64,000 nucleotides of DNA from Oscillospiraceae bacterium (GTDB lineage Bacteria > Bacillota > Clostridia > Oscillospirales > Oscillospiraceae), in contig CADBWQ010000011.1 of NCBI GenBank assembly GCA_902798545.1, positions 1-64,000 of the forward strand, written 5' to 3'. Position 1 is the stretch's first letter. The number at the start of each line of letters is the position of its first letter. Both the position numbers and the translations under genes were made by a program. The notes beneath the pieces were generated by a model that was given only the letters and a program-made list of their open reading frames with translations, was not told where the DNA came from and made no database searches. Of this stretch, positions 1 through 64,000 are shown one piece after another.

Positions 1-65
1 ACTGTTTTTGTGATAAAATACCTTCGCTTACAGTTTACCTGCTTCTTCCGAAGGAGGTAAAGCCA

Positions 66-1520
66 ATGGCAAAAATGATCGCTGAAAATGGTACAGGAGG
101 TAAAAAGAGTAAAGACAATCAGTCAAATTCAAAAACAAAACGGTATACAGAAAAAGAATTAAGCGTCATCCGGTCAAAGCTTCAACCTGGAGAGACCATT
201 CGACCGGATGGGATTCTAGTTTGGAGACCAACAAAAGCCCAATACAACGGCCCTGAAAAGCCTAAAGCAGTATATGCTAATACTCTTCCGGAGCTTCGAG
301 AGAAGGAAGAAAAAGCCCTTAAAGAGCTTCATACCGCTATCAGCAATAGGGACAGTCGAATCACGGTTAACGGAATGTATAACAAGTGGATAAAGGTGAA
401 AGCCGGTATCCGGGACAACACAAAGTCAAATTATTCCTATATGTATGAGCATTTTATTGAGCCGTCCGTGTTGGGAAGAACTGTCGTGGCGAATGTTGGA
501 AAATCGGATATTCTGGGTTTCTATAACAAGCTGGTTGACGAAGGCGTCATGGGAGTGTCCACATTGGATAATCTGCAGAATCTGCTCACCCAGATATTTG
601 GCTTGGCAGTAGATGACAGGATTATCCCGTCCAATCCTGCGCTTGGGGCGTTAAAACAGTTTAAGAGAGCTACTAATAATGGAATCCGGAAGGGAAAGAC
701 CAGAAAAGCGCTGACGGTAGCGGAGCAATGTGTTTTTCTTGATTATCTGGACAACGTAGAGGCTAATGAGGCATGGCGAAACCTGTTTACGGTTCTGTTG
801 GGAACAGGGCTTCGTATTTCTGAGCTGTGTGGGTTGACTTGGAACAATATAGACTTTGATGGTGATATGATTACAATTGATCACGATCTAATCTATTTTG
901 ACAAGAGGACAGAGACGGATAGGTGCAGCCTTTCGGTTAACGAGCCGAAAACTGAGGCTGGAAATCGAATGCTGCCGATGCTGCCTTTTGTTAAGGAAGC
1001 TCTGCTCCGGGAAAAAGAACGCCAGACTCAACTGGGATTGAAATGCCAGACAAAAGTCGAAGGATATGAAAACTTCGTGTTTGTCAACCGCTTTCAGGAT
1101 GTCCAGAGGCATTCAACCTGCAATCGTAAGCTCAAGAGGATTATTCGTGACTGCAATGAGAAAATTCTCTTGAAGGCTCCTGAAAACAGCAATCCGATCC
1201 TTTTACCCTATTTTACATGCCACTCTCTCAGACATACTTGCGTAACCCGGCTGATTGAGAATGGCGTAAATGTTGTGGCAGTTCAGCATTATGTTGGTCA
1301 TGTGGACGCGGCAACGACTCTTAATATTTACACTGATTGTCAAAAAGAGTTCATGAAGGAATCTTTTGGATTAAAGGTTAGCAAGAAGTACCATGATATT
1401 TTTGCTGAGAATTTGCATGGCAAAAGTGAAAAACAGATAACGAATCAGCCGATGAATATCGTAGAGAACTATTATTTCCAGGAAAGTTCAGCTATGATTC
1501 CCGCGTTTGAGAGAAGATGA
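66..1520 (+). CDS. Tyrosine site-specific recombinase (integrase) of a mobile element
   Basis: A phage/Tn916-type integrase that would catalyse integration and excision of the element whose edge lies here. The 484-residue protein has a basic N-terminal arm-binding region, a SAM-like core-binding domain (about residues 98-195) and a C-terminal catalytic domain. The catalytic set is visible: Arg250 in GTGLRISELCGL, Lys295 as the probable beta-hairpin lysine, His386 and Arg389 in HSLRH, His412 in VGH, and Tyr422 in LNIYTD as nucleophile. The start has an ideal AAGGAGG seven bases upstream. The gene is intact and distinctly more AT-rich than everything right of 2 kb, which fits horizontal transfer. 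The rest of the element should lie left of base 1. Family assignment is firm; the element type (ICE or prophage) is unknown. Confidence 0.95.
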   Translation: MAKMIAENGTGGKKSKDNQSNSKTKRYTEKELSVIRSKLQPGETIRPDGILVWRPTKAQYNGPEKPKAVYANTLPELREKEEKALKELHTAISNRDSRITVNGMYNKWIKVKAGIRDNTKSNYSYMYEHFIEPSVLGRTVVANVGKSDILGFYNKLVDEGVMGVSTLDNLQNLLTQIFGLAVDDRIIPSNPALGALKQFKRATNNGIRKGKTRKALTVAEQCVFLDYLDNVEANEAWRNLFTVLLGTGLRISELCGLTWNNIDFDGDMITIDHDLIYFDKRTETDRCSLSVNEPKTEAGNRMLPMLPFVKEALLREKERQTQLGLKCQTKVEGYENFVFVNRFQDVQRHSTCNRKLKRIIRDCNEKILLKAPENSNPILLPYFTCHSLRHTCVTRLIENGVNVVAVQHYVGHVDAATTLNIYTDCQKEFMKESFGLKVSKKYHDIFAENLHGKSEKQITNQPMNIVENYYFQESSAMIPAFERR

Positions 1521-1732
1521 ATCTGATTGAACAAATTTAAACACAAATTGAACAATTCATGGGGTCTTGAATGAGAAAATATGAGAACATATGAGTTTCA
1601 AAAAGCAGAGATTAGTTCAGAAATATTTCATTTTGATAGAATATGATGAACTTTGAGACAATATAAGTTGAAAAGCTTTTTTATATACTCGTGTTCCCGA
1701 CAATGAAGCCTGCGAACGACTAAGAAGTCATA

Positions 1733-1797
1733 ATTTACCGGTACTTCTGGGCTGCTTCAGAAACAGAACCTGGCTATTTACCAGTAATTTACCAGAA
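1733..1797. repeat. Three 11-bp direct repeats downstream of the integrase (candidate arm-type sites)
   Basis: Copies of ATTTACC(G/A)G(T/A)A lie at 1733-1743, 1776-1786 and 1787-1797, the last two exactly head to tail. In reverse complement they read roughly CTGGTAAAT, which resembles the DR2-type arm sites bound by the N-terminal domain of Tn916-like integrases. Position next to int and near the presumed element end supports arm sites; binding is inferred. Confidence 0.5.
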
Positions 1798-1825
1798 ACA
1801 ACAAAAAGATTTCTCTAATCATTAT

Positions 1826-1864
1826 AAAAGACCGTCGCTCTATATACTGAGAGGCGGTCTTTTC
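1826..1864. terminator. Terminator-like hairpin after the integrase region
   Basis: The arm AAAAGACCG pairs with CGGTCTTTT around a loop of about 20 bases that itself contains CTC/GAG. A- and T-runs on the two sides allow termination in both directions. It may also mark the element/chromosome boundary; the attachment core cannot be fixed without the other end. Confidence 0.65.
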
Positions 1865-2152
1865 AGTTATCAGTAAACAAAGAGGAAATGTCATAAGGTT
1901 AGCCGGTTTTACCGAAATGGCTCATTACATTCAACTGTCAAGAATATGACCGCAGTATCGTCAGCTATCAATCAGTAAGCCCCGTCTGGTAGGTCCACGT
2001 GCCGGCTGCCCCGCATATGGGAAAAGTCGGCTATCTGTACTGCCTGCTCCCGCTATCGTTCCCTGACTCATGCGAACCGCTTTGAAAATTCAAAACGGTA
2101 TCGCTCGCCGCTTCTCTCTGTTCCAATGCTTTGCTAAGATTTATACTCTGTA

Positions 2153-2180
2153 TTGACTTTAGATTTGGTTTCATTATAAT
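2153..2180 (+). promoter_or_regulatory. Sigma-A-type promoter for the flavoprotein gene
   Basis: TTGACT at 2153-2158 and TATAAT at 2175-2180 with a 16-base spacer. Transcription would start about 85 bases before the ATG at 2272, which has AAAGGAG upstream. Confidence 0.75.
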
Positions 2181-2271
2181 GATGTTGTACACTCTTATGT
2201 TCCGCATATGGGATGTATCAATCATCGATCATGAGGCATCGGTGAATGCTGTTGTGTGAAAGGAGATCATA

Positions 2272-3957
2272 ATGAAGAAATTCCTGGCAATTCTCCTCTG
2301 CCTCCTTCTGGCCTTGCCCGCAACGGGCGCATGGGCGGAAAACAATATGATGGCAGACGGAACCTATACGGCCTCTGCTCAGGGCATGGATGGCCCGGTC
2401 GATATTGAGCTTACGGTCAAGGATAATGAGATTACCGAGATCACCGTTGTGGAAGACAATGAGACTGCCGGTGTCGGTGTGAAGGCACTGGAAATCATCC
2501 CGGCTCAGGTAGTTGAAACACAGTCTCTTGCTGTGGACAGTGTATCCGGTGCGACGATCTCGAGCGCTGCCATCAAGGCCGCAATTGCGGATGCAATCAC
2601 ACAGGCCGGCGGCGATGCCGCCGAATGGCGCGGCCGCACAATCGAAACCGTTAAGGGACTTGCCGGACTCACAACTGCGGTCAGCGCAGAAAATGCCGGA
2701 GCCAAAGTCGCCTTGCTTGAAAAGCAGGGCATTGTCGGGGGCACCTCTGTCTTCAGTTCCGGTAACTTCCTGGCTGCCGGTACGGAAGAGCTGATCCCGG
2801 ATGTCGTAAAGGCATGGGATGCGAGAAATAAGCTTCAGGAAGTCAACAAGGTCAATATTGAGCTCGTTGAGAATCTTCTGAGCGTCAGCCCTGCTGTCCT
2901 CCAGATGTATAATGACATCGGCGTGGATTTCAACTATGATGATTCGACCTTTACGGCTTCTCCTGTCCCCTCTGAGCGCGCAGTAAAGAATGCCTCCACC
3001 ATCGAGATGGTTGACACCGGCGTGAAGGCCAAGGGCTGCGAAGCCCTGATCGCTTCGATCGTTGATCGTCTGGAAGCTGACGGTGTGGACATTTATCTGA
3101 ATACTGCTGCGACTTCTCTGATCACAGATGATGACGGCAATGTCACCGGCGTTGTCTGCGAGAACGAGAAGACCGGTACAAAGACTTTCCATGCGAAGGC
3201 GGTTGTACTCTGCACCGGCGACTATGCCCGCAACAATGACCTGAATGCCGAACTGGCACCCGAGACGGTCGGCGAGTTCACCGCAACTGCTGCGAGCAAC
3301 AAGGGCTTTAACGCCGATCCGTTCGACATGCCCGTTGTTGGTCAGCCGAATAATCAGTTCCCGTATTCCATTCTTCTGGTAGACCGTGAAGGCCAACGCA
3401 GAGTCAGCGAAGCAAAGGGACCGCATGACCAGCAGGTTTTCTTCATCTACGAAGATGAGCCGGATCATGGCTGGGCGATCATGGACCAGGATATCGCAGA
3501 TACCTTCCTGAATCTCGATACCTATCTTGAGAAGACCGAAGCGGGCAATCCCTTCATCAAGGCCTATAAGGCAGATACCATCGAAGAGCTTGCTGAGCTT
3601 ATCGGTATTGCGCCAGATGCACTTGCCAAGACTGTCGCAGATTACAACACGCTCTGCGAAGCGGGGGAGGATACCCAGTTCAATAAGGATGCAAAATATC
3701 TTAATCCGATTACAGAAGGCCCGTTCTATGCTGTGAAGGAATATGATATGACACGCGGCAATTACGGCGGCATTCTCACCAACGCGGACTTCCAGGTCAT
3801 TACAGAAGCTGGTGAGCCGATTCCCGGTCTGTTTGCCACTGGCATTATCAGCTCCGGTGACTACTTCGGCGACTACTACCCCGGACGTGAAGCATTGAGT
3901 CTTTGCGCCCATGGCGGATACATTGCCGGAAATAATGCGGCTGAATTTGCCAAGTAA
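2272..3957 (+). CDS. Secreted FMN-binding/FAD-dependent reductase-like protein (fumarate/urocanate reductase family), FAD motif altered
   Basis: Members of this family are exported flavoproteins that reduce unsaturated acids such as fumarate or urocanate. Residues 1-22 are a signal peptide ending in AWA. Residues about 27-112 are an FMN-binding domain with the flavinylation motif DSVSGATISS (Thr95 as the covalent FMN site, normally loaded by ApbE). The FAD domain follows, ending in the typical LFATGII...YYPGREAL...GGYIAGNNAAEF. Two oddities: the Rossmann glycine motif, normally VGAGxAGL, reads VKGLAGL at 127-133, so the first glycine is lost; and the mid-region after VVLCTGDYARNN seems shorter than usual, jumping from AASNKG to FNADPF. 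At 561 residues it is slightly short. A substrate cannot be given. Good RBS AAAGGAG. Confidence 0.85.
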   Translation: MKKFLAILLCLLLALPATGAWAENNMMADGTYTASAQGMDGPVDIELTVKDNEITEITVVEDNETAGVGVKALEIIPAQVVETQSLAVDSVSGATISSAAIKAAIADAITQAGGDAAEWRGRTIETVKGLAGLTTAVSAENAGAKVALLEKQGIVGGTSVFSSGNFLAAGTEELIPDVVKAWDARNKLQEVNKVNIELVENLLSVSPAVLQMYNDIGVDFNYDDSTFTASPVPSERAVKNASTIEMVDTGVKAKGCEALIASIVDRLEADGVDIYLNTAATSLITDDDGNVTGVVCENEKTGTKTFHAKAVVLCTGDYARNNDLNAELAPETVGEFTATAASNKGFNADPFDMPVVGQPNNQFPYSILLVDREGQRRVSEAKGPHDQQVFFIYEDEPDHGWAIMDQDIADTFLNLDTYLEKTEAGNPFIKAYKADTIEELAELIGIAPDALAKTVADYNTLCEAGEDTQFNKDAKYLNPITEGPFYAVKEYDMTRGNYGGILTNADFQVITEAGEPIPGLFATGIISSGDYFGDYYPGREALSLCAHGGYIAGNNAAEFAK

Positions 3958-3995
3958 AAGTAGTAAACAGTAACGAACGGCTGTATTAACAGCAT

Positions 3996-4060
3996 GCCCA
4001 CCTGTGAACCCTCAGACTGCAAGCCTCATGCAGTTTCCAGCCTTCCAGGTGGGCTTTTTT
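3996..4060 (+). terminator. Rho-independent terminator of the flavoprotein gene
   Basis: GCCCACCTG (3996) pairs with CAGGTGGGC (4046-4054), followed by TTTTTT. The loop is long and contains GCAAGCC/GCAGTTTCC material that may fold further. Confidence 0.85.
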
Positions 4061-4118
4061 GTCAACTTATTCTGCGCAGCCATATATAATTGTGGTTTAG
4101 CCTGTATTTATTGAAAAT

Positions 4119-4140
4119 CCCCGCCGAATGCTCGACGGGG
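4119..4140 (-). terminator. Hairpin terminator of the LysM gene
   Basis: CCCCG.CGA pairs with TCG.CGGGG around a four-base loop; on the minus strand it is followed by ATTTTC, a weak T-run. It sits about 30 bases past the LysM stop codon. Confidence 0.6.
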
Positions 4141-4169
4141 ATCATCTTTTAGAGGAACGTTTATCGCTC

Positions 4170-4412
4170 TTATCTGTTAATACCGGAATAGATGGTGAGC
4201 TGCTGCCCGACTCGAATCATGCTTGGATCTGCGAGATTGTTCCACTGGGCAATCTGCATGAAGTTGACGCCAAAGCGGGAGCCGATGCCGACCAGGGTAT
4301 CTCCGGCGGCTACTGTATAAACGATGCAGTTTCCGTTATCGACAAAGCTGCCGTTGGCATAAGGGGTACCGCCGCTTACGTTTTCGAGGTCTTTATCTGT
4401 TGTCATGTTCAT
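4170..4412 (-). CDS. Small LysM protein with a bacteriocin-type double-glycine leader
   Basis: An 80-residue protein. Its first 15 residues, MNMTTDKDLENVSGG, look like the leader of a class II bacteriocin cut after Gly-Gly by a peptidase-containing ABC transporter. After the leader comes one LysM domain (about residues 30-76: YTVAAGDTLVGIGSRFG ... IRVGQQLTIY), which in known proteins binds peptidoglycan or chitin. The start at 4412 is chosen because AAGGAG lies nine bases upstream; an in-frame ATG 60 bases earlier lacks this. An extended -10 promoter lies just upstream and a hairpin just downstream, so the gene is monocistronic. No transporter or immunity gene is visible in the window. A wall-bound or signalling peptide exported by the bacteriocin route is inference. 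Confidence 0.85.
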   Translation of the reverse strand: MNMTTDKDLENVSGGTPYANGSFVDNGNCIVYTVAAGDTLVGIGSRFGVNFMQIAQWNNLADPSMIRVGQQLTIYSGINR

Positions 4413-4451
4413 TTTTCTACACTCCTTCTGGTAATATGATTTTATGCTTCT

Positions 4452-4460
4452 ATTATAACA
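4452..4460 (-). promoter_or_regulatory. Extended -10 promoter for the LysM gene
   Basis: On the minus strand the sequence is TGTTATAAT, a full TGnTATAAT extended -10 element. No good -35 is seen. The -10 lies 40 bases before the ATG at 4412. Confidence 0.6.
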
Positions 4461-4544
4461 CTTTATCATCACAGAAACATCACAAACATACGGTGCGCAG
4501 GGGACATCCTTTATGACCGTCCAGGTATTTCGCAGGAAAAAGAG

Positions 4545-4573
4545 TTGTTACTGGTAATGCAATCTGATATAAT
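4545..4573 (+). promoter_or_regulatory. Promoter for the secreted protein gene at 4744
   Basis: TTGTTA (4545-4550), 17-base spacer, TATAAT (4568-4573). It leaves a leader of about 165 bases before the ATG at 4744, in which I recognise no known structure. Confidence 0.65.
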
Positions 4574-4743
4574 CAAATAGACTTACATTCGATATGTTGA
4601 AAAAGCGATAATACTTTCACTAGAGCATGATGTTATAAGATATATAAACCGGATAGATCGGAAAGAGAAAGTAAAACTGAACTGGAATTCGTATCCACGA
4701 CAGGGAGATAGCATTTATCAGTTATCCGAAAAGGAACAGGAAT

Positions 4744-5541
4744 ATGAAAAAGATTATTTCGACATTTCTGGGGTTTGTACTTTTGATGAGTATCTCAGGT
4801 GCGGCTTTCGCTGAAAGTGATGCAGCGCGGCGAGGCATTGATGCCATAATGAATACGCGCTATCCGGACCTGATTGTCCTGCCGGAGGAAGAGAGCTATC
4901 TGGAGGAATGGACGACAGGTTATGCACGGAAGGCGTTCAAAGCACCGTGCCTGCGGGTAGAGCGGATTTCCAAGCTCAAAACCGGCCGCGGCATCATGCC
5001 ATACATCTACGAAGGTGTCGAAGCCACTGTCGTGGCGGAAGAGAATGACATGTCCTGCATGCTTTATCGCGGAAGCGACAATCAGCTTTATGCCGGATGG
5101 ATTCAGAGCATCCGGCTTCTGGATGAGTTCCCAGGAGAACAGTATAACGTCGGAAACCCGCCGACAGAAGAATATGCACTGCGGGATGATCTGACGGTCA
5201 GCTGGTCCAAATGCAGCTGGCTGACAACGCAGCAGAACTATTCTGTCCTGTCCGAAAAGGTCAGCAACTGTCTCGGTTTCACTCTGGAGTATCAGATCAT
5301 TGATGCCAGAACATCTGACTGGGACAGCATACTCGGACCTCGCAAAATCTATGTCAAGTCCGGAGATATCTGGACGGAAGTGGGTGAATTTGAATATCCG
5401 GATTTTGGGGCGGTCAAGATTCAGGTCTGGCTGCCAGAAGCCATGGACATTGATGCGGTGGGAACGATTGCACAGTGCAGACAGCCGGATATTTTTTACT
5501 TCCGACAGACTGCGACAGATTTTGCCGTAAGGCCAGAATAA
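4744..5541 (+). CDS. Secreted protein of unknown function, possibly SH3-like
   Basis: I do not recognise a family with certainty. The 265-residue protein begins with a signal peptide (residues 1-23, cut near AFA). Residues about 60-120 resemble a bacterial SH3-like fold (VEATVVAEEN ... YAGWIQSIRLL), of the type often found in exported wall-associated proteins. A second half (about 130-265) is rich in aromatic and acidic residues with YVKSGDIWTEVGEFEY and IQVWLPEAMDIDAVGTIAQ, suggesting a beta-sandwich. It is followed after 38 bases by the cardiolipin synthase gene on the same strand, so the two may be co-transcribed. RBS AAAAGGAACAGGA precedes the start. Confidence 0.75.
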   Translation: MKKIISTFLGFVLLMSISGAAFAESDAARRGIDAIMNTRYPDLIVLPEEESYLEEWTTGYARKAFKAPCLRVERISKLKTGRGIMPYIYEGVEATVVAEENDMSCMLYRGSDNQLYAGWIQSIRLLDEFPGEQYNVGNPPTEEYALRDDLTVSWSKCSWLTTQQNYSVLSEKVSNCLGFTLEYQIIDARTSDWDSILGPRKIYVKSGDIWTEVGEFEYPDFGAVKIQVWLPEAMDIDAVGTIAQCRQPDIFYFRQTATDFAVRPE

Positions 5542-5579
5542 ACTGCAAATGAATGAACTGAGAGGGGGTAGCCTGTAAA

Positions 5580-7148
5580 ATGGATAACGAAGAAAGAATC
5601 GTTAGACTGGCCAAACCGATCAGGAAGGGCCTGCTTCGACTGATTTTCAGCAGGTTTTTCTTGATTGCGCTGCTTCTGGTGCTGCAGGTTGCGATTCTTA
5701 TCGTTGCTTATGGATACTTTACGGATAAGCTTCCGATTCTGATTACAATCATGCGGCTCTTCTCACTGGCCATGGTCATATACCTGTTCAATTGCAAAAT
5801 GGATTCTTCCGCCAAACTGACCTGGATGTTCATTATTGCAGTCCTGCCGCTTGTCGGTGCCGCATTTCTTCTTTTTACGCAATCAAGTATAGGACACAGA
5901 GTAGAGCGCAGGCTTGTCGACCAGCAGATCCAGATCAGCAAAGAGTTCCTGAATCAGCCGGAGAACATACTGGAGAAGGTAGAGCATGACGGCTCAGGCA
6001 CCGACGATCTCTGCCGCTACCTCAACCGAAGCGGGTGTTTCCCCCTATATGATCATACCGCGGCGAGATATTTCCCCCAAGGTGAATCCATGTTTGAGGC
6101 GATGCTTGCGGAACTGGAAAAAGCCGAGAAATTCATTTTCATGGAATACTTCATCATTGAAGAGGGATTTATGTGGGGACGAATCCTGAATGTCCTGACA
6201 AAAAAGGCGAGGGAGGGCGTCGAGATTCGCGTCCTGTATGACGGCATGTGCGAGATGTTCACACTGCCGGTGGGTTACTGGAAACTCCTTGAGAAAGAAG
6301 GCATCAAGGCAAGGCCTTTTTCAACGATCAAACCGGTTGTTTCATCGCATTACAACTACCGCGATCATCGCAAAATTCTCGTGATCGACGGGAAGGTGGC
6401 TTTTAATGGCGGCGTCAATCTTGCTGACGAGTATATTAATCGCGTCGAGCGTTTCGGCCATTGGAAGGATACTGCGATTATGTTGGAGGGACCTGCTGTC
6501 AGGAGCTTTACGCTGATGTTCCTGCAGATGTGGTATGTCGGAGAAAAGGAACCGGACTACGAGAGCTGGCTGGAAGAGACGGAGAATGCTCCACATGCGA
6601 AAGGCTATGTCATGCCCTTCTGTGACAGCCCGTTGGATGGGGATAAGGTTGGTGAGACGGTATATATGGATATCCTGAACCGGGCAACGGACTACGTCCA
6701 CATAATGACTCCCTATCTGATCCTGGACGGAGAACTCGAGACGGCGTTACGTTTCGCCGCACAGCGGGGTGTAGATGTCAAGCTTATCCTTCCAGGCATC
6801 CCGGACAAGAAGGTGGCCTACGCGCTGGCCAAGACGCATTATCGGTCTCTGACGGACGCGGGAGTAAAGATTTACGAGTATTTGCCCGGCTTTGTCCATG
6901 CCAAGGTTTTTGTCAGCGATAATCAGAAGGCGGTGGTCGGTACGATTAACCTGGACTATCGCAGTCTCTATCACCATTTCGAGTGTGCTACCTACTTGTA
7001 TCAGGCGGACTGTATCCGGGAGATCGAGGCCGATTATCAGCAGACTCTGAAAAAATGCCGGGAGGTTACGGATGAAACCATCAGGAAAGAAAAGATATTC
7101 ACAAAGATCATCGGTCAGACAGTGAAATTCCTCTCGCCTCTGATGTGA
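5580..7148 (+). CDS. cls: Cardiolipin synthase (phospholipase D family)
   Basis: Membrane enzyme that condenses two phosphatidylglycerol molecules to cardiolipin and glycerol. The 522-residue length fits the family. Hydrophobic segments lie at about 24-45, 52-72 and 82-100, as in bacterial Cls. The two HKD half-sites are present: HRKILVID (His263, Lys265, Asp270) and HAKVFVSD (His440, Lys442, Asp447), each followed by the expected GG/GT(I/V)N segment (FNGGVNLADEY; VVGTINLDYRS). The start carries GAGAGGGGG upstream. It follows the secreted unknown closely and ends in a bidirectional terminator. No oddities. Confidence 0.95.
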   Translation: MDNEERIVRLAKPIRKGLLRLIFSRFFLIALLLVLQVAILIVAYGYFTDKLPILITIMRLFSLAMVIYLFNCKMDSSAKLTWMFIIAVLPLVGAAFLLFTQSSIGHRVERRLVDQQIQISKEFLNQPENILEKVEHDGSGTDDLCRYLNRSGCFPLYDHTAARYFPQGESMFEAMLAELEKAEKFIFMEYFIIEEGFMWGRILNVLTKKAREGVEIRVLYDGMCEMFTLPVGYWKLLEKEGIKARPFSTIKPVVSSHYNYRDHRKILVIDGKVAFNGGVNLADEYINRVERFGHWKDTAIMLEGPAVRSFTLMFLQMWYVGEKEPDYESWLEETENAPHAKGYVMPFCDSPLDGDKVGETVYMDILNRATDYVHIMTPYLILDGELETALRFAAQRGVDVKLILPGIPDKKVAYALAKTHYRSLTDAGVKIYEYLPGFVHAKVFVSDNQKAVVGTINLDYRSLYHHFECATYLYQADCIREIEADYQQTLKKCREVTDETIRKEKIFTKIIGQTVKFLSPLM

Positions 7149-7153
7149 ATGAC

Positions 7154-7199
7154 AAAAAAGGAGCAATCCGGAATGATGTGACCGGAATGCTCCTTTTTA
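7154..7199. terminator. Bidirectional terminator between convergent genes
   Basis: AAAAAGGAGCA pairs with TGCTCCTTTTT, with an inner TCCGG/CCGGA stem. A- and T-runs flank it, so it can serve cls on the plus strand and the repressor gene ending at 7209 on the minus strand. Confidence 0.9.
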
Positions 7200-7208
7200 T
7201 CCCGCCTG

Positions 7209-8051
7209 TTATTCGTGAAGAAGCTGGAACTTCTCTACATCACTTTGACTCGCAATACGCTCCGGATCCAAAACCGTAAGGACACGGCCAATCAGATAGA
7301 CAGCCTGATCCTCATCAAAACGCAATACATCATATTTCCTGTTGAGAGAGTAGAGCCCGTCGGTGCGGTATTCTTTGATATATGTTTCGTTCCCGACAAT
7401 GAACGCGCCGATCTCTCCGTCACGAAGCTTCATCCCGTTTGGAACTCGCTCTACCAGGACAAGAGCTCCGTTTTCATATGCCGGTTCCATGCTGTCGCCA
7501 TTGACACGGAAAACATAGTCCGCTCTCCTGTATTCATCACTCTCATAGAGATAAATCTCATCGCTGAGGCCTTCAAACTCAGTAGGATCGCCTATACCTG
7601 CCGCAAGAGGCTTTTCAATGAACTGGAGCCGAATGAGATTCGGTATGTTTTCCGCCTCCTGCAGTTTCACCATATTCCTCATCAGTCCATCGACCAGGTT
7701 GCGGTTTACAGGTTTCAGCTTCCGATAATCCTCCATATGCCGGGCTTCGCGAAGATTATACTGGTGCGGATCTTTCAATCCGTAGAGTTCATAGAAACTG
7801 ATATCAAGAATCTGACAGAGGCCGGGGATCAACGCGACATCCGGACGACTGCGCCCCTGTTCCCAGTTGCTCACGGCGTTTGCGGTGATGCCCAGCGCAC
7901 GTGCAAGTTCCTTCTGCTCCAGCTTTCTCTGCAGACGGTAGAACCGCACCTTCTCACAGATGGCTGGCAGGGGAGGACGGAGAGAGGTATTCTCCGAACT
8001 GATGTTGATCAGACTGTTTCCGATTTCTTCAAATTTACGTCTTCCCATCAT
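7209..8051 (-). CDS. XRE-family repressor with S24 (LexA/CI-like) autoprotease domain
   Basis: DNA-binding regulator. Residues about 34-92 are an HTH_3 domain (QKELARALGITANAVSNWEQG). Residues about 145-270 are an S24 peptidase domain with the nucleophile Ser187 in GDSMEP and the general base Lys226 in TYIKEY. An Ala151-Gly152 pair lies where LexA/CI proteins cut themselves. Such proteins repress stress or phage genes until RecA or another signal triggers cleavage. It is divergent from the cyclic-nucleotide cassette, separated by about 230 AT-rich bases containing an inverted repeat, so it may control itself and that operon; this is inference. RBS GGAG lies six bases before the ATG. An ATG one codon later is equally possible. 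Confidence 0.9.
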   Translation of the reverse strand: MMGRRKFEEIGNSLINISSENTSLRPPLPAICEKVRFYRLQRKLEQKELARALGITANAVSNWEQGRSRPDVALIPGLCQILDISFYELYGLKDPHQYNLREARHMEDYRKLKPVNRNLVDGLMRNMVKLQEAENIPNLIRLQFIEKPLAAGIGDPTEFEGLSDEIYLYESDEYRRADYVFRVNGDSMEPAYENGALVLVERVPNGMKLRDGEIGAFIVGNETYIKEYRTDGLYSLNRKYDVLRFDEDQAVYLIGRVLTVLDPERIASQSDVEKFQLLHE

Positions 8052-8101
8052 AATTCTCCATTTCTCTACGTTCCATGCGCTTCGTTTGTATTATGCTGAT
8101 A

Positions 8102-8119
8102 TTATAGAAGAAACTATAA
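8102..8119. promoter_or_regulatory. Inverted repeat, candidate operator of the S24 repressor
   Basis: TTATAG-aagaaa-CTATAA is a perfect 6-bp dyad with a six-base spacer, 50 bases upstream of the repressor start and between the two divergent genes. It overlaps a minus-strand TATAAT, where a repressor would block transcription. A single copy only, in AT-rich sequence, so chance remains possible. Confidence 0.4.
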
Positions 8120-8216
8120 CACAATAAAATACAAAAATCAACAGTGAATCAGAGAAAAATATCGCATAATTCTGTGGCTGAATTTAAACGAGAAGAATCC
8201 AGAGAGAACAAAAACA

Positions 8217-8245
8217 TTGATTTTACAACGGATAGTATTTATAAT
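8217..8245 (+). promoter_or_regulatory. Promoter of the cyclic-nucleotide cassette
   Basis: TTGATT (8217-8222), 17-base spacer, TATAAT (8240-8245). Its position supports the start at 8282 for the first gene rather than the in-frame ATG at 8144, which lies upstream of the promoter. Confidence 0.75.
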
Positions 8246-8281
8246 AATACAAAACACAGAAATAATGGGATGGAGGATCAC

Positions 8282-8761
8282 ATGGAACAGATACGGTATA
8301 ATAAAAATGGCGTGATATGCCGTGAAGGGGAAACAGGAAATTGCATGTACTGTATCAATAACGGCAGTGTAGCGGTTTTCTCTGGATACGGAACTCCGAA
8401 CGTACGGAAGCTGGCAGAATTAAAAGAGGGGGAGTTCTTCGGAGAGATGGAGCTGATCGAAAATGCGCCCCGGTCGGCAACTGTCGTTGCAATGGAAGAT
8501 GATACGTGTCTCGATGTAATTACCGATGATAATTTCCTGGACTTCTTTGAAGAGAATTCAGTGAAGGTTTTCATGATGCTTAAGCAGTTGAGCCGGAGAC
8601 TGCGCAATACCACGAAGGATTATCTGGAAGTCTGTCGGACGATATATGAGTACACGGAGAAAAATGATGCACTTCCCCTGGATCCGGATCTCAATGCACG
8701 ACTGATCGCCATTGAGAATGAATATTTGATGTACAATATGTCCGGACTAAGGTTTTATTAA
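8282..8761 (+). CDS. Stand-alone cyclic nucleotide-binding domain protein 1
   Basis: A 159-residue protein made almost only of a cNMP-binding beta-roll. The phosphate-binding cassette is intact: FFGEMELIENAPRSATV at about residues 52-68, with Glu55 and Arg64 in the places that hold ribose and cyclic phosphate in CRP. After the roll there is a helix (VFMMLKQLSRRLRNTTKDYLEVCRTI) like the CRP dimer helix and a 35-residue tail, but no helix-turn-helix or kinase domain. Start chosen from GGAGG five bases before the ATG and the promoter at 8217. First gene of a six-gene plus-strand run that includes a class III cyclase, so cAMP or cGMP sensing is likely; the output partner is unknown. Confidence 0.88.
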   Translation: MEQIRYNKNGVICREGETGNCMYCINNGSVAVFSGYGTPNVRKLAELKEGEFFGEMELIENAPRSATVVAMEDDTCLDVITDDNFLDFFEENSVKVFMMLKQLSRRLRNTTKDYLEVCRTIYEYTEKNDALPLDPDLNARLIAIENEYLMYNMSGLRFY

Positions 8762-8805
8762 GCGAGATAACGACGTGGAACTGGAGAAAGGAACAGAGGG
8801 TATCC

Positions 8806-9279
8806 ATGAGAGAATATGTTTTTCAGAACGGCGATGTTGTTTTTCGGCAGGGTGATGAATCGCACACAATGTTTGAGATTATGAGCGGGAAGATCAGTAT
8901 CTACGCCGATTATGAGACACCACATCAGAAAGAGCTTGCGACTTTTGAAGAGCGGCAGACCTTCGGTGAGATGGGAATCATTGAGGACATGCCGCGCAGC
9001 GCGACAGCGGTGGCGACAGAAGACAATACCAGAGTGCAGGAGATCAACGCAGAAGAGTTTGCGGATTACTTCAAGGAAAAACCCATCCAGGTATTTCTTC
9101 TGATGAAACAGATGAGCCGGCGGCTTCGGGATACCACACAGAATTACGTGGAGGCATGTCGGACTGTAGCAGAGACGATGAAAACAGAAAAGAATGGTGA
9201 AGAAAAGAGCGGCATGCTCAAAAACAAACTCAAAGCCTTTGCCGACGTCTATCGTAAGCTGTTGGGAGAAGGTTCTTGA
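8806..9279 (+). CDS. Stand-alone cyclic nucleotide-binding domain protein 2
   Basis: Paralogue of the gene 44 bases upstream, 157 residues. The cassette TFGEMGIIEDMPRSATAV (about 52-69) again has Glu55 and Arg64, at the same positions as in its neighbour, and the following helix (VFLLMKQMSRRLRDTTQNYVEACRTV) is nearly the same. The C-terminal tail is lysine-rich (about 126-157) and differs fully from that of the first copy. No effector domain. The pair suggests a tandem duplication followed by tail divergence; homo- or heterodimers sensing the same nucleotide would be a natural guess. Confidence 0.88.
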   Translation: MREYVFQNGDVVFRQGDESHTMFEIMSGKISIYADYETPHQKELATFEERQTFGEMGIIEDMPRSATAVATEDNTRVQEINAEEFADYFKEKPIQVFLLMKQMSRRLRDTTQNYVEACRTVAETMKTEKNGEEKSGMLKNKLKAFADVYRKLLGEGS

Positions 9280-9312
9280 AGCAAATATACTAAGGGAAGG
9301 AATCTAACCGTA

Positions 9313-10128
9313 GTGTCGCATACAAAACGAGTTGAATCGTCGGCGTTTCAGCTGACAGTTCTGGGGACGCGAGGCTCCGCCGCAGTGAGCAGAGCAGACT
9401 GTATGTATTTTGGCGGGAACACCTCCTGTTATATGGTACAGGCCGGAGACGAGACCATCTTTCTGGATGCCGGGAGCGGACTGCTGCTTGCGCCGACAGC
9501 GTTCAGAAAGACGCCCGTGATTCTGATCAGTCATTATCATCTGGACCATATTCAGGGGCTTGGAATGTATTCGCGCCTGGCTCAAAAAGGACTGGAAACC
9601 GTCCTGTACCTCCCTGCCTGCGATGCGGAGCAGGGGAAGACACTCATCGACGGTATTTTTTCTCCTCCGTACTGGCCGCTCAGTCTGAGCGAGTATGCGG
9701 GAACACTCAGCATCAGGCCTTTTCCGGACAAACTGACGATAGGGGAAGTTGTTGTAGACACATTGCATGGAAATCATCCCGGAGACAGTCTGGTCATAAA
9801 GCTGCAATACAGAGACAGGACACTGGTTTACGCAACGGACTATGAAGCCTGCGAACCTGACTTCACAAACCTGGTCGAGTTTGTGTACGGCGCCGACCTG
9901 GTTCTTTTTGATGGACAGTATACGGAAGAAGAATATCAGTCGAAAATCGGATTCGGGCATTCTTCCTATGTAGCCGGAATGGAGCTGGTCATACGCGGAC
10001 AGGTGAAACGGATGCTGATCGTCCATCACGACCCGCAGAGCACAGACAGAGAATTGAGACGGCGGGAGGAATTGATACAGGATCACAGAATCCATTTCGC
10101 CAGGGAAGGAGAGACAGTCAGCATATGA
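9313..10128 (+). CDS. Metallo-beta-lactamase-fold hydrolase, possible cyclic-nucleotide phosphodiesterase
   Basis: A 271-residue soluble protein. The dinuclear metal site is complete: HYHLDH at 74-79, His155 in GNHPGDS, Asp176 in YATDYE, and His238/His239 in VHHDP; a further GHSS motif lies at 215-218. The start FGGNTSCYMV and the DGQYTEEEY...GFGHSS block put it near a PhnP/phosphodiesterase-like branch often met in signalling proteins. It overlaps the next gene, a class III cyclase, by four bases (ATGA), so the two are translationally coupled. Hydrolysis of the cyclase product is the obvious hypothesis but is inferred from context. GTG start with GGAAGG about 12 bases upstream. Confidence 0.85.
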   Translation: MSHTKRVESSAFQLTVLGTRGSAAVSRADCMYFGGNTSCYMVQAGDETIFLDAGSGLLLAPTAFRKTPVILISHYHLDHIQGLGMYSRLAQKGLETVLYLPACDAEQGKTLIDGIFSPPYWPLSLSEYAGTLSIRPFPDKLTIGEVVVDTLHGNHPGDSLVIKLQYRDRTLVYATDYEACEPDFTNLVEFVYGADLVLFDGQYTEEEYQSKIGFGHSSYVAGMELVIRGQVKRMLIVHHDPQSTDRELRRREELIQDHRIHFAREGETVSI

Positions 10129-10886
10129 CGTCGGAAGAAAGAAAACAGTTCGATGCACTGGAAGCAGAAAACAGACAGCTTCAGGCGGCGATCAAAGACA
10201 GAGATCGCTTTATTCGCGGTGTCGTAATGCCCTATCTCTCTGATGAAATCATGGAGGAAGTGATTCGACAGCAGGACCGGATTCACATCGGCGGAGAACG
10301 ACGGGAAGTCACGATTATGTTTGCTGATCTCAGAAAATCGACAGAGCTTTCGGAGAAGATGGATGCTTCCGGGTTTATCACCATGCTGAACCATTTTCTG
10401 GGAGAAATGATCGAGATCATCAATTCATGGCAGGGGAATATTCTAAGTTTTGTCGGTGATGCCATTGTGACTGTTTTCGGAGCCCCGCGGGAGAACACGG
10501 AGGCTGCAAGAGATGCTGTAGCATGTGCGGTCGCCATGCAGCGTCGCATCCCGGCTGTGAATGAATGGAACGCCAAGGAAGGTTACCCTGCTCTCAGCAT
10601 GGGGATCGGAATTCACACCGGAGAAGCAATTCTGGGTACGATTGGCTCTCAGACGCGAGCAAAGTATGATATGATCGGCAGAAATGTGAACCTTGCTTCC
10701 CGGATCGAAGGGTTTACCGGTAGCGGCCAGATCCTCATCTCTTCTGAGACCATGAAAGCAGCGGGAGATCTCGTCGTGGTCAACACAGCGGGAGAAAAGT
10801 GGGTCCAGCCAAAAGGAATCCACGAACAAGTGCTTCTTCATGATGTGGTTGGTTACGGAAGTCACAGAATACGGCCGGAGGTATAA
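10125..10886 (+). CDS. Class III adenylate/guanylate cyclase
   Basis: Makes cAMP or cGMP from the triphosphate. The 253-residue protein has a short N-terminal coiled coil (about 5-30), a linker RGVVMPYLSDEIMEEV typical of soluble bacterial cyclases, and a catalytic domain at about 60-240. Metal-binding aspartates are Asp68 (FADLRKST) and Asp112 (FVGDAIVTVFG). The transition-state pair is Asn189 and Arg193 (NVNLASR). Of the two residues that choose the base, Asp182 (KYDMIG) is the adenine type, but the position normally Lys (as in DKFIGD) is Ser108. Base preference is therefore open. No transmembrane or sensor domain. The output proteins are probably the two cNMP-binding proteins upstream. Confidence 0.92.
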   Translation: MTSEERKQFDALEAENRQLQAAIKDRDRFIRGVVMPYLSDEIMEEVIRQQDRIHIGGERREVTIMFADLRKSTELSEKMDASGFITMLNHFLGEMIEIINSWQGNILSFVGDAIVTVFGAPRENTEAARDAVACAVAMQRRIPAVNEWNAKEGYPALSMGIGIHTGEAILGTIGSQTRAKYDMIGRNVNLASRIEGFTGSGQILISSETMKAAGDLVVVNTAGEKWVQPKGIHEQVLLHDVVGYGSHRIRPEV

Positions 10887-10895
10887 CATTGCGCG

Positions 10896-10925
10896 GACAG
10901 CTGCTTCAGAGCGGAAGCAGCTGTC
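10896..10925 (+). other. Perfect 12-bp hairpin between the cyclase and phosphoesterase genes
   Basis: GACAGCTGCTTC pairs perfectly with GAAGCAGCTGTC around a six-base loop, ten bases past the cyclase stop. No T-run follows, so it is not a classic terminator. It could stabilise mRNA ends or weaken read-through to the phosphoesterase gene at 10983. Confidence 0.7.
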
Positions 10926-10982
10926 GAGATTATCTGCAGAGGCAGAAGGGGTGAGGTCTGTGAATATCTGTGCAGATCAGGC

Positions 10983-12212
10983 ATGAAACGGCTGAGACTT
11001 GCAGTGATCCTGTCGGTTTGGATAATAATTTGGGGGATGAAAATACAGGCAGCTGCAGATTATCGTGTTTTCATTGCGAGTGACCCTCACTACATTGCTG
11101 CATCTCTGACCGATGGCGGAGAATACTATCAGAAAGTGCTGGACAGCGGGGACAGTAAGTTTATGCCGTACAGCGAAGAAATCATGGACGCCTTTCTGGC
11201 GGCGGTCCTGGAAGCTCAACCGGATGCGCTCCTGCTGACTGGAGATCTGACTTTTAACGGTGCGGTGATCAGCCATGAAGCACTGGCGGAAAAGCTCCGT
11301 CCCATCGAAGCTGCCGGTATTCCCGTGCTGGTTCTGACAGGAAATCACGATGTTTTTAATATCAACGCGGCACGATATCACGGGGCGGAATTCACTTGGG
11401 TTCCATTTGCAACTACGGAGCTTTTTTCTGGAATCTATGATAATTTCGGCCTGAGTGAGGCACTGTCCACAGATACTGATTCTCTCAGCTATATGTATCC
11501 GCTCAATGCAGAAACACGGGTTCTGATGCTGGATTTCAACACCCTGCACGACTATTGCGGTGTGTCGGAGACCACGCGCAGCTGGATCGAACAGCAGCTG
11601 CGTGACGCCAAAGAAGCGGGTGCGGAGGTGCTGGCGGCCGGACATCAGAATCTCTTTCAGCATACGGTTTTCCATGACGGGTATGTGATCGAAGGGGCGA
11701 AGCCGATTGCAGATCTCCTGAGAAGATACAGTGTTTCCCTGTTCCTGAGCGGACATCTGCATGTGCAGCATTTCCGGGAAGAAAACGGTCTCACGGAGAT
11801 TACCGGCTCTGCGCTGTGCTCCTATCCATGTCAGTACGGTATCCTGGAAAACACAGGTGGTGTGTTTTCCTATGAGACAAGGAGGCTTGACATGAAAAAG
11901 TGGGCAGAGGAAAACAACAGGGAAGAGCCGGTATTTCAGCACTTCACAGAGGCAGCAGCGGATTACATGACTGCTCACTTTAAAGCTGTACCTGCTGAGG
12001 TGACTGACCGCGCAGAGCTGGAAGCAATGACCGCTTATCTGCAGCAGCTCAACCTGGCATGTTTTGCAGGTGATCTCAGAAGTGTTCAGAGCCTGGACCC
12101 TGACGGAAGTCTGGCACAGCGATGGCTGGAAGAAAAGAACCTGACAGCGCTCTATGTCTCATCGATACTGAAAGATGCCGGCAGTGACTTTACGCACTGG
12201 AAGAGCCAGTGA
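10983..12212 (+). CDS. Exported calcineurin-like metallophosphoesterase
   Basis: A 409-residue protein with a hydrophobic N-terminus (about 5-24) that is a signal peptide or membrane anchor. All family blocks are present: SDPHY (Asp34, His36), GDLTFNG (Asp88), GNHD (Asn121-His122-Asp123), AAGHQN and SGHLHVQH. These bind two metal ions and hydrolyse phosphate mono- or diesters. Class III cyclic-nucleotide phosphodiesterases (CpdA) belong here, which is of interest next to a cyclase, but export would place this enzyme outside the cytoplasm. The C-terminal 130 residues are helical and of unknown role. It follows the cyclase after 96 bases holding a strong hairpin, so co-transcription is likely but not certain. 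Confidence 0.88.
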   Translation: MKRLRLAVILSVWIIIWGMKIQAAADYRVFIASDPHYIAASLTDGGEYYQKVLDSGDSKFMPYSEEIMDAFLAAVLEAQPDALLLTGDLTFNGAVISHEALAEKLRPIEAAGIPVLVLTGNHDVFNINAARYHGAEFTWVPFATTELFSGIYDNFGLSEALSTDTDSLSYMYPLNAETRVLMLDFNTLHDYCGVSETTRSWIEQQLRDAKEAGAEVLAAGHQNLFQHTVFHDGYVIEGAKPIADLLRRYSVSLFLSGHLHVQHFREENGLTEITGSALCSYPCQYGILENTGGVFSYETRRLDMKKWAEENNREEPVFQHFTEAAADYMTAHFKAVPAEVTDRAELEAMTAYLQQLNLACFAGDLRSVQSLDPDGSLAQRWLEEKNLTALYVSSILKDAGSDFTHWKSQ

Positions 12213-12280
12213 ATAGTATGATAACTGATGCGGGGCCGGATCATTTGTCCGGTGATTGTATGGAATCATGGAGGAAACAT

Positions 12281-12907
12281 ATGTCAAACATCATTACGGT
12301 AAGCCGAGAATTCGGAAGCGGCGGACGTGAGCTCGGCAAGCGGCTGGCGGATGAGCTGGGATACAGCTATTACGACAGGGAGATTGTATCCGAGCTGTCA
12401 AAGCAGACCGGGATGGACGAGAATTATCTGGACCATCAGCTGGAGAGCAGTTCAAGACGCGTACGCTATCCGATTCACTTTGCACAGAGCTTTTCTCAGC
12501 TTTCTGCAGTATCGGATACGGCGATGCATATCCTGTCACTCCAGACAAAACTGATTCGCGAACTGGCAGCAAAGGGTAATTGTGTATTCGTAGGCAGGGC
12601 CTCAGATGCGCTGCTGGAGGATGAGCGTCCTTTCAAACTGTTCGTCTATGCAGATGAGCTTTCCAAGGTGGCCCGTTGCCGAAAAAGAGCAACCGAAGGG
12701 GAGAATATGACGGACCGGGAAATGATCCGCCAGATGAAACGCATCGACAAATCCCGTGCAGAATTTCATGACATCATAGCCTCTCAGGCATGGGGTGACA
12801 AAACGGCATATCATCTCTGTGTGAACACAACCGATGTTGTGATCAAGGAAATTGTTCCTGCTATCGCCCAGTACTACCGCCTGTGGCAGAAGGCCTCTGC
12901 AGAATAA
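12281..12907 (+). CDS. Cytidylate kinase-like family protein
   Basis: A 208-residue P-loop protein of the cytidylate kinase-like group common in Clostridia. ITVSREFGSGGRELGKRLA at the N-terminus is the phosphate-binding loop; GNCVFVGRASDALL and the region around CRKRATEGENMTDREM (lid) follow, then a DKSRAEFHD segment. True CMP kinase specificity is not assured, because this group is distinct from Cmk proper and its substrate is not settled as far as I know. The ATG at 12281 is chosen for the GGAGG six bases before it; in-frame starts from 12209 lack an RBS. Last gene of the run that began at 8282. Confidence 0.85.
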   Translation: MSNIITVSREFGSGGRELGKRLADELGYSYYDREIVSELSKQTGMDENYLDHQLESSSRRVRYPIHFAQSFSQLSAVSDTAMHILSLQTKLIRELAAKGNCVFVGRASDALLEDERPFKLFVYADELSKVARCRKRATEGENMTDREMIRQMKRIDKSRAEFHDIIASQAWGDKTAYHLCVNTTDVVIKEIVPAIAQYYRLWQKASAE

Positions 12908-13036
12908 CCCGTACATTCCCCAACATAACGCCGGAAGGTACTGTCGGAGTTCGTCACCGGCAGACTGAATTCGAGTTTCGCAAGATTACCGAGATGCAGA
13001 GACATCAATCGAAGAAAACACAATCGAAAAAAAAGA

Positions 13037-13065
13037 TTGACACATTAATGAAAAAGTGTTATATT
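13037..13065 (+). promoter_or_regulatory. Promoter of the rplU-rpmA operon and its 5' leader
   Basis: TTGACA (13037-13042), 17-base spacer, TATATT (13060-13065). About 75 bases of leader follow before the GTG at 13147. Bacillota rplU genes often carry an autoregulatory L21 leader RNA; the leader here could hold one, but I cannot verify its fold. Confidence 0.85.
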
Positions 13066-13146
13066 ACCTGCGCCGCATTGAAAGGGTTTAAGTGAACGTC
13101 CTGTTCCGCCCTGAGAGCGAGACCTGAAAAGAGGGAGGATATTCCA

Positions 13147-13461
13147 GTGAAGCATGCCGTTATTGTTACCGGTGGCAAGCAGTATCGTGTTGCAGAGGGC
13201 GATGTGATCTACGTTGAGAAGCTCGAAGCAGAGGACGGTGCTACAGTCACTTTTGACAAGGTTCTTTGCGTGGTGGATGATGACAAGGCCACTGTCGGTA
13301 CGCCTGTTGTTGCCGGTGCTACCGTTACCGCGAAGGTTGAGAAAAGCGGAAAGTCTGCGAAGGTTCGCGTCTATAAGATGAAACCGAAAAAAGGCTATCG
13401 TCGGACGCAGGGCCACAGACAGCCCTATACCAAGCTTACGGTAGAAGCGATCAATGCGTAA
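13147..13461 (+). CDS. rplU: Ribosomal protein L21
   Basis: Large-subunit protein bL21, 104 residues, full length. The family signature is plain: [13 protein letters not shown] at the start, the KVLCVVDDD and [12 protein letters not shown] strands, and the rRNA-binding tail [19 protein letters not shown]. It starts with GTG eight bases after GGGAGG. It is followed by rpmA after 35 bases. The gene for the protease Prp, which in many Bacillota lies between rplU and rpmA, is absent. Confidence 0.97.
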
Positions 13462-13496
13462 TTCATTCGACAGGTTTACGATGGAGGTGTAATCAG

Positions 13497-13760
13497 ATGG
13501 CTCATAAAAAAGGTATGGGTTCTACCAAGAACGGCCGTGACAGCGAGTCTAAGCGTCTCGGCGCGAAGCGTGCGGATGGTCAGTTCGTTCTGGCAGGCAA
13601 TATTCTTGTCCGTCAGCGCGGTACGAAGATTCATCCGGGCACCAATGTCGGCAAGGGCAAGGACGATACTCTGTTCGCACTTGTTGACGGTACCGTTAAG
13701 TTCGAACGCATGGGCAAGGAGCGTAAAAAGGTCTCCGTTTACGAAGAGCTCGCCCAGTAA
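13497..13760 (+). CDS. rpmA: Ribosomal protein L27
   Basis: Large-subunit protein bL27, 87 residues, whose N-terminal tail reaches the peptidyl-transferase centre. It begins directly with [16 protein letters not shown], so it lacks the cleaved N-terminal extension (ending near FFA/FFS) that L27 carries in Staphylococcus and Bacillus. This agrees with the absence of prp between rplU and rpmA. The rest ([33 protein letters not shown]) is canonical. RBS GGAGGTG upstream; terminator 11 bases after the stop. Confidence 0.97.
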
Positions 13761-13770
13761 ATTGACGGAT

Positions 13771-13798
13771 AAAGGCCGGACGCATGTCCGGCCTTTTT
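13771..13798 (+). terminator. Terminator of the rplU-rpmA operon
   Basis: AAAGGCCGGAC pairs with GTCCGGCCTTT around a four-base loop, then TT. Strong G+C-rich stem with T-run. Confidence 0.93.
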
Positions 13799-13820
13799 CA
13801 TTTATCGAACGGAGGTTTCT

Positions 13821-15104
13821 ATGTCTTCATTTGTAGACAAGGCGAGGATCCATCTTCACGCAGGCAAAGGCGGAGACGGAGCGGTCGCGTTTCACAGAGA
13901 AAAATACATCGCAGCCGGCGGACCGGACGGCGGGGATGGCGGCCGGGGCGGCAGTGTTGTCTTTATTCCGGATGACAATATGACGACGCTGATGGATTTC
14001 CAATACAAGAGAAAGTATACAGCTGCGGACGGAGCGAACGGACAGGGAAAGCGCTGCGCCGGAAAAGACGGTGCAGATCTGCAGGTTCGTGTTCCGAGAG
14101 GTACGCTGATCCGGGATACGGAATCCGGTTCCATCATGCATGACATGTCCGACGGGAAACCATTTGTCGCGGCAAAAGGCGGCCGCGGGGGTTGGGGGAA
14201 TATGCATTTTGCTACGCCGACCAGACAGGTGCCGCGTTTTGCGAAGCCGGGATTGCCAGGAGAAATCCGTGATGTTACGCTGGAACTGAAGCTTCTGGCG
14301 GATGTGGGATTGATTGGATTTCCAAATGTCGGAAAATCGACCCTGCTGTCTGTGGTAAGCAAAGCGCATCCAAAGATTGCAAATTATCACTTCACGACGC
14401 TGTATCCAAATTTGGGCGTTGTATATGTTGATGAGGGCAGCAGTTTTGTGATGGCGGATATTCCGGGAATCATCGAAGGCGCCTCCGAAGGCGCCGGTCT
14501 CGGCCATGATTTTCTGCGACATGTGGAACGCTGCAGACTGCTGATACATGTGGTGGATGTCTCCGGTTCGGAAGGCAGAGACCCTGTAGAGGATTTTACG
14601 ATCATCAACAGGGAATTGAGGGCGTATCAGCCGGATCTTGCCGACCGGCTGCAAATCGTCGCTGCAAACAAGTGTGACATCATCACCGACGGCGGTGAGG
14701 CACTGGGAAAACTCCGCAGATACGTTGAAGGACTTGGCTTCCCGTTCCTTGAACTCAGCGCAGCGACTCATCAGGGTACCGCGGAACTGATCAGACTTTG
14801 TGCAGAGAAGCTGTCTGCTCTGCCTCCGATTGCACCGTTTGAAGCAGACTATGTGGAACCCGAGCCAATTCTCGAGACCCCGGAGGATGTACGGATCGAG
14901 AAAACCGAAGACGGCCTCTGGCTGTTGGAGGGTGAATGGCTGAAACGCGTCGCAGCTTCCGTGAACTTCTCGGACTACGAGAGTCGGATGTTCTTTGACC
15001 GTTGCCTCCGTAAGGCAGGTATTTATGCGCGTCTGGAGGAAATGGGCATACAGGACGGGGAAACCGTCTGCATCTATGATCTGATGTTTGATTTTCGCTA
15101 CTAA
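13821..15104 (+). CDS. obgE: Obg GTPase (CgtA)
   Basis: Essential GTPase in 50S ribosome assembly and stress response. The 427-residue protein has the glycine-rich Obg fold (about 1-158), a G domain with P-loop GFPNVGKSTLL, switch FTTLYPNLGVV, DIPGIIEGASEGAGLG and NKCD, and a C-terminal OCT domain (about 345-427: DGLWLLEGEWLKRVAASVNFSDYES) found in Gram-positive Obg proteins. RBS GGAGG six bases before the ATG. It lies right after rpmA, the usual order, but behind a terminator. Confidence 0.97.
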   Translation: MSSFVDKARIHLHAGKGGDGAVAFHREKYIAAGGPDGGDGGRGGSVVFIPDDNMTTLMDFQYKRKYTAADGANGQGKRCAGKDGADLQVRVPRGTLIRDTESGSIMHDMSDGKPFVAAKGGRGGWGNMHFATPTRQVPRFAKPGLPGEIRDVTLELKLLADVGLIGFPNVGKSTLLSVVSKAHPKIANYHFTTLYPNLGVVYVDEGSSFVMADIPGIIEGASEGAGLGHDFLRHVERCRLLIHVVDVSGSEGRDPVEDFTIINRELRAYQPDLADRLQIVAANKCDIITDGGEALGKLRRYVEGLGFPFLELSAATHQGTAELIRLCAEKLSALPPIAPFEADYVEPEPILETPEDVRIEKTEDGLWLLEGEWLKRVAASVNFSDYESRMFFDRCLRKAGIYARLEEMGIQDGETVCIYDLMFDFRY

Positions 15105-15114
15105 AGCTGATACA

Positions 15115-15579
15115 ATGGTACGGAATCAAAAACACTTGTTGATTTATGGACTTCTGACCCTGGCAATGATGGGACTGATCTTCTTCATGTCCTCGAAAGA
15201 CGGTACAGAGTCCGGCAGTATGAGCGAATGGCTGCTGAAGACGGAACTCGGAAGAATCCTCATGAAACTTCTTCCCAGACTGACGGACTACGGTGAGGAA
15301 CTCGATATCCGTAAATACGCGCACATGGCAGAATACGCGCTGCTTTCAGTGCCGTCTGCACTGTTTTTCCGGGAACTGCTGCTGGAGCGCTTCCCGGTAC
15401 GCGCTGTCTGCAGCTCTCTGCTGTTCTGCTTCCTTTATGCGTGTTCCGATGAATATCATCAGACTTTTGTCCCCGGCAGAGCCGGGACACTGACCGATGT
15501 GTTCGTGGATCTTGCCGGTGCCGGGTTCGGTCTGGTCCTCGTCCTGCTTTCATGTGTACGAAGAAAGGAAATGAAATGA
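15115..15579 (+). CDS. VanZ-like integral membrane protein
   Basis: A 154-residue membrane protein with hydrophobic segments at about 7-24, 78-95, 98-118 and 134-150. It carries the VanZ signature RKYAHMAEYALLS and DEYHQTFVPGRAGTLTDVFVDLAGAGFG. VanZ proteins confer low-level teicoplanin resistance in some bacteria, but most chromosomal homologues have no known role. ATG at 15115 is taken as start because an earlier in-frame TTG at 15088 lies within obgE; neither has a clear Shine-Dalgarno, so coupling to obgE translation is possible. Its stop overlaps the next start by four bases (ATGA). Confidence 0.85.
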   Translation: MVRNQKHLLIYGLLTLAMMGLIFFMSSKDGTESGSMSEWLLKTELGRILMKLLPRLTDYGEELDIRKYAHMAEYALLSVPSALFFRELLLERFPVRAVCSSLLFCFLYACSDEYHQTFVPGRAGTLTDVFVDLAGAGFGLVLVLLSCVRRKEMK

Positions 15580-17258
15580 GTAAACACAGCTCCGTGTTCA
15601 ATTCGATACCGTCTGTGCTTTCCATTCCGGAGAAGCTCTCTGACTTCATACAGAGGATTACAGCTCTGCGTTTCCCACTGGGGCGTCACTTCTTTGGCAG
15701 AGATGTCCTGCTGACGGGAATCGCCGGTGTTATCATGATCCTGGCGTCAGTGGTGAAGCCACTGGTGCGCTTCCACCTCTATATCTGTATTGCCGCAATG
15801 CTGATCGCAGCGGTACCCATCGTTCTGCAGGGATATCATATGGCGCGCCGGAAGAGGATTCCGATGGAAGAGGGAACCTGGCTTCTGGCGGCTGTTCTGG
15901 CGATATTGATCGGAGAGCATACGGCAGCCCCGCTGATTCTTATCTTCGCCGATCTTCTGATGCAGGTAGAAGCTTACAGCCTGCTGCATAAGGATGCGGC
16001 TTATGACTATCTCTCTGACGCCCTGCTTCCAATCAGACAGATGGTGGAAAACGCGGATATTGAAAACAGTCCGGAGCGTAAAATCCTGGCGACGGCTTCT
16101 CTCGGTTTTTATGTTCTCTATCTTCTTGCAGCGGTCATTTTTGCAATTCTGGCGCTGTTTCACATGAAAGACTATGGCGTATGGCTGCATCGCTGTCTGG
16201 TCTTGCTGGTACTGGCCTCTCCCTCGGCGTTCCTGTTCTCCTCTCTGCTGACGCATTTCGGGGCAGTCTACAGCGCAGCAAAGGCGAATATTCTATTTGC
16301 GGGAGATGAACTGCCGGAAGTGTTTTCGCGCTGTAAGGTCTTTGCTTTCAGCAAGACGGGGACAGTGACCGACGGGCGTTATATTATTTCAGAGATCGTC
16401 CCGGCTGGCGTGAGTGAGCAGGAACTCCTTCGTATCGCCGCTGTGGCTGAAAGCCGATCTGACCATCCGATCGCGCTGGCGCTGAAAGCGGCAGCGGGAC
16501 TGAGCGATGGTGACATACCCGAAGGCGTCGTGGAAACAAAAGAGATTCCAGGCAGAGGTGTAAGTACCTTTTTCTCCGGACACCATATTTATGTTGGGAA
16601 TGCCGGGCTGCTGGAAGACAATGGCATCTGGTATCAGGTTCCTTCAAAAAGCGGGTCGGCAATTCATATTGCTGTAGACAGTACCTATCGCGGTTATATT
16701 ATGCTTTCGGACGCGATCCGGGATAACGCGTTTGAAACACTGGAGGAACTCCGCGCACTCGGTGCGTCGACACTGGTGATGCTGACAGGGGACGTACGTT
16801 CTACAGCGCGGACGCTCGCTTCCTCGCTGAACTTTGACATGGTGAAGCCGGAACTGAGACCGCAGGAAAAGGGAGCAGCGATCCGCTATCTTCGTTCCAC
16901 GAACGGAGAACACGCGAAGATCGCGGGGATCGGAGACGGCTATCACGATACGGAAATGTTCAAGCAGTCAGACGTATCGGTCTGCCTGGAACCGAAGAAC
17001 GAGGCATTTTTCGCAGATATCAGCATCTTTTCAGATAAGATCATTCGAGTTCCGCTGGCATTTCGAATCTGCAGGATGACAGAGCGCACACTGCTGATCA
17101 ATACGTTGGCTTTGGCTGTAATCAAAATCATTCTGGCAGTGCTGGGGACTGCTGCGATCCTCCCGACCGGTGTGATTGCAGCGCTTGACTCCGTGGCTGG
17201 TGTTGCAGCAACCATCTATGGGTTGACCTGTCTCACACTGGAGAAAAGAGGCAACTGA
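15576..17258 (+). CDS. P1B-type ATPase-derived protein lacking catalytic Asp, CPC motif and actuator domain (pseudo-pump)
   Basis: Clearly descended from heavy-metal P-type ATPases but unable to work as one. In the 560-residue protein the membrane motif CPC is SPS (215-217, VLASPSAFLF), and the phosphorylated motif DKTGT is SKTGT: Ser259, codon AGC at 16350-16352, replaces the Asp. The actuator domain with TGE is missing: the segment AYSLLHKDAAYDYLSDALLPIRQMVENADIENS joins the membrane part directly. The nucleotide and P domains are kept: HP at 297-298, GRGV, TGD at 404-406, Lys432 and GDGYHD at 453-458. About six membrane segments remain. The frame is open throughout. It lies between a VanZ gene and a HAD gene with tight spacing. 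A scaffold or ATP-sensing role is speculation. Confidence 0.85.
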   Translation: MSKHSSVFNSIPSVLSIPEKLSDFIQRITALRFPLGRHFFGRDVLLTGIAGVIMILASVVKPLVRFHLYICIAAMLIAAVPIVLQGYHMARRKRIPMEEGTWLLAAVLAILIGEHTAAPLILIFADLLMQVEAYSLLHKDAAYDYLSDALLPIRQMVENADIENSPERKILATASLGFYVLYLLAAVIFAILALFHMKDYGVWLHRCLVLLVLASPSAFLFSSLLTHFGAVYSAAKANILFAGDELPEVFSRCKVFAFSKTGTVTDGRYIISEIVPAGVSEQELLRIAAVAESRSDHPIALALKAAAGLSDGDIPEGVVETKEIPGRGVSTFFSGHHIYVGNAGLLEDNGIWYQVPSKSGSAIHIAVDSTYRGYIMLSDAIRDNAFETLEELRALGASTLVMLTGDVRSTARTLASSLNFDMVKPELRPQEKGAAIRYLRSTNGEHAKIAGIGDGYHDTEMFKQSDVSVCLEPKNEAFFADISIFSDKIIRVPLAFRICRMTERTLLINTLALAVIKIILAVLGTAAILPTGVIAALDSVAGVAATIYGLTCLTLEKRGN

Positions 17259-17261
17259 CGT

Positions 17262-17828
17262 ATGAATGTGTACGACTTTGATGATACCGTCTTTGTTCCG
17301 GACAGTTCCTACTGTTTTGTGCGCTTCTGTATGAGACATTATCCAAGAGCGGTCTGTAAAGCGATACCGGCATTCCTGTGGCAGCTGCTTTGCTACCTCA
17401 AAGACGGCAAACAGGACGCGCAAAGGCTGAAAGAAGCGATTTTTTCCTTCCTGAGCCGCATCGATAATGTGGAGCAGGTGGTAGAGGACTTCTGGGAATT
17501 ATATTATGACCGTATAGAGACATGGTATCTTGCCCAGAAACGAGAAGATGATCTGATCATTTCCGCATCTCCTGAGTTTCTGCTGCGGCCGGCTGCCAAA
17601 CGGCTTGGCGTTTCACTGATTGCGACGCCGATGAATCCATACACAGGCAAAATCCATGGAAAAAACTGCCATGATCGGGAAAAGACAAGAAGATTTCTTG
17701 CACAGTACCCTTGTGACTGTGTGGAGAACTTCTACTCCGATTCTCTGAGCGACTCCCCGATGGCGAAGCTTGCAAAGCATGCGTGGCTGGTGAACGATCA
17801 CAGGTGCAGCCCATGGCCTGCAGGGTAA
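17262..17828 (+). CDS. HAD-superfamily phosphatase (subclass IB-like)
   Basis: A 188-residue hydrolase. Motif I is YDFDDTVF at 4-11 with Asp5 as nucleophile and Asp7 as acid; motif II is the Ser in IISASPEFLL; the lysine of motif III lies near GKIHGKNCHDREK; motif IV is FYSDSLSDSPM. The helical cap between motifs I and II (about 15-100) marks subclass I, the group of SerB and related phosphatases. It starts three bases after the P-type-like gene, so the two are co-transcribed. Substrate unknown. It may act on a phosphorylated lipid or metabolite; no sign favours one. Confidence 0.85.
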   Translation: MNVYDFDDTVFVPDSSYCFVRFCMRHYPRAVCKAIPAFLWQLLCYLKDGKQDAQRLKEAIFSFLSRIDNVEQVVEDFWELYYDRIETWYLAQKREDDLIISASPEFLLRPAAKRLGVSLIATPMNPYTGKIHGKNCHDREKTRRFLAQYPCDCVENFYSDSLSDSPMAKLAKHAWLVNDHRCSPWPAG

Positions 17829-17886
17829 ACAGGATCTGCGGAAGCAGTACAAGTTATAACAGCCTGCAGTAAACAGAAAACATGAA

Positions 17887-17920
17887 GCGCTCGTCTTCTG
17901 TATCGAAGGCGGGCGCTTTG
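17887..17920 (+). terminator. Hairpin terminator after the HAD gene
   Basis: GCGCTCGTCTTC pairs (with G-U pairs) with GAAGGCGGGCGC around a six-base loop, followed by TTTG. The T-run is short, so termination may be partial. The converging gene ends at 17946. Confidence 0.6.
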
Positions 17921-17945
17921 CATATATGGCCGAACAGCAGAAAGC

Positions 17946-18416
17946 TTATTTTTTAAATTCGGGAACGAAGCTGCTCCCGTAGCCCATTTCACGCAGTCGA
18001 CGGTTGATCTTTCGGATCTCCTTGTTATACATAATGGTCCTGAGTTCATCGTCCGGAATAAAGCGGCAATAGCCCGTACAGAAGCTCTCGAACATGGCCT
18101 GGTTTTCGGGAGAGATTTTTGTAATGATCATGAAAAAGCAGACCACAACGCCGGCAAAGAATGAAATCTTCAGATAGACCGGGCACAGCCACAGCACAAC
18201 ACCGAACAATATGATTGTGCTTACAGAGCAGACGATCACGGAGACATTCGTGTAGCGTCTGGCTCCGATTGCAATCAGATTTTCATCAATCTGCTGCATC
18301 TTTCGCAGCAGGGGATACGCGGTTATAAAATTAAACAGGAGCTGCCGAATAAAGACATAGGACAACAGCCAGCCACCAAAGAAAATTGCAGCGGCAAGCA
18401 TGATCTTGGTTTCCAT
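17946..18416 (-). CDS. Small membrane protein of unknown function
   Basis: A 156-residue protein I do not recognise. Hydrophobic segments lie at about 5-24, 57-76 and 80-99; the first is followed by a positively charged stretch (LLRKMQQIDENLIAIGARRY). The C-terminal third is soluble and basic (IMYNKEIRKINRRLREMGYGSSFVPEFKK). Start set at 18416, where AAGGGGG lies nine bases upstream; an in-frame ATG 39 bases earlier has none. Monocistronic and opposed to its neighbours. Confidence 0.75.
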   Translation of the reverse strand: METKIMLAAAIFFGGWLLSYVFIRQLLFNFITAYPLLRKMQQIDENLIAIGARRYTNVSVIVCSVSTIILFGVVLWLCPVYLKISFFAGVVVCFFMIITKISPENQAMFESFCTGYCRFIPDDELRTIMYNKEIRKINRRLREMGYGSSFVPEFKK

Positions 18417-18583
18417 TTTGCTTCCCCCTTCACAGTGTGATGGAAAATATAACATATTTTTTCAAATCTTTCAACAAGAGAAAGGTGTGAACTTGAAAAT
18501 CACTGAAAAAAATGTAATGAGACTTCCTTTTTTTTCGCTTTCGTGTTAAAATATCAATTATCTATGGTTTGGAGGAATATCAG

Positions 18584-18943
18584 ATGGGTGACAATTATAT
18601 CAGCTACAGGGAAGATAACGGCAGCATCAATATTTCTGAAGATGTTATTTCCGGTGTGGTCCGTGCTGCGATAACTGAGGTGGAAGGTGTTTCCGGCGTA
18701 TCCACCACTGCGGGAGCAGAACTCGCCGAACTGATTGGTCTCAAGACACTCCCCAAGGGGGTCAAGGTCCGTTTTGAGGATCAGAAAATCATTGTAGATA
18801 CGATCATCATGGTAAATTACGGCAACAATGTCGTCAGCGTGGCGAAGAATGTCCAGGAAGCGGTAAGAAGCGTGATTCAGGCGTCCACAGGCTTTGACGC
18901 TGAGGTGAACGTCCATGTGTCCGGGATCTCTTTTGATCGGTGA
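18584..18943 (+). CDS. Asp23/Gls24 family envelope stress protein
   Basis: A 119-residue protein of the Asp23/YloU family, found in Gram-positive bacteria and linked to cell-envelope homeostasis; in Staphylococcus Asp23 lines the membrane through a partner. The family core is clear: GSINISEDVISGVVRAAITEVEGVSGVS, a loop, then DTIIMVNYGNNVVSVAKNVQEAVRSVIQASTGFDAEVNVHVSGI. ATG at 18584 follows GGAGG by eight bases. It heads the nusB-xseAB cluster, as yloU/yqhY does in Bacillus, where the gene also precedes nusB. Confidence 0.93.
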   Translation: MGDNYISYREDNGSINISEDVISGVVRAAITEVEGVSGVSTTAGAELAELIGLKTLPKGVKVRFEDQKIIVDTIIMVNYGNNVVSVAKNVQEAVRSVIQASTGFDAEVNVHVSGISFDR

Positions 18944-18957
18944 CGGCGGCTGAGAAT

Positions 18958-19467
18958 ATGACGAGAGTAACTGCCAGACAGATTGCTGTCCAGATGTTGT
19001 TTTCCATGGAAGCCAATTCCGCTTCTGCGGAGGACACACTTGCGCTCTTTTTCTCGGACGATCATTACGACAGCCTGCGGGATGAGGATAAGCTCTTTCA
19101 GGAGGCCCCGGATCAGGAGCAGACAGCATATATTCACAGGGTACTGCAGACTGCTGAAGCGCATTTGCCTGAGATCGACGAGATCATCAGCCGGTATTCT
19201 TCCGGTTGGAAACTGAAGCGAATCTCCAGATCCACACTGGCGATCCTTCGCTGCGCACTCTGTGAGATCCTCTTTATGAATGACATTCCGGACTCTGCCG
19301 CCGTAAATGAAGCGGTAGAGTTGGGTAAGTCATATGATTCACCCCAGGCGGCCGCATTTATAAACGGCGTTCTCGGAAGTTTTCTCCGTGAGAGAAAGCA
19401 ATCGGAGCAGCTGGAAGTGCAGACGGAAGCAGCCCGGGAAGCAGAGCCTGACGCTGAGAAAGAATGA
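18958..19467 (+). CDS. nusB: Transcription antitermination factor NusB
   Basis: Helical RNA-binding protein that joins NusE (S10) at boxA of rRNA leaders. The 169-residue protein shows TRVTARQIAVQMLFSMEA at the N-terminus and the conserved C-terminal half WKLKRISRSTLAILRCALCEILFMNDIPDSAAVNEAVELGKSYDSPQAAAFINGVLGSF. A C-terminal acidic tail of about 22 residues is unusual. ATG at 18958 is preferred; an in-frame GTG at 18940 that overlaps the previous stop is an alternative with no better RBS. It overlaps xseA by four bases. Confidence 0.95.
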   Translation: MTRVTARQIAVQMLFSMEANSASAEDTLALFFSDDHYDSLRDEDKLFQEAPDQEQTAYIHRVLQTAEAHLPEIDEIISRYSSGWKLKRISRSTLAILRCALCEILFMNDIPDSAAVNEAVELGKSYDSPQAAAFINGVLGSFLRERKQSEQLEVQTEAAREAEPDAEKE

Positions 19468-20705
19468 ACAGCGACTGCCGTACAACTTTGACTGTCAGTG
19501 AGTTAAATGAAGCGGTCAGATCTCTGGTGGAATCCAATCTTCGATTTCGGGATCTCTGTGTAGTGGGGGAGATTTCCAATTACAAGATCTACCCATCCGG
19601 TCACCACTACTTTACGCTGAAGGATTCAGAGAGCAGTCTTCGCTGTGTGATGTTCCGGGCCAGTGCCTCGCGACTTCGCTTCCGCCCGGAAAACGGAATG
19701 CGGGTTTTTGCATCCGGCAGTCTTCGAATTTATCCTCGCGACGGAGCGTATCAACTTTATTGCAACGGGATTGTTCCGGACGGCGTCGGAGATCTTCAAA
19801 TTGCGTTTGAACAGCTGAAGCAGAAGCTGTATGCCGAGGGGCTGTTCGACGAGTCGCATAAGAAGGCCCTGCCGGCCTTTCCGAAGCGGATCGCGATTGT
19901 CACATCTTCCGCTGGGGCAGCTGTTCACGACATGATCCGCATCTTCCGCCAGCGGTGGCCTATGACCAAGCTTCTGCTGCTTCCCGTGCGCGTCCAGGGG
20001 ATGGAAGCACCCGCAGAGATCGCATCTGCAATTCGCTATGCAAACCGGCATCAGATTGCCGACCTGATCATCACAGGGCGCGGAGGCGGTTCCCTGGAAG
20101 ATCTCTGGGCTTTCAACGACGAGAGAGTGGCAAGGGCCATATACGCATCTGAGATTCCGGTTATTTCTGCGGTCGGGCACGAGCCGGATATTACGATTTC
20201 TGACTTTGTTGCAGATCGACGTGCTTCTACCCCAAGCAATGCAGCGGAAATAGCGGTCCCGGATCACCGCGAGATGGAAGAATACATCCGGGGGATTGGT
20301 GTGAGACTGGATCAGTCCGTGCTCAGAGATTTGCAGAAACGGAGACAGCAGTTGGGTTCCCTGAAAAACAGAGGTGTACTGAAGGATGCTTCTTCCTTTG
20401 TGGATCTGAGGCGCATGGACGTGGACAGGATCACGGCCCGCCTGGTTTCGGCGGGGCAGAAGCAGATTGCTGAACGACGCCAGGCACTTGTACAGAGCGC
20501 TGCAGCACTGGACGCTATGAGTCCGCTCAAGGTGCTGAGCAGAGGGTATGTGGTCGCAGACAAGGGAAACGGTGAGATCGTCCGAAGCTTAAAACAACTG
20601 TCAAAGGGCGAACTCCTGGAGCTGCTTTTTACGGACGGAAAAGCTTCCTGTATGGTGGAAGAACTGGAGGATTACCACAGTGGCGAAGAAAAAACTGTCA
20701 TTTGA
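19464..20705 (+). CDS. xseA: Exodeoxyribonuclease VII large subunit
   Basis: Catalytic subunit of the single-strand-specific nuclease Exo VII. The 413-residue protein has an N-terminal OB fold (about 6-105), then the catalytic domain with VTSSAGAAVHDMIRI, GRGGGSLEDLWAFNDERVARAI and VGHEPDITISDFVADRRASTPSNAAE, followed by a coiled-coil region that binds XseB. Length fits the family (about 400-450). It starts inside the nusB stop (ATGA overlap), and its end overlaps xseB by 26 bases. Confidence 0.97.
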   Translation: MNSDCRTTLTVSELNEAVRSLVESNLRFRDLCVVGEISNYKIYPSGHHYFTLKDSESSLRCVMFRASASRLRFRPENGMRVFASGSLRIYPRDGAYQLYCNGIVPDGVGDLQIAFEQLKQKLYAEGLFDESHKKALPAFPKRIAIVTSSAGAAVHDMIRIFRQRWPMTKLLLLPVRVQGMEAPAEIASAIRYANRHQIADLIITGRGGGSLEDLWAFNDERVARAIYASEIPVISAVGHEPDITISDFVADRRASTPSNAAEIAVPDHREMEEYIRGIGVRLDQSVLRDLQKRRQQLGSLKNRGVLKDASSFVDLRRMDVDRITARLVSAGQKQIAERRQALVQSAAALDAMSPLKVLSRGYVVADKGNGEIVRSLKQLSKGELLELLFTDGKASCMVEELEDYHSGEEKTVI

Positions 20706-20907
20706 GGACTCGATGAAGCGACTGGAGGAGATCGTTTCCCATCTGGAGAAGGGAGACATACCGCTTCAGGAGTCTATCGCTTACTTTGAAGAAGGGACCC
20801 GTCTTCTGACTGACTGCAGCGCCATGCTGGATGAAGCGGAACAGCTTGTTGTCAAGCTCAGAAAGGGAAGCGACGGGGAACCGGAGGAATTGCCTTTTGA
20901 TGAATAA
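20680..20907 (+). CDS. xseB: Exodeoxyribonuclease VII small subunit
   Basis: A 75-residue helical protein that coats the coiled coils of XseA. The signature LSFEDSMKRLEEIVSHLEKGDIPLQESIAYFEEGTRL is complete. It begins with GTG 10 bases after CTGGAGG, inside the 3' end of xseA. Its own 3' end overlaps the next gene by eight bases. Confidence 0.96.
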   Translation: MAKKKLSFEDSMKRLEEIVSHLEKGDIPLQESIAYFEEGTRLLTDCSAMLDEAEQLVVKLRKGSDGEPEELPFDE

Positions 20908-21781
20908 ACAGTACACATATCAGGAATACATGGACATGATAGAAGCGAGACTTTGCAGCTTTTTTGCGATTCCTGCCGATGATGCGCTACATGGCTTTGC
21001 AGAAGCTGCCCGTTATAGTCTCCTCGCCGGCGGAAAGAGAATCCGGGCTATCCTGGTCCTGGAGTTCTGCCGTATCTGTGGCGGTGATCCGGAAGGGGCG
21101 CTGGACATTGCCTGTGCGATCGAGATGCTGCATGCATACAGTCTGATCCATGACGACCTCCCATGCATGGACAATGACGATCTCCGACGGGGAAAGCCTA
21201 CAAATCATATTGTCTTTGGAGAGTGTACAGCCACGCTGGCAGGGGATGTGCTGCAGGCGGAGGCTTTCGGCACGATTCTGCGCGCTCCGCTTCCGGATGA
21301 GGCAAGGTTGCGCTGTGCAACACATCTCGCCGATGCCGTCGGATTTGACGGTATGTGCGGTGGGCAGTATCTGGACATGATCGGCGAAGGGAAAGCCCTC
21401 AGCGCAGAACAGTTGGATGAAATCAATTCCAGAAAAACAGGCGCATTGATCATTGCGGCCTGTATCATGGGCGTTTCTGCCGCCCTTGGAACCTCAGAAC
21501 AGGAACACGCTGCTGCACAGTTTGGTGCAGACATCGGCATGGCGTTTCAGATCCGCGACGATATGCTGGATGTTCTCAGTACAGAAGGTGAACTGGGAAA
21601 GCCCATTGGTTCAGACCTCGCAGAGAATAAGAATACGTACATGGTGCTCCTTGGCCGGGAAAAATGTGAGATAATGGTCGAGAGGCTTACAGCGCATGCC
21701 GTAGCGGTTCTGGAAGAACAGTTTACCGATACCGGATTCCTGAAAGCACTTGCAGAAAATCTTGCGAAGCGGAAAAGCTGA
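20900..21781 (+). CDS. ispA: Polyprenyl synthetase, farnesyl (geranyl) diphosphate synthase type
   Basis: Condenses IPP with DMAPP/GPP to give FPP for undecaprenyl and quinone synthesis. The 293-residue protein holds both aspartate-rich motifs: HDDLPCMDNDDLRRG (first) and FQIRDDMLD (second), plus GGKRIRAILV and the KNTYMVLLG region. The two residues between the first two Asp and the next of motif 1 (PC insertion, DDxxxxD) mark the bacterial type II FPP synthase. The start at 20900 lies in the xseB stop region with GGAGG 12 bases upstream. It is coupled to dxs, which starts three bases after its stop. Confidence 0.95.
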   Translation: MNKQYTYQEYMDMIEARLCSFFAIPADDALHGFAEAARYSLLAGGKRIRAILVLEFCRICGGDPEGALDIACAIEMLHAYSLIHDDLPCMDNDDLRRGKPTNHIVFGECTATLAGDVLQAEAFGTILRAPLPDEARLRCATHLADAVGFDGMCGGQYLDMIGEGKALSAEQLDEINSRKTGALIIAACIMGVSAALGTSEQEHAAAQFGADIGMAFQIRDDMLDVLSTEGELGKPIGSDLAENKNTYMVLLGREKCEIMVERLTAHAVAVLEEQFTDTGFLKALAENLAKRKS

Positions 21782-21784
21782 TTT

Positions 21785-23632
21785 ATGAAATTAATCAATC
21801 ATATCAATTCTTCTCTTGATATCAAATGTCTTTCAGAGGAGGAAATGAAGACACTTGCCTCTGAAATGCGTGCTTTTTTAGTTGACTGTGTTTCAAAAAC
21901 CGGCGGGCACCTGGCCTCCAACCTGGGAACGGTAGAGCTGACACTGGCACTTCATCGTGTTTATAATAGCGAAAAAGATCGCATCGTCTTTGATGTAGGT
22001 CATCAGAGCTATGTCCACAAGATTATCACCGGACGCAGAGACAGCTTTGACACTCTCCGTCAGTACGGGGGACTCTCGGGTTTCCCGAAACCTCATGAAT
22101 GTGTGGACGATGCCTTTGTTGCGGGGCATGCTTCAAACTCCATTTCCGTAGCGGTCGGTATGGCGAAAGCCAGAACGCTCCAAGGCCAGAACTATGATGT
22201 CGTGGCAGTGATCGGAGATGGGGCGCTGACAGGTGGTCTGGCCTATGAAGGCCTTGCAGCAGCTGCTGCAAGCAGAGAGCCTCTGGTCATTATCCTCAAT
22301 GATAATAACATGTCCATCGACCAGAATGTCGGAGGGACGGCGCGCCTGCTGCAGGGAATGCGGATCCGACCGGGGTATATTCGCTTTAAGCGGTGGTATC
22401 GGGACGTATTCTCCGGACTGCCGGCGATCTATGCCTTTAACCATGATCTGAAGGAGAAAATGAAGGACAAGCTCCTGCCGGTGAACATGTTCAGTGCCAT
22501 GGGTCTCAACTACCTCGGACCTGTAGACGGTCACGATCTCAAAGAACTGGAGACGGTTTTCCGCCTCGCCAGAGACCTAAAAGAGCCTGTCCTGGTCCAT
22601 GTCCTGACACAGAAAGGCCGTGGTGTGGGCTATGCCGAAAAGCACCCTGACATCTATCATGGCGTTGGACCCTTCAATCCACACACAGGGGAACTGTATC
22701 CGACGGGGCGCGGTTTTTCCGACTGCTTCGGCGAAACCATCTGTCAGCTTGCCGCTGAACAGCCCAAACTGGTCGCAATAACGGCGGCAATGACCATTGG
22801 CACCGGACTGGACAGGTTTGCTTCGACGTATCCGGAACGCTTCGTGGATGTGGGCATCGCTGAAGGCAATGCAACCTCCATGGCAGCAGGAATGGCCAAA
22901 CAGGGACTGCTTCCGGTATTTGCCGTGTATTCGACCTTCCTTCAGCGCGGGTTTGACATGCTGATTCATGATGTCGCTCTGCAGCAGCTGCATGTTGTGT
23001 TCTGTGTAGACAGGGCAGGCCTGGTAGGGAGCGATGGTGAGACACACCACGGAATTTTCGACATTTCATATCTGAGGACGGTCCCCGGAATGAAAATCTA
23101 CTGTCCGGCGAGTTTTTCAGAGCTGTCAGCCATGCTGAGGACTGCCGTCTGTAAAACGGATGGCCCGGTTGCCGTACGTTATCCCAGAGGAGGCGAGTGC
23201 GGCTACAGCGAGAATCACAGAGAGAAGGAATATGTGCTCCGGCATGGCAATGATCTCACACTTGTTGTGTATGGCACGATGGTATGCGAAGCAATCCGTG
23301 CGGCAGGCCTTCTGGCAGAGCGGGGAATCTCTCCGGAGATCATCAAGCTAGGGGAAGTCGGCGGAGATGATTATCCGCAGGTTATGGAGTCTCTGTCCAG
23401 AACAGGTCGGCTTGTTACGGCGGAAGAGGTCTGCGAAACCGGCTGTATCGGAACGGTTCTGAGCGCTCGCGCTGCAGAAGAGGGGATTTCAATCAGAGCA
23501 AAGATGCTGAATCTTGGAGACGGAATTATCCCGCACGGAGGGAGAGCCCAGCTGATGCTGGACTACGGCATTGACGCTGCATCGATAGCACGCGAGGCGG
23601 AGCAACTCTGCAGAGAAGAGCCGGATGAATAA
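21785..23632 (+). CDS. dxs: 1-Deoxy-D-xylulose-5-phosphate synthase
   Basis: Thiamine-diphosphate enzyme that joins pyruvate and glyceraldehyde-3-phosphate, the first step of the MEP isoprenoid route. The 615-residue protein shows HLASNLGTVELTLALH, DVGHQSYVHKIITGR, the ThDP motif GDGALTGGLAYEGL...NDNNMSI, and the transketolase central/C-terminal domains with DVGIAEGNATSMAAGMAKQG and DRAGLVGSDGETHHG. Some positions are less typical (AAMTIGTGLDRFASTYPERF fits the family). It follows ispA directly and overlaps tlyA by eight bases. Confidence 0.97.
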   Translation: MKLINHINSSLDIKCLSEEEMKTLASEMRAFLVDCVSKTGGHLASNLGTVELTLALHRVYNSEKDRIVFDVGHQSYVHKIITGRRDSFDTLRQYGGLSGFPKPHECVDDAFVAGHASNSISVAVGMAKARTLQGQNYDVVAVIGDGALTGGLAYEGLAAAAASREPLVIILNDNNMSIDQNVGGTARLLQGMRIRPGYIRFKRWYRDVFSGLPAIYAFNHDLKEKMKDKLLPVNMFSAMGLNYLGPVDGHDLKELETVFRLARDLKEPVLVHVLTQKGRGVGYAEKHPDIYHGVGPFNPHTGELYPTGRGFSDCFGETICQLAAEQPKLVAITAAMTIGTGLDRFASTYPERFVDVGIAEGNATSMAAGMAKQGLLPVFAVYSTFLQRGFDMLIHDVALQQLHVVFCVDRAGLVGSDGETHHGIFDISYLRTVPGMKIYCPASFSELSAMLRTAVCKTDGPVAVRYPRGGECGYSENHREKEYVLRHGNDLTLVVYGTMVCEAIRAAGLLAERGISPEIIKLGEVGGDDYPQVMESLSRTGRLVTAEEVCETGCIGTVLSARAAEEGISIRAKMLNLGDGIIPHGGRAQLMLDYGIDAASIAREAEQLCREEPDE

Positions 23633-24422
23633 AACACGACTGGATCAACTGGTCTTTGACAGAGGCTTTGCGGAGAGCAGAGAAAAAGCAAAGGCTATCG
23701 TGATGAGCGGCTCCGTTTATATCGACGGACAGAAGGTTGATAAGCCAGGTATGTCCGTATCGGCCGAGTGCAGTCTTGAGGTGCGTGGTGAACCGCTTAA
23801 GTATGTGTCTCGCGGCGGCCTGAAACTTGAGAAGGCGCTGAAAGTTTTTCCGGTGAGTCCGGCTGGTAAAATCTGCATCGACTGCGGTGCGTCTACGGGT
23901 GGCTTTACGGATGTGCTTCTGCAAAACGGTGCCTCAAAAGTCTATTCAGTGGATGTCGGGTATGGACAGCTTGCATGGAAGCTGAGGCAGAATCCTCAGG
24001 TCGTGAACCTGGAACGGTGCAATCTCCGCTATCTGACTGTGGAGCAGATTCCGGAACTGCTGGATCTGGCAGTGATGGATGTCTCGTTTATCTCGATTCG
24101 GATGATTCTCCCGGTGATTCGAATCTTTCTGAAGCCGGGTGCAGACTATATCTGCCTGATCAAGCCGCAATTCGAAGCCGGCCGCGACCAGGTAGGAAAA
24201 AAAGGCGTCGTGCGGGATCCAAAAGTACACCGTACAGTAATTGCGACCTGCCTGGAATCTGCCAGAGAGGCTGGATACAGTGTGAAGGGACTGGATTATT
24301 CGCCTATACGCGGGCCGGAGGGAAACATTGAATTCCTCGCCTGGCTGGTGAATGCAGAAACAGACGAGCCTGCGCTCGATATCGATGCGGTTGTGGAAGC
24401 TGCACACGGAGGAAGACTATGA
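23625..24422 (+). CDS. tlyA: TlyA-family rRNA 2'-O-methyltransferase (S4 plus FtsJ-like domains)
   Basis: Proteins of this family methylate 16S/23S rRNA with SAM. Residues 1-60 are an S4 RNA-binding domain (TRLDQLVFDRGFAESREKAKAIVMSGSVYIDGQ); YVSRGGLKLEKAL is the linker motif; the Rossmann methyltransferase shows DCGASTGGFTDVLLQNGA, VDVGYGQLAWKLR and the LIKPQFEAGRDQVGKKGVVRDP block with its conserved Lys. 265 residues, normal length. In Gram-positive genomes it sits between dxs and nadK, as here. Overlaps both neighbours by a few bases. Confidence 0.95.
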   Translation: MNKTRLDQLVFDRGFAESREKAKAIVMSGSVYIDGQKVDKPGMSVSAECSLEVRGEPLKYVSRGGLKLEKALKVFPVSPAGKICIDCGASTGGFTDVLLQNGASKVYSVDVGYGQLAWKLRQNPQVVNLERCNLRYLTVEQIPELLDLAVMDVSFISIRMILPVIRIFLKPGADYICLIKPQFEAGRDQVGKKGVVRDPKVHRTVIATCLESAREAGYSVKGLDYSPIRGPEGNIEFLAWLVNAETDEPALDIDAVVEAAHGGRL

Positions 24423-25258
24423 TAGCGCTCTGTCCAAACCCTTTTCGGGATAATGACCTGATCAGCACCCGGAAATGTCTCCATATTCTTCAAAACGCGG
24501 GATATGAAGCCTGTGTCTGTCCGGTCTTTACCGACAAAGAATGGGTACCGCCGGAAGATATGCCGATCCGCACGCTCTGCGAAGAAATCTCATGCCTGTC
24601 GCATATCATTGTGCTGGGCGGTGACGGGACGATCCTTGCTGTTGTACGGGAACTGAAAGGAAGGGAGATTCCCATACTCGGGGTTAACCTGGGGACAAAG
24701 GGGTTCATGACAAGTCTGGAACCGGAAGAACTTGGCAAAATCACAGAGGCGCTGCGACCGGATATTTCAGTGAGCAGGCGAATGATGCTGGCCGTCTCAC
24801 TCATCCGGGGGGGACAAACGATCCTGACCGATCTTGCGCTGAACGACGTTGTTGTGCACGGATACGGCGAATGTATTCAGCCAACTGCCTGGGCAGACGG
24901 AAAAGCCATGTTCTCTTTTTCAGGAGACGGATTAATTGTAGCCACACCCACAGGATCCACAGGCTATTCCATGTCCGCCGGCGGCCCGATTGTAGAGCCG
25001 GATGCACATGCAATTCTTCTGACACCGATCTGCGCTCATACGCTGTCTGCAAAGCCATATGTGCTGTCGACACAGAGAAAGGTATGTGTGCTGACAGAGA
25101 AGCTTACCGGCCGGCGGGCCTATCTGGCGGTAGACGGATATCAGGTTGCTGATCTGGAAAGCGGAGACATGTTGGAAATCCACTGTGCTGAGCCATGTGT
25201 CCAGATGATCGAACTCTCAGATCGCAGCTTCTATGAACAGCTGGAAAAGCTGGTCTAG
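24419..25258 (+). CDS. nadK: NAD kinase
   Basis: Phosphorylates NAD to NADP. The 279-residue protein carries the GGDGTIL motif (VLGGDGTILAVVRE), LGVNLGTKGFM, LNDVVVHG and the TPTGSTGYSMSAGGPIVEP block that binds NAD. It begins inside the tlyA stop codon region (four-base overlap), the last of a tightly packed set. Length and motifs are regular. Confidence 0.96.
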   Translation: MIALCPNPFRDNDLISTRKCLHILQNAGYEACVCPVFTDKEWVPPEDMPIRTLCEEISCLSHIIVLGGDGTILAVVRELKGREIPILGVNLGTKGFMTSLEPEELGKITEALRPDISVSRRMMLAVSLIRGGQTILTDLALNDVVVHGYGECIQPTAWADGKAMFSFSGDGLIVATPTGSTGYSMSAGGPIVEPDAHAILLTPICAHTLSAKPYVLSTQRKVCVLTEKLTGRRAYLAVDGYQVADLESGDMLEIHCAEPCVQMIELSDRSFYEQLEKLV

Positions 25259-25350
25259 GGAGAAAATGAAATGCCGCTCCCAAGAGAGTAATAGTCAGAT
25301 TGTTTTTATGAAAAACCAAAATACAGTAGTTAGAAAGGATGTGCGGAGCT

Positions 25351-25797
25351 TTGAAGAGCAACCGGCAAACGGTCATTCTGGAGATCATCTCCAACGAAGA
25401 AATCCAGACGCAGAATCAGCTGCTGCAGGCATTGGAGCAGCGGGGAATCCACACCACCCAGGCAACACTGTCCAGAGATATCAGGGATATGCATCTGTCC
25501 AAGGAGGCTTCTGCAGACGGAGGCTACCGTTATGTCGCGGCAAGACGCGACACCGGAGATCATATGCTGCGCCTGCAGAAGATCTTCCGTGAGAGTGTTA
25601 TTTCCTATGATGTAGCACAGAATCTGTTCATTATCCGCACATTGCCGGGGCTGGCATCTGCAGCGTGCAGCGCGATGGACTCAATCGAAGTGGAAGGTCT
25701 GGTCGGCACACTGGCCGGAGATGACACTGCGTTTATTGCCATGCGTGATAATGCAGCAGCTCTGGCGCTCTATGATGAGATCCAGCATCTTTTTTAA
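25351..25797 (+). CDS. argR: Arginine repressor ArgR/AhrC
   Basis: Arginine-dependent hexameric repressor/activator of arginine genes. Residues 1-70 form a winged helix (QTVILEIISNEEIQTQNQLLQALEQRGIHTTQATLSRDIRDMHL); about 80-148 form the arginine-binding and oligomerisation domain with GLASAACSAMD and GTLAGDDTAFIAM. The start is uncertain: TTG at 25351 (148 residues, AAAGGA 11 bases upstream) gives the usual MKSxRQ beginning, while an ATG at 25339 abuts its Shine-Dalgarno. Placement between nadK and recN is typical of Bacillota. No ARG box is recognised in the 92 upstream bases. Confidence 0.94.
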   Translation: MKSNRQTVILEIISNEEIQTQNQLLQALEQRGIHTTQATLSRDIRDMHLSKEASADGGYRYVAARRDTGDHMLRLQKIFRESVISYDVAQNLFIIRTLPGLASAACSAMDSIEVEGLVGTLAGDDTAFIAMRDNAAALALYDEIQHLF

Positions 25798-25826
25798 TTC
25801 ATTCAGGGAACGGAGCGCGGGAAAGC

Positions 25827-27527
25827 ATGCTGCGTGAACTCAAAATTGAAAATATAGCGGTAATTGAACACGCAGACATCCATTTCGGGGCCGGACTCAA
25901 TGTCATGACAGGCGAGACCGGCGCCGGCAAAAGCATTGTCATCGACAGTATTGCGGCGCTGACCGGCGCACGTGTCAGCCGGGACCTGATTCGCAGTGGT
26001 GCGGAGCGTGCGACTGTAACAGCCGTTTTTGATCGAGCAGAAGCTGCCGACTGGCTCCGGGAAAACGAGCTGGATCCGGATGACGATTCGGATGAGCTTA
26101 TCATCCAGCGCCGGATCACCCGGGATGGAAAGAGCAGCTGCCGCGTCTGCGGATTTCCAGTAAGTGCTCAGCAACTGAAAAGCCTCGGGAACTGTTTGCT
26201 TGAGATCCACGGGCAGAACGACGGATTGCAGTTGCTGGACGAGCGTCGACACCTCTCCGCGCTGGATCGTTTTGCAGGATTAGATCTGCAGAAATACCAG
26301 ACAGCATATCACAAACTCTGTAATCTGCAGGATGAGTGTGATCGCCTCAGCCTCGATGAAGAGGAGAAAGAACACCTTTCGCAGCAGCTTGCCGATACGA
26401 TCCGGGAGCTGGAAAGCGCGTCCATCCAGGCTGAAGAGCGAGAAGAACTCACTGCCAGACGCGACTTGTTACGCAACGCAGAAAAGCTTACAGAGTCATT
26501 ACATATTGCGCTGGAAGCCCTGAGCGGGGAGGAGGGCGCACTGAGCAGCACGCAGAATGCCGCCTGGCAGTGTCGTCACGCGGCAGGGTATGCACAGGAG
26601 CTGTCCAAGTCTGCAGAAACGCTTGAGCAGGCGGCTTTTTTGCTGAATGATGCAGAAGAGACTCTGCGGGACTTTGAGGATTCACTCAATTTTTCTCCGG
26701 AGGAGTATGATCAAATCGAGCAACGCCTTCGAGATTTTAGTCGACTCGAGCGGAAGTATCGGCGCAGCTTGGAGGAACTCCCCGGCTATCTGGATGAATG
26801 CCGTAGCCGTTTGGATGAAATCAGCTTCTCGGAAGAACGCGTCCAGCAGATCAGGCGTGAGATCGCAAAGCAGGAAAAACTCTGCATTTCACTTGCTGAA
26901 GACTTGCATGCTGAACGACAGAAGGCCTCTGCGCAGCTTGCCATACTGATCGAAAAGGAGCTCCATGATCTCTCAATGCCGTCGGCCCGCTTTCTGGTTG
27001 AACTTACACCAGTGCCGACGCTCAGCGGTACGGGAATGGACAATGCGCGCTTCCTGCTCTCGGCCAACAGGGGAGAGCTTCCCGGAAGAATCAGCAGGAT
27101 TGCGTCAGGTGGTGAACTCAGTCGTATCATGCTGGCGATGAAGCAGGTCCTGTCCCGTTCTGATCCGATCCCAACCCTGATTTTTGATGAAATCGATACC
27201 GGTGTATCGGGGATCGCAGCCCAGCGTGTCGGAGAGAAACTTGCGGCACTTTCACTGGAAAAGCAGGTTCTGTGTGTTACGCATCTGCCGCAGATTGCCG
27301 CCATGGCGGATCAACATGCCGTGATCGTCAAGACCGAGCAGGAAAGCCGTACTGTCACAGAGGTCAGACCTCTTGATCACAAGGGCCGAAAACTGGAGAT
27401 CGCCCGCCTCCATGGCGGCGACAATATCACCGAAACCACGCTCCTCTCTGCAGAGGAACAACTTGGTTATGCGGCACAGTTCAAGAAAGAATATCACAAC
27501 AAGGAGAAGAATCATGGGAGTGTATGA
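25827..27527 (+). CDS. recN: DNA repair protein RecN
   Basis: SMC-like ATPase acting in double-strand-break repair. The 566-residue protein has Walker A GETGAGKSIVIDSI near residue 30, a long central coiled-coil region (about 150-370, rich in Glu, Gln, Leu), and a C-terminal head with the signature RIASGGELSRIMLAMK, Walker B TLIFDEIDTGVSG and the H-loop VTHLPQIAAMADQH. Length normal. Follows argR by 29 bases and overlaps tyrS by 14. Confidence 0.97.
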   Translation: MLRELKIENIAVIEHADIHFGAGLNVMTGETGAGKSIVIDSIAALTGARVSRDLIRSGAERATVTAVFDRAEAADWLRENELDPDDDSDELIIQRRITRDGKSSCRVCGFPVSAQQLKSLGNCLLEIHGQNDGLQLLDERRHLSALDRFAGLDLQKYQTAYHKLCNLQDECDRLSLDEEEKEHLSQQLADTIRELESASIQAEEREELTARRDLLRNAEKLTESLHIALEALSGEEGALSSTQNAAWQCRHAAGYAQELSKSAETLEQAAFLLNDAEETLRDFEDSLNFSPEEYDQIEQRLRDFSRLERKYRRSLEELPGYLDECRSRLDEISFSEERVQQIRREIAKQEKLCISLAEDLHAERQKASAQLAILIEKELHDLSMPSARFLVELTPVPTLSGTGMDNARFLLSANRGELPGRISRIASGGELSRIMLAMKQVLSRSDPIPTLIFDEIDTGVSGIAAQRVGEKLAALSLEKQVLCVTHLPQIAAMADQHAVIVKTEQESRTVTEVRPLDHKGRKLEIARLHGGDNITETTLLSAEEQLGYAAQFKKEYHNKEKNHGSV

Positions 27528-28740
27528 GGAACTGACTGCGCGTGGTCTGATCGCGCAGGTAACGAACGAAGAAGAAATCCGCAATCTTGTCAATTCCGGC
27601 AAGGCCCGTTTTTATATCGGCTTTGACTGTACAGCCGACAGCTTAACGGCGGGGCACTTTATGGCGCTCTGCCTGATGAAGCGTCTTCAGATGGCCGGCA
27701 ATACTCCGATTGCGCTGATTGGCGGCGGTACAACGATGATCGGCGACCCCTCCGGCCGTACAGACATGCGCAAAATGCTGACAAGAGAGGACATCAACCA
27801 TAATGCTGAGTGCTTTCGCAAACAGATGGAACGCTTTATTGACTTTTCAGACGGTAAGGCGCTGATGGTGAACAATGCAGACTGGCTGCTTGATCTGAAC
27901 TATGTGGAGCTGCTGCGTGAAGTCGGTACACATTTTTCGGTCAACAACATGCTGCGTGCAGAGTGCTACAAGAATCGCATGGAGAGAGGACTCAGCTTCT
28001 TCGAGTTCAACTATATGATCATGCAGTCCTATGACTTCTACTATCTTTTCCAGCACTATGACTGCAATATGCAGTTCGGTGGAGACGACCAGTGGAGCAA
28101 CATGCTGGGCGGTACGGAACTGATCCGCCGTAAGCTTGGCAAGGATGCCCATGCCATGACCATTACTCTGCTCACTGACTCCAACGGAAACAAGATGGGC
28201 AAGACAGCAGGAAACGCCGTATGGCTCGACCCGAACAAGACCAGCCCCTTCGATTTCTACCAATACTGGCGTAATGTCGGCGACGCAGATGTGATGAAAT
28301 GCCTCCGCATGCTGACGTTCCTGCCCCTGGAACAGCTGGATGCGATGGCGTCCTGGCAGGGCAGCGATTTGAACCGCGCCAAAGAAATCCTCGCTTGGGA
28401 GCTCACGGCACTTGTACATGGCGAGGAGGAGGCTGACAAGGCACAGCAGCAGGCACGCGCCCTTTTTGGGGGCGGTTCTTCTGACGGCGGCGATGCCCCT
28501 GTGGTAGAAGTTTCGACTTCCGACCTTACCGAGGATGGTATCACATTACCGGCACTGCTGGTCCTGGCAGGGCTCTGCAAGAGCCGCAGCGATGCCCGCA
28601 CCAATATTCAGCAGGGCGGTGTTAGTATTGACGGAGCTGTAGAAAAGAATGCCGCCCGTGTGTTCAGTGAAGATGAACTGAAATCAGGCTTCCTGCTGCG
28701 CCGCGGCAAGAAGGCCTACAAACGCATTGTGTTAAAATGA
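27514..28740 (+). CDS. tyrS: Tyrosyl-tRNA synthetase
   Basis: Class I synthetase charging tRNA-Tyr. The 408-residue protein contains the HIGH-type motif as DSLTAGHFMAL, the tyrosine pocket (DFYYLFQHYDCNMQFGGDDQW), the KMSKS-type loop as GNKMGKTAG, and a C-terminal S4 domain (KSRSDARTNIQQGGVSIDG). The ATG at 27514 follows AAGGAG by seven bases and lies within the end of recN. No T-box leader is possible at this site because the gene overlaps recN. Confidence 0.97.
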   Translation: MGVYEELTARGLIAQVTNEEEIRNLVNSGKARFYIGFDCTADSLTAGHFMALCLMKRLQMAGNTPIALIGGGTTMIGDPSGRTDMRKMLTREDINHNAECFRKQMERFIDFSDGKALMVNNADWLLDLNYVELLREVGTHFSVNNMLRAECYKNRMERGLSFFEFNYMIMQSYDFYYLFQHYDCNMQFGGDDQWSNMLGGTELIRRKLGKDAHAMTITLLTDSNGNKMGKTAGNAVWLDPNKTSPFDFYQYWRNVGDADVMKCLRMLTFLPLEQLDAMASWQGSDLNRAKEILAWELTALVHGEEEADKAQQQARALFGGGSSDGGDAPVVEVSTSDLTEDGITLPALLVLAGLCKSRSDARTNIQQGGVSIDGAVEKNAARVFSEDELKSGFLLRRGKKAYKRIVLK

Positions 28741-29477
28741 GACGCTGTCTGACGTTCCTGCTCTGCCTCTTTTTTGGATTCGGACCCGTCATACCGGCAT
28801 ATGCCGACCTTATGAATGTCGGAGGAATCCTTCGCTACTACGATGAGCTTGGACGCCAGGCAGAGGAGATCGGCCTGGACCTCTCCCAGTTCAATAACCA
28901 AATCGATTTTGAGGCTTTGAAAGCACAGGGCTTCACATTCGTTATGATCCGCTTAGGTGGGAGAGGCTGGGGCGGTACCGGAAGATTATACGGGGACCGG
29001 AAAACGCAGACAAACCTGCGGCTGGCACGGGAAGCCGGGATGAAAGTGGGAGCATATTTCTATTCTACAGCAGTCAACACCACAGAAGCCGTCGAAGAGG
29101 CTGCTGATGCCATCACTATTCTGGATGGATTCCCGCTGGATCTGCCGCTTTATATCGACATGGAGTACTCCGGCGACTATCCTGCCGGACGTTCCGACCA
29201 ACTGTCACCGGGGACGCGGGCTGATATTATCGAAGCTTTTTGCACAGCAGTGCGTCAGGCGGGATACGAAGCGGGACTCTACGCCTCTGAGGGATATCTC
29301 CGTTTTGACCTGGATTCGGAAGCGGTCTATTATCTCCCAATCTGGATGGCGAGTTATACCGTGGAAAACCGACTCCCACAGTATGTTAAAAACTATTCTG
29401 TCTGGCAGCAGACAGATTCGACCTATGCCGGGGGCGTGGATGGCGCCTTCGATCTTAATATCATTCTGCCGTCCTGA
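28737..29477 (+). CDS. Secreted GH25-type lysozyme-like protein
   Basis: A 246-residue exported protein (signal peptide about 1-23, PAYA) with a glycoside hydrolase 25 fold. GLDLSQFNNQIDFEAL holds the first catalytic-face Asp, and YIDMEYSGDYP carries the Asp-x-Glu pair of the muramidase active site; MASYT and WQQTDSTYAGGVDGAFDLNII close the barrel. GH25 enzymes cut peptidoglycan between MurNAc and GlcNAc. It overlaps tyrS by four bases. It probably acts in wall turnover. There is no binding module. Confidence 0.88.
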   Translation: MRRCLTFLLCLFFGFGPVIPAYADLMNVGGILRYYDELGRQAEEIGLDLSQFNNQIDFEALKAQGFTFVMIRLGGRGWGGTGRLYGDRKTQTNLRLAREAGMKVGAYFYSTAVNTTEAVEEAADAITILDGFPLDLPLYIDMEYSGDYPAGRSDQLSPGTRADIIEAFCTAVRQAGYEAGLYASEGYLRFDLDSEAVYYLPIWMASYTVENRLPQYVKNYSVWQQTDSTYAGGVDGAFDLNIILPS

Positions 29478-29512
29478 AACAGCACGGCACCTCGCAGGTG
29501 AAAGGAGGACTC

Positions 29513-31417
29513 ATGATGGATCAAAGACATCTCTCCTGCATCCCGAAAGACGATATCTGGCTCTACAATACCGGCCACGCCCGCAAAGCCTGGCTGTGTT
29601 ACGGCTGTCGATGGATCCCGGAGCTGGGGGAGTATCGCTTTGTAGTCTGGGCGCCCAATGCCCGGGCTGTGAGTCTGACGGGAGACTTCAATGACTGGGG
29701 AGATCAGCCGCTGGAAGCTTTTGAAGGCGGTGTCTGGGTCGGCTTCCGTGCGGATGTGAGAGTCGGACAGCACTACAAATACCGCATCACAGGCGCCGAC
29801 GGCAAGACTGTCGAAAAGGCCGATCCCTTTGCGGCCTGGTCTGAAAACCGCGCAGAGACGGCCTCTATCGTATGGGACGGCGGGCACCACGTGTGGCAGG
29901 ATCAGGACTTCATGGAAGCCCGCAGCCGGAAGAATTTCATGACCGAGCCGATGAGTATCTATGAGCTGCATCTCGGCTCCTGGCGCAGTCCGGCCTATGG
30001 CATCACCTACCACACTGTGGCCGACGAACTCGCGGACTACTGCCATGACATGGGCTATACCCATGTGGAGCTCATGCCCGTGACAGAGTATCCATATGAC
30101 GGTTCGTGGGGCTACCAGGTGACCGGGTACTATGCGCCCACCTCACGCTACGGGACACCGGACGATTTCCGCTATTTTGTCGACAGATTGCATCAGGCCG
30201 GGATCGGTGTCATCATGGACTGGGTTCCTGCCCACTTTCCAAAAGACGCACACGGCCTGGCCAGATTTGACGGAACGCCGCTCTTTGAATGCAAGGAGCA
30301 GCGTATGGCTGAACACCCGGAGTGGGGGACGCTGATTTTCGATTATGCCAGTCCTGCAGTACAGAGCTTCCTGATCTCATCCGCCTGCCTGTTTTTTGAT
30401 GAATATCATATCGACGGCATCCGTGTGGATGCGGTTTCTTCGATGCTGTATCTCAATTACGGGCGGAAAGAAGGAGAGTATACCCCAAATTGCGAGGGAG
30501 GATATATCAATCTCGATGCAATCAGCTTCCTGCGTAATCTGAATACCGCAATCCTGACCAGCTATCCGGGCGCGGTTACCGTGGCGGAAGAATCCACCGC
30601 CTTTCCGCTGATCACAGCCCCGCCTGACGTGGGCGGCGTCGGTTTCTGCCTCAAGTGGGATATGGGGTTCATGCATGATACACTGGACTATATGATGCTG
30701 GATCCCTTTTTCCGCTCGGCAAATCATAACAAGCTGACCTTCTCCATGATGTATGCCTTTTCGGAAAACTATGTACTGGCATACTCTCACGATGAAGTGG
30801 TCCACGGCAAGTATTCCATGATCAACAAGATGAGCGGCGACTACGACCAGAAGTTTGCGTCTGCCCGTGCACTGTACGGATATCAGTTCGCTCATCCCGG
30901 AAAAAAGCTCACTTTCATGGGGAGCGAGTTCGGACAGTTCATCGAGTGGAACTGGCAGCAGCCTCTGGACTGGATGCTCCTGGACTACCCGAAACACAGG
31001 GGACTTCAGGAATGGATGCGTGCTTTGAACAAGCTCTATCGATCTTATCCTGCCTTCTCTCGGCAGGATCACTCATGGGACGGATTTCGCTGGCTCAATG
31101 TGGACGACGCCTCACGCAGTTCCATCGCGTTTCTTCGAATCCCGGGAGATGACAGCCGCAGTATGGTCTGCGTCTTCAATTATACCCCTGTACAGTACGA
31201 CGGATTTGTTTTTGGCCTGCCGGAGAACGGGACGGTAAAAGAAATTCTCAACAGCGATGACGAGGCTTTTGGCGGCAGCGGCACCGGAAACCCGCGTGCC
31301 ATCCGTGCGAAAAAGCAGCCATTCATGGACCTGCCATGGTCGGCAGCGATCACCCTCCCGCCGCTTTCGGCACTGTTCTTTGAGTTCCGGCCAATTCGCC
31401 GCCGTAAGCAAACCTGA
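29513..31417 (+). CDS. glgB: 1,4-alpha-glucan branching enzyme
   Basis: Makes alpha-1,6 branches in glycogen. The 634-residue protein has an N-terminal CBM48 domain (about 30-120: YRFVVWAPNARAVSLTGDFNDW), then the GH13 barrel with the catalytic nucleophile Asp306 (DGIRVDAVSSMLY), the acid Glu359 (TVAEEST) and Asp427 (SHDEVVHGK), and MGSEFGQFIEWNW typical of GlgB. Start at 29513 is set by AAAGGAGG seven bases upstream. The usual glgC/A/P genes are not beside it; instead a second GH13 gene follows after 20 bases. Confidence 0.95.
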   Translation: MMDQRHLSCIPKDDIWLYNTGHARKAWLCYGCRWIPELGEYRFVVWAPNARAVSLTGDFNDWGDQPLEAFEGGVWVGFRADVRVGQHYKYRITGADGKTVEKADPFAAWSENRAETASIVWDGGHHVWQDQDFMEARSRKNFMTEPMSIYELHLGSWRSPAYGITYHTVADELADYCHDMGYTHVELMPVTEYPYDGSWGYQVTGYYAPTSRYGTPDDFRYFVDRLHQAGIGVIMDWVPAHFPKDAHGLARFDGTPLFECKEQRMAEHPEWGTLIFDYASPAVQSFLISSACLFFDEYHIDGIRVDAVSSMLYLNYGRKEGEYTPNCEGGYINLDAISFLRNLNTAILTSYPGAVTVAEESTAFPLITAPPDVGGVGFCLKWDMGFMHDTLDYMMLDPFFRSANHNKLTFSMMYAFSENYVLAYSHDEVVHGKYSMINKMSGDYDQKFASARALYGYQFAHPGKKLTFMGSEFGQFIEWNWQQPLDWMLLDYPKHRGLQEWMRALNKLYRSYPAFSRQDHSWDGFRWLNVDDASRSSIAFLRIPGDDSRSMVCVFNYTPVQYDGFVFGLPENGTVKEILNSDDEAFGGSGTGNPRAIRAKKQPFMDLPWSAAITLPPLSALFFEFRPIRRRKQT

Positions 31418-31437
31418 TTTCTGGAGTGTGAATCCTT

Positions 31438-33771
31438 TTGAATCTGACGAAGATCATCCCCTATGCTGGTAGTTATCGCGAAATATGGGACGATTCCTAT
31501 AAGCTGAAAATCGTATATGAAAAACAAAAGAGCATGAAGCTCTGCTTTCAGGAAGGCCGGTGGCACTGGGATCAGGCAGCCGGCCTTCCTGTCGGGCTGA
31601 CGTTTGAAGAAAGCTTCTTCACGCAGGCTGCGGACGCCGCCGTTGCCGCAGAGAGGTTCATCGCATCCGGCCAGTCTGAGACCGATTTCTCAAAACTTTC
31701 CCCCGATGGCCAGACGGGCCCGATCTTCGCTGCGGAATGTCTGCGGAGCCTGCTGGATGATTACGGCCTGCAGCTGGAAACAATTTATCCCTATGTTGCC
31801 TCCTGCCTTGGCAGCGGCCTGGATGGGGAAGAGATAAAGGCGCTGGACACCATGCAGCCTCGGAGCTGTCATTTGCTGCAGCTCCTGATGGAGCTGAGAC
31901 AGAACGTTCCATCGGTACACCATGATATCCGACTTAATGATTGCCGCTGCCCGCAGGGGGCTGTTGAAGCCGGAAGCAGACTTCGGCTGGCCTTCCTGTC
32001 GCAGGACAGAGGTATAACGGAAGCGGCAGTAGAACTCTGGGGCGACACACTGGAATGCGAGATTCCCATGCAACGGGAGAAAGAGGGCTGGTCCGCCACC
32101 TTCCAGGCGCCGGAAACACCATCAGCGCTGTGGTATCGTTTCCGGATGAGAACAGTGTATCACCAGGAACTTCAGTGGATCTGCAGCGCTCCGGACGGCA
32201 TCCATTCCTGGCTGCTCCCCGAGGCAAAGGATGGATTCCGGCTTACCGTTTCAGTCCCGGGATTCCGGACACCGGAGTGGTTCCAGCATTCGGTAATGTA
32301 TCAGATCTTCCCAGACCGGTTCGCCTTTACCGATGACGGCACGGCGGAACGTGGAATTTCATATCACCGTGCGCTCGGACAGACCCCGGAGCTTCACGCG
32401 GATCGCAGTGAAGAAGTGCGATGGCAGCCGAGAGAATTTGAAAAAGACTATACCCCGGACGACTTCTACGGCGGCACGCTGAAGGGAATCTGTGAGCAGC
32501 TTCCGTATTTGAAAAGTCTGGGCGTGAACTGCCTGTATCTCAATCCCATTGTGGAATCACGCTCCAACCACCGCTATGACACCTCGGATTATCTGCGGGT
32601 AGACCCGATACTCGGAACGAATGAGGATTTTAACGCACTGTGCAGCAAGGCAAGGCAGCAGGGAATCCGGATTATCTGTGACGGTGTGTTTTCCCATACC
32701 GGGGCAGACAGCATCTATTTCAACCGTGACGGGCATTATCCCAATGCGGGTGCCTGTCAGAAAGAGCCATCTCCTTATGATACCTGGTATGATTTCAGAC
32801 ACTTCCCGGATGATTACCGCAGCTGGTGGGGATTCCGGGAACTCCCGGAGGTCAACGAGCTGGACCCCGCATGGCAGAAATATGTTGTCACGGGAGAAAA
32901 CTCCGTGGTTCGGCAATGGCTCCGGCACGGTGCATCCGGCTGGAGACTGGATGTGGCGGATGAACTTCCGGATGAGGTGCTGGAGCTGATCCGGCAGACT
33001 GCGAAAGAAGAAAATACGGATAATCTGGTCCTCGGTGAGGTCTGGGAGGACGCCGTCCTGAAGGAGAGCTACGGATCACGACGCCGCTATGCCCTGGGCA
33101 CGGCACTGGACTCGGTTATGAACTACCCCTTCCGTTCGGCAGTATTGAACTACCTGCATGGTCGAATCAGTGCTTTTGAAATGGCAGACTGCCTGACAGC
33201 ACAGCAGATGCATTATCCGAAGCCCCTGTATTGCAGCCTCATGAACCTTCTTGGCTCCCATGATGTTGAGCGTATTCGCAACGCCCTGGCAAGCCCGGTA
33301 ATATGGAAGGATATGGCGCGCGCGGACCAGCTGACGCATGAAGCGGCGCTGACCACGGAGGACTGGCAGCGTGCTGACCGGCTGGAACGCCTGGCTTTTG
33401 CAATTCAATTTGCAATTCCCGGGGTACCGTGCATCTACTACGGCGATGAGCTGGCCATGACCGGGACAAACGACCCGTTTAACCGCCGACCGATGCGTGC
33501 GGGAGCGTCAAGCCCGGAAGCGGAATCTTTAAAAGATGAAGTATGCAGGCTCATTCATCAGAGAAATACCCACCCGGCACTGAACAGAGGAGAGGCTTCA
33601 TTCCTTGCATCTGATGCGGATGTTCTGCTGATCCTGAGATACTGTCCGGAAGAGACGCTTCTTACGGTGGTGAACCGCTCCGAGGAAGAACACAGATACG
33701 CCCTGTGGCTTCCTGAGTGGAAGACCGATGGGACGATCGGCCCCTGCATGGCAGAGACCTTCAGAATATAG
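31438..33771 (+). CDS. GH13 alpha-amylase/neopullulanase-like enzyme with an extra N-terminal domain
   Basis: A 777-residue cytoplasmic (no signal peptide) glucanase. Residues about 165-275 look like the beta-sandwich N-domain of cyclomaltodextrinases; the GH13 barrel starts near 284 (VMYQIFPDRFA) and holds Asp505 (GWRLDVADEL), Glu534 (LGEVWED) and Asp609 (LLGSHDVERI). Such enzymes cut alpha-1,4 bonds in maltodextrins, cyclodextrins or pullulan. The first 160 residues are an additional helical domain I do not recognise (ETDFSKLSPDGQ ... ATSCHLL-type composition). TTG start with GGAG about 13 bases upstream; another start is possible. Partner of glgB in glycogen or maltodextrin turnover. Confidence 0.88.
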   Translation: MNLTKIIPYAGSYREIWDDSYKLKIVYEKQKSMKLCFQEGRWHWDQAAGLPVGLTFEESFFTQAADAAVAAERFIASGQSETDFSKLSPDGQTGPIFAAECLRSLLDDYGLQLETIYPYVASCLGSGLDGEEIKALDTMQPRSCHLLQLLMELRQNVPSVHHDIRLNDCRCPQGAVEAGSRLRLAFLSQDRGITEAAVELWGDTLECEIPMQREKEGWSATFQAPETPSALWYRFRMRTVYHQELQWICSAPDGIHSWLLPEAKDGFRLTVSVPGFRTPEWFQHSVMYQIFPDRFAFTDDGTAERGISYHRALGQTPELHADRSEEVRWQPREFEKDYTPDDFYGGTLKGICEQLPYLKSLGVNCLYLNPIVESRSNHRYDTSDYLRVDPILGTNEDFNALCSKARQQGIRIICDGVFSHTGADSIYFNRDGHYPNAGACQKEPSPYDTWYDFRHFPDDYRSWWGFRELPEVNELDPAWQKYVVTGENSVVRQWLRHGASGWRLDVADELPDEVLELIRQTAKEENTDNLVLGEVWEDAVLKESYGSRRRYALGTALDSVMNYPFRSAVLNYLHGRISAFEMADCLTAQQMHYPKPLYCSLMNLLGSHDVERIRNALASPVIWKDMARADQLTHEAALTTEDWQRADRLERLAFAIQFAIPGVPCIYYGDELAMTGTNDPFNRRPMRAGASSPEAESLKDEVCRLIHQRNTHPALNRGEASFLASDADVLLILRYCPEETLLTVVNRSEEEHRYALWLPEWKTDGTIGPCMAETFRI

Positions 33772-33790
33772 GGATTCATCGAAAAAAGCC

Positions 33791-33819
33791 TTGCAATCCC
33801 GGTAAAACTATGATATCAT
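33791..33819 (+). promoter_or_regulatory. Promoter of rplS, with short leader
   Basis: TTGCAA (33791-33796), 17-base spacer, TATCAT (33814-33819). About 85 bases of leader follow before the ATG at 33912; Bacillota rplS often has an L19-binding leader RNA, which may be here but is not verified. Confidence 0.75.
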
Positions 33820-33911
33820 ACTACAGCTTGTGATTGCACAGGTGATGAGAAAGGCGGTCCGCTGCCGTGTATTTGCTCCGGTATGAACGTCTATAGTGAA
33901 AGGATTGGATT

Positions 33912-34253
33912 ATGGATCTGGTCAAAATTCTCAGCGAGCAGTATATGAAGCCCGAGCTTCCCGCCATGAACGTCGGTGATACTGTCCGCGTCCTCGTCCG
34001 TGTCAAGGAAGGTAACCGTGAGCGCACCCAGGCTTTTGAAGGCACCATCATTGCCAAGAAGCATGGCGGCATCAATGAAACCATCACCGTCCGCCGCATC
34101 TCCTACGGTGTCGGCTGCGAGAAGGTCTTCCCGGTTCATTCTCCCTCGATTGTCTCCGTTACCACTGTCCGCAAGGGTAAGGTTCGCCGTGCGAAACTGT
34201 ACTATCTGCGTGACCGTATCGGCAAGAAGGCAAAGGTCAAGGAGCGCCTGTAA
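33912..34253 (+). CDS. rplS: Ribosomal protein L19
   Basis: Large-subunit protein bL19 at the 30S-50S interface, 113 residues, full length. Signature [58 protein letters not shown] is unmistakable. RBS AAAGGA upstream. Here it stands alone, without the rpsP-rimM-trmD genes that usually precede it, and is flanked by its own promoter and a hairpin. Confidence 0.97.
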
Positions 34254-34265
34254 AAGGTGCGTGTC

Positions 34266-34296
34266 AAATGGCGTCTTCGCTCAGAAGACGCCATTT
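34266..34296 (+). terminator. Hairpin terminator of rplS
   Basis: AAATGGCGTCTTC pairs perfectly with GAAGACGCCATTT around a five-base loop. The T-run is only the TTT of the stem plus CC, so efficiency is uncertain. Confidence 0.7.
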
Positions 34297-34352
34297 CCAT
34301 ATGATGGATCCGAAGAGAATTAGGTGAACGTTTTACAGAAGGGAGAGAGGAG

Positions 34353-35810
34353 ATGGATCTGAACCGGTCAAAAGGACGGCTTTCCCATCCCGGGCTGTGG
34401 CTGATGCTGCTGTTTGCCGCACAGTCCTGCCTGGATGTGCTGGCGTACTGGACGAGGAACGAATCCACTACCCCCGCGGGTGTGATCCGACTGCTTCTCC
34501 TCGTACTGATCCCAAGCCTGGTTTTGTTCACGAGCAGGCAAAAGAAGCGTTTTTTCCTGTTTCTGCTGGCAGTCGGAACTTTCAGCCTGATTCATGTTCT
34601 CAATTCCTGGCAGCACGGGTATATCAGCCCTTTGACGGATATCCGTTATCTGGCGAGCGTGGTGCAGATGCCTGTTTTTGCAGCTTGTTTTCTTCACATG
34701 ATTCAGGATGAGAAAACGAAGGAGGATGCCCTCAGGGGGGTCTGGCTTGGAGCAGTCTTCACACTGGCATTCCTTCTGCTCGCCAGAATTACCGCAACTG
34801 GGAATGTGACCTACGGTGAAGGTCTTGGTTACAGCGGCTGGGTCATCGATGAGAACCGGAACGCCAACAGCACAAACCTCGTAATCTACGCGTGTTTCTG
34901 CGTGTTCCTGGCACTGCGTTCAGACCGGCGCTGGTTGAATTTGCTGGTGCCGATCACAGTGGATGCGGTCTTCCTCTTCAACGGAACAAAAAGCTGCTAT
35001 TTTTCCATTTTCGGAATCTTCGCGGCCTTCGCGGTATTCCTGGCAGTCGACAGGCTCTGGCTGAAGCATGAGAGCAGCAGGCTCGCAATTGCGGTCCTGC
35101 TGTTGCTAAGCATCTTCTCAGCGGCCGTCTATCCCTGGACGCCAAGATACAAAGTCACACTGGCACAGCAGGCGACAGCGGCCGGAACACAGGGAGAGAT
35201 TGAGGCGACGCTTCTGGAGAAGGGAATCGACATTACCGGCATGAATGCCGAGGAGCGCTTCAATAATCCAACAGTGAAAGAAGTGTTCGTCCATTATTAC
35301 TGGAAGTATCTGGGTGTGAAGCCGGACCTGATTGACCGCTTCACGATGGACAGAGTATTGATGCAGTACAAGATGAGCACCGATGTAGCGAAGCTTATCG
35401 ACGCGCGCGTGATGGAGCGGAACTATGCAGATATGGTGTTCCAGGACAGCGATTTCGCCACAAAGCTGGTTGGCTTTGAGGTGTCGCAAATGGGACGGCA
35501 CGGATACGACGGATCCTATGACCTGGAAAACGACTGGCACGCAGTTTTCTATTATTACGGATATCTGGGTTTCGCACTGTATGTCGGATTCATGCTCTAC
35601 TTCCTGCTTCGCATTCTGCGCAGTGTGCGGGCAGATCTCAAGCGCAGCCTGACACTTGAAAACTTCGCATATCTGCTGTGTCTGTTCCTGATTATCGGGC
35701 TCGCACATTTTTCCGGAGCGACGCTCCGCCGGCCTAATGTGTCCATATGGCTCTCACTGGTCCTGGCACTGATCTACTATGTTACGGAGGAGCATCGGGA
35801 TGAAGCTTAG
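34353..35810 (+). CDS. O-antigen ligase/polymerase-like polytopic membrane protein
   Basis: A 485-residue membrane protein with around 10-12 hydrophobic segments and one large extracytoplasmic loop (about 265-400) between the later helices, the layout of Wzy/WaaL-type ligases that join or polymerise surface glycans. The segment GTKSCYFSIFGIFAAFAVFLAVDRLWL and the loop with HYYWKYLGVKPDLIDRF match the general pattern of Gram-positive O-antigen ligase family proteins, but motifs in this family are weak. It overlaps a GT2 glycosyltransferase by 11 bases, supporting a role in a surface polysaccharide. RBS GGGAGAGAGGAG. Confidence 0.75.
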   Translation: MDLNRSKGRLSHPGLWLMLLFAAQSCLDVLAYWTRNESTTPAGVIRLLLLVLIPSLVLFTSRQKKRFFLFLLAVGTFSLIHVLNSWQHGYISPLTDIRYLASVVQMPVFAACFLHMIQDEKTKEDALRGVWLGAVFTLAFLLLARITATGNVTYGEGLGYSGWVIDENRNANSTNLVIYACFCVFLALRSDRRWLNLLVPITVDAVFLFNGTKSCYFSIFGIFAAFAVFLAVDRLWLKHESSRLAIAVLLLLSIFSAAVYPWTPRYKVTLAQQATAAGTQGEIEATLLEKGIDITGMNAEERFNNPTVKEVFVHYYWKYLGVKPDLIDRFTMDRVLMQYKMSTDVAKLIDARVMERNYADMVFQDSDFATKLVGFEVSQMGRHGYDGSYDLENDWHAVFYYYGYLGFALYVGFMLYFLLRILRSVRADLKRSLTLENFAYLLCLFLIIGLAHFSGATLRRPNVSIWLSLVLALIYYVTEEHRDEA

Positions 35811-36738
35811 TGTGATAGTTCCGGCTTATAACGCTGAAAAGACCATCCGGCAATGCCTGGATTCGATCCTCGCGCAGACAAGGCCGGTAGATGAACTAAT
35901 CATAATAAATGACGGCTCCAGAGACGGAACCGAATCAATTCTCTGTGAATATGCGGAGCGGTTTCCGAATGTGGTGCGCTACATGACGGTTGAAAACGGC
36001 GGACAGGGAAGAGCGCGCAATATCGGATTTGAGCAGTCCACAGGGGGCTGGATCGGCTATGTTGACAGCGATGACTGGATTGATCCGGAGATGTACGAAA
36101 AGCTCATTGCTGCGGCTGAAGAGGCGAATGCAGATCTTGCACTTTGTGAGGTGCTGGCGCACTTTCCGGACGGGAGCACAGCAGAGGAATATATCTATCG
36201 CCCGGACCGGGTGATTGCGGCGGCTGGATTCCCGAATAACAAGCTTTTCCGCAGAACACTGGTTGAAGGAATCCGTTATCCCGAAGAGAAACTCTGGTAT
36301 GAGGATGCAGAGTATACTGCAAGAGCAATCCGCAGGGCAGGGAAGATTACCCATATTCCGGAGACCCTCTATCACTATCGCCGCGGACTGCCGTCAACGA
36401 TGAATAATAATAATGCGCAGAAAAACCTGGATCTTCTAACGATAATGATGCATCTGGAGGAAGAGTTCCTTCCACAGAATCGGGACGACTTCGAATTCCT
36501 GATTCTGAACCACATTCTGCTGGACGGAATGAACCGTGTCCAGGCGATGACTGCGAAGGATAAGAACGAAGTGCTTTTCCTCCTCCGGGAATACGTTCGG
36601 GACAGGATTCCGCGCCTCAGCGATTCCCACAGTTTTCAGGAAGAGACACGCAACCGCAGAATCATAATGTGGATGAACTATCATGGGCTCACCGGACTTT
36701 CTGAGATTATTCTGAATCTGAGAAAGGGGCGGTCATGA
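35800..36738 (+). CDS. Family 2 glycosyltransferase
   Basis: Transfers a sugar from a nucleotide donor, probably onto a surface polysaccharide. The 312-residue protein has a GT-A fold at the N-terminus: MKLSVIVPAYNAEKTIRQCLDSIL, DELIIINDGSRDGT, the DxD-type VDSDDWIDP, and the acceptor-side base in WYEDAEYTARAI. The C-terminal 100 residues are helical. No membrane helix. Start set at 35800 (GGAGG 10 bases upstream) within the end of the ligase-like gene. Donor and acceptor unknown. Confidence 0.93.
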   Translation: MKLSVIVPAYNAEKTIRQCLDSILAQTRPVDELIIINDGSRDGTESILCEYAERFPNVVRYMTVENGGQGRARNIGFEQSTGGWIGYVDSDDWIDPEMYEKLIAAAEEANADLALCEVLAHFPDGSTAEEYIYRPDRVIAAAGFPNNKLFRRTLVEGIRYPEEKLWYEDAEYTARAIRRAGKITHIPETLYHYRRGLPSTMNNNNAQKNLDLLTIMMHLEEEFLPQNRDDFEFLILNHILLDGMNRVQAMTAKDKNEVLFLLREYVRDRIPRLSDSHSFQEETRNRRIIMWMNYHGLTGLSEIILNLRKGRS

Positions 36739-36930
36739 CCACCCCTCACAAGTATAGAGGGGATGAATACTTTTGTTTTCTTTAGAATTCCCATTTTGAT
36801 AGATATTGAACACCGAGTTATGGTATGATCAGATTCAGCATGAGAAAACATGCAGCCTGTGACTCTTTTGTGACGAACATGGTTTATAATCCCAGTTGTA
36901 AACTACAATTTTGAAAAGAAAGGAACAGAC
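36739..36930 (+). other. Intergenic region with hairpins and a lone -10 element
   Basis: An imperfect inverted repeat (36725-36746) spans the glycosyltransferase stop, and a CCCCT/AGGGG stem followed by TTTTGTTTTC (about 36742-36780) may terminate the operon. TATAAT at 36885-36890 could be the -10 of the next gene, but no -35 lies at proper distance. Confidence 0.4.
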
Positions 36931-38859
36931 ATGAAGAAAACAAGAAAACTGATGAGCATGCTTCTTGCGGCAGCATTGGTTCTGTCCATTGGCATGTTCG
37001 GCGTCGCTCAGACTGCGCAGGCAGAAGCTGCAGCCGTCACAGTTGACGGCGGTGATATCAGTGCTCAGTTAAGCCTGATCTATGCCAATCTGGACGCAAT
37101 GAAACAGCCTGCCTCGCAGATGAAGTGGTATTATACGGTCACGGACCTGGACCACGATGGCCGTCTCGAGTTCGTGGCGGCAGCACAGCATCCGGCAGAC
37201 CGTTCCACCAACCTGAAGGTATGGGAAGTGAGTGAGGACAGAACTGCTCTCACGGAACTTGCACTGAATAAGGATCCGGAAGAGTCGTTCCCTGACATCA
37301 TGACAGACAACACAGATACCTATCATGATCCGTCGACGGATACCTGGTACTATATGTGCTATGATAACATTGTTATCTCGCCCCTGGAAGTCTATACGAT
37401 CAAGAGCGCTGTGAATATTAAGGATGGCACGATCGGGTATGACTCTTTTGCCGTTGAACACACAGAGGTTCAGAACGCCTATCGCAATGTTTCCCACAGT
37501 GATCCGAACGGAATCCCGCTGTCTCCGGAGCAGTACAACGTTGCGGGCAGTAACGCCTTAGCGGGCATGGAGAGAAGCAGCACCAGTTTTGACTGGTTCA
37601 CAGAGGATAAAGTTGAAAATCTGTCCCGCCTGACTGACAGCTACATGGTTTTTGCCGGAGAGAAGGAACAGACCGAGGTTTTCCCCGTACCGAAGCCTGA
37701 GGCACTGCAGCACACTGTAGCCCCGTCTCCGACTCCAAGCCCGGTGCCTACACCAAATCAGAACCAGAAGCAGACCCAGGTCTATCTCAACATTACCAAG
37801 AACCCGACAAATGAGAACAACAGAAAAGTTGGCGGCAAAGCGACCTTCGTAGCATGCGCCAACGTGTTTGAGTCCCTGAGCTGGACCTTCATCAGCCCGG
37901 ACGGCGGTGAATATTCTGTGGCCAGCTTTTGGAGTCTCTTCCCAAGAGCCAGTGTCTCCGGTGAATACAGCACGACCATCACCGTTGACAATCTGGATTC
38001 CGGCATGAACGGCTGGGGCGCTTACTGCACCTTCTACTACAAGGGTCAGGTTGCCAGTACCAGCGCAGCATGGATTTATTTCAAAGATGCACCGGTACCT
38101 GCTCCGAAACCCACTGTGACCCCGACACCGGGCGGAAAGGAATCCGGCGTCTTCAGCGGCTATGTCACGGATTATAACTACAGTAATGTCTCTATCTGGG
38201 TCGATGATGGATATGGATGGGATGACGTAGTCAGCAGAGACATCTGCGCTGTTTCCGGAGAACTCTATGTTGGCGCTCCTCTGACTGCGTATTACGACGG
38301 AATTGCCGCTCACGGCCCGATCTTTACCTATGTTGAGATCAGAGGCTCGGAGCCCCAGCCTGAGCCTGTTTACGGATCCATGAGCGGTACAGCCCACGAA
38401 GGAGGCGGCGGATTTGCCATCAATCTGATGAATGGAAGTCAGGTGTTTGCTGACGCCTGGATCTGCAATGTAAGCGGCCGGTTTGTTGACGGCTCACCAT
38501 GCACGGTTTATTATACGGATTCTCCAAGCAGTGACAACATTTATCGAGTCGATATCTATGGTGATGAGACACCCATTGATGATACCGATTATGATGAGAT
38601 TGACTGGGATATATCCTTTGAACCGTTCATCAGCGTTCCGGTTGATGACTATGACGACGGCGGTTGGGCCGGCAGCAACTACTATGACGACGGGGCTGAC
38701 TACGACGATGGCGGCTGGGCCGGCAGCAACTACTATGACGACGGGGCTGACTACGACGACGGCGGCTTGGTCGAAGAGGAATATGATTATTCTGTCGATG
38801 AAGACTGGACCGACAGCAGCGTTTTGGACGAGGTATTCACTGATGAGGGAAATGGCTGA
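36931..38859 (+). CDS. Large secreted acidic protein with C-terminal tandem repeats, unknown function
   Basis: A 642-residue exported protein (signal peptide about 1-32, TAQAEA). Residues about 35-250 form one domain with YYTVTDLDHDGRLEFVAA, an Asp-rich segment reminiscent of calcium loops. A proline/threonine linker (about 262-280, PSPTPSPVPTPNQN) leads to an Ig-like or beta-sandwich domain (about 285-390), a second linker (PKPTVTPTPGG), then two copies of a small beta domain with YVTDYNYSNVSIWV / GGFAINLMNGSQVFADAWICNVSG, and finally acidic repeats. No catalytic signature and no sortase motif seen. RBS AAAGGAACAG. It probably sits outside the cell or on the wall. Confidence 0.75.
   Translation: MKKTRKLMSMLLAAALVLSIGMFGVAQTAQAEAAAVTVDGGDISAQLSLIYANLDAMKQPASQMKWYYTVTDLDHDGRLEFVAAAQHPADRSTNLKVWEVSEDRTALTELALNKDPEESFPDIMTDNTDTYHDPSTDTWYYMCYDNIVISPLEVYTIKSAVNIKDGTIGYDSFAVEHTEVQNAYRNVSHSDPNGIPLSPEQYNVAGSNALAGMERSSTSFDWFTEDKVENLSRLTDSYMVFAGEKEQTEVFPVPKPEALQHTVAPSPTPSPVPTPNQNQKQTQVYLNITKNPTNENNRKVGGKATFVACANVFESLSWTFISPDGGEYSVASFWSLFPRASVSGEYSTTITVDNLDSGMNGWGAYCTFYYKGQVASTSAAWIYFKDAPVPAPKPTVTPTPGGKESGVFSGYVTDYNYSNVSIWVDDGYGWDDVVSRDICAVSGELYVGAPLTAYYDGIAAHGPIFTYVEIRGSEPQPEPVYGSMSGTAHEGGGGFAINLMNGSQVFADAWICNVSGRFVDGSPCTVYYTDSPSSDNIYRVDIYGDETPIDDTDYDEIDWDISFEPFISVPVDDYDDGGWAGSNYYDDGADYDDGGWAGSNYYDDGADYDDGGLVEEEYDYSVDEDWTDSSVLDEVFTDEGNG
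38647..38765 (+). repeat. 51-bp tandem repeat (2.3 copies) inside the secreted protein gene
   Basis: Units at 38647-38697 and 38698-38748 plus a 17-base remnant encode DYDDGGWAGSNYYDDGA twice and DYDDGG. The copies differ at only a few third-codon positions, indicating recent in-frame duplication. Asp-rich, so possibly metal-binding. Confidence 0.9.
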
Positions 38860-38914
38860 ACCTCAAAGACGGTGAAGACTCCCCGGAATGATTCGTACAG
38901 ACCCTTAAGAATGG

Positions 38915-38946
38915 ACAATCCACCGGTTTTTCCGGTGGATTGTTTT
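38915..38946 (+). terminator. Terminator of the secreted acidic protein gene
   Basis: ACAATCCACCGG pairs with CCGGTGGATTGT around TTTTT, followed by TTTAAA. Confidence 0.88.
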
Positions 38947-38980
38947 AAATCTGATGAATAGAGAGGCAAAGGTGTAGGAT

Positions 38981-39844
38981 ATGACAGTCATTGAGAAGCT
39001 GGCTGAGACCTATCCGCAGCTGTATTTGGACCCGGATCGCGCGGAGAAGGATGCGTACAGAAAAGTTGTGCTGGAAGGTGAAACACCTGAGACGAAGGAG
39101 TTGTCTCATTTTATACAGCATGAGCAGGACTTGGAAGAGACTGCACTAACACCGGCGGGAAAAGTGCAGGTGGTCTCCCTGAGAAACAGGAAAGACTATG
39201 AGACTTTTGTCCGCTGCATGATGGCAGCAAAAACGGGACCGAAAGAGCCTGTTCCAGCCAGTCAGGGGGCGTCTACGCTGGTTGCGTTCAACTGGGCACG
39301 CATTCATGAACACAAGAGGTGTTTCTTCGAAGCACAGCATGCTGCGGGAGTTGCAGATCCGGACTGGCCGGCAGAGTTTCAGAGGTTCATTTCAGTAAAG
39401 GAAAACTATCAGGATCTGCTGGTCGTTCTGTCGTGGGGGCCGTACAGCAATATCACGGCAAAGATGGCAGGTCAGGCGGAGGAAAGCTGGATGGAGTCTT
39501 CCTACAGCATACGCAAGTACCATGAACTCACACATGTGATCTGCCGAAGACTCTATCCGGACCGGATCGAAGCTATATGGGATGAGCTGGTTGCGGACGC
39601 AGTCGGCATCTATGCAGCATTCGGAAGGTATGATGCCGAGCTGGAAAAGCTTTTCCTCGGAATCCGGGAAGGCCGATATACTGGGGGACGGCTCGAAAAT
39701 TATACAGACGACCCGCAGCGTCTCGCTGTTCAGGTGGAGCAGATGCTGGACCGTTTTGGTGTCATCATCGGAGACGGAAAACAGGAGCCGTTCGATTTGA
39801 TTCCGATGCTCCAGGAATATCAGAACGAATTCTGTAAAGAATAA
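38981..39844 (+). CDS. Uncharacterised protein with a HExxH zinc-protease-like motif
   Basis: A 287-residue soluble protein I cannot place in a characterised family. Residues 181-185 are HELTH, a HExxH motif, followed 16 residues later by WDELVADAVG with Glu202, the spacing and style of gluzincin-type metallopeptidases (third ligand Glu, then an Ala-Asp helix). The first 170 residues have no recognised fold; VVSLRNRKDYETFVRCMMAAKTGPKEPVPASQGAST is the best-marked segment. No signal peptide, so it would act in the cytoplasm. Monocistronic, bounded by terminators. Protease activity is inferred from the motif only. Confidence 0.75.
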   Translation: MTVIEKLAETYPQLYLDPDRAEKDAYRKVVLEGETPETKELSHFIQHEQDLEETALTPAGKVQVVSLRNRKDYETFVRCMMAAKTGPKEPVPASQGASTLVAFNWARIHEHKRCFFEAQHAAGVADPDWPAEFQRFISVKENYQDLLVVLSWGPYSNITAKMAGQAEESWMESSYSIRKYHELTHVICRRLYPDRIEAIWDELVADAVGIYAAFGRYDAELEKLFLGIREGRYTGGRLENYTDDPQRLAVQVEQMLDRFGVIIGDGKQEPFDLIPMLQEYQNEFCKE

Positions 39845-39885
39845 CCTTTTATCCACAGAACAGAAAACAGGATCAACAAAATACG

Positions 39886-39937
39886 AAAAAGATGAGCAGG
39901 ATCACATACGTCGTGTCGACGATGCGGCCCTGCTCAT
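39886..39937 (-). terminator. Terminator of the pyr-pur operon (after purL)
   Basis: On the minus strand ATGAGCAGG pairs with CCTGCTCAT around a loop containing a smaller GTCG/CGAC stem, followed by CTTTTTC. It lies 49 bases past the purL stop. Confidence 0.75.
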
Positions 39938-39985
39938 AATTGTATGAGATGTATGAGAGTCTTGCGTTTTATGGAATTTCAGCAA

Positions 39986-42900
39986 TTAATGGAAATACTT
40001 TACAGCAGCTTCAAACATCCTGAGATCGTAGTTGCCGGGTACATTGCGATACAGGCCATTGCCGATGCGTTCTGCGTGGCCCATTTTGCCGAACACGCGT
40101 CCGTCCGGAGACGTGATGCCCTCAATGGCATAAAGGGAGTTATTGGGATTGAAGCGGACATCTGAGGTGGCATTTCCTTCCAGATCGACATATTGGGTGG
40201 CAATCTGCCCCTTGGCGGAGAGCTCACGAATCAGCTCTTCACTGGCGAGGAAACGGCCTTCACCGTGGGAGACAGGAACACTGTAAATCTCACCGACTTC
40301 TGTCAGCGCAAGCCAGGGGGATTTGTTCGAGGCAATCCTTGTACGCACGATGCGGCTCTGATGGCGAGCAATGGTGTTGAAGGTCAGTGTCGGACAGGTC
40401 TCATCCGTATCAATGATTTTGCCGAAGGGGACAAGCCCAAGCTTGATGAGCGCCTGGAAGCCGTTGCATATGCCGCAAATCAGACCGTCACGCTCTTCCA
40501 GCAGTTCTGTAACGCCTTCGCGAACCTCAGCATTGCGAAAGAAAGCCGTGATGAACTTGCCGGAACCATCCGGCTCATCACCGCCGGAGAAACCGCCCGG
40601 GATAAAGATCATCTGGCTGTCTTTGAGACGCCGGGCAAAGTCGTCTACACTGCGGGAGATGCCGTCGGCAGAGAGATTGTTTATGACGAAGATCTCCGGC
40701 TCCGCACCGGCATCCCGCACGGCTCTGGCGCTGTCGATCTCGCAATTGGTACCCGGAAAGGCGGGGATCAGCACACGGGGTTTCGCGGATTTTACTGCGG
40801 GCGCGGGTCTCTGGGAGACGCTATAGGCGAAGTTCTCGAGATTCCCGGATGACTGGGCAATATTGCAGGAGTACACCGGCTCAAGTTTGGCTTCATAGAG
40901 CTCCAGCAGTTCAGAGGCGTCGACAGATTCTCCCCCGAAGCGGAAAGCACCGTCGTCGGTGATTGTGCCGATTATCTCGCCGCTGACATCTTCTGTGACT
41001 TCAAGAAGAAAAGCACCGTAGTCATAGCCGAAGATCTGCGGCAGCGTGAGTCCGTCTGCAAAACAGAAGCCGAAGCCGTTGCCAAAGGCCATCTTCATGA
41101 CTGCCTCGGCGACACCACCCATACCCATGGTATAAGAGGCGACAACTTTCCCGCTCCGCTGAAGCTCAGTCACCCGGTCTAAGAGGCGAACAAGAGAATC
41201 GGCAGTCGGGAGACCGTCAGAACCGACCTCAGGAGCGAGACGGATCACGCAGTGGCCAGCCTGCTTGAACTCGGGAGAGACAACCTGGCCGGTTTTGCCG
41301 GTAGTGACAGCAAAGGAGACCAGTGTGGGAGGAACATGGAGCTCTTCAAAGGAACCGCTCATGGAGTCCTTGCCGCCGATGGCACCGATCCCCAAACCCA
41401 TCTGGGCCTCAAAAGCCCCAAGCAGGGCAGACAGCGGCTTGCCCCAACGAAAGCTATCCCTGCCAAGACGCTCGAAGTATTCCTGAAAACTCAGATAAAC
41501 ATCCCGAAAAGCAGCACCGCTTGCCACCAGCTTGCAGACCGATTCCACCACAGCAAGGTATGCGCCGTGGTATGGGCTCTGCTCAGTGATGAAGGGGTTA
41601 TAACCCCAGGACATGAAAGAACAGTCGTCGGTGTGTTTCTCCACCATTGAGATTTTCTGAACCATGGCCTGGATGGGTGTGAGCTGGTTTCTGCCGCCGA
41701 ATGGCATGAGCACAGTTCCTGCACCGATTGTTGAGTCGAACCGCTCACTGAGACCGCGCTTGGAGCAGCAGTTGAGATCGGATGCCGTCTCACGCAGAAG
41801 GGAAGAGAAGGTTCCTGAAACTGTCTTCTCCCAGGGACGCGGAGCTACAGCAATGGCATCGATATGCTTCTCAGCGCCATTGGTGTCAAGGAAGGCGCGG
41901 CTCAGGTCGACGATTTTCCTTCCGTTCCACTCCATGACGAGTCTGGGCTCAGCCTGCACGAGAGCAACGGGAGTCGCTTCGAGATTCTCTTTAGAGGCAA
42001 GGGAGAGAAAAGCCTCTACATCGCCAGGTTCTACAACTACAGCCATACGCTCCTGGCTCTCGCTGATGGCAAGCTCCGTACCGTCGAGACCTTCATACTT
42101 GCGAGGGACCGCATTGAGGTTAATATGAAGGCCTTCAGCAAGCTCCCCAATGGCGACGGACACACCGCCGGCGCCAAAGTCGTTGCAGCGCTTGATCATT
42201 CGGGAAGCTGCAGGGTTTCGGAAAAGTCGCTGGAGCTTTCTCTCCTCAGGTGCGTTGCCCTTCTGAACTTCAGCACCGCAGGTTTCTACAGACTGGGCAT
42301 TGTGTGCCTTGCTGGAGCCGGTGGCTCCACCAATTCCGTCGCGGCCGGTACGACCGCCGAGGAGAATGACGACATCTCCGGGAGCCGGGCGCTCACGACG
42401 GACATTTTCAGCGGGAGCAGCAGCGATGACTGCACCGATCTCCATCCGTTTTGCTGCGTAACCGGGATGATAGAGTTCGTCGACAATGCCGGTGGCAAGG
42501 CCGATCTGGTTCCCGTAGGAAGAATAGCCTGCGGCGGCGGTGGTGACCAGCTTGCGCTGGGGAAGCTTGCCGGGTATGGTCTCCGAGACAGGCTTCAGAG
42601 GATCTGCGGCGCCGGTCACTCGCATGGCACCGTAGACATAGGAACGCCCGGAGAGCGGATCACGGATCGCACCGCCGATACAGGTGGCAGCGCCGCCAAA
42701 GGGCTCGATCTCAGTGGGGTGGTTGTGGGTTTCGTTTTTGAAGAGCAGAAGCCAGGGCTCCTTTTTACCGTCTGCTTCCACCTCAATCTTAACTGTGCAG
42801 GCGTTGATTTCTTCTGACTCATCCAGCCTGGGGAGCTTTCCGGCTTTTTTCAGGGCCTTGACCGAAACTGTGGCGAGATCCATCAGGCAGATCGGCTTGG

Positions 42901-43672
42901 TGCGTCCAAGATCACGGCGGATGTCGAGATAATCCTGCCAGGCCTTTTCCAAAAGCGCGTCTTCAAAGCGGACATGATCAATGATGGTATTGAAGGTGGT
43001 GTGACGACAGTGGTCGGACCAGTAAGTGTCGAGAACACGGACTTCCGTGATGGTCGGATCCCGTTCCTCTTTACGGAAGTAGTTCTGACAGAAGGTGATA
43101 TCATCGGCATCCATGGCGAGACCGTAGTCCCGGACAAAGGCTTCAAGTTCCGGACGGCTCAGCTCGCGGAAGCCGTGCAACACGGGAACTTCGGTCGGAA
43201 TCTCATACTGCGTGCGCAGGGTCTCCGGCTTGTTCAGTGCAGCCTCACGGGCCTCGACGGGGTTGATGACATACTTCTTGATTTCGGCGAGCTCCTCGTC
43301 TGAGAGACTGCCATATAGCGCATAGACCTTTGCCGAGCGCACAAGAGGTCTCTCACCCTGAGAGAGAATCTGAATGCACTGAGCAGCGGAATCAGCGCGC
43401 TGATCGAACTGTCCAGGAAGATACTCAACTGCGAAGACAGTGGAACCGGAGAGATCGGGGGCAGTATAGACCAGGTCCAGCTGGGGCTCCGAGAAAACAG
43501 TCCGGACAGCATAATCGAAGAGTTCTTTACCGATCTCTTCAGCGTCGTAGCGATTCAGCAGACGGACGCGCTCAAGACTCCCGATGCCGAGAAGGCTTCG
43601 GGCTTCGTTCAGCAGCGCCTGCGCCTCGTTATCCAGGCCGGGCTTCTTTTCAACAAATATACGATAGACCAC
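39986..43672 (-). CDS. purL: Phosphoribosylformylglycinamidine synthase, single-chain form
   Basis: Fourth step of de novo purine synthesis: FGAR + Gln + ATP to FGAM. The 1228-residue chain combines all three parts that many Bacillota split into PurS, PurL and PurQ. The N-terminal part is PurS-like (about 1-150); the central part has two AIRS-type halves (WSDHCRHTTFNTII, ETHNHPTEIEPFGGAATCIGG, GGKDSMSG); the C-terminal glutaminase shows VLIPAFPGTNCEID, the nucleophile Cys in GLICGICNGFQAL, and VSHGEGRF. It is the last gene of the operon and follows purD by one base. Confidence 0.96.
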   Translation of the reverse strand: MVYRIFVEKKPGLDNEAQALLNEARSLLGIGSLERVRLLNRYDAEEIGKELFDYAVRTVFSEPQLDLVYTAPDLSGSTVFAVEYLPGQFDQRADSAAQCIQILSQGERPLVRSAKVYALYGSLSDEELAEIKKYVINPVEAREAALNKPETLRTQYEIPTEVPVLHGFRELSRPELEAFVRDYGLAMDADDITFCQNYFRKEERDPTITEVRVLDTYWSDHCRHTTFNTIIDHVRFEDALLEKAWQDYLDIRRDLGRTKPICLMDLATVSVKALKKAGKLPRLDESEEINACTVKIEVEADGKKEPWLLLFKNETHNHPTEIEPFGGAATCIGGAIRDPLSGRSYVYGAMRVTGAADPLKPVSETIPGKLPQRKLVTTAAAGYSSYGNQIGLATGIVDELYHPGYAAKRMEIGAVIAAAPAENVRRERPAPGDVVILLGGRTGRDGIGGATGSSKAHNAQSVETCGAEVQKGNAPEERKLQRLFRNPAASRMIKRCNDFGAGGVSVAIGELAEGLHINLNAVPRKYEGLDGTELAISESQERMAVVVEPGDVEAFLSLASKENLEATPVALVQAEPRLVMEWNGRKIVDLSRAFLDTNGAEKHIDAIAVAPRPWEKTVSGTFSSLLRETASDLNCCSKRGLSERFDSTIGAGTVLMPFGGRNQLTPIQAMVQKISMVEKHTDDCSFMSWGYNPFITEQSPYHGAYLAVVESVCKLVASGAAFRDVYLSFQEYFERLGRDSFRWGKPLSALLGAFEAQMGLGIGAIGGKDSMSGSFEELHVPPTLVSFAVTTGKTGQVVSPEFKQAGHCVIRLAPEVGSDGLPTADSLVRLLDRVTELQRSGKVVASYTMGMGGVAEAVMKMAFGNGFGFCFADGLTLPQIFGYDYGAFLLEVTEDVSGEIIGTITDDGAFRFGGESVDASELLELYEAKLEPVYSCNIAQSSGNLENFAYSVSQRPAPAVKSAKPRVLIPAFPGTNCEIDSARAVRDAGAEPEIFVINNLSADGISRSVDDFARRLKDSQMIFIPGGFSGGDEPDGSGKFITAFFRNAEVREGVTELLEERDGLICGICNGFQALIKLGLVPFGKIIDTDETCPTLTFNTIARHQSRIVRTRIASNKSPWLALTEVGEIYSVPVSHGEGRFLASEELIRELSAKGQIATQYVDLEGNATSDVRFNPNNSLYAIEGITSPDGRVFGKMGHAERIGNGLYRNVPGNYDLRMFEAAVKYFH

Positions 43673-43673
43673 G

Positions 43674-44945
43674 TTATTCTCCCTTCACAGCGAGCAGCGC
43701 ACGCTGTCCGATATCCTTACGGCAATAAGCGTTTTCAAAACGGACCTGACCGACAAGGGCATAGGCATCACGAATTGCATCTGCCAGTGTACCGGCGACA
43801 GCCGTGCAGCCGGCTACGCGCCCGCCGTTTGTAACGAGGACGCCGTCTTTGACAGCTGCACCGGCAACAAAGACATGTTCGCGGATATGCTCAGGAATCT
43901 CCAGCGGAAAGCCCTTTTCATAGTGCTCCGGATAGCCGGCAGAGGCCAGAATTACACAGCAGGCATGCTTTTCTGAGAAGCGTACATCGACCTCGCTGAG
44001 ACGTCCTTCCGTGACAGCGCACATGATCGTGAAAAGGTCGCTTTTCAGCAACGGAAGAACGACCTGCGTCTCCGGATCGCCGAAACGGCAGTTGTATTCG
44101 ATGACCCTGGGACCGTCCTTGGTAATCATGAGACCAAAATACAGGCAGCCCTTGAAGGTCCGGCCTTCGGCGTTCATGGCGTTGACCGTGGGGAGAAAGA
44201 TCTCCTGCATGCAGCGCGCTGCAATATCCGGGGTGTAATACGGGTTCGGAGCTACCGTACCCATACCGCCGGTGTTCAGACCGGTATCGTGATCTCCGGC
44301 ACGCTTGTGATCCATGCTGGAGACCATGGGAATGATCGTTTTCCCATCGGTGAAGGAAAGGACGGAAACTTCAGGACCTTCGAGAAATTCTTCAATGACG
44401 ATCTGATCGCCGCTGTGGCCGAACTTCTTCTCCTGCATCATCTCGCGTACAGCGGCAAAGGCTTCCTCTCGGGTCTGTGCGATGATGACGCCCTTTCCGA
44501 GGGCAAGACCGTCTGCCTTGATGACTGCCGGGACTGGCGCAGTTTCCAGATAGCGGAGTGCATCTTCCATTTCAGTGAAGACCTCGTACTTCGCAGTTGG
44601 AATGCCGTATTTTTTCATCAGATTCTTGGCAAAGACCTTGCTGCCTTCAATGATTGCAGCTTCACTTCTTGGACCGAAGCAGGGAATCCCGGCATCCTCC
44701 AGCGCATCAACACAACCGAGGACGAGAGGATCATCCGGTGTCACGACGGCGTAGTCGATCTCATTGGATACAGCAAAGGTGACGATGGAGGCGATGTCTT
44801 TGGCTCCGATGGGGACACATTCCGCATCGGCAGCTATGCCGCCGTTGCCGGGGAGCGCATAAATCTGGGTAATCTCGGGGTTTTCTTTCAGCTTGCGGAT
44901 GACGGCGTGTTCACGACCGCCGCTGCCGACTACCATTACTTTCAT
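43674..44945 (-). CDS. purD: Phosphoribosylamine-glycine ligase
   Basis: Second step of purine synthesis: phosphoribosylamine + glycine + ATP to GAR. The 423-residue ATP-grasp protein shows MKVMVVGSGGREHAVIRKL, VIKADGLALGKGVIIA, EEFLEGPEVSVLSFTDG, MDHKRAGDHDTGLNTGGMGTVAPNPY and YNCRFGDPETQVVLPLL. Standard length. RBS GGAGG seven bases before the ATG. Between it and the formyltransferase gene upstream is an 83-base gap with a 9-bp hairpin. Confidence 0.97.
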   Translation of the reverse strand: MKVMVVGSGGREHAVIRKLKENPEITQIYALPGNGGIAADAECVPIGAKDIASIVTFAVSNEIDYAVVTPDDPLVLGCVDALEDAGIPCFGPRSEAAIIEGSKVFAKNLMKKYGIPTAKYEVFTEMEDALRYLETAPVPAVIKADGLALGKGVIIAQTREEAFAAVREMMQEKKFGHSGDQIVIEEFLEGPEVSVLSFTDGKTIIPMVSSMDHKRAGDHDTGLNTGGMGTVAPNPYYTPDIAARCMQEIFLPTVNAMNAEGRTFKGCLYFGLMITKDGPRVIEYNCRFGDPETQVVLPLLKSDLFTIMCAVTEGRLSEVDVRFSEKHACCVILASAGYPEHYEKGFPLEIPEHIREHVFVAGAAVKDGVLVTNGGRVAGCTAVAGTLADAIRDAYALVGQVRFENAYCRKDIGQRALLAVKGE

Positions 44946-44980
44946 AGTTCCTCCGTTTTTGTTTCAATCCAAAGTCTTGA

Positions 44981-45007
44981 ATACCGCCTCGGATAGGGGC
45001 GGTATTG
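44981..45007 (-). other. Intercistronic hairpin between the formyltransferase gene and purD
   Basis: AATACCGCC pairs perfectly with GGCGGTATT around a nine-base loop. No T-run follows on the minus strand, so read-through into purD is expected; a role in mRNA processing or stability is possible. Confidence 0.65.
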
Positions 45008-45028
45008 TATAACTGATTCGGGGCTGGA

Positions 45029-46207
45029 TTAATGGTGGAACAGACGCATGCCGGTAAAAGCCATGACCATGTCATACTTGTTAGCGGTAGCGATCACGTG
45101 GTCATCACGGATGGAACCGCCAGGTTCGGCAATGTACTGAACGCCGGACTTGCGGGCGCGTTCCACATTGTCGCCGAAGGGGAAGAACGCGTCGGAGCCG
45201 CAGGTGACACCGCTTTGCCTGGCGATCCAGGCTTTTTTCTCCTCTGTGGTCAGAACTTCGGGCTTTACTTTGAATCGGGTCTGCCACACACCGTCTGCAA
45301 GGACATCTTCGTACTCATCAGAGAGGTAGACGTCGATGGCATTGTCGCGATCAGGACGACGGATGCCGTCGACAAACTGCAGCCCAAGCACTTTTGGGTG
45401 CTGACGGAGTAGCCAGTTGTCCGCCTTCTGACCGGCGAGACGGGTGCAGTGGATGCGGCTCTGCTGTCCGGCACCAACACCGATGGCCTGGCCGTCCTTG
45501 ACATAACAGACAGAGTTGGACTGTGTGTACTTCAGGGTTATGAGTGCAACGATCATATCGCGGATTGCAGCTTCAGAGAGAACCTTGTTCTCGGTCACGA
45601 TGTTCTCCAGAAGAGAGGCGTCGATGCGGAAGTTGTTGTGGCCCTGCTCAAATGTCACACCGAATACATCCTTGCATTCCTGAAGAGCGGGCACATAGTT
45701 CGGATCGATCTGAACAACGTTGTAGTTGCCTTTTTTCTTAGTCTTCAGAATGGCGAGTGCTTCGTCCGTGTATCCGGGGGCAATAATACCGTCGGAGACC
45801 TCATCCTTGAGATAGAGGGCAGTGGCGGCGTCACAGGGATCACTCAGTGCTGCCCAGTCGCCGTAGGAACACAGACGATCAGCACCACGGGCACGGATAT
45901 AAGCGCAGGCAATGGGGGAAAGATCTGCTTCAGGTGCGACAAAATAGATCTGACGGTCTACATCGCTGAGCGGCAGACCGACAGCAGCACCGGCGGGGGA
46001 GACATGCTTGAAGCTGGCCGCGGAAGGCAGACCGGTAGCTTCCTTCAGCTCTTTGACAAGCTGCCAGGAATTCAGAGCATCGAGAAAATTGATGTAGCCG
46101 GGGCGCCCGTTCAGCACGGAGACAGGAAGCTCAGAACCATCTTTCATATAGATACTGGCAGGCTTCTGATTCGGGTTACAGCCATACTTGAGTTCAAATT
46201 GTTTCAT
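45029..46207 (-). CDS. purH: AICAR formyltransferase without the cyclohydrolase domain (PurH C-terminal part)
   Basis: Transfers the formyl group of 10-formyl-THF to AICAR, the ninth purine step. The 392-residue protein equals only the AICARFT part of PurH (usual bifunctional length about 510-520): LKYGCNPNQKPASIY at the start, ASFKHVSPAGAAVG, TLKYTQSNSVCYVKDGQAIGVGAGQQSRIHC, and SDAFFPFGDNVERARKSGVQYIAEPGGSIRDDHVI. The N-terminal MGS-like IMP cyclohydrolase domain is absent, and the next gene upstream supplies a PurO-type cyclohydrolase instead. Starts three bases after purO. Confidence 0.95.
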   Translation of the reverse strand: MKQFELKYGCNPNQKPASIYMKDGSELPVSVLNGRPGYINFLDALNSWQLVKELKEATGLPSAASFKHVSPAGAAVGLPLSDVDRQIYFVAPEADLSPIACAYIRARGADRLCSYGDWAALSDPCDAATALYLKDEVSDGIIAPGYTDEALAILKTKKKGNYNVVQIDPNYVPALQECKDVFGVTFEQGHNNFRIDASLLENIVTENKVLSEAAIRDMIVALITLKYTQSNSVCYVKDGQAIGVGAGQQSRIHCTRLAGQKADNWLLRQHPKVLGLQFVDGIRRPDRDNAIDVYLSDEYEDVLADGVWQTRFKVKPEVLTTEEKKAWIARQSGVTCGSDAFFPFGDNVERARKSGVQYIAEPGGSIRDDHVIATANKYDMVMAFTGMRLFHH

Positions 46208-46210
46208 GAT

Positions 46211-46843
46211 TCAGTCCCCCAGATGTTTGTTGAACAGTCTGACCTCACCCTGTACTCTGGTATAGAGCGAGACCTTGTTATCTGTATTCAGAGCAGCCCA
46301 GACTGCTTCCGGCTCCGGCATGTCGATTTCCAGGGGTTCGCCTCTGAAGCTGGGCAGGGGCGAGCCGTTACCCTGATAGGTGCTGAGAAAGTAGCCCTTG
46401 CCCTCATCACAGCCTTCATAGCAGAAGAACTCGCGAAGGCAGCGCCCGTCGACGCATTTCAGGATGGAGAGCTCGAAGCTGCCGTCCCTGTGGAGAATGG
46501 CAGAGATACGCGGTGTGTTGTTCGGGGCATCCGGCTCGAATTCTCTGGTCATGAGCGCGGCACGGAAGTCACCCATGTCGCGGATGGTATCGGTCTGGTC
46601 GCCGTTTGTGACGATGAGGTCATTTCCACTCTGACGAACCGGATGATAGATAATCAGACTAGGATCGGAGAGCTTAGCCGTGTCAAAAGCTTCGGTGCGG
46701 ATACCGTCTTCGGTTTCAACAAAAATACGGTTGCGGCTGTTTTCGCTGCGACCCATGATGAAGTAGTATACCCGATCCTTGCCGACGGCGATACCGCGTC
46801 CGGGATAGGGGTTGTTTTTCAGAAATTCAATAAAATCAGTCAT
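46211..46843 (-). CDS. purO: IMP cyclohydrolase, PurO (archaeal) type
   Basis: Closes FAICAR to IMP, the last purine step. The 210-residue protein belongs to the PurO fold, first known from methanogens and unrelated to the cyclohydrolase half of PurH. Family marks are NNPYPGRGIAVGKD, YYFIMGRSENSRNRIF and the RISAILHRDG...CEGCDEGKGYFLSTYQGNG region. Start at 46843 is set by AAAGGAA upstream and overlaps purN by four bases. Its place right beside a PurH without cyclohydrolase domain makes the function nearly certain. Confidence 0.9.
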   Translation of the reverse strand: MTDFIEFLKNNPYPGRGIAVGKDRVYYFIMGRSENSRNRIFVETEDGIRTEAFDTAKLSDPSLIIYHPVRQSGNDLIVTNGDQTDTIRDMGDFRAALMTREFEPDAPNNTPRISAILHRDGSFELSILKCVDGRCLREFFCYEGCDEGKGYFLSTYQGNGSPLPSFRGEPLEIDMPEPEAVWAALNTDNKVSLYTRVQGEVRLFNKHLGD

Positions 46844-47424
46844 TTGATAATTCCTTTCGAAACCAGTTCTGCCGCACGGGGCAGAAGAATCCATTCGGCC
46901 TGTTCCATAACACGTTTCTGCAGCAGCTCAGGGGTGTCGCCAGGAAAAACTTCCACGGCTTTCTGGAGAATGATTTCTCCACCATCGGGGATCTCGTTGA
47001 CAAAATGCACGGTAGCACCGGTGACCTTGACACCGCGTTCGAGAGCGGCTTCATGGACGCGCAAACCGTAAAAGCCTTTCCCGCAAAAAGAGGGGATCAG
47101 CGCAGGATGTACATTGAGGATTCGCTCAGGCCACTCGGCTGTAAAATCCGCGCTGAGAATACGCATGAATCCCGCAAGGATAATGAGATCAATCCCGCGT
47201 TCATGCAGCAGATCTCGCAGAGCATCTTCAAAACCGGGACCCTTGAGCACAGCGGATTCAACTCCGGCACTGGCAGCACGTTCCAGTGCATAGGCATTCG
47301 GGTTGTTGGAAACCACCAGTACGATCTCGCCGCTTTGGAGAATTCCACTCTGCTCTGCGTCGAGGAGAGCCTGGAGGTTGGTCCCGCCACCGGAGACAAG
47401 GACAGCAATTCTGGCTTTCTTCAT
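46840..47424 (-). CDS. purN: Phosphoribosylglycinamide formyltransferase
   Basis: Third purine step, using 10-formyl-THF. The 194-residue protein shows IAVLVSGGGTNLQALLDA, VVSNNPNAYAL, ILAGFMRIL, ILNVHPALIPSFCGKGFYG (catalytic Asn and His) and GATVHFVNEIPDGGEII. Start at 47424 has GAGG eight bases upstream; longer in-frame forms run into purM. Overlaps purO by four bases, 10 bases after purM. Confidence 0.97.
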   Translation of the reverse strand: MKKARIAVLVSGGGTNLQALLDAEQSGILQSGEIVLVVSNNPNAYALERAASAGVESAVLKGPGFEDALRDLLHERGIDLIILAGFMRILSADFTAEWPERILNVHPALIPSFCGKGFYGLRVHEAALERGVKVTGATVHFVNEIPDGGEIILQKAVEVFPGDTPELLQKRVMEQAEWILLPRAAELVSKGIIK

Positions 47425-47434
47425 AAGTTCGACC

Positions 47435-48460
47435 TCAGCAGATGACGATGGACTCATCACCGCGAACGATCTCACCAATGACAACCGCGTCGGGGAGCTG
47501 GGCCTGTACGGCACTGACGCGATCCGATGCAACGACAAGACTCATGCCGATGCCCATATTGAAGGTGTTGAACATGTCACGTTCCGGGATGGAGCCGCGT
47601 TGTTGAATGAGGCGGAAAATCGGAGAAACGGGGATGGCAGCCTTTTCGATTCTGGCCTGGAAACCATCCGGCAGACAGCGGGGAATGTTCTCGTAAAAAC
47701 CGCCGCCGGTGATATGGCTGATCCCGTGGATACCGCCGGACTCCAAAGCGGCAAGAACGGGCATGACATAGATGCGAGTGGGGGTCAGGAGTGCCTCGCC
47801 CAGGGTCGTGCTGAGCTCGTCCACCTGCATGCCGAGGTCTGCGTGCTCGACGTCAAAGACTTTTCGTACAAGGGAGTACCCATTGGAGTGAATCCCGCTG
47901 GATGGGATGCCAAGCACGATGTCGCCTGCCTGCACAAAGGACTTGTCGAGAATCTTTTCCTGATCCACGATGCCGACAGAGAATCCGGCAAGATCATAAT
48001 CATCCGATTGCATGGTGCCCGGATGTTCTGCAGTCTCTCCGCCGATCAGAGCGCAGCCTGCTTGAACACAGCCCTCGGCAACCCCTGAGACGAGAGAGGC
48101 AACCTTCTCGGGTTCGTTTCTGCCGATAGCAATATAGTCGAGGAAGAACAGGGGCTTTGCACCGCAGCAGACAATATCGTTGACACACATGGCAACACAG
48201 TCGATGCCGACGGTATCATGTTTCCCCATGAGCTGGGCAATGCGCTGCTTGGTCCCGACGCCATCAGTACCTGAGACGAGCACGGGTGTCTTTATGCCGG
48301 TCAGTTCCGGACGGAAGAGACCGCCGAAGCCGCCAATATCGGAGACAACACCGGGGATGAAGGTGCGTTTCACATGCTCCTGCATGAGCCGGACGCCTTC
48401 ATAACCGGCTTCGATGTTGACACCGGCAGCGGCATAGGATGCGGAGTGAGAATTGATCAT
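47435..48460 (-). CDS. purM: Phosphoribosylformylglycinamidine cyclo-ligase
   Basis: Fifth purine step, FGAM to AIR with ATP. The 341-residue protein has SASYAAAGVNIEAG, VSGTDGVGTKQRIA, GIDCVAMCVNDIVCCGAKPLFFLDYIA, ALIGGETAEHPG, SSGIHSNGYSLVRK and ITGGGFYENIPR. Start at 48460 chosen from AAAGGGG eight bases upstream. Gap of 37 bases to the PurF-like gene. Confidence 0.97.
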   Translation of the reverse strand: MINSHSASYAAAGVNIEAGYEGVRLMQEHVKRTFIPGVVSDIGGFGGLFRPELTGIKTPVLVSGTDGVGTKQRIAQLMGKHDTVGIDCVAMCVNDIVCCGAKPLFFLDYIAIGRNEPEKVASLVSGVAEGCVQAGCALIGGETAEHPGTMQSDDYDLAGFSVGIVDQEKILDKSFVQAGDIVLGIPSSGIHSNGYSLVRKVFDVEHADLGMQVDELSTTLGEALLTPTRIYVMPVLAALESGGIHGISHITGGGFYENIPRCLPDGFQARIEKAAIPVSPIFRLIQQRGSIPERDMFNTFNMGIGMSLVVASDRVSAVQAQLPDAVVIGEIVRGDESIVIC

Positions 48461-48497
48461 GTCAGACCCCTTTCTGTTCCATTCATTATCGTTGTTA

Positions 48498-49925
48498 TCA
48501 TTCCTTGCCGTCCCAGCAATAGGTACAGATTTTTTCCGGGTCGATGCCGATCGCTTCAAGGAGCCCGTCGAGAGACTGATATTCAAGAGAGTCGAATCCG
48601 AGCTTTTCGCAGATCGCTTTGCGGAGACACTGACCGCGCTCGGTGTGGGAGTCGGAATACTCCTCCAGATGCTGCTGCCCGTCGTCGCCTTCAAGATCCT
48701 GAATGGTACGCCGTGCAAGCAGATCCATATCGGAATTGCCGCGGGAGAAGTTCAAGTATTTACAGGCATACATGATGGGCGGGCAGGCGGAACGCATATG
48801 GACTTCGGCGGCTCCGGACTCATAGAGAAAGTCAACGGTTCCCTGCAGCTGCGTGCCGCGGACGATGGAATCATCGACAAAGAGCAGCTTTTTTCCCTCA
48901 ATGAGCTCGGGAACCGGGATCTGCTTCATCTTGGCCACCTGATCACGCACATCCTGGTTGGATGGCATAAAAGAGCGCGGCCAGGTCGGAGTATACTTGA
49001 CGAAAGGCCTTGCAAAAGGTTTGCCGCTGCGGTTGGCATAGCCGATGGCGTGGGGAATACCGGAATCGGGGACGCCAGCTACATAGTCCACCTTGGGCAG
49101 CTGCCCGTGAACGATCTCATCCCTGGCCATGATTTCGCCGTTTCGATAGCGCATGACCTCTACATTGACGCCTTCATAATTGGAGTTGGGATAGCCGTAA
49201 TAGCTCCAGAGAAAGGCACAGATCTTCATCTTGTCTTTCGCAGGGGCGAGCGTCTCTATGTTTTCTGCGGTGATCTTTACGATTTCTCCGGGACCGAGTT
49301 CATAGGCGTTGGCGTAATCCAGCTTGTGATAGGCAAAAGACTCAAAACTCACACAGTGTCCGTCTGCGTTTTTACCGATCAGAACCGGCAGCCGCCCAAA
49401 CTGGTCCCGGGCGGCGATAATCTCACCCTTTGCCGTCATCAGGAGAACTGTCATGGAGCCGTCGATCATCCGCTGCATATGCTGAATGCCCTCTACGAGG
49501 CTGTCCCGCTCGTTGATAAGAGCGGCAACCAGCTCCGTGCAGTTGACTTTGCCGGAGCTCATAGCCATGAACTGGTGGCCGTGGTCGGAAAAGTAGGTGT
49601 TCACCAGCTGCTCGGCATTATTGATCTGGCCGACGGTTGTGATGGCATAGAGTCCCAGATGTGATCGAACCAGGAGCGGCTGGGGATCGGAATCACTGAT
49701 GCAGCCGATGCCGCAGCAGCCGCCTTTGAAGTCAGCAAGGTCTTTTTCAAACTTGGTCCGGAACGGAGTGTTGGAAATAGAGTGGATCTGCCTCTGACAG
49801 CCGTGTTCTCTGCTCCAGATCGCCATACCCGCATTCCGGGTGCCCAGGTGACTGTGATAGTCAGTACCGAAGAAGACGTCGAGTACGACATCCCGCTTCG
49901 ATACCGCCCCAAAAAAACCACCCAT
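48498..49925 (-). CDS. purF: Amidophosphoribosyltransferase-like protein lacking the N-terminal glutaminase Cys
   Basis: PurF makes phosphoribosylamine from PRPP and glutamine. This 475-residue protein has the right architecture: an Ntn-type glutaminase fold and a C-terminal phosphoribosyltransferase with KLLFVDDSIVRGTQLQG. But the chain begins [10 protein letters not shown] where PurF has (M)CGIxG, so the catalytic N-terminal Cys is Gly, and DYHSHLGTRNAGMAIW replaces the usual YALQHRGQESAG. I recall a recurrent clostridial subfamily with this MGGFFG beginning, so it is probably not a simple mutation. Activity with free ammonia, or a second canonical PurF elsewhere, is possible. The ATG shares one base with the purC stop and has no clear Shine-Dalgarno, implying coupled translation. 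Confidence 0.82.
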   Translation of the reverse strand: MGGFFGAVSKRDVVLDVFFGTDYHSHLGTRNAGMAIWSREHGCQRQIHSISNTPFRTKFEKDLADFKGGCCGIGCISDSDPQPLLVRSHLGLYAITTVGQINNAEQLVNTYFSDHGHQFMAMSSGKVNCTELVAALINERDSLVEGIQHMQRMIDGSMTVLLMTAKGEIIAARDQFGRLPVLIGKNADGHCVSFESFAYHKLDYANAYELGPGEIVKITAENIETLAPAKDKMKICAFLWSYYGYPNSNYEGVNVEVMRYRNGEIMARDEIVHGQLPKVDYVAGVPDSGIPHAIGYANRSGKPFARPFVKYTPTWPRSFMPSNQDVRDQVAKMKQIPVPELIEGKKLLFVDDSIVRGTQLQGTVDFLYESGAAEVHMRSACPPIMYACKYLNFSRGNSDMDLLARRTIQDLEGDDGQQHLEEYSDSHTERGQCLRKAICEKLGFDSLEYQSLDGLLEAIGIDPEKICTYCWDGKE

Positions 49926-50611
49926 CAGGCGAAGAAAAGCTCGGAGAGCGTCATCGGATCGATGTACTTGCCATCTTTGTAGACGCGCATGTTGCCGGAG
50001 GCAATTTCATCAATCAGCATGACCTTGCCGTCTGCATCGTATCCGTATTCAAACTTGATATCGTACAGCACCAGGCCACGGGCCTTCATCTCGTCAGCGA
50101 CGATCTGAGTGATCTTCTGGGTCATGTCCTTGATGGTGTCATACTGCTCTGCGGTCATCACGTCGAGAACGATGAGGCCGTCCTTGGTGACCAGAGGATC
50201 GCCCTTCTCGTCATTTTTGAAGGTCATCTCCACATATGCGGGAAGATCGGCCCCTTCTTCGATGTAATCGCTGTAGCGACGCAGGAAGGATCCAACGGCT
50301 TTGTAACGGCAGATCACTTCCAGACCCTTGCCGAAAACCTTGGCAGGGAGCACTTCCATGGTGGTCTCGTTCAGGTCAGCGCTGACATAATGGGTACGGA
50401 TACCGGCGGCATTGATCTTTTCAAAGAAATAGATGGACATGCGGAGATTTACATCACCGACACCATCAATGGTGAGGCCGACGGAGTTCTCACCGGGATC
50501 AAACACGCCGTCCTTGCCGGTGCAGTCGTCTTTGAATTTCAACAGATAATTGCCGTTGTCGAGCGCATAAACGTTCTTGGTCTTGCCGGTGTAAACGAGT
50601 TTCTTTTCCAT
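49925..50611 (-). CDS. purC: SAICAR synthetase
   Basis: Joins aspartate to CAIR. The 228-residue protein shows [14 protein letters not shown], the [33 protein letters not shown] segment, [11 protein letters not shown] and [30 protein letters not shown]. Length slightly under the usual 235-240. RBS AAAGGAG. Gap of 47 AT-rich bases after purE, no hairpin. Confidence 0.97.
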
Positions 50612-50658
50612 TGTGGTAGCTCCTTTATATAATTTAGAATAAACAAGATAAAAGGGGA

Positions 50659-51147
50659 TCAGAGTCGCTCAGCGATGCCGGCATCCTTTTCCAGAACGGC
50701 GATGGTATCGCGTTCGCGCTTCCGGCGGAGACGCTCTGCAAGGTCTGAATCCTCCACGGCGAGAATCTCAGCCGCAAGCAGAGCGGCATTCGCGCCATTG
50801 CCGACGCCGACCGTGGCCACGGGAATCCCGGAGGGCATCTGAACCGTACTGAGCAGTGCATCAAGCCCGTCTAGAACCGGCCCCTTGCAGGGAATGCCGA
50901 TGACAGGCAGCGTGGTGTTTGCAGCGATGGCGCCGGCGAGATGAGCCGCCATGCCGGCTGCGGCGATCAGAACGCCGAAACCGTTTGCACGGGCCTGCTC
51001 GGAAAATAATCTGGCCTGCTCAGGGGTGCGGTGCGCCGAGTAGACATGGACTTCAAAGGGAACATCCAGTTCCTTCAGAAGACTGGTTGCTTTCTGGATA
51101 ACGGGCAGGTCACTGTCGCTGCCCATGACAATGCCGACTTTCTTCAT
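50659..51147 (-). CDS. purE: N5-carboxyaminoimidazole ribonucleotide mutase / AIR carboxylase
   Basis: Carboxylation step of purine synthesis. The 162-residue protein shows [36 protein letters not shown] and [10 protein letters not shown]...[15 protein letters not shown]. These are the marks of PurE class I, which needs PurK; purK is not in the window, so either it is elsewhere or the enzyme is class II. ATG at 51147 follows GAAGGGG. It starts only 19 bases after pyrI, with no room for its own promoter and leader. Confidence 0.96.
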
Positions 51148-51166
51148 GGTTGCCCCTTCCATTCAC

Positions 51167-51583
51167 TTAATTCGCCTTGGTCTCACAGTAGACACACCGG
51201 TAGACCTTGTTCGCGCGGTCCGTAAGCTTGAACACATGCTTGAGCTCCTGCTCGGTGGAGGTGATGCAGCGGGGATTCTTACAGAAAATAACATTGGTCA
51301 GGGTTTCTGGCATCTCAATCCGCTTTTTTTCAATCAGTTCACCGTTGCGGATGATGTTGATACTGACACCGGGATCGACATAGCCGATCACATCAAGACT
51401 GACGGGAATATCCGAGTCGATTTTGATAATATCCTTCTTTCCCAGTTTTTCACTGTGGACGTTCTTAATGATGGCTACGGAGCAGTCGAGCTTTTCAAGA
51501 CCGAGCAGTTCATACAGTCGCATGCCGCGTCCCGCAGTGATGTGGTCAATGACGATGCCGTTCGAAATGGAATCAATATTCAC
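51167..51583 (-). CDS. pyrI: Aspartate carbamoyltransferase regulatory chain
   Basis: Binds ATP, CTP and UTP and transmits feedback to PyrB. The 138-residue protein has the allosteric domain ([25 protein letters not shown]) and the zinc domain with four cysteines ([13 protein letters not shown] ... YRCVYCET). Overlaps pyrB by four bases. PyrI with PyrB predicts enterobacterial-style allosteric control, less common in Bacillota than PyrB alone. Confidence 0.96.
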
Positions 51584-52506
51584 AGTCTGCCCGCCTCCTT
51601 TAATAGCTTCAGAATCAGCGCCATTCGCATATACTTGCCGTAGAGAACCTGCTTGAAGTAGCAGGCCCGGGGATCATTATCAATGGCGACGCTGATCTCA
51701 TTGACGCGGGGCAGGGGATGCATGATGCAGAGATCTTCCTTTGCATTGTGAAGCTTCTCCGGAGTAAGAATGTAGCTGTCCTTCAAACGGAGATAGTCTT
51801 CCTCATTAAAGAAACGCTCGCGCTGTACGCGTGTCATATAGAGAATATCGAGCTCGGCCATGACCCCTTCCAGATCGGTGGTCTGAACATAAGAGACATT
51901 TTTTGCGGAAAGAACTTCCTTCTTTACATAACTTGGAAGCTTGAGTTCATCGGGTGAGATCAGATAGAGCTTCAAGCCGGGATAACGGGAGAGTGCACTG
52001 ATGAGAGAGTGGACCGTGCGTCCAAACTTCAAATCGCCGCAGAATCCGACCGTGAGGTTTTCAAAACCTCCTTTTTCGCGGTAGATTGTGAGCAGATCCG
52101 CGAGTGTCTGAGTAGGATGGTTGTGCCCGCCGTCACCGGCATTGATGACGGGAATGCTCGCGTTCATCGCTGCCACCAGAGGCGCGCCTTCTTTTGGGTG
52201 ACGCATGGCGATAATATCAGCGTAGCAGCTGATAACTTTTGCGGTGTCGGCGACACTCTCACCTTTGGAGGCCGAGGAACTCTGTGCCTCCGAAAAGCCG
52301 ATTACATTGCCGCCCAGTTCATACATGGCCGCTTCAAAACTGAGCCGGGTCCGGGTAGAGGGTTCAAAAAAGAGTGTGGCGAGTTTTTTGCCGCGGCAGA
52401 GCTGGCTGTATGCTTCGGGACGGGCGATGATGTCGTTTGCTGTATCAATCAGCTCCTGCAGTTCTTCCGGGGAGAAATCCAGAATATCAATCAGACTGCG
52501 AGTCAT
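51580..52506 (-). CDS. pyrB: Aspartate carbamoyltransferase catalytic chain
   Basis: Second step of UMP synthesis, carbamoyl phosphate + aspartate. The 308-residue protein carries [16 protein letters not shown], the 80s loop [49 protein letters not shown] and [11 protein letters not shown]. Normal length. Overlaps pyrE and pyrI by four bases each, so pyrE-pyrB-pyrI is a tight unit. Confidence 0.97.
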
Positions 52507-53141
52507 ACGTTCCTCCAGTTCTCATCCGAAGGATGATCACGGAAGGCAATCAGGCGCCTGACATCATCCGCCTGGATGTATCCCTCTTCGGCGGCAACCT
52601 TTGTAATAACATCAAAGTTCGTAAGGCTGTAATTTGAGACCTCTGCAGCCGCAAGACGTTCCAGGCCCTTTTTCATCCCATAGGTAAAGATACTTGCGAC
52701 GCCGAGCACTTCCGCTCCTGCATCACGCAGAACATCCACAACTTCCAGAACTGAGCCGCCTGTGGAGATGAGGTCCTCAATGACAACAACCTTTTGGCCA
52801 GGTTCAAGGCGCCCTTCAATCTGATTCTTTCTCCCGTGATCCTTGGAGCCGGAACGGACATAGCCCATCGGCAGGCCCATCAGATGAGCTGTGATGGCGG
52901 CATGCGCAATCCCGGCGGTGGAGGTGCCCATCAGCACTTCGACATCCGGATAATGCTCCTTCAGCAACTCCATAAGACCGTATTCCACATCGTTGCGTAC
53001 ATCCGGAGCGGTCAGGGTCAGACGATTGTCGCAGTAAACAGGACTCTTGATCCCGCTCGCCCAGGTGAACGGATCATCCGGACGAAAAAAGACAGCCTGT
53101 ATGCTAAGAAGATCTCTTGCGATTCGAACTTCTCTGTTCAT
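52503..53141 (-). CDS. pyrE: Orotate phosphoribosyltransferase
   Basis: Converts orotate and PRPP to OMP. The 212-residue protein shows [46 protein letters not shown] and the PRPP loop [17 protein letters not shown]. First structural gene of the operon; RBS CAGGAGG lies six bases before the ATG and just past the T-run of the second attenuator. Confidence 0.97.
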
Positions 53142-53159
53142 ATTATCCTCCTGTCCATG

Positions 53160-53207
53160 AAAAAACCCGGTTCATCCACGCAGACTGGTCTGCGTACAGA
53201 AACCGGG
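53160..53207 (-). terminator. Second attenuator: terminator overlapping the leader peptide stop
   Basis: On the minus strand CCCGGTT (from 53207) pairs with AACCGGG (to 53166), with a symmetric internal loop and an inner ACGCAG/CTGCGT stem, then TTTTTT (53165-53160). The leader stop TGA (53174-53172) lies in the descending arm, so a ribosome reaching it would keep the stem open. An upstream segment (53262-53270) could pair with the same arm (TTCATC with GATGAA, CCC with GGG). Confidence 0.9.
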
Positions 53208-53318
53208 CATATTCCAGTATAAATTTGCCATAAGGCGGGCTGAGGCCGCACAAGTGTCCCAGATGAAGGGCAGTCTCACCTCTGCGTTCGCGTTTTTGAC
53301 CCTCTGGAAAAGAATCAT
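53172..53318 (-). CDS. 48-codon pyr leader peptide
   Basis: A short ORF between two terminators in the pyrE leader. It starts with ATG eight bases after a strong GGAGG (53326-53330) and ends at TGA inside the second terminator. The product begins MILFQRVKNANAEVRL and ends TQTSLRG; it has no similarity I recognise and no signal peptide, so the act of translation is likely what matters, as for the 44-codon pyrL leader before enterobacterial pyrBI. It is not counted as a structural gene. Whether it is translated is inferred from RBS, stop position and terminator overlap. Confidence 0.7.
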   Translation of the reverse strand: MILFQRVKNANAEVRLPFIWDTCAASARLMANLYWNMPGFCTQTSLRG

Positions 53319-53330
53319 ACACTTTCCTCC

Positions 53331-53362
53331 AAAATACAAAAGCCTCACCGAAACGGCAAGGC
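53331..53362 (-). terminator. First attenuator: PyrR-type terminator
   Basis: On the minus strand GCCTTGCCG pairs with CGGTGAGGC (nine pairs, two G-U) around TTT, followed by TTTTGTATTTT. Its left arm CCTTGCCG is fully complementary to CGGCAAGG in the upstream PyrR-like site, which gives the mutually exclusive antiterminator. Confidence 0.88.
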
Positions 53363-53393
53363 CAAATGAACGGGACATTATCCCGCTGTCAAT

Positions 53394-53421
53394 CTCTTCA
53401 TCCTTGCCGATCTCTCTGGGT
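53394..53421 (-). promoter_or_regulatory. PyrR-binding RNA element (anti-antiterminator)
   Basis: On the minus strand the early transcript reads CCCAGAGAGAT then CGGCAAGGAT, close to the conserved CCAGAGAGG...AAGGAT loop of Bacillus pyr leaders bound by PyrR with UMP. CGGCAAGG (53402-53409) can instead pair with the left arm of the first terminator. The pyrR gene itself is not in the window. Match judged from memory, not aligned. Confidence 0.8.
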
Positions 53422-53439
53422 CGCCTTAAAGATGTGCTG

Positions 53440-53468
53440 ATTATATAGGCAGAATGGAGCTTTGTCAA
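53440..53468 (-). promoter_or_regulatory. Perfect consensus promoter of the pyr-pur operon
   Basis: TTGACA (53468-53463), 17-base spacer, TATAAT (53445-53440) on the minus strand, all twelve positions consensus. Transcription would start near 53433, just before the PyrR-like element, leaving a leader of about 290 bases to pyrE. The high basal strength fits control by attenuation. Confidence 0.93.
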
Positions 53469-53553
53469 TCGGCGAATTATACAAACTCTTGTACGGTGAG
53501 AGGCGCATTTTTGCATTGCATGCGGGGTATGAGCAATGTTTCAATATACAGAG

Positions 53554-53579
53554 ACAGCGGCAGAAGAGGCTGCCGCTGT
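53554..53579 (-). terminator. Hairpin after the beta-helix protein gene
   Basis: ACAGCGGCAG pairs perfectly with CTGCCGCTGT around a six-base loop, 31 bases past the stop of the gene ending at 53610. The following CTCTGTAT is a poor T-run, so it may be a weak terminator. Confidence 0.6.
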
Positions 53580-53609
53580 TTAAAAGATATGGAGAAATGA
53601 TCCGTACTG

Positions 53610-54812
53610 TTACCAGGTACTGCCAGGAGCAGCGCCAAAGCTGCCGTGATTGTGCTGCCCACCTGGCCCCATTATACCACCGTCCGGCAAGCCGTTTAAG
53701 TCTCCGAAACTGTCCTGACGGCCTGCGTGCTCATACAGGGTGCTTCCGTCGGCTCCAACTGTGTCGTTGTTAAACTGACCGTCCTTTGCCATGTTTCCTC
53801 GTCCGCCCCGGCCCATTCCGCCCATCATCTGACTTGGAATCGTATCGACCTGCTGACCGTTCACAATGACTGTGCCTCCCGTGAAAGACACCTGACCGTC
53901 ACAATCAAAACTGGAACTGCCTGTGATGTCAATGGACCCGCCGGTTATAATCAGACTGCCATTGGAATCAATGCCGTCGGTATCACCGGGACCCATAGCA
54001 ATGCTGATGCTCCCGCCGTTGATTTCCACTCCCGGACTCAATGTATCAGAGTTCCAGGTGGCGTTGATGCCGTCGTCTCCGGCCTGAATGCTGACAGAAC
54101 CGCCGTTTAACAGCACATAAGTTGCTTCCATTCCTTCAGTACCCGCATTGAGGCTGAGAATACCGTCTTCTACTGTAAGGGTGTCATTGGCACTCAGCGC
54201 CTTCCGGCCGGCTGTCACGGAAAGATTTCCACCCTTGATCTTCAGGTCATCCTTGCTGACAATCCCATGTCCGTCCGGTGTGTTCACAGTGAGGCTGCCG
54301 CCTCCGCTGACAGTCAGATCGTCTTTGGAAAAGACGACTGCGTCAACATTGTTTTCATCAGTCTGTACAAAGCTTCCGGCGGTAGTGAGGGTGTTGCTGC
54401 TGCCATCGGCGAGCCTGAGTACAACCTTATCTGCAGAGACAACATAGATGGCTGCGGAATCGGGATTTGTAATTGAAACACCGTTCAGAATAAGGCGAAC
54501 CTTACTGTCGCTGTCGGTCTCGACACGCAGCTGCCCGGAAGAAAGTGATCCGCTTACATGGTAGCTGCCTGTTTCAGTGATGGTGATGCGGCTTCCGGTG
54601 ACAGTCACGGTACTGCAGTCGCTGCTGCTCCCGCTGTCGCTGAGGACAATATTGTATTCCGGAAGTGATTCCTCTTCGGGGCTGCCTGTGCTCTCTGCAC
54701 TGGCGCTGTCTTTGAACATGACAATCATCAGGGAAAAGAAAAGACAGATTGTAAAGAAATAAGGGAGCGCACGCATTGCTGTGTCCCTGAGACTGCTGAT
54801 GGACTTGAACAT
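53610..54812 (-). CDS. Secreted beta-helix carbohydrate-binding-domain protein (DUF4353-like)
   Basis: A 400-residue exported protein (hydrophobic signal about 13-32). Most of it (about 45-310) consists of imperfect beta-solenoid repeats of the type GGSLTVNTPDGHGIVSKDDLKIKGGNLSV, with many Asn, Asp and Gly at turns; known members are labelled carbohydrate-binding and often belong to CotH/VTC gene sets. The C-terminal 80 residues are Gly-, Met- and Asn-rich (MMGGMGRGGRGN...GGIMGPGGQHNHGSFG) and probably disordered. Start at 54812 follows AAAAGGAG; a GTG at 54833 lies earlier. Last of a three-gene set with DUF4956 and VTC genes. Confidence 0.82.
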   Translation of the reverse strand: MFKSISSLRDTAMRALPYFFTICLFFSLMIVMFKDSASAESTGSPEEESLPEYNIVLSDSGSSSDCSTVTVTGSRITITETGSYHVSGSLSSGQLRVETDSDSKVRLILNGVSITNPDSAAIYVVSADKVVLRLADGSSNTLTTAGSFVQTDENNVDAVVFSKDDLTVSGGGSLTVNTPDGHGIVSKDDLKIKGGNLSVTAGRKALSANDTLTVEDGILSLNAGTEGMEATYVLLNGGSVSIQAGDDGINATWNSDTLSPGVEINGGSISIAMGPGDTDGIDSNGSLIITGGSIDITGSSSFDCDGQVSFTGGTVIVNGQQVDTIPSQMMGGMGRGGRGNMAKDGQFNNDTVGADGSTLYEHAGRQDSFGDLNGLPDGGIMGPGGQHNHGSFGAAPGSTW

Positions 54813-54829
54813 GTTATAGCATCTCCTTT

Positions 54830-55513
54830 TCACAGTTCGCCGTCCTCGCTGCGGGCAGCGAGATTGATTTCAAGATTACCGTTGCGGCAGCGGAGTTCAT
54901 CGATCATTGCTTTTTCCGTACCGGCTTCGCGCATACAGATTTCATAAGTAAGACGGTTCAAAGAACCAAGATTGGTGGTTCTGACACGGACAAGCTTTGC
55001 GCCGGAAGTGTACCGCGCGAAGATGTCGTCAAACAGACTGGCGTACTCCAGGTCTTCCGGGATGGTAATCTGCAGAGTCTTTTCCTGCTCAAGCATATTC
55101 TCGGCAAAAACAAGCCTGGTGAACAGAAAGAAGACAGCACAGATGACCAGTGTGAAGACAGCTGCCAGCAGAGGAAATCCCATCCCACAGGTAAGTCCCA
55201 GGGCCATGGCGATGAAGACAGAGAGAATCTCTTTTGCACTGCCCGGTGCCGAACGGAAACGCACGAGGGAGAAGGTACCGGCTACAGCGACTCCTGCACC
55301 GATACTGCCGTTAACCATCAGGATCACAACGGCAACCACAGCGGGCAGCAGAGAAAGCGTCAGGGCAAAGCTCTTGCTGCAATGCTCCACAGAACGATAA
55401 AGAAGCGCATAGACCAGACCAAGCACCAGGGCCGAGAATGTGATAAGCAGAAAAACGGGCAACGAGACACTCAGGCTGCCGCTGTAAAGGGAAGTAAGAA
55501 TAGAATCAAGCAC
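54830..55513 (-). CDS. DUF4956 membrane protein
   Basis: About 227 residues with four hydrophobic segments in the first 130 residues (near 15-38, 52-70, 75-90, 100-130) and a soluble C-terminal domain. The segment VNGSIGAGVAVAGTFSLVRFRSAPGSAKEILSVFIAMALGLTCGMG is the DUF4956 hallmark. Genes of this family travel with VTC-type polyphosphate polymerases, exactly as here, which suggests a membrane partner for them. GTG at 55513 has AGAGG eight bases upstream; a GTG nine bases earlier sits too close to it. Confidence 0.88.
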   Translation of the reverse strand: MLDSILTSLYSGSLSVSLPVFLLITFSALVLGLVYALLYRSVEHCSKSFALTLSLLPAVVAVVILMVNGSIGAGVAVAGTFSLVRFRSAPGSAKEILSVFIAMALGLTCGMGFPLLAAVFTLVICAVFFLFTRLVFAENMLEQEKTLQITIPEDLEYASLFDDIFARYTSGAKLVRVRTTNLGSLNRLTYEICMREAGTEKAMIDELRCRNGNLEINLAARSEDGEL

Positions 55514-56222
55514 AGGAAACACCTCTTGTATTGAAATTTGTCAGCATTGCTCTGTAGGCGGAGCCGTATTTTGAAAAGCTGGTTTTGCGAATACCTGCTT
55601 CGTCAAGTGCTGAGACCAGCCACATCGGGATGGATGACGCCGTCTTGATCTCCAGGAGAGATTCTCCGGCATTCAACAGTGCATGTCCGCAGGGAAGCGC
55701 CGAAAGACTGCAGTCTTCGTTCTGCCAGAGAATGTTGCGGTCAAAGGTAATACGCAGCTCCGGATCACTGCGATCGAACCATGCGTTCCGGTCATAGTTG
55801 ATATGCGCCGCCGGTGTCAGATCCTGGTAGGAAAGGCAGAACCAGTCGATTTCCCTGCCAATCTGTGAATTCTGCGGCATGGGAATCTCCCGGCGCATGA
55901 AGGCTTCCGCCTCGCTGAGCGGGAGAGAAATCCGCCGTTTGTAAACGACGCCTTTGTATTTCTTCTTCAGTTCCAGAAAAACCGGATCGTCTTCATAAGC
56001 AGGACCGTAGCTGCGCATGCGGATTTTCTCCTTATATACAGGATGATCCAGAGAGCGGCGGACCAGCAGATAGTCCGGAGTATCATAATAGATATTGCAG
56101 ATCGTGCTCTCTCCGTGTTCATCGGGGCGCATCCTGGATTTGATTACACGCTCCAGCATAGAACGCTGCCTGCTGTTTAGTAGAAACTTCATCTCGTGGC
56201 GTTCAAAAATGGCACCTGCCAT
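55506..56222 (-). CDS. VTC-domain protein, probable polyphosphate polymerase
   Basis: A 238-residue protein with the tunnel fold of the yeast Vtc4 catalytic domain, which makes inorganic polyphosphate from ATP. Charged tunnel motifs are in order: FERHEMKFLL, IYYDTPDY, YKEKIRMRSYG, FLELKKKYKGVVYKRR, INYDRNAWF, ITFDRNI, LLEIKT and the C-terminal FSKYGSAY. No membrane helix; the DUF4956 partner, overlapping its 3' end, may anchor it. RBS GAGGTG. Upstream are two 11-bp-spaced direct repeats that could bind a response regulator. Confidence 0.9.
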   Translation of the reverse strand: MAGAIFERHEMKFLLNSRQRSMLERVIKSRMRPDEHGESTICNIYYDTPDYLLVRRSLDHPVYKEKIRMRSYGPAYEDDPVFLELKKKYKGVVYKRRISLPLSEAEAFMRREIPMPQNSQIGREIDWFCLSYQDLTPAAHINYDRNAWFDRSDPELRITFDRNILWQNEDCSLSALPCGHALLNAGESLLEIKTASSIPMWLVSALDEAGIRKTSFSKYGSAYRAMLTNFNTRGVSCA

Positions 56223-56267
56223 GACCTTGTCACCTCATTCCTTATGTTGCACTCAGGATAACAGGCG

Positions 56268-56286
56268 AAACTTAGAGCAAACTTAG
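56268..56286 (-). promoter_or_regulatory. Direct repeats with 11-bp period before the VTC operon
   Basis: AAACTTAG at 56268-56275 and 56279-56286 (CTAAGTTT on the coding strand) repeat with an 11-base period, the usual spacing of OmpR/PhoB-family binding sites. They lie 46 bases upstream of the VTC start. No clear promoter hexamers were found. Confidence 0.4.
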
Positions 56287-56353
56287 GAAAAGCAGATGAA
56301 AATATGAAAAAAATGAAAACACAGGGCATCTGTCTTAAAAAGCAGTCGACCAG

Positions 56354-56395
56354 ACAAAACCCCCGGTGGAATGATTTCTCATTCCACCGGGGGTT
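56354..56395. terminator. Strong bidirectional terminator
   Basis: AACCCCCGGTGGAATG pairs perfectly (16 bp) with CATTCCACCGGGGGTT around a six-base loop, with AAAA on the left. Serves the zinc-ribbon gene ending at 56430. Confidence 0.88.
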
Positions 56396-56429
56396 ACAGG
56401 ATCGCAGGATGAACCCGTACAGTTTGAAC

Positions 56430-57563
56430 TTATCCGAGGCTTTCTACACCGGCAGCCATATAGGAATCGGTGATCTTCTGCGCCTCTTCGGTATAGACCG
56501 CATTCAGCTTATCCGCCCACTGAGAATATTCGGAGTAATCGCCGGAGCCATGGATCCACATGTAATCCGCCATTTTTTCGATACCTTCGTTTGAGATATC
56601 GGAAAGCTTGGAGATCTTTGCGTTGTTGATCTCTGCAAGACCGGTGATCCCACCGGTGTTGGATGCCGCTTCGCGGTTGAACTCCTCAATCAGACCCGGC
56701 GTTGCATCCCGAAGCTTTCCGGCATATTCCTCATAGATCTGGCTGTACCCTTCTGCGTTTGGAGAATCCTCTGCGGCTGACTCCACAGAAGGATTCTCTG
56801 AAGGAACAGCAGGATCAGCGCTCTCCTGCACAGCAGGATCAGCAGATTCAGGGGTTGTGCTTTCGGCAGGTGCCCCCGGCTCGTTGTTTGCATTCTCAAC
56901 AGAGGAAAGAATCTGCACCCAGTTGGAGACCTGTTCTTTCACGCGGGACGGAACAACCTTACCGATGATATCCTTCGGCAGAAACATTGCGCATCCGGCC
57001 GCCAGAACAAAAAGCGTGCAGATCACCTTTGCAAAGATGTGCTTCTTTTTTCGGGGATGAGAGGATTTCTGCGGAGCGTTGTGCGGGCGGACCGTATAGC
57101 GATAAACCTGAACAGGCGCACTCTTCGAATTATCAAACTGCCTCGTCCGACGCTGTTCACCGGTCTCAATGACGACAATATGTTTTCCGTACTGGACAGG
57201 ATATTTTTTCCTGGAATCATATTCCAGAGTGCCGACGTAGTCATTGTCGATATAAATCTCCGAAGGCATGATAAGCGCTTCGTCATCGGCAATTCTCACG
57301 AGTTCGATATAGACTTCGGGCTCAGATGCTATCTCAGCTTCAGGCGGGAGCGTCAGGACAGCCTCTTCCAAAGGTCCCGTGCGAAGCTCCCGTCCGGCTG
57401 TATCAGGTGTGTCAGGGGCCGGCTCAGCGATGCCGGGAGCCGCGGCAACAGGCTGTTCAGAATCCTGAGGTTCTTTGCCTGCGTCGCCGAAGGCATAACC
57501 GCAATTTGAGCAGAAATTGCTTTTGTTGCTGCAGATCTCACTGCATTTTGGACAAGTTTTCAT
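56430..57563 (-). CDS. Zinc-ribbon single-pass membrane protein, unknown function
   Basis: A 377-residue protein. Residues 1-25 are a zinc ribbon (CPKC...CSNCGYAFG). A Pro/Ala/Glu-rich linker (about 28-75) leads to a small beta domain (about 80-160, IYIDNDYVGTLEYDSRKKYPVQYGKHIVVIETG) like PEGA or other carboxypeptidase-regulatory-like folds. A basic stretch (HPRKKKHIFAK) precedes one membrane helix (about 178-194). The outside part has an acidic Ser/Pro/Glu-rich low-complexity stalk (about 222-265) and a helical end domain. Such zinc-ribbon anchored proteins are common in Clostridia; function unknown. RBS GGAGGAG upstream. Confidence 0.75.
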   Translation of the reverse strand: MKTCPKCSEICSNKSNFCSNCGYAFGDAGKEPQDSEQPVAAAPGIAEPAPDTPDTAGRELRTGPLEEAVLTLPPEAEIASEPEVYIELVRIADDEALIMPSEIYIDNDYVGTLEYDSRKKYPVQYGKHIVVIETGEQRRTRQFDNSKSAPVQVYRYTVRPHNAPQKSSHPRKKKHIFAKVICTLFVLAAGCAMFLPKDIIGKVVPSRVKEQVSNWVQILSSVENANNEPGAPAESTTPESADPAVQESADPAVPSENPSVESAAEDSPNAEGYSQIYEEYAGKLRDATPGLIEEFNREAASNTGGITGLAEINNAKISKLSDISNEGIEKMADYMWIHGSGDYSEYSQWADKLNAVYTEEAQKITDSYMAAGVESLG

Positions 57564-57592
57564 CGTTCACTCACTCCTCCGTCAACGGGACA

Positions 57593-57937
57593 TTATTTCG
57601 CAAACAGGAAAAGCAGATTAATGACATCCAGCGCGAGGCAGATCCAGGTCCAGGGCCGGAGCTCAGGAATGTTCCCTCTGAAGAGAACACCTGCAACGGT
57701 GGCGAGGGAGAGAAGAAGAATACAGAACATTTCGCCTCCGACTCCGCTGCTCCTGAAAGTGAAAGTCATTGTCAGTCCGCAGATGGACATGAGGGCAATT
57801 ATGATGATGGCGATGGTGCCGCTGACCTCCAGCGGTTTGAAAAGAGCGTTGCCGCTTCCCAGAAAAAAAGACTGGAAGGCAACGAAACCTGCGAGCAGGA
57901 TACAGAGAATTCCAAGGATCAGCTTGATGATCTTCAC
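57593..57937 (-). CDS. Small four-helix membrane protein
   Basis: 114 residues with hydrophobic segments at about 4-24, 38-58, 66-86 and 95-113. I do not recognise a named family, though the layout resembles small clostridial membrane proteins found beside zinc-ribbon proteins. GTG start with AAGGGA nine bases upstream. The zinc-ribbon gene starts 29 bases downstream on the same strand, so both are probably one transcript from the promoter at 57990-58018. Confidence 0.75.
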   Translation of the reverse strand: MKIIKLILGILCILLAGFVAFQSFFLGSGNALFKPLEVSGTIAIIIIALMSICGLTMTFTFRSSGVGGEMFCILLLSLATVAGVLFRGNIPELRPWTWICLALDVINLLFLFAK

Positions 57938-57989
57938 AATATCATTCCCTTCGAATAACGGTATGTTAACTTGACGGTTCGTGAAAGTT

Positions 57990-58018
57990 ATTATAACTTA
58001 TTTTTCCTGCAGCTGCAA
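57990..58018 (-). promoter_or_regulatory. Promoter of the small membrane protein/zinc-ribbon operon
   Basis: On the minus strand TTGCAG (58018-58013), 17-base spacer, TATAAT (57995-57990). Confidence 0.75.
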
Positions 58019-58101
58019 TAAAAAATAAAGCGAACCAGGAGGAATCCGACCGTTATTGAGCCAAACCGGTACGGCTTCGACGGAAACGATAAATGAGAGC
58101 A

Positions 58102-58135
58102 GAAGAAAGAAGACCGCCTTTTTAGGAGGCGGTCT
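58102..58135 (-). terminator. Terminator of the pyrC-carB-pyrK-pyrD-pyrF operon
   Basis: On the minus strand AGACCGCC pairs with GGCGGTCT around TCCTAAAAA, followed by TCTTTCTTC. Six bases after the pyrF stop. Confidence 0.82.
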
Positions 58136-58140
58136 CGTCA

Positions 58141-58839
58141 TCAGCAGAATTCTTTCACGCAGCGCTGCCAGGCGGCAACCGGGTCTGCAGCTGATGTAAT
58201 CGGGCGTCCAACCACGATGTAATCACTGCCCAGAAGCTTCGCGTCTCCAGGCGTAGTGACGCGTTTCTGGTCGCCTTTGTCGCCGTCAGCAAAGCGAACG
58301 CCTGGGGTCACGGTAAGAAAGTTTGCTCCACAGGCGCTGTGGACCTTCCCCGCTTCCAATGGGGAGCAGACCACGCCGTCAAGCCCTGCAGCGGATGCAT
58401 TCTTTGCATAGTGAATGACGACTTCATCCAGCTGACGAGGAATCAGTAGCTCATGCTCCATGGCAGACTGATCGGTGCTGGTCAGCTGGGTTACTGCGAT
58501 GAGCAGCGGACGGGAACCGTCCGGCCTTGTCAGCCCTTCCAGCGCAGCCTCCATCATAGCCCTTGTTCCTGCGGCGTGAAGATTGACAATATCCGCACCG
58601 AGACCAGAGAGAACGCGCATGGCCTTTTTTACGGTATTGGGAATATCATGGAGCTTGAGGTCCAGAAACACCCGGTGGCCACGGTTTTTCAGCGTCCGGA
58701 CGATCTCCGGCCCTTCTGCGTAATACAGCTCCATCCCGATTTTCAGAAATGGGCGTTCATCGCAGAAGCGATCCAGAAAATGCAGTGTTTCGTCAGCGGA
58801 AGCAAAATCGCAGGCAATAATGACATCTCTATTTTGCAT
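58141..58839 (-). CDS. pyrF: Orotidine-5'-phosphate decarboxylase
   Basis: Last step to UMP. The 232-residue protein is of the long bacterial type I group: [35 protein letters not shown], the catalytic block [16 protein letters not shown], and [23 protein letters not shown] with VVGRPIT at the phosphate site. Overlaps pyrD by 11 bases; last gene of its operon. Confidence 0.97.
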
Positions 58840-59746
58840 GAGCTCCTCCTATGATCTCTTTCAGACTGCTGATACCATAATTTTTCATTGTTTTCGGAAG
58901 TGCCGAGATAATCTTTGGGCAGGCGAAGGGGTCGCGAAGATTGGCAGCACCGACCTCGACCGCCGTCGCACCGGCCAGCATCATTTCAATGACATTTTCC
59001 GCACTGGAGATGCCGCCCAAACCAACAACAGGGATCCTGACAGCTTCATACACCTGCCAGACGGCCCTCAGCGCGACAGGGAACACGGCCGGACCTGAGA
59101 GCCCTCCCGTCGTATTTGCCAGGACAGGGCGGCGCGTCTTCAGGTCAATGCGCATGGCGGTCACCGTGTTAATCAGGCTGAGGCCGTCAGCACCTGCGTC
59201 TTCACAGGCTTTTGCAATCGCAGCAATATCTGTCACGTTCGGTGTGAGCTTCATGATGACGGGCTTTGTGGTAACTTCTTTGACAGCACGGGTCACAGCT
59301 GCGGCCTGACAGGGGTCGGTGCCAAAACTCATGCCGCCACCGTGCACATTGGGACAGCTGATGTTGACCTCAAGCCAGCCGATCTGTTCTTCCTGATCCA
59401 GCTTTGCACAGGTTTCGGCATAGTCTTCAATGGAAAAGCCGCTGACATTTGCCATGACCGGCTTGTGAAACGACCTCTTGAGTCTGGGCAGTTCTTCTGC
59501 GATCACCCGGTTAACACCCGGATTCTGAAGACCGACGGCGTTGAGCATGCCGTCCGGAGACTCGGCAATCCGTGGAAGGGGATTGCCTTCTCTGGGATTG
59601 CGAGTTGTTCCTTTGAAGGAAAAACTTCCCAAAATATCCAGATCGTACAGCGCGGAAAACTCTGCACCGTAACCAAAAGTCCCGGAGGCGGGAATGATGG
59701 GATTGCCCAGCTCAATCCCGCAGAGTGTGACACTCAGTTCTCCCAC
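58829..59746 (-). CDS. pyrD: Dihydroorotate dehydrogenase, catalytic subunit (class 1B)
   Basis: FMN enzyme oxidising dihydroorotate, coupled to NAD through PyrK. The 305-residue protein shows [62 protein letters not shown] (Cys as active base in class 1B), KLTPNVTDI and [25 protein letters not shown]. Overlaps pyrK by 13 bases and pyrF by 11. Confidence 0.97.
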
Positions 59747-60465
59747 AGCAGCTCCTCCTTCCGGAATACAGGCCCGTCCTTACAGACCCGCTTCATGCCG
59801 TCCCGGGTCTTCCTGGCACAGCCCATGCAGACACCGAATCCGCATCCCATGCGCACATCGAAAGCAACCTGAGCGTCTGACCCGTCCCGGCGCAGAAGCT
59901 CCATCATCATTGCTTCAGAACCGCAGGCGTATATATAGTCGTGCGGCATTTTCTCAAGTTCTTCAAATAAATCGCTGGCATATTGTGTGTCGAACCCGTC
60001 AAACAGATCTGCGCCGAAACGGTCATGGGCCTCACGGAAGCCAAGCAGAATACGGGGATATACTCCGGACTCCCGCAGCCGCCTGGCTAGACCGACAAGA
60101 GGGGAAAGACCTGTCCCGCCGCCGACCAGAACCGGTGCTGCCGCTCCAGACTCTAACTGAAAGCCATTGCCAAGCCCTGTGAGTACGGGCAGCTCCACAC
60201 CACAGGAAAGTCCGTGCAAAAGCGCGGTCCCTTCCCCGACCCGGTCGATGATCACGGAGAAACTCTCGCTGTCCCAGTCGCAGACCGAGAAAGGTCTGCG
60301 AAGGAACATACCGGGCAGCTCAACAGAGACAAACTGACCGGGAGCCTTGATTGAGGAGGTATCACCCGTGAAGCGGAGAAGATGTACTCGATCCGTGAGG
60401 ATCCGATTTTCCGTCAGGCAGAAAACCGAGTCATGCGGTACATTCTGCTTCAAGTTTGTTTTCAT
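59734..60465 (-). CDS. pyrK: Dihydroorotate dehydrogenase electron-transfer subunit
   Basis: FAD/[2Fe-2S] protein passing electrons from PyrD to NAD. The 243-residue protein has an FAD-binding beta barrel (about 20-105, with GMFLRRPFSVCDWD), an NAD domain (GGGTGLSPLVGLARRL, YACGSEAMM) and C-terminal cluster ligands CGFGVCMGCARKT followed by KRVCKDGPVF (CxxxxCxxC...C). Starts 16 bases after carB. Confidence 0.95.
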   Translation of the reverse strand: MKTNLKQNVPHDSVFCLTENRILTDRVHLLRFTGDTSSIKAPGQFVSVELPGMFLRRPFSVCDWDSESFSVIIDRVGEGTALLHGLSCGVELPVLTGLGNGFQLESGAAAPVLVGGGTGLSPLVGLARRLRESGVYPRILLGFREAHDRFGADLFDGFDTQYASDLFEELEKMPHDYIYACGSEAMMMELLRRDGSDAQVAFDVRMGCGFGVCMGCARKTRDGMKRVCKDGPVFRKEELLWEN

Positions 60466-60481
60466 ATCAGTTCATATCAGA

Positions 60482-63400
60482 TCAACTGTCGATTGTGCTG
60501 ACGGTGATTGTGGTCTCTTCCAACACATCCAGCAGAACCCGTACAGTATCCAGAGAAGTGAAGATTGTCACATTGTTCTCTGTTGCACAGCGGCGGATTG
60601 CCACGCCATCCTCGTAGTGGGCGCCCCGACGGATGGCACGGGTATTGATAATATAGCTGACATAACCGGCCCGGATAGACTCAAGAATCTCATCACTGCC
60701 CTCGCTGATTTTGCGGCGTTTACGTGTACGGATCCCGTGTTCCTTCAGATAAGTTGCCGTGCCCACGGTGGCCTCAATATTAAAGCCCATGTCATAGAAT
60801 CGCCTCACCAGGGGGAGAGCCTCTTCTTTGTCTTCGTCTGCCAGTGTAACAAAGACAGTCCCATAGTTCTGCAGTTTCATGCCGGAAGCCTGCAGCGCCT
60901 TGTACATGGCACGACTGAGCTTGTCATCATATCCGATGGCTTCGCCGGTGGACTTCATTTCAGGAGAGAGATATGCATCGAGACCCTTGATTTTGTTCCA
61001 GGAGAAAACGGGAACTTTGACATAATGGCGTTTTTTCTCCGCCGGGTAAAGATCGAAAATGCCCTGTTCTTTCAAGCTCTTGCCGAGAATGACTTCTGTA
61101 GCAATGTCTGCCAGAGAATAACCCGTGGATTTGGACAGAAAGGGAACGGTACGGCTGGAGCGGGGATTGACTTCGATAATAAAGACATTTTCCTCCCGAT
61201 CGACGATGAACTGAATGTTATACAGTCCGACGATTCCGATCCCAAGCCCAAGTTTTTTGGCATACTGGAGGATGATGCCTTTGACTTTGTTGGAGATGGA
61301 GAAAGCCGGATATACACTGATTGAATCGCCGGAGTGGACACCTGTCCGTTCCACCAGCTCCATAATACCGGGTACAAAGACATCTCGTCCGTCACAGATG
61401 GCGTCAACTTCGACCTCTTTGCCCTGAATGTACTTATCAACCAGAACCGGTTTATCCGCGTCGATCTCCACGGCGGTCTTCAGGTAGTGCCTCAGCATAT
61501 CCTCGCTGGCTACAATCTCCATCGCACGACCGCCCAGGACAAAGCTTGGTCTCACCAGTACGGGGTATCCGATCTCTGCGGCTGCCTGCACACCGTCTTC
61601 GATGTTCGTCACGGCACAGCCGCGTGGCTGGGGGATATTGAGATCGAGAAGAATCTTCTCAAAGCTGTCGCGATTCTCCGCACGCTCGATGGCAGCACAG
61701 TCTGTGCCGATGATCCTGACCCCGCGATCCATCAGGGGCTGGGCGAGGTTAATTGCAGTCTGACCGCCCAGAGAAGCAATGACACCCTCAGGCTGCTCAA
61801 AGTCGATGATTGCCATAACATCTTCCGGGGTCAGAGGTTCAAAGTAGAGTTTGTCGCCGGTGGTGTAGTCTGTGGAAACCGTTTCGGGATTGTTATTGAT
61901 GATGATGGCCTCATAACCTGCCCGCTTGATTGTCTGGACTGCATGCACGGTGGAATAATCGAATTCCACGCCCTGCCCGATACGGATGGGGCCGGCGCCA
62001 AGGACAACGATCTTCTTCTTGTCCGTGAGACGGCTGTCATTCACTCCGCTGTAGGAGGAATACAGGTAGGCGATGTACTTACCCGTGTGGAGCGTATCGA
62101 CCATACGGAACACTGGCGTGATGCCGAGTTTTTTACGCCGGGCATAGAGCTCGGTTTCCTCAAGATGCCAGACTTTCGAAATCCATCGGTCAGAGAATCC
62201 CATTTTCTTGGCTTCCCGGAGAACGTCGATATCATTGACATGTGATGCAAGTGTTTCTTCCATACGGACGATCTTCTGAAGCGATTCCAGGAACAGCTCG
62301 GTGATCATGGTGATCTCATGCAGCCTGTCAACGGAAACGCCTCTGCGCAGCAGCTCAATTATGGCAAAAATATTGTCATCCCGGAATTCCCCGATGTAGG
62401 TCAGCAGTTCATCGTCAGACCACGTGTCGAACTTCGCACTGTGCAGATGATATACACCGGTCTCCAAAGAACGGACGGATTTGAGAAAGCACTCCTCAAG
62501 ATTCGAACCGATTCCCATGACTTCACCGGTGGCTTTCATCTGCGTACCGAGGGTATTGGGGGCATCAGGAAACTTATCGAAGGGGAAGCGGGGAAACTTT
62601 GCCACGATGTAGTCGAGGCTGGGCTCCATGGCAGCTGTACCGCCGGCGACAGGGATCTCTTCAAGGGCCATGCCCATGGCAATCTTGGCTGTCACGCGGG
62701 CAATGGGATATCCGCTGGCTTTGGAGGCGAGGGCAGAGGAACGCGAGACGCGGGGGTTGACTTCGATGAGGAAGTACTCCGATGTCTCTGGATGCAGCGC
62801 AAACTGCACATTGCAGCCACCTTCAATCTTCAGTTCACGGATGATCTTCAGCGCACTGTCGTTGAGCATCTTCATGTCGTGCTCATTCAGACTCAGAATG
62901 GGGGCAACAACGATGGAGTCACCGGTGTGGACGCCCACTGGATCAACATTCTCCATACCACAGATTGTGATGGCGTGGTCGTTGGAGTCACGCATGACTT
63001 CAAATTCGATTTCCTTGTAACCCTTGACACTTTTCTCAATCAGAACCTGATGCACAGGGGAGAGACGGAAGGCGTTTGTGCCGATCTCAATCAGTTCCGC
63101 CTCGCTGTTGGCAAATCCACCCCCTGTACCGCCCAGGGTGAATGCGGGACGCAGCACAACCGGATAGCCGATCCGATCCGCAGCAGCTCTGGCTTCATCC
63201 AGATTATAGGTGATTTCTGATGGAATCACCGGTTCACCGATGGACTGGCACATCTCCTTGAAAAGCTCCCGGTCTTCGGCACGCTCAATGGAAGAGGAAC
63301 TGGTACCCAGAAGCTTTGTACCGCACTCCCGCAGAATGCCCTTTCGCTCCAGCTGCATGGCCAGGTTTAATCCGGTCTGGCCGCCGATGCCCGGAACGAT

Positions 63401-63655
63401 CGCATCCGGACGCTCATAGCGCAGAATCTTGGCAACATATTCCAGGGTGAGAGGCTCCATGTAGACCTTGTCTGCGATCACGGTATCGGTCATAATGGTA
63501 GCGGGATTGGAATTCACGAGAACAACTTCATATCCCTCTTCCCGCAATGCAAGGCATGCCTGTGTTCCCGCATAGTCGAACTCGGCCGCCTGACCGATCA
63601 CGATGGGACCGGAACCGATAATCAGAACTTTCTTTACATCAGTACGTTTTGCCAT
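60482..63655 (-). CDS. carB: Carbamoyl-phosphate synthase large chain
   Basis: Makes carbamoyl phosphate for pyrimidines and arginine. The 1057-residue protein has two homologous ATP-grasp halves: KVLIIGSGPIVIGQAAEFDYAGTQA and KKIVVLGAGPIRIGQGVEFDYSTVHA open them, each followed by VLVNSNPATIMTD / IINNNPETVSTD and RPAFTLGGTGGG / RPSFVLGGRAME. The C-terminal MGS domain (about 930-1057) is the allosteric site. The start overlaps pyrC by 22 bases. The glutaminase gene carA is not next to it. Confidence 0.97.
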   Translation of the reverse strand: MAKRTDVKKVLIIGSGPIVIGQAAEFDYAGTQACLALREEGYEVVLVNSNPATIMTDTVIADKVYMEPLTLEYVAKILRYERPDAIVPGIGGQTGLNLAMQLERKGILRECGTKLLGTSSSSIERAEDRELFKEMCQSIGEPVIPSEITYNLDEARAAADRIGYPVVLRPAFTLGGTGGGFANSEAELIEIGTNAFRLSPVHQVLIEKSVKGYKEIEFEVMRDSNDHAITICGMENVDPVGVHTGDSIVVAPILSLNEHDMKMLNDSALKIIRELKIEGGCNVQFALHPETSEYFLIEVNPRVSRSSALASKASGYPIARVTAKIAMGMALEEIPVAGGTAAMEPSLDYIVAKFPRFPFDKFPDAPNTLGTQMKATGEVMGIGSNLEECFLKSVRSLETGVYHLHSAKFDTWSDDELLTYIGEFRDDNIFAIIELLRRGVSVDRLHEITMITELFLESLQKIVRMEETLASHVNDIDVLREAKKMGFSDRWISKVWHLEETELYARRKKLGITPVFRMVDTLHTGKYIAYLYSSYSGVNDSRLTDKKKIVVLGAGPIRIGQGVEFDYSTVHAVQTIKRAGYEAIIINNNPETVSTDYTTGDKLYFEPLTPEDVMAIIDFEQPEGVIASLGGQTAINLAQPLMDRGVRIIGTDCAAIERAENRDSFEKILLDLNIPQPRGCAVTNIEDGVQAAAEIGYPVLVRPSFVLGGRAMEIVASEDMLRHYLKTAVEIDADKPVLVDKYIQGKEVEVDAICDGRDVFVPGIMELVERTGVHSGDSISVYPAFSISNKVKGIILQYAKKLGLGIGIVGLYNIQFIVDREENVFIIEVNPRSSRTVPFLSKSTGYSLADIATEVILGKSLKEQGIFDLYPAEKKRHYVKVPVFSWNKIKGLDAYLSPEMKSTGEAIGYDDKLSRAMYKALQASGMKLQNYGTVFVTLADEDKEEALPLVRRFYDMGFNIEATVGTATYLKEHGIRTRKRRKISEGSDEILESIRAGYVSYIINTRAIRRGAHYEDGVAIRRCATENNVTIFTSLDTVRVLLDVLEETTITVSTIDS

Positions 63656-64000
63656 GTTTCATTCTCCTTCGAAAAGATAACATTATTGCGATGAACAGTC
63701 AGCAGGCAGGTGCCACAGACAGACCAGCCGTCGAATGGTGTTGATTTGCCCATGGATAGAAACCGGGACGGATCGATGGTGCGTTTATCCTCGAGATCCC
63801 AGACGGTAAAATCTCCGTTACTCGAGATGCCGAATCGTTTCTTTGGATGGTCGGACATCAGGGAAACCAGTTGTTCAAGAGATATCATATGATTAGTGAC
63901 AAGCCTGCTGTACAGCACGGGGAAAGCAGTCTCCAAACCGACAATACCGTTCAGGCTCTTCCTGAAACCACGGCTCTTTTCTTCTGCAGAGTGAGGTGCA
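63634..64000 (-). CDS. pyrC: Dihydroorotase, C-terminal part (runs off the right edge)
   Basis: Closes carbamoyl aspartate to dihydroorotate. Only the last 121 codons are inside the window; the frame stays open to base 64000. The upstream end reads APHSAEEKSRGF and NGIVGLETAFPVLY, hallmark sequence of the amidohydrolase barrel after the last metal-binding Asp region (normally TDHAPH). The C-terminal part shows FTVWDLEDKRTIDPSRFLSMG and the STPFDGW...G segment typical of bacterial class I dihydroorotases. Its stop lies 22 bases inside carB, so the two are coupled. Confidence 0.93.
   Translation of the reverse strand, partial: APHSAEEKSRGFRKSLNGIVGLETAFPVLYSRLVTNHMISLEQLVSLMSDHPKKRFGISSNGDFTVWDLEDKRTIDPSRFLSMGKSTPFDGWSVCGTCLLTVHRNNVIFSKENETWQNVLM

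Follow-up and report, generated by a model that had tools for sequence, protein, structure and literature searches.

The pyrE leader in the window analysed here, a stretch of 64,000 nucleotides from an Oscillospiraceae bacterium, is likely to be a two-checkpoint attenuator in which a PyrR switch is followed by a ribosome-gated terminator. The strongest part of the case is an enzyme gene, pyrC, whose codons appear to spell out a terminator that was kept after the enzyme was lost. Comparison between genomes brings out the anatomy of the leader, its pyrC origin, a frame that has stayed open and selection acting on stem and U-tract. What we infer from these sequences is that transcription terminates there, that the ribosome gates the second terminator and that this checkpoint responds to polymerase-ribosome spacing, hence to nucleotide supply or translation capacity. 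The minus-strand features are listed below; all of those named in an initial annotation are at or within a few bases of where it put them.

53440..53468, minus strand: sigma-70-type promoter (TTGACA 53468-53463, 17-nt spacer, TATAAT 53445-53440)
53332..53435, minus strand: PyrR-type attenuator (Rfam RF00515, model positions 1-115, 32.2 bits, E 0.011; gathering threshold 54)
about 53434-53399, minus strand: PyrR-binding hairpin, placed on the sequence by us
53409-53402, minus strand: antiterminator strand CGGCAAGG
53331..53363, minus strand: terminator 1, with hairpin 53363-53341 and the T-rich tail TTTTGTATTTT to 53331
53326..53330, minus strand: Shine-Dalgarno sequence GGAGG of the leader ORF
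53172..53318, minus strand: 48-codon leader ORF (ATG 53318, TGA 53174-53172), homologous to the PyrC N-terminus
53160..53207, minus strand: terminator 2, with hairpin 53207-53166 (42 nt, arms CCCGGTT/AACCGGG) and T6 at 53165-53160
53151-53147, minus strand: Shine-Dalgarno sequence GGAGG of pyrE
52503..53141, minus strand: pyrE, orotate phosphoribosyltransferase (TIGR00336, 142.4 bits, over cut-off)
63634..64000, minus strand: 3' portion of this genome's uncut pyrC, which runs from G000:C11:64806 (TIGR00857, 308.8 bits, over cut-off)

The leader is placed on the minus strand between pyrE and an unrelated module of Cthe_2159-type, DUF4956 and VTC-domain genes; downstream of pyrE come pyrB, pyrI, purE and other pur genes, with pyrI and purE identified by Pfam. 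The module (53610-56222, minus strand) is itself situated between pyrF and pyrE, and the same three genes stand immediately before the leader in the window's genome (G000) and in two relatives, G094 and G071. The promoter had been called perfect, and indeed matches the TTGACA-17-TATAAT consensus at 12 of 12 positions (53468-53440). Promoter-like sites number 3 in an 801-nt stretch as compared with 0.5 in shuffles, and the leaders of relatives are likewise preceded by similar promoters, in a search for promoter and element together. Each half of the leader folds better than most shuffled sequences (z -2.1 and -2.7; for each half, 3 of 200 shuffles fold as well).

In PyrR attenuators, PyrR with UMP binds a nascent hairpin. 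The element at 53435-53332, which contains CCAGAGAG...CAAGGAT, aligns with RF00515 over the full model length, the conserved binding loop CCAGAGAG...AAGGAU lying within the alignment, and scores 32.2 bits (E 0.011 in a 461-nt stretch) where the formal cut-off is 54; Rfam at gathering thresholds returned no matches in the whole window. The PyrR hit that the initial annotation anticipated is thus full-length and falls short of gathering. When E-values up to 1 were admitted, RF00515 matched 5 of the 20 pyrC loci taken at order level (37.6-55.3 bits, a single one exceeding gathering) and 8 of 18 genus-level loci with the core pattern (33.9-43.7 bits), the other 15 and 10 loci giving no match at E 1. 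The core pattern itself has 46 sites, spread over 40 of the 102 genus genomes; its reversed control has none.

The antiterminator proposed earlier is present: CGGCAAGG (53409-53402) and CCTTGCCG (53361-53354) are exact reverse complements. Terminator 1 likewise lies where expected, at 53363-53341 followed by TTTTGTATTTT, and it is the one site reported by a simple terminator scan, which alone says little (0.9 in shuffles). A terminator was found in 52 of 58 element copies, and 44 of these 52 retain 6 or all 7 of the 7 antiterminator pairs, counts that carry no chance control and come from copies distinct by their first 150 nt only. The stem of terminator 1 varies in sequence and keeps its pairing, with 30 distinct left arms in the 52 copies. 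The window's genome carries a PyrR gene (NF003549, E 1.6e-73, over cut-off), and one is found in 81 of the 102 genus genomes, 36 of 40 with the element versus 45 of 62 without it, a weak association drawn from incomplete genomes (Fisher p 0.045). The full-length match, the higher scores of relatives and the PyrR gene together support the PyrR switch well. The window element, being below gathering, is probably a divergent member of RF00515 and not a certified one, and would work like a PyrR attenuator.

Behind terminator 1 comes the GGAGG-led ORF of 48 codons, whose stop TGA, as annotated, lies inside the second terminator, at the foot of hairpin 2. Judged by its homologues, this ORF is no dedicated leader peptide: together with terminator 2 it is the 5' end of pyrC, severed from the rest of the gene and spanning approximately its first 48 codons. 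A CCCGG...CCGGG hairpin follows the element at 46 of 46 sites in the genus. At 36 of these the element precedes an uncut pyrC, with 346 or more codons still to come after the hairpin motif, in which the counterpart of the leader ORF runs on as dihydroorotase; at the other 10 it precedes a severed copy. Just past the right edge of the window, the uncut pyrC of the window's genome is preceded by a PyrR leader of its own (64781-64933, placed by similarity). A second minus-strand frame of 59 aa, from GTG 53322 to TAA 53143, likewise stays open through hairpin 2; it ends one base before pyrE and starts only 3 nt from the Shine-Dalgarno sequence.

Severed copies stand before pyrE in six genomes (G000, G094, G071, G041, G028 and G010, in the last directly between pyrF and pyrE), before purE in G019 and G078, before pyrK in G084 and, in G023, before a pyrI remnant and guaB (both named from reading frames) in a collapsed pyr operon. 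The six pyrE copies probably share one origin; since the downstream genes differ, we infer at least three origins in all, an estimate made without a tree. The G023 locus (L141, 1540-2090) consists of a PyrR element, a pyrC start with its stop just past the hairpin, the pyrI remnant with an internal stop, and guaB, and this genome (95% complete) yielded no pyrC match at E 1e-40 and no convincing pyrE match. In G019 (L276) and G078 (L277) the PyrR-type leader and severed pyrC precede purE, purC, purF and purM, and these purine genes may be under PyrR/UMP control; G019 (85% complete) gave no pyrE or pyrC match at the thresholds used. As a separate observation, the PyrCs of G000, G071, G094, G041, G028, G010 and G044 align to the query in one piece, and the alignments of the other genus PyrCs are split in two around residues 164-172; this hints at a clade marked by an insertion or deletion at that point.

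Hairpin 2 of the window (53207-53166; dG -25.6 kcal/mol, z -6.1 against 300 dinucleotide shuffles) forms with its T6 a predicted intrinsic terminator directly before a structural gene, as in pyrBI-type attenuation. All 10 severed copies keep a counterpart, with free energies ranging from -18.5 to -25.6 kcal/mol and z from -3.7 to -6.3; their inner stems differ, and their tails have 4-7 T in 8 (weakest in G071, 4 of 8). A hairpin formed by chance in a decaying pyrC pseudogene upstream of pyrE was considered as well, given that the ORF is indeed a severed pyrC start and that the G023 copy sits in a collapsed operon. This explanation, already disfavoured, is highly improbable in the face of ten out of ten copies that retain hairpin 2 despite having been found via the PyrR element and not via the hairpin, and of the 141 out of 143 fetched genes of the same PyrC type, described below, that keep the in-gene terminator.

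The frame leading into the hairpin is maintained too. The ORF is open to the hairpin in all 10 severed leaders, versus 5 of 20 for the other two frames, and all 10 carry a GGAG-type sequence before the start codon, so that the claimed tie between the second terminator and an open frame is well supported by comparison. The start-to-hairpin distance is 105-119 nt in the 10 copies (the G010 start was chosen by hand as the second of two ATGs, the frame of the first ending 47 nt before the hairpin), and the uncut genus genes show a median of 114 (range 72-210). The initial annotation expected homologous leaders to share both the ORF and a stop inside the terminator. The former was found in every leader; the stop lies inside hairpin 2 in 6 of 10, the frames of the remaining 4 reading through to a stop beyond it, and two of them (G071, G084) overlap the following gene by an ATGA. 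On this comparison a stop inside the terminator is not a conserved feature; the putative mechanism survives, because the ribosome would cover the hairpin in the four read-through leaders too.

By contrast with frame and spacing, the severed peptide is not conserved and in three copies is frame-shifted relative to pyrC. Between the G000 and G094 leaders, substitutions are distributed 15/12/11 by codon position, and codon changes comprise 5 synonymous and 20 non-synonymous ones; a role for the peptide sequence was rejected on account of these even substitutions and the drift of the peptide. That frame and spacing persist while the peptide drifts points to translation into the hairpin as the thing kept. 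Leader peptides free of purifying selection, as these figures indicate, would suit a terminator 2 that is a fixed, unregulated partial terminator setting the expression level, the ORF being a leftover whose translation is irrelevant. We regard this as unlikely, since such a terminator would account neither for a frame open into the hairpin in 10 of 10 leaders, compared with 5 of 20 other frames, nor for a spacing of 105-119 nt that persists in copies with an unrecognisable peptide or a lost terminator 1. The latter is the case in G010, where terminator 1 is absent at its usual place and the ORF and hairpin 2 are kept; no PyrR gene was found in this genome (81% complete).

Two further candidates were rejected. 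A conserved antiterminator for hairpin 2 was looked for in the leaders and none was found: the 5' arm pairs upstream in some of them, including that of the window, strongly but inconsistently, the pairing not being alike between leaders. The middle of the leader, AACGCAGAGGTGAGACTGCCCTTCATC, was dismissed as a new riboswitch: it lies in the part derived from pyrC codons. With up to 3 mismatches in 15 bases it was found in only this leader, G094 and G071 among 111 pyrE upstream regions; the window's genome holds no other exact copy and two places with 3 mismatches, and Rfam gave no match to it. An exact pattern search in viral contigs gave no match.

The likely source of terminator 2 can be seen in the uncut gene. 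In PyrCs of the type PG..DVHVH.REPGFSY, the DNA of the two PG motifs reads CCCGG and CCGGG, with TTTTTCTTAT or a close variant after it. By one set of criteria, the terminator is present in 141 of 141 distinct motif-bearing sequences (68 from the genus, 24 from the family, 48 from the order and 1 from another part of the phylum). Drawing synonymous codons at random from the same genes would give about 41 (18.5, 6.6, 16.1 and 0.2 for the respective sets). The 141 are sequences matching the motif with PG at both arms, a count that hence favours intact arms. The family-, order- and phylum-level sets are non-random, being made up of best hits (29 new loci each) and 40 hand-chosen places. Counted over all fetched PyrCs of this type the terminator is found in 141 of 143; it is broken in G366 (L345), where the first proline is changed and the 5' arm lost, and in a genus gene of G091 (L210), where the sequence after the second PG is missing and the tail lost. 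PyrCs of other types with the motif have it in 1 of 36. Among loci L279-L376, 16 of 98 fall outside the motif, namely one of the PGFSYKET type (L345), 10 of other types and 5 in which the region was not found. In an earlier test with a fixed register, 92 of 95 genes had perfect outer arms where 32.6 were expected, and comparable positions elsewhere are rare: 5 in 108 kb of the 95 pyrC ORFs and 1 in 55 kb of 51 window ORFs.

Codon choice follows the same pattern. The first proline is CCC in 131 of 141 genes (41% elsewhere in the same ORFs) and the second CCG in 137 of 141 (44% elsewhere), and the U-tract is written with TTT in 140 of 140 (48% elsewhere), TCT in 100 of 133 (6.5%) and TAT in 121 of 128 (51%). 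Departures appear to be compensated: where both prolines are CCG, a C stands just before the first in 5 of 6 genes, as compared with 9 of the 130 genes whose first proline is CCC (p 3e-5), and where the first is CCG the second is swapped to CCC in 3 of 9 versus 1 of 131 (p 7e-4), both by Fisher tests that treat related genes as independent and therefore overstate independence. The hairpin overlaps the conserved DVHVH stretch, which we take to be metal-binding in dihydroorotases, and its arms alone could act in decay; a role other than termination (RNA processing, stability or a translation pause for the metal-site motif) would fit both points. Since the U-tract codons are biased as strongly as the arms, and copies without the protein keep stem and tail, we consider such a role improbable.

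Terminators of this kind are found well beyond the PyrR switch. Upstream sequence was sufficient for 67 genes of the genus, 24 of the family, 48 of the order and 1 other, and a PyrR-like motif stands before pyrC in 32, 3, 6 and 0 of these, respectively (1.4, 0.4, 0.4 and 0 in shuffles). Because the motif stands before only part of the terminator-bearing genes, the predicted in-gene terminator is, by this survey, the wider device, with the PyrR switch seen in part of the lineage. Put the other way round, 98 of 139 genes with the internal terminator and enough upstream sequence in the genus, family and order are without a PyrR-like motif.

How would the two checkpoints operate? When pyrimidines are plentiful, PyrR with UMP would bind the nascent hairpin and free the left arm of terminator 1, and transcription would end; without PyrR, the antiterminator CGGCAAGG/CCTTGCCG would form and RNA polymerase continue. 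A polymerase past terminator 1 would then meet an intrinsic terminator about 110 nt after the new start codon. A ribosome following closely from the GGAGG-led ATG would enter or cross hairpin 2 and block its folding; were translation to lag, transcription would end before pyrE. In an uncut pyrC, the same terminator inside the gene would gate the downstream genes.

The portion of PMC7858274 available to us reports that E. coli terminators in the first 100 nt of ORFs are approximately 100% efficient and that efficiency falls with distance, which it explains by ribosomes catching up. The drop beyond the first 100 nt would make about 110-160 nt a sensitive distance, and hairpin 2 sits just past the 100-nt zone of its ORF. 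On the other side, runaway transcription, in which ribosomes do not keep up, occurs in many low-GC Gram-positives according to the available part of PMC13323073, and counts against ribosome gating in general. Stop-to-terminator distances (n=12) did not separate the coupled from the runaway mode.

The initial annotation went further and supposed that PyrR control and pyrBI logic both act in the leader. The PyrR switch and the ORF-linked second terminator bear this out in part; a pyrBI-style UTP-sensing pause is not supported. In full pyrBI logic low UTP would slow the polymerase, the ribosome would close the gap and block terminator 2, and this checkpoint would read UTP directly. The gene class is that of E. 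coli pyrBI/pyrE attenuation, and UTP-rich pause sites are the pyrBI signature, as far as the accessible text of PMC7818426 goes. In uncut pyrC the 12 nt before the hairpin are T-rich (median 7/12 in 141 genes, a figure without a control). Between start codon and hairpin, however, the 10 severed leaders have no conserved U-rich tract (longest T run 2-5), and with this E. coli pyrBI mark not found UTP sensing is unsupported; runaway transcription, as described in the part of PMC13323073 at hand, would moreover blunt a UTP effect. Direct UTP sensing is thus possible, though doubtful, and being a special case of the two-checkpoint explanation it overlaps with it in probability.

PyrR attenuators and pyrBI/pyrE attenuators are each well known. 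The leader resembles the RF00515 attenuators of Bacillota pyr operons in its binding-loop motif, antiterminator, terminator, downstream pyr gene and PyrR gene in the genome; it differs in that the window copy scores below gathering and is directly followed by a second, unrelated attenuator, and in that the element is also found before purE in two relatives (G019 and G078). The E. coli pyrBI and pyrE attenuators have to do with the leader peptide pyrL and with rph. Common to them, in the available sections of PMC7818426, and to our leader are a pyrimidine gene, an ORF running into or through an intrinsic terminator, and no conserved antiterminator found. Unlike in E. coli, the ORF here is a severed pyrC start behind a PyrR switch, no U-rich pause tract was found, and relatives carry the terminator inside the enzyme gene itself.

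Premature termination inside E. coli ORFs is similar in that RNA 3' ends lie within ORFs, some arising from intrinsic terminators; those ends were mapped in one species, going by the part of PMC7815308 we could consult, whereas the site here is a predicted one, kept by synonymous codons across many genera and, in pyrC, severed into a leader. The B. subtilis bmrCD and vmlR leaders, as partly available accounts describe them, are likewise Gram-positive leaders in which translation controls a terminator, vmlR being tied to antibiotic challenge, unlike the pyrE leader. Alternative RNA folds are typical of ribosome-mediated attenuators of this kind; none is conserved in the leaders studied here. 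The Salmonella mgtCBR leader, also from a partial account, shares the arrangement of more than one attenuator with short ORFs; its genes are unrelated and both of its ORFs are leader ORFs, whereas one checkpoint here is of the protein-binding kind.

The initial annotation knew of no described leader combining PyrR with a translated attenuator, and we found none in the open-licence literature, where nothing relevant turned up on attenuators of pyrC, terminators within genes or PyrR combined with a translated leader. A broad terminator survey covered intergenic regions and short ORFs, according to the available text of PMC2965389, and a terminator inside an ORF would therefore escape it.

Beyond the window, we lean, with limited confidence, towards a broader view: that across many genera of one Clostridia order the codons of pyrC double as a gauge of transcription-translation coupling for the downstream genes, by means of a selected internal terminator passable only to a polymerase with a ribosome close behind, and that in some lineages a PyrR switch lies in front and the unit of promoter, PyrR switch and pyrC start has been copied or cut loose as a two-input cassette before pyrE, purE and pyrK. 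If true, protein-binding and ribosome-gated attenuators would act in series on one pyrimidine leader, and selection could keep a terminator within the coding sequence of an enzyme in many genera. Such a conserved terminator within an ORF of these Clostridia would either show coupling or mark a gene that uses its absence, and would make the coupling question testable at one defined site. Finally, severing the start of a gene that already holds an attenuator would be one route by which leader peptides arise.
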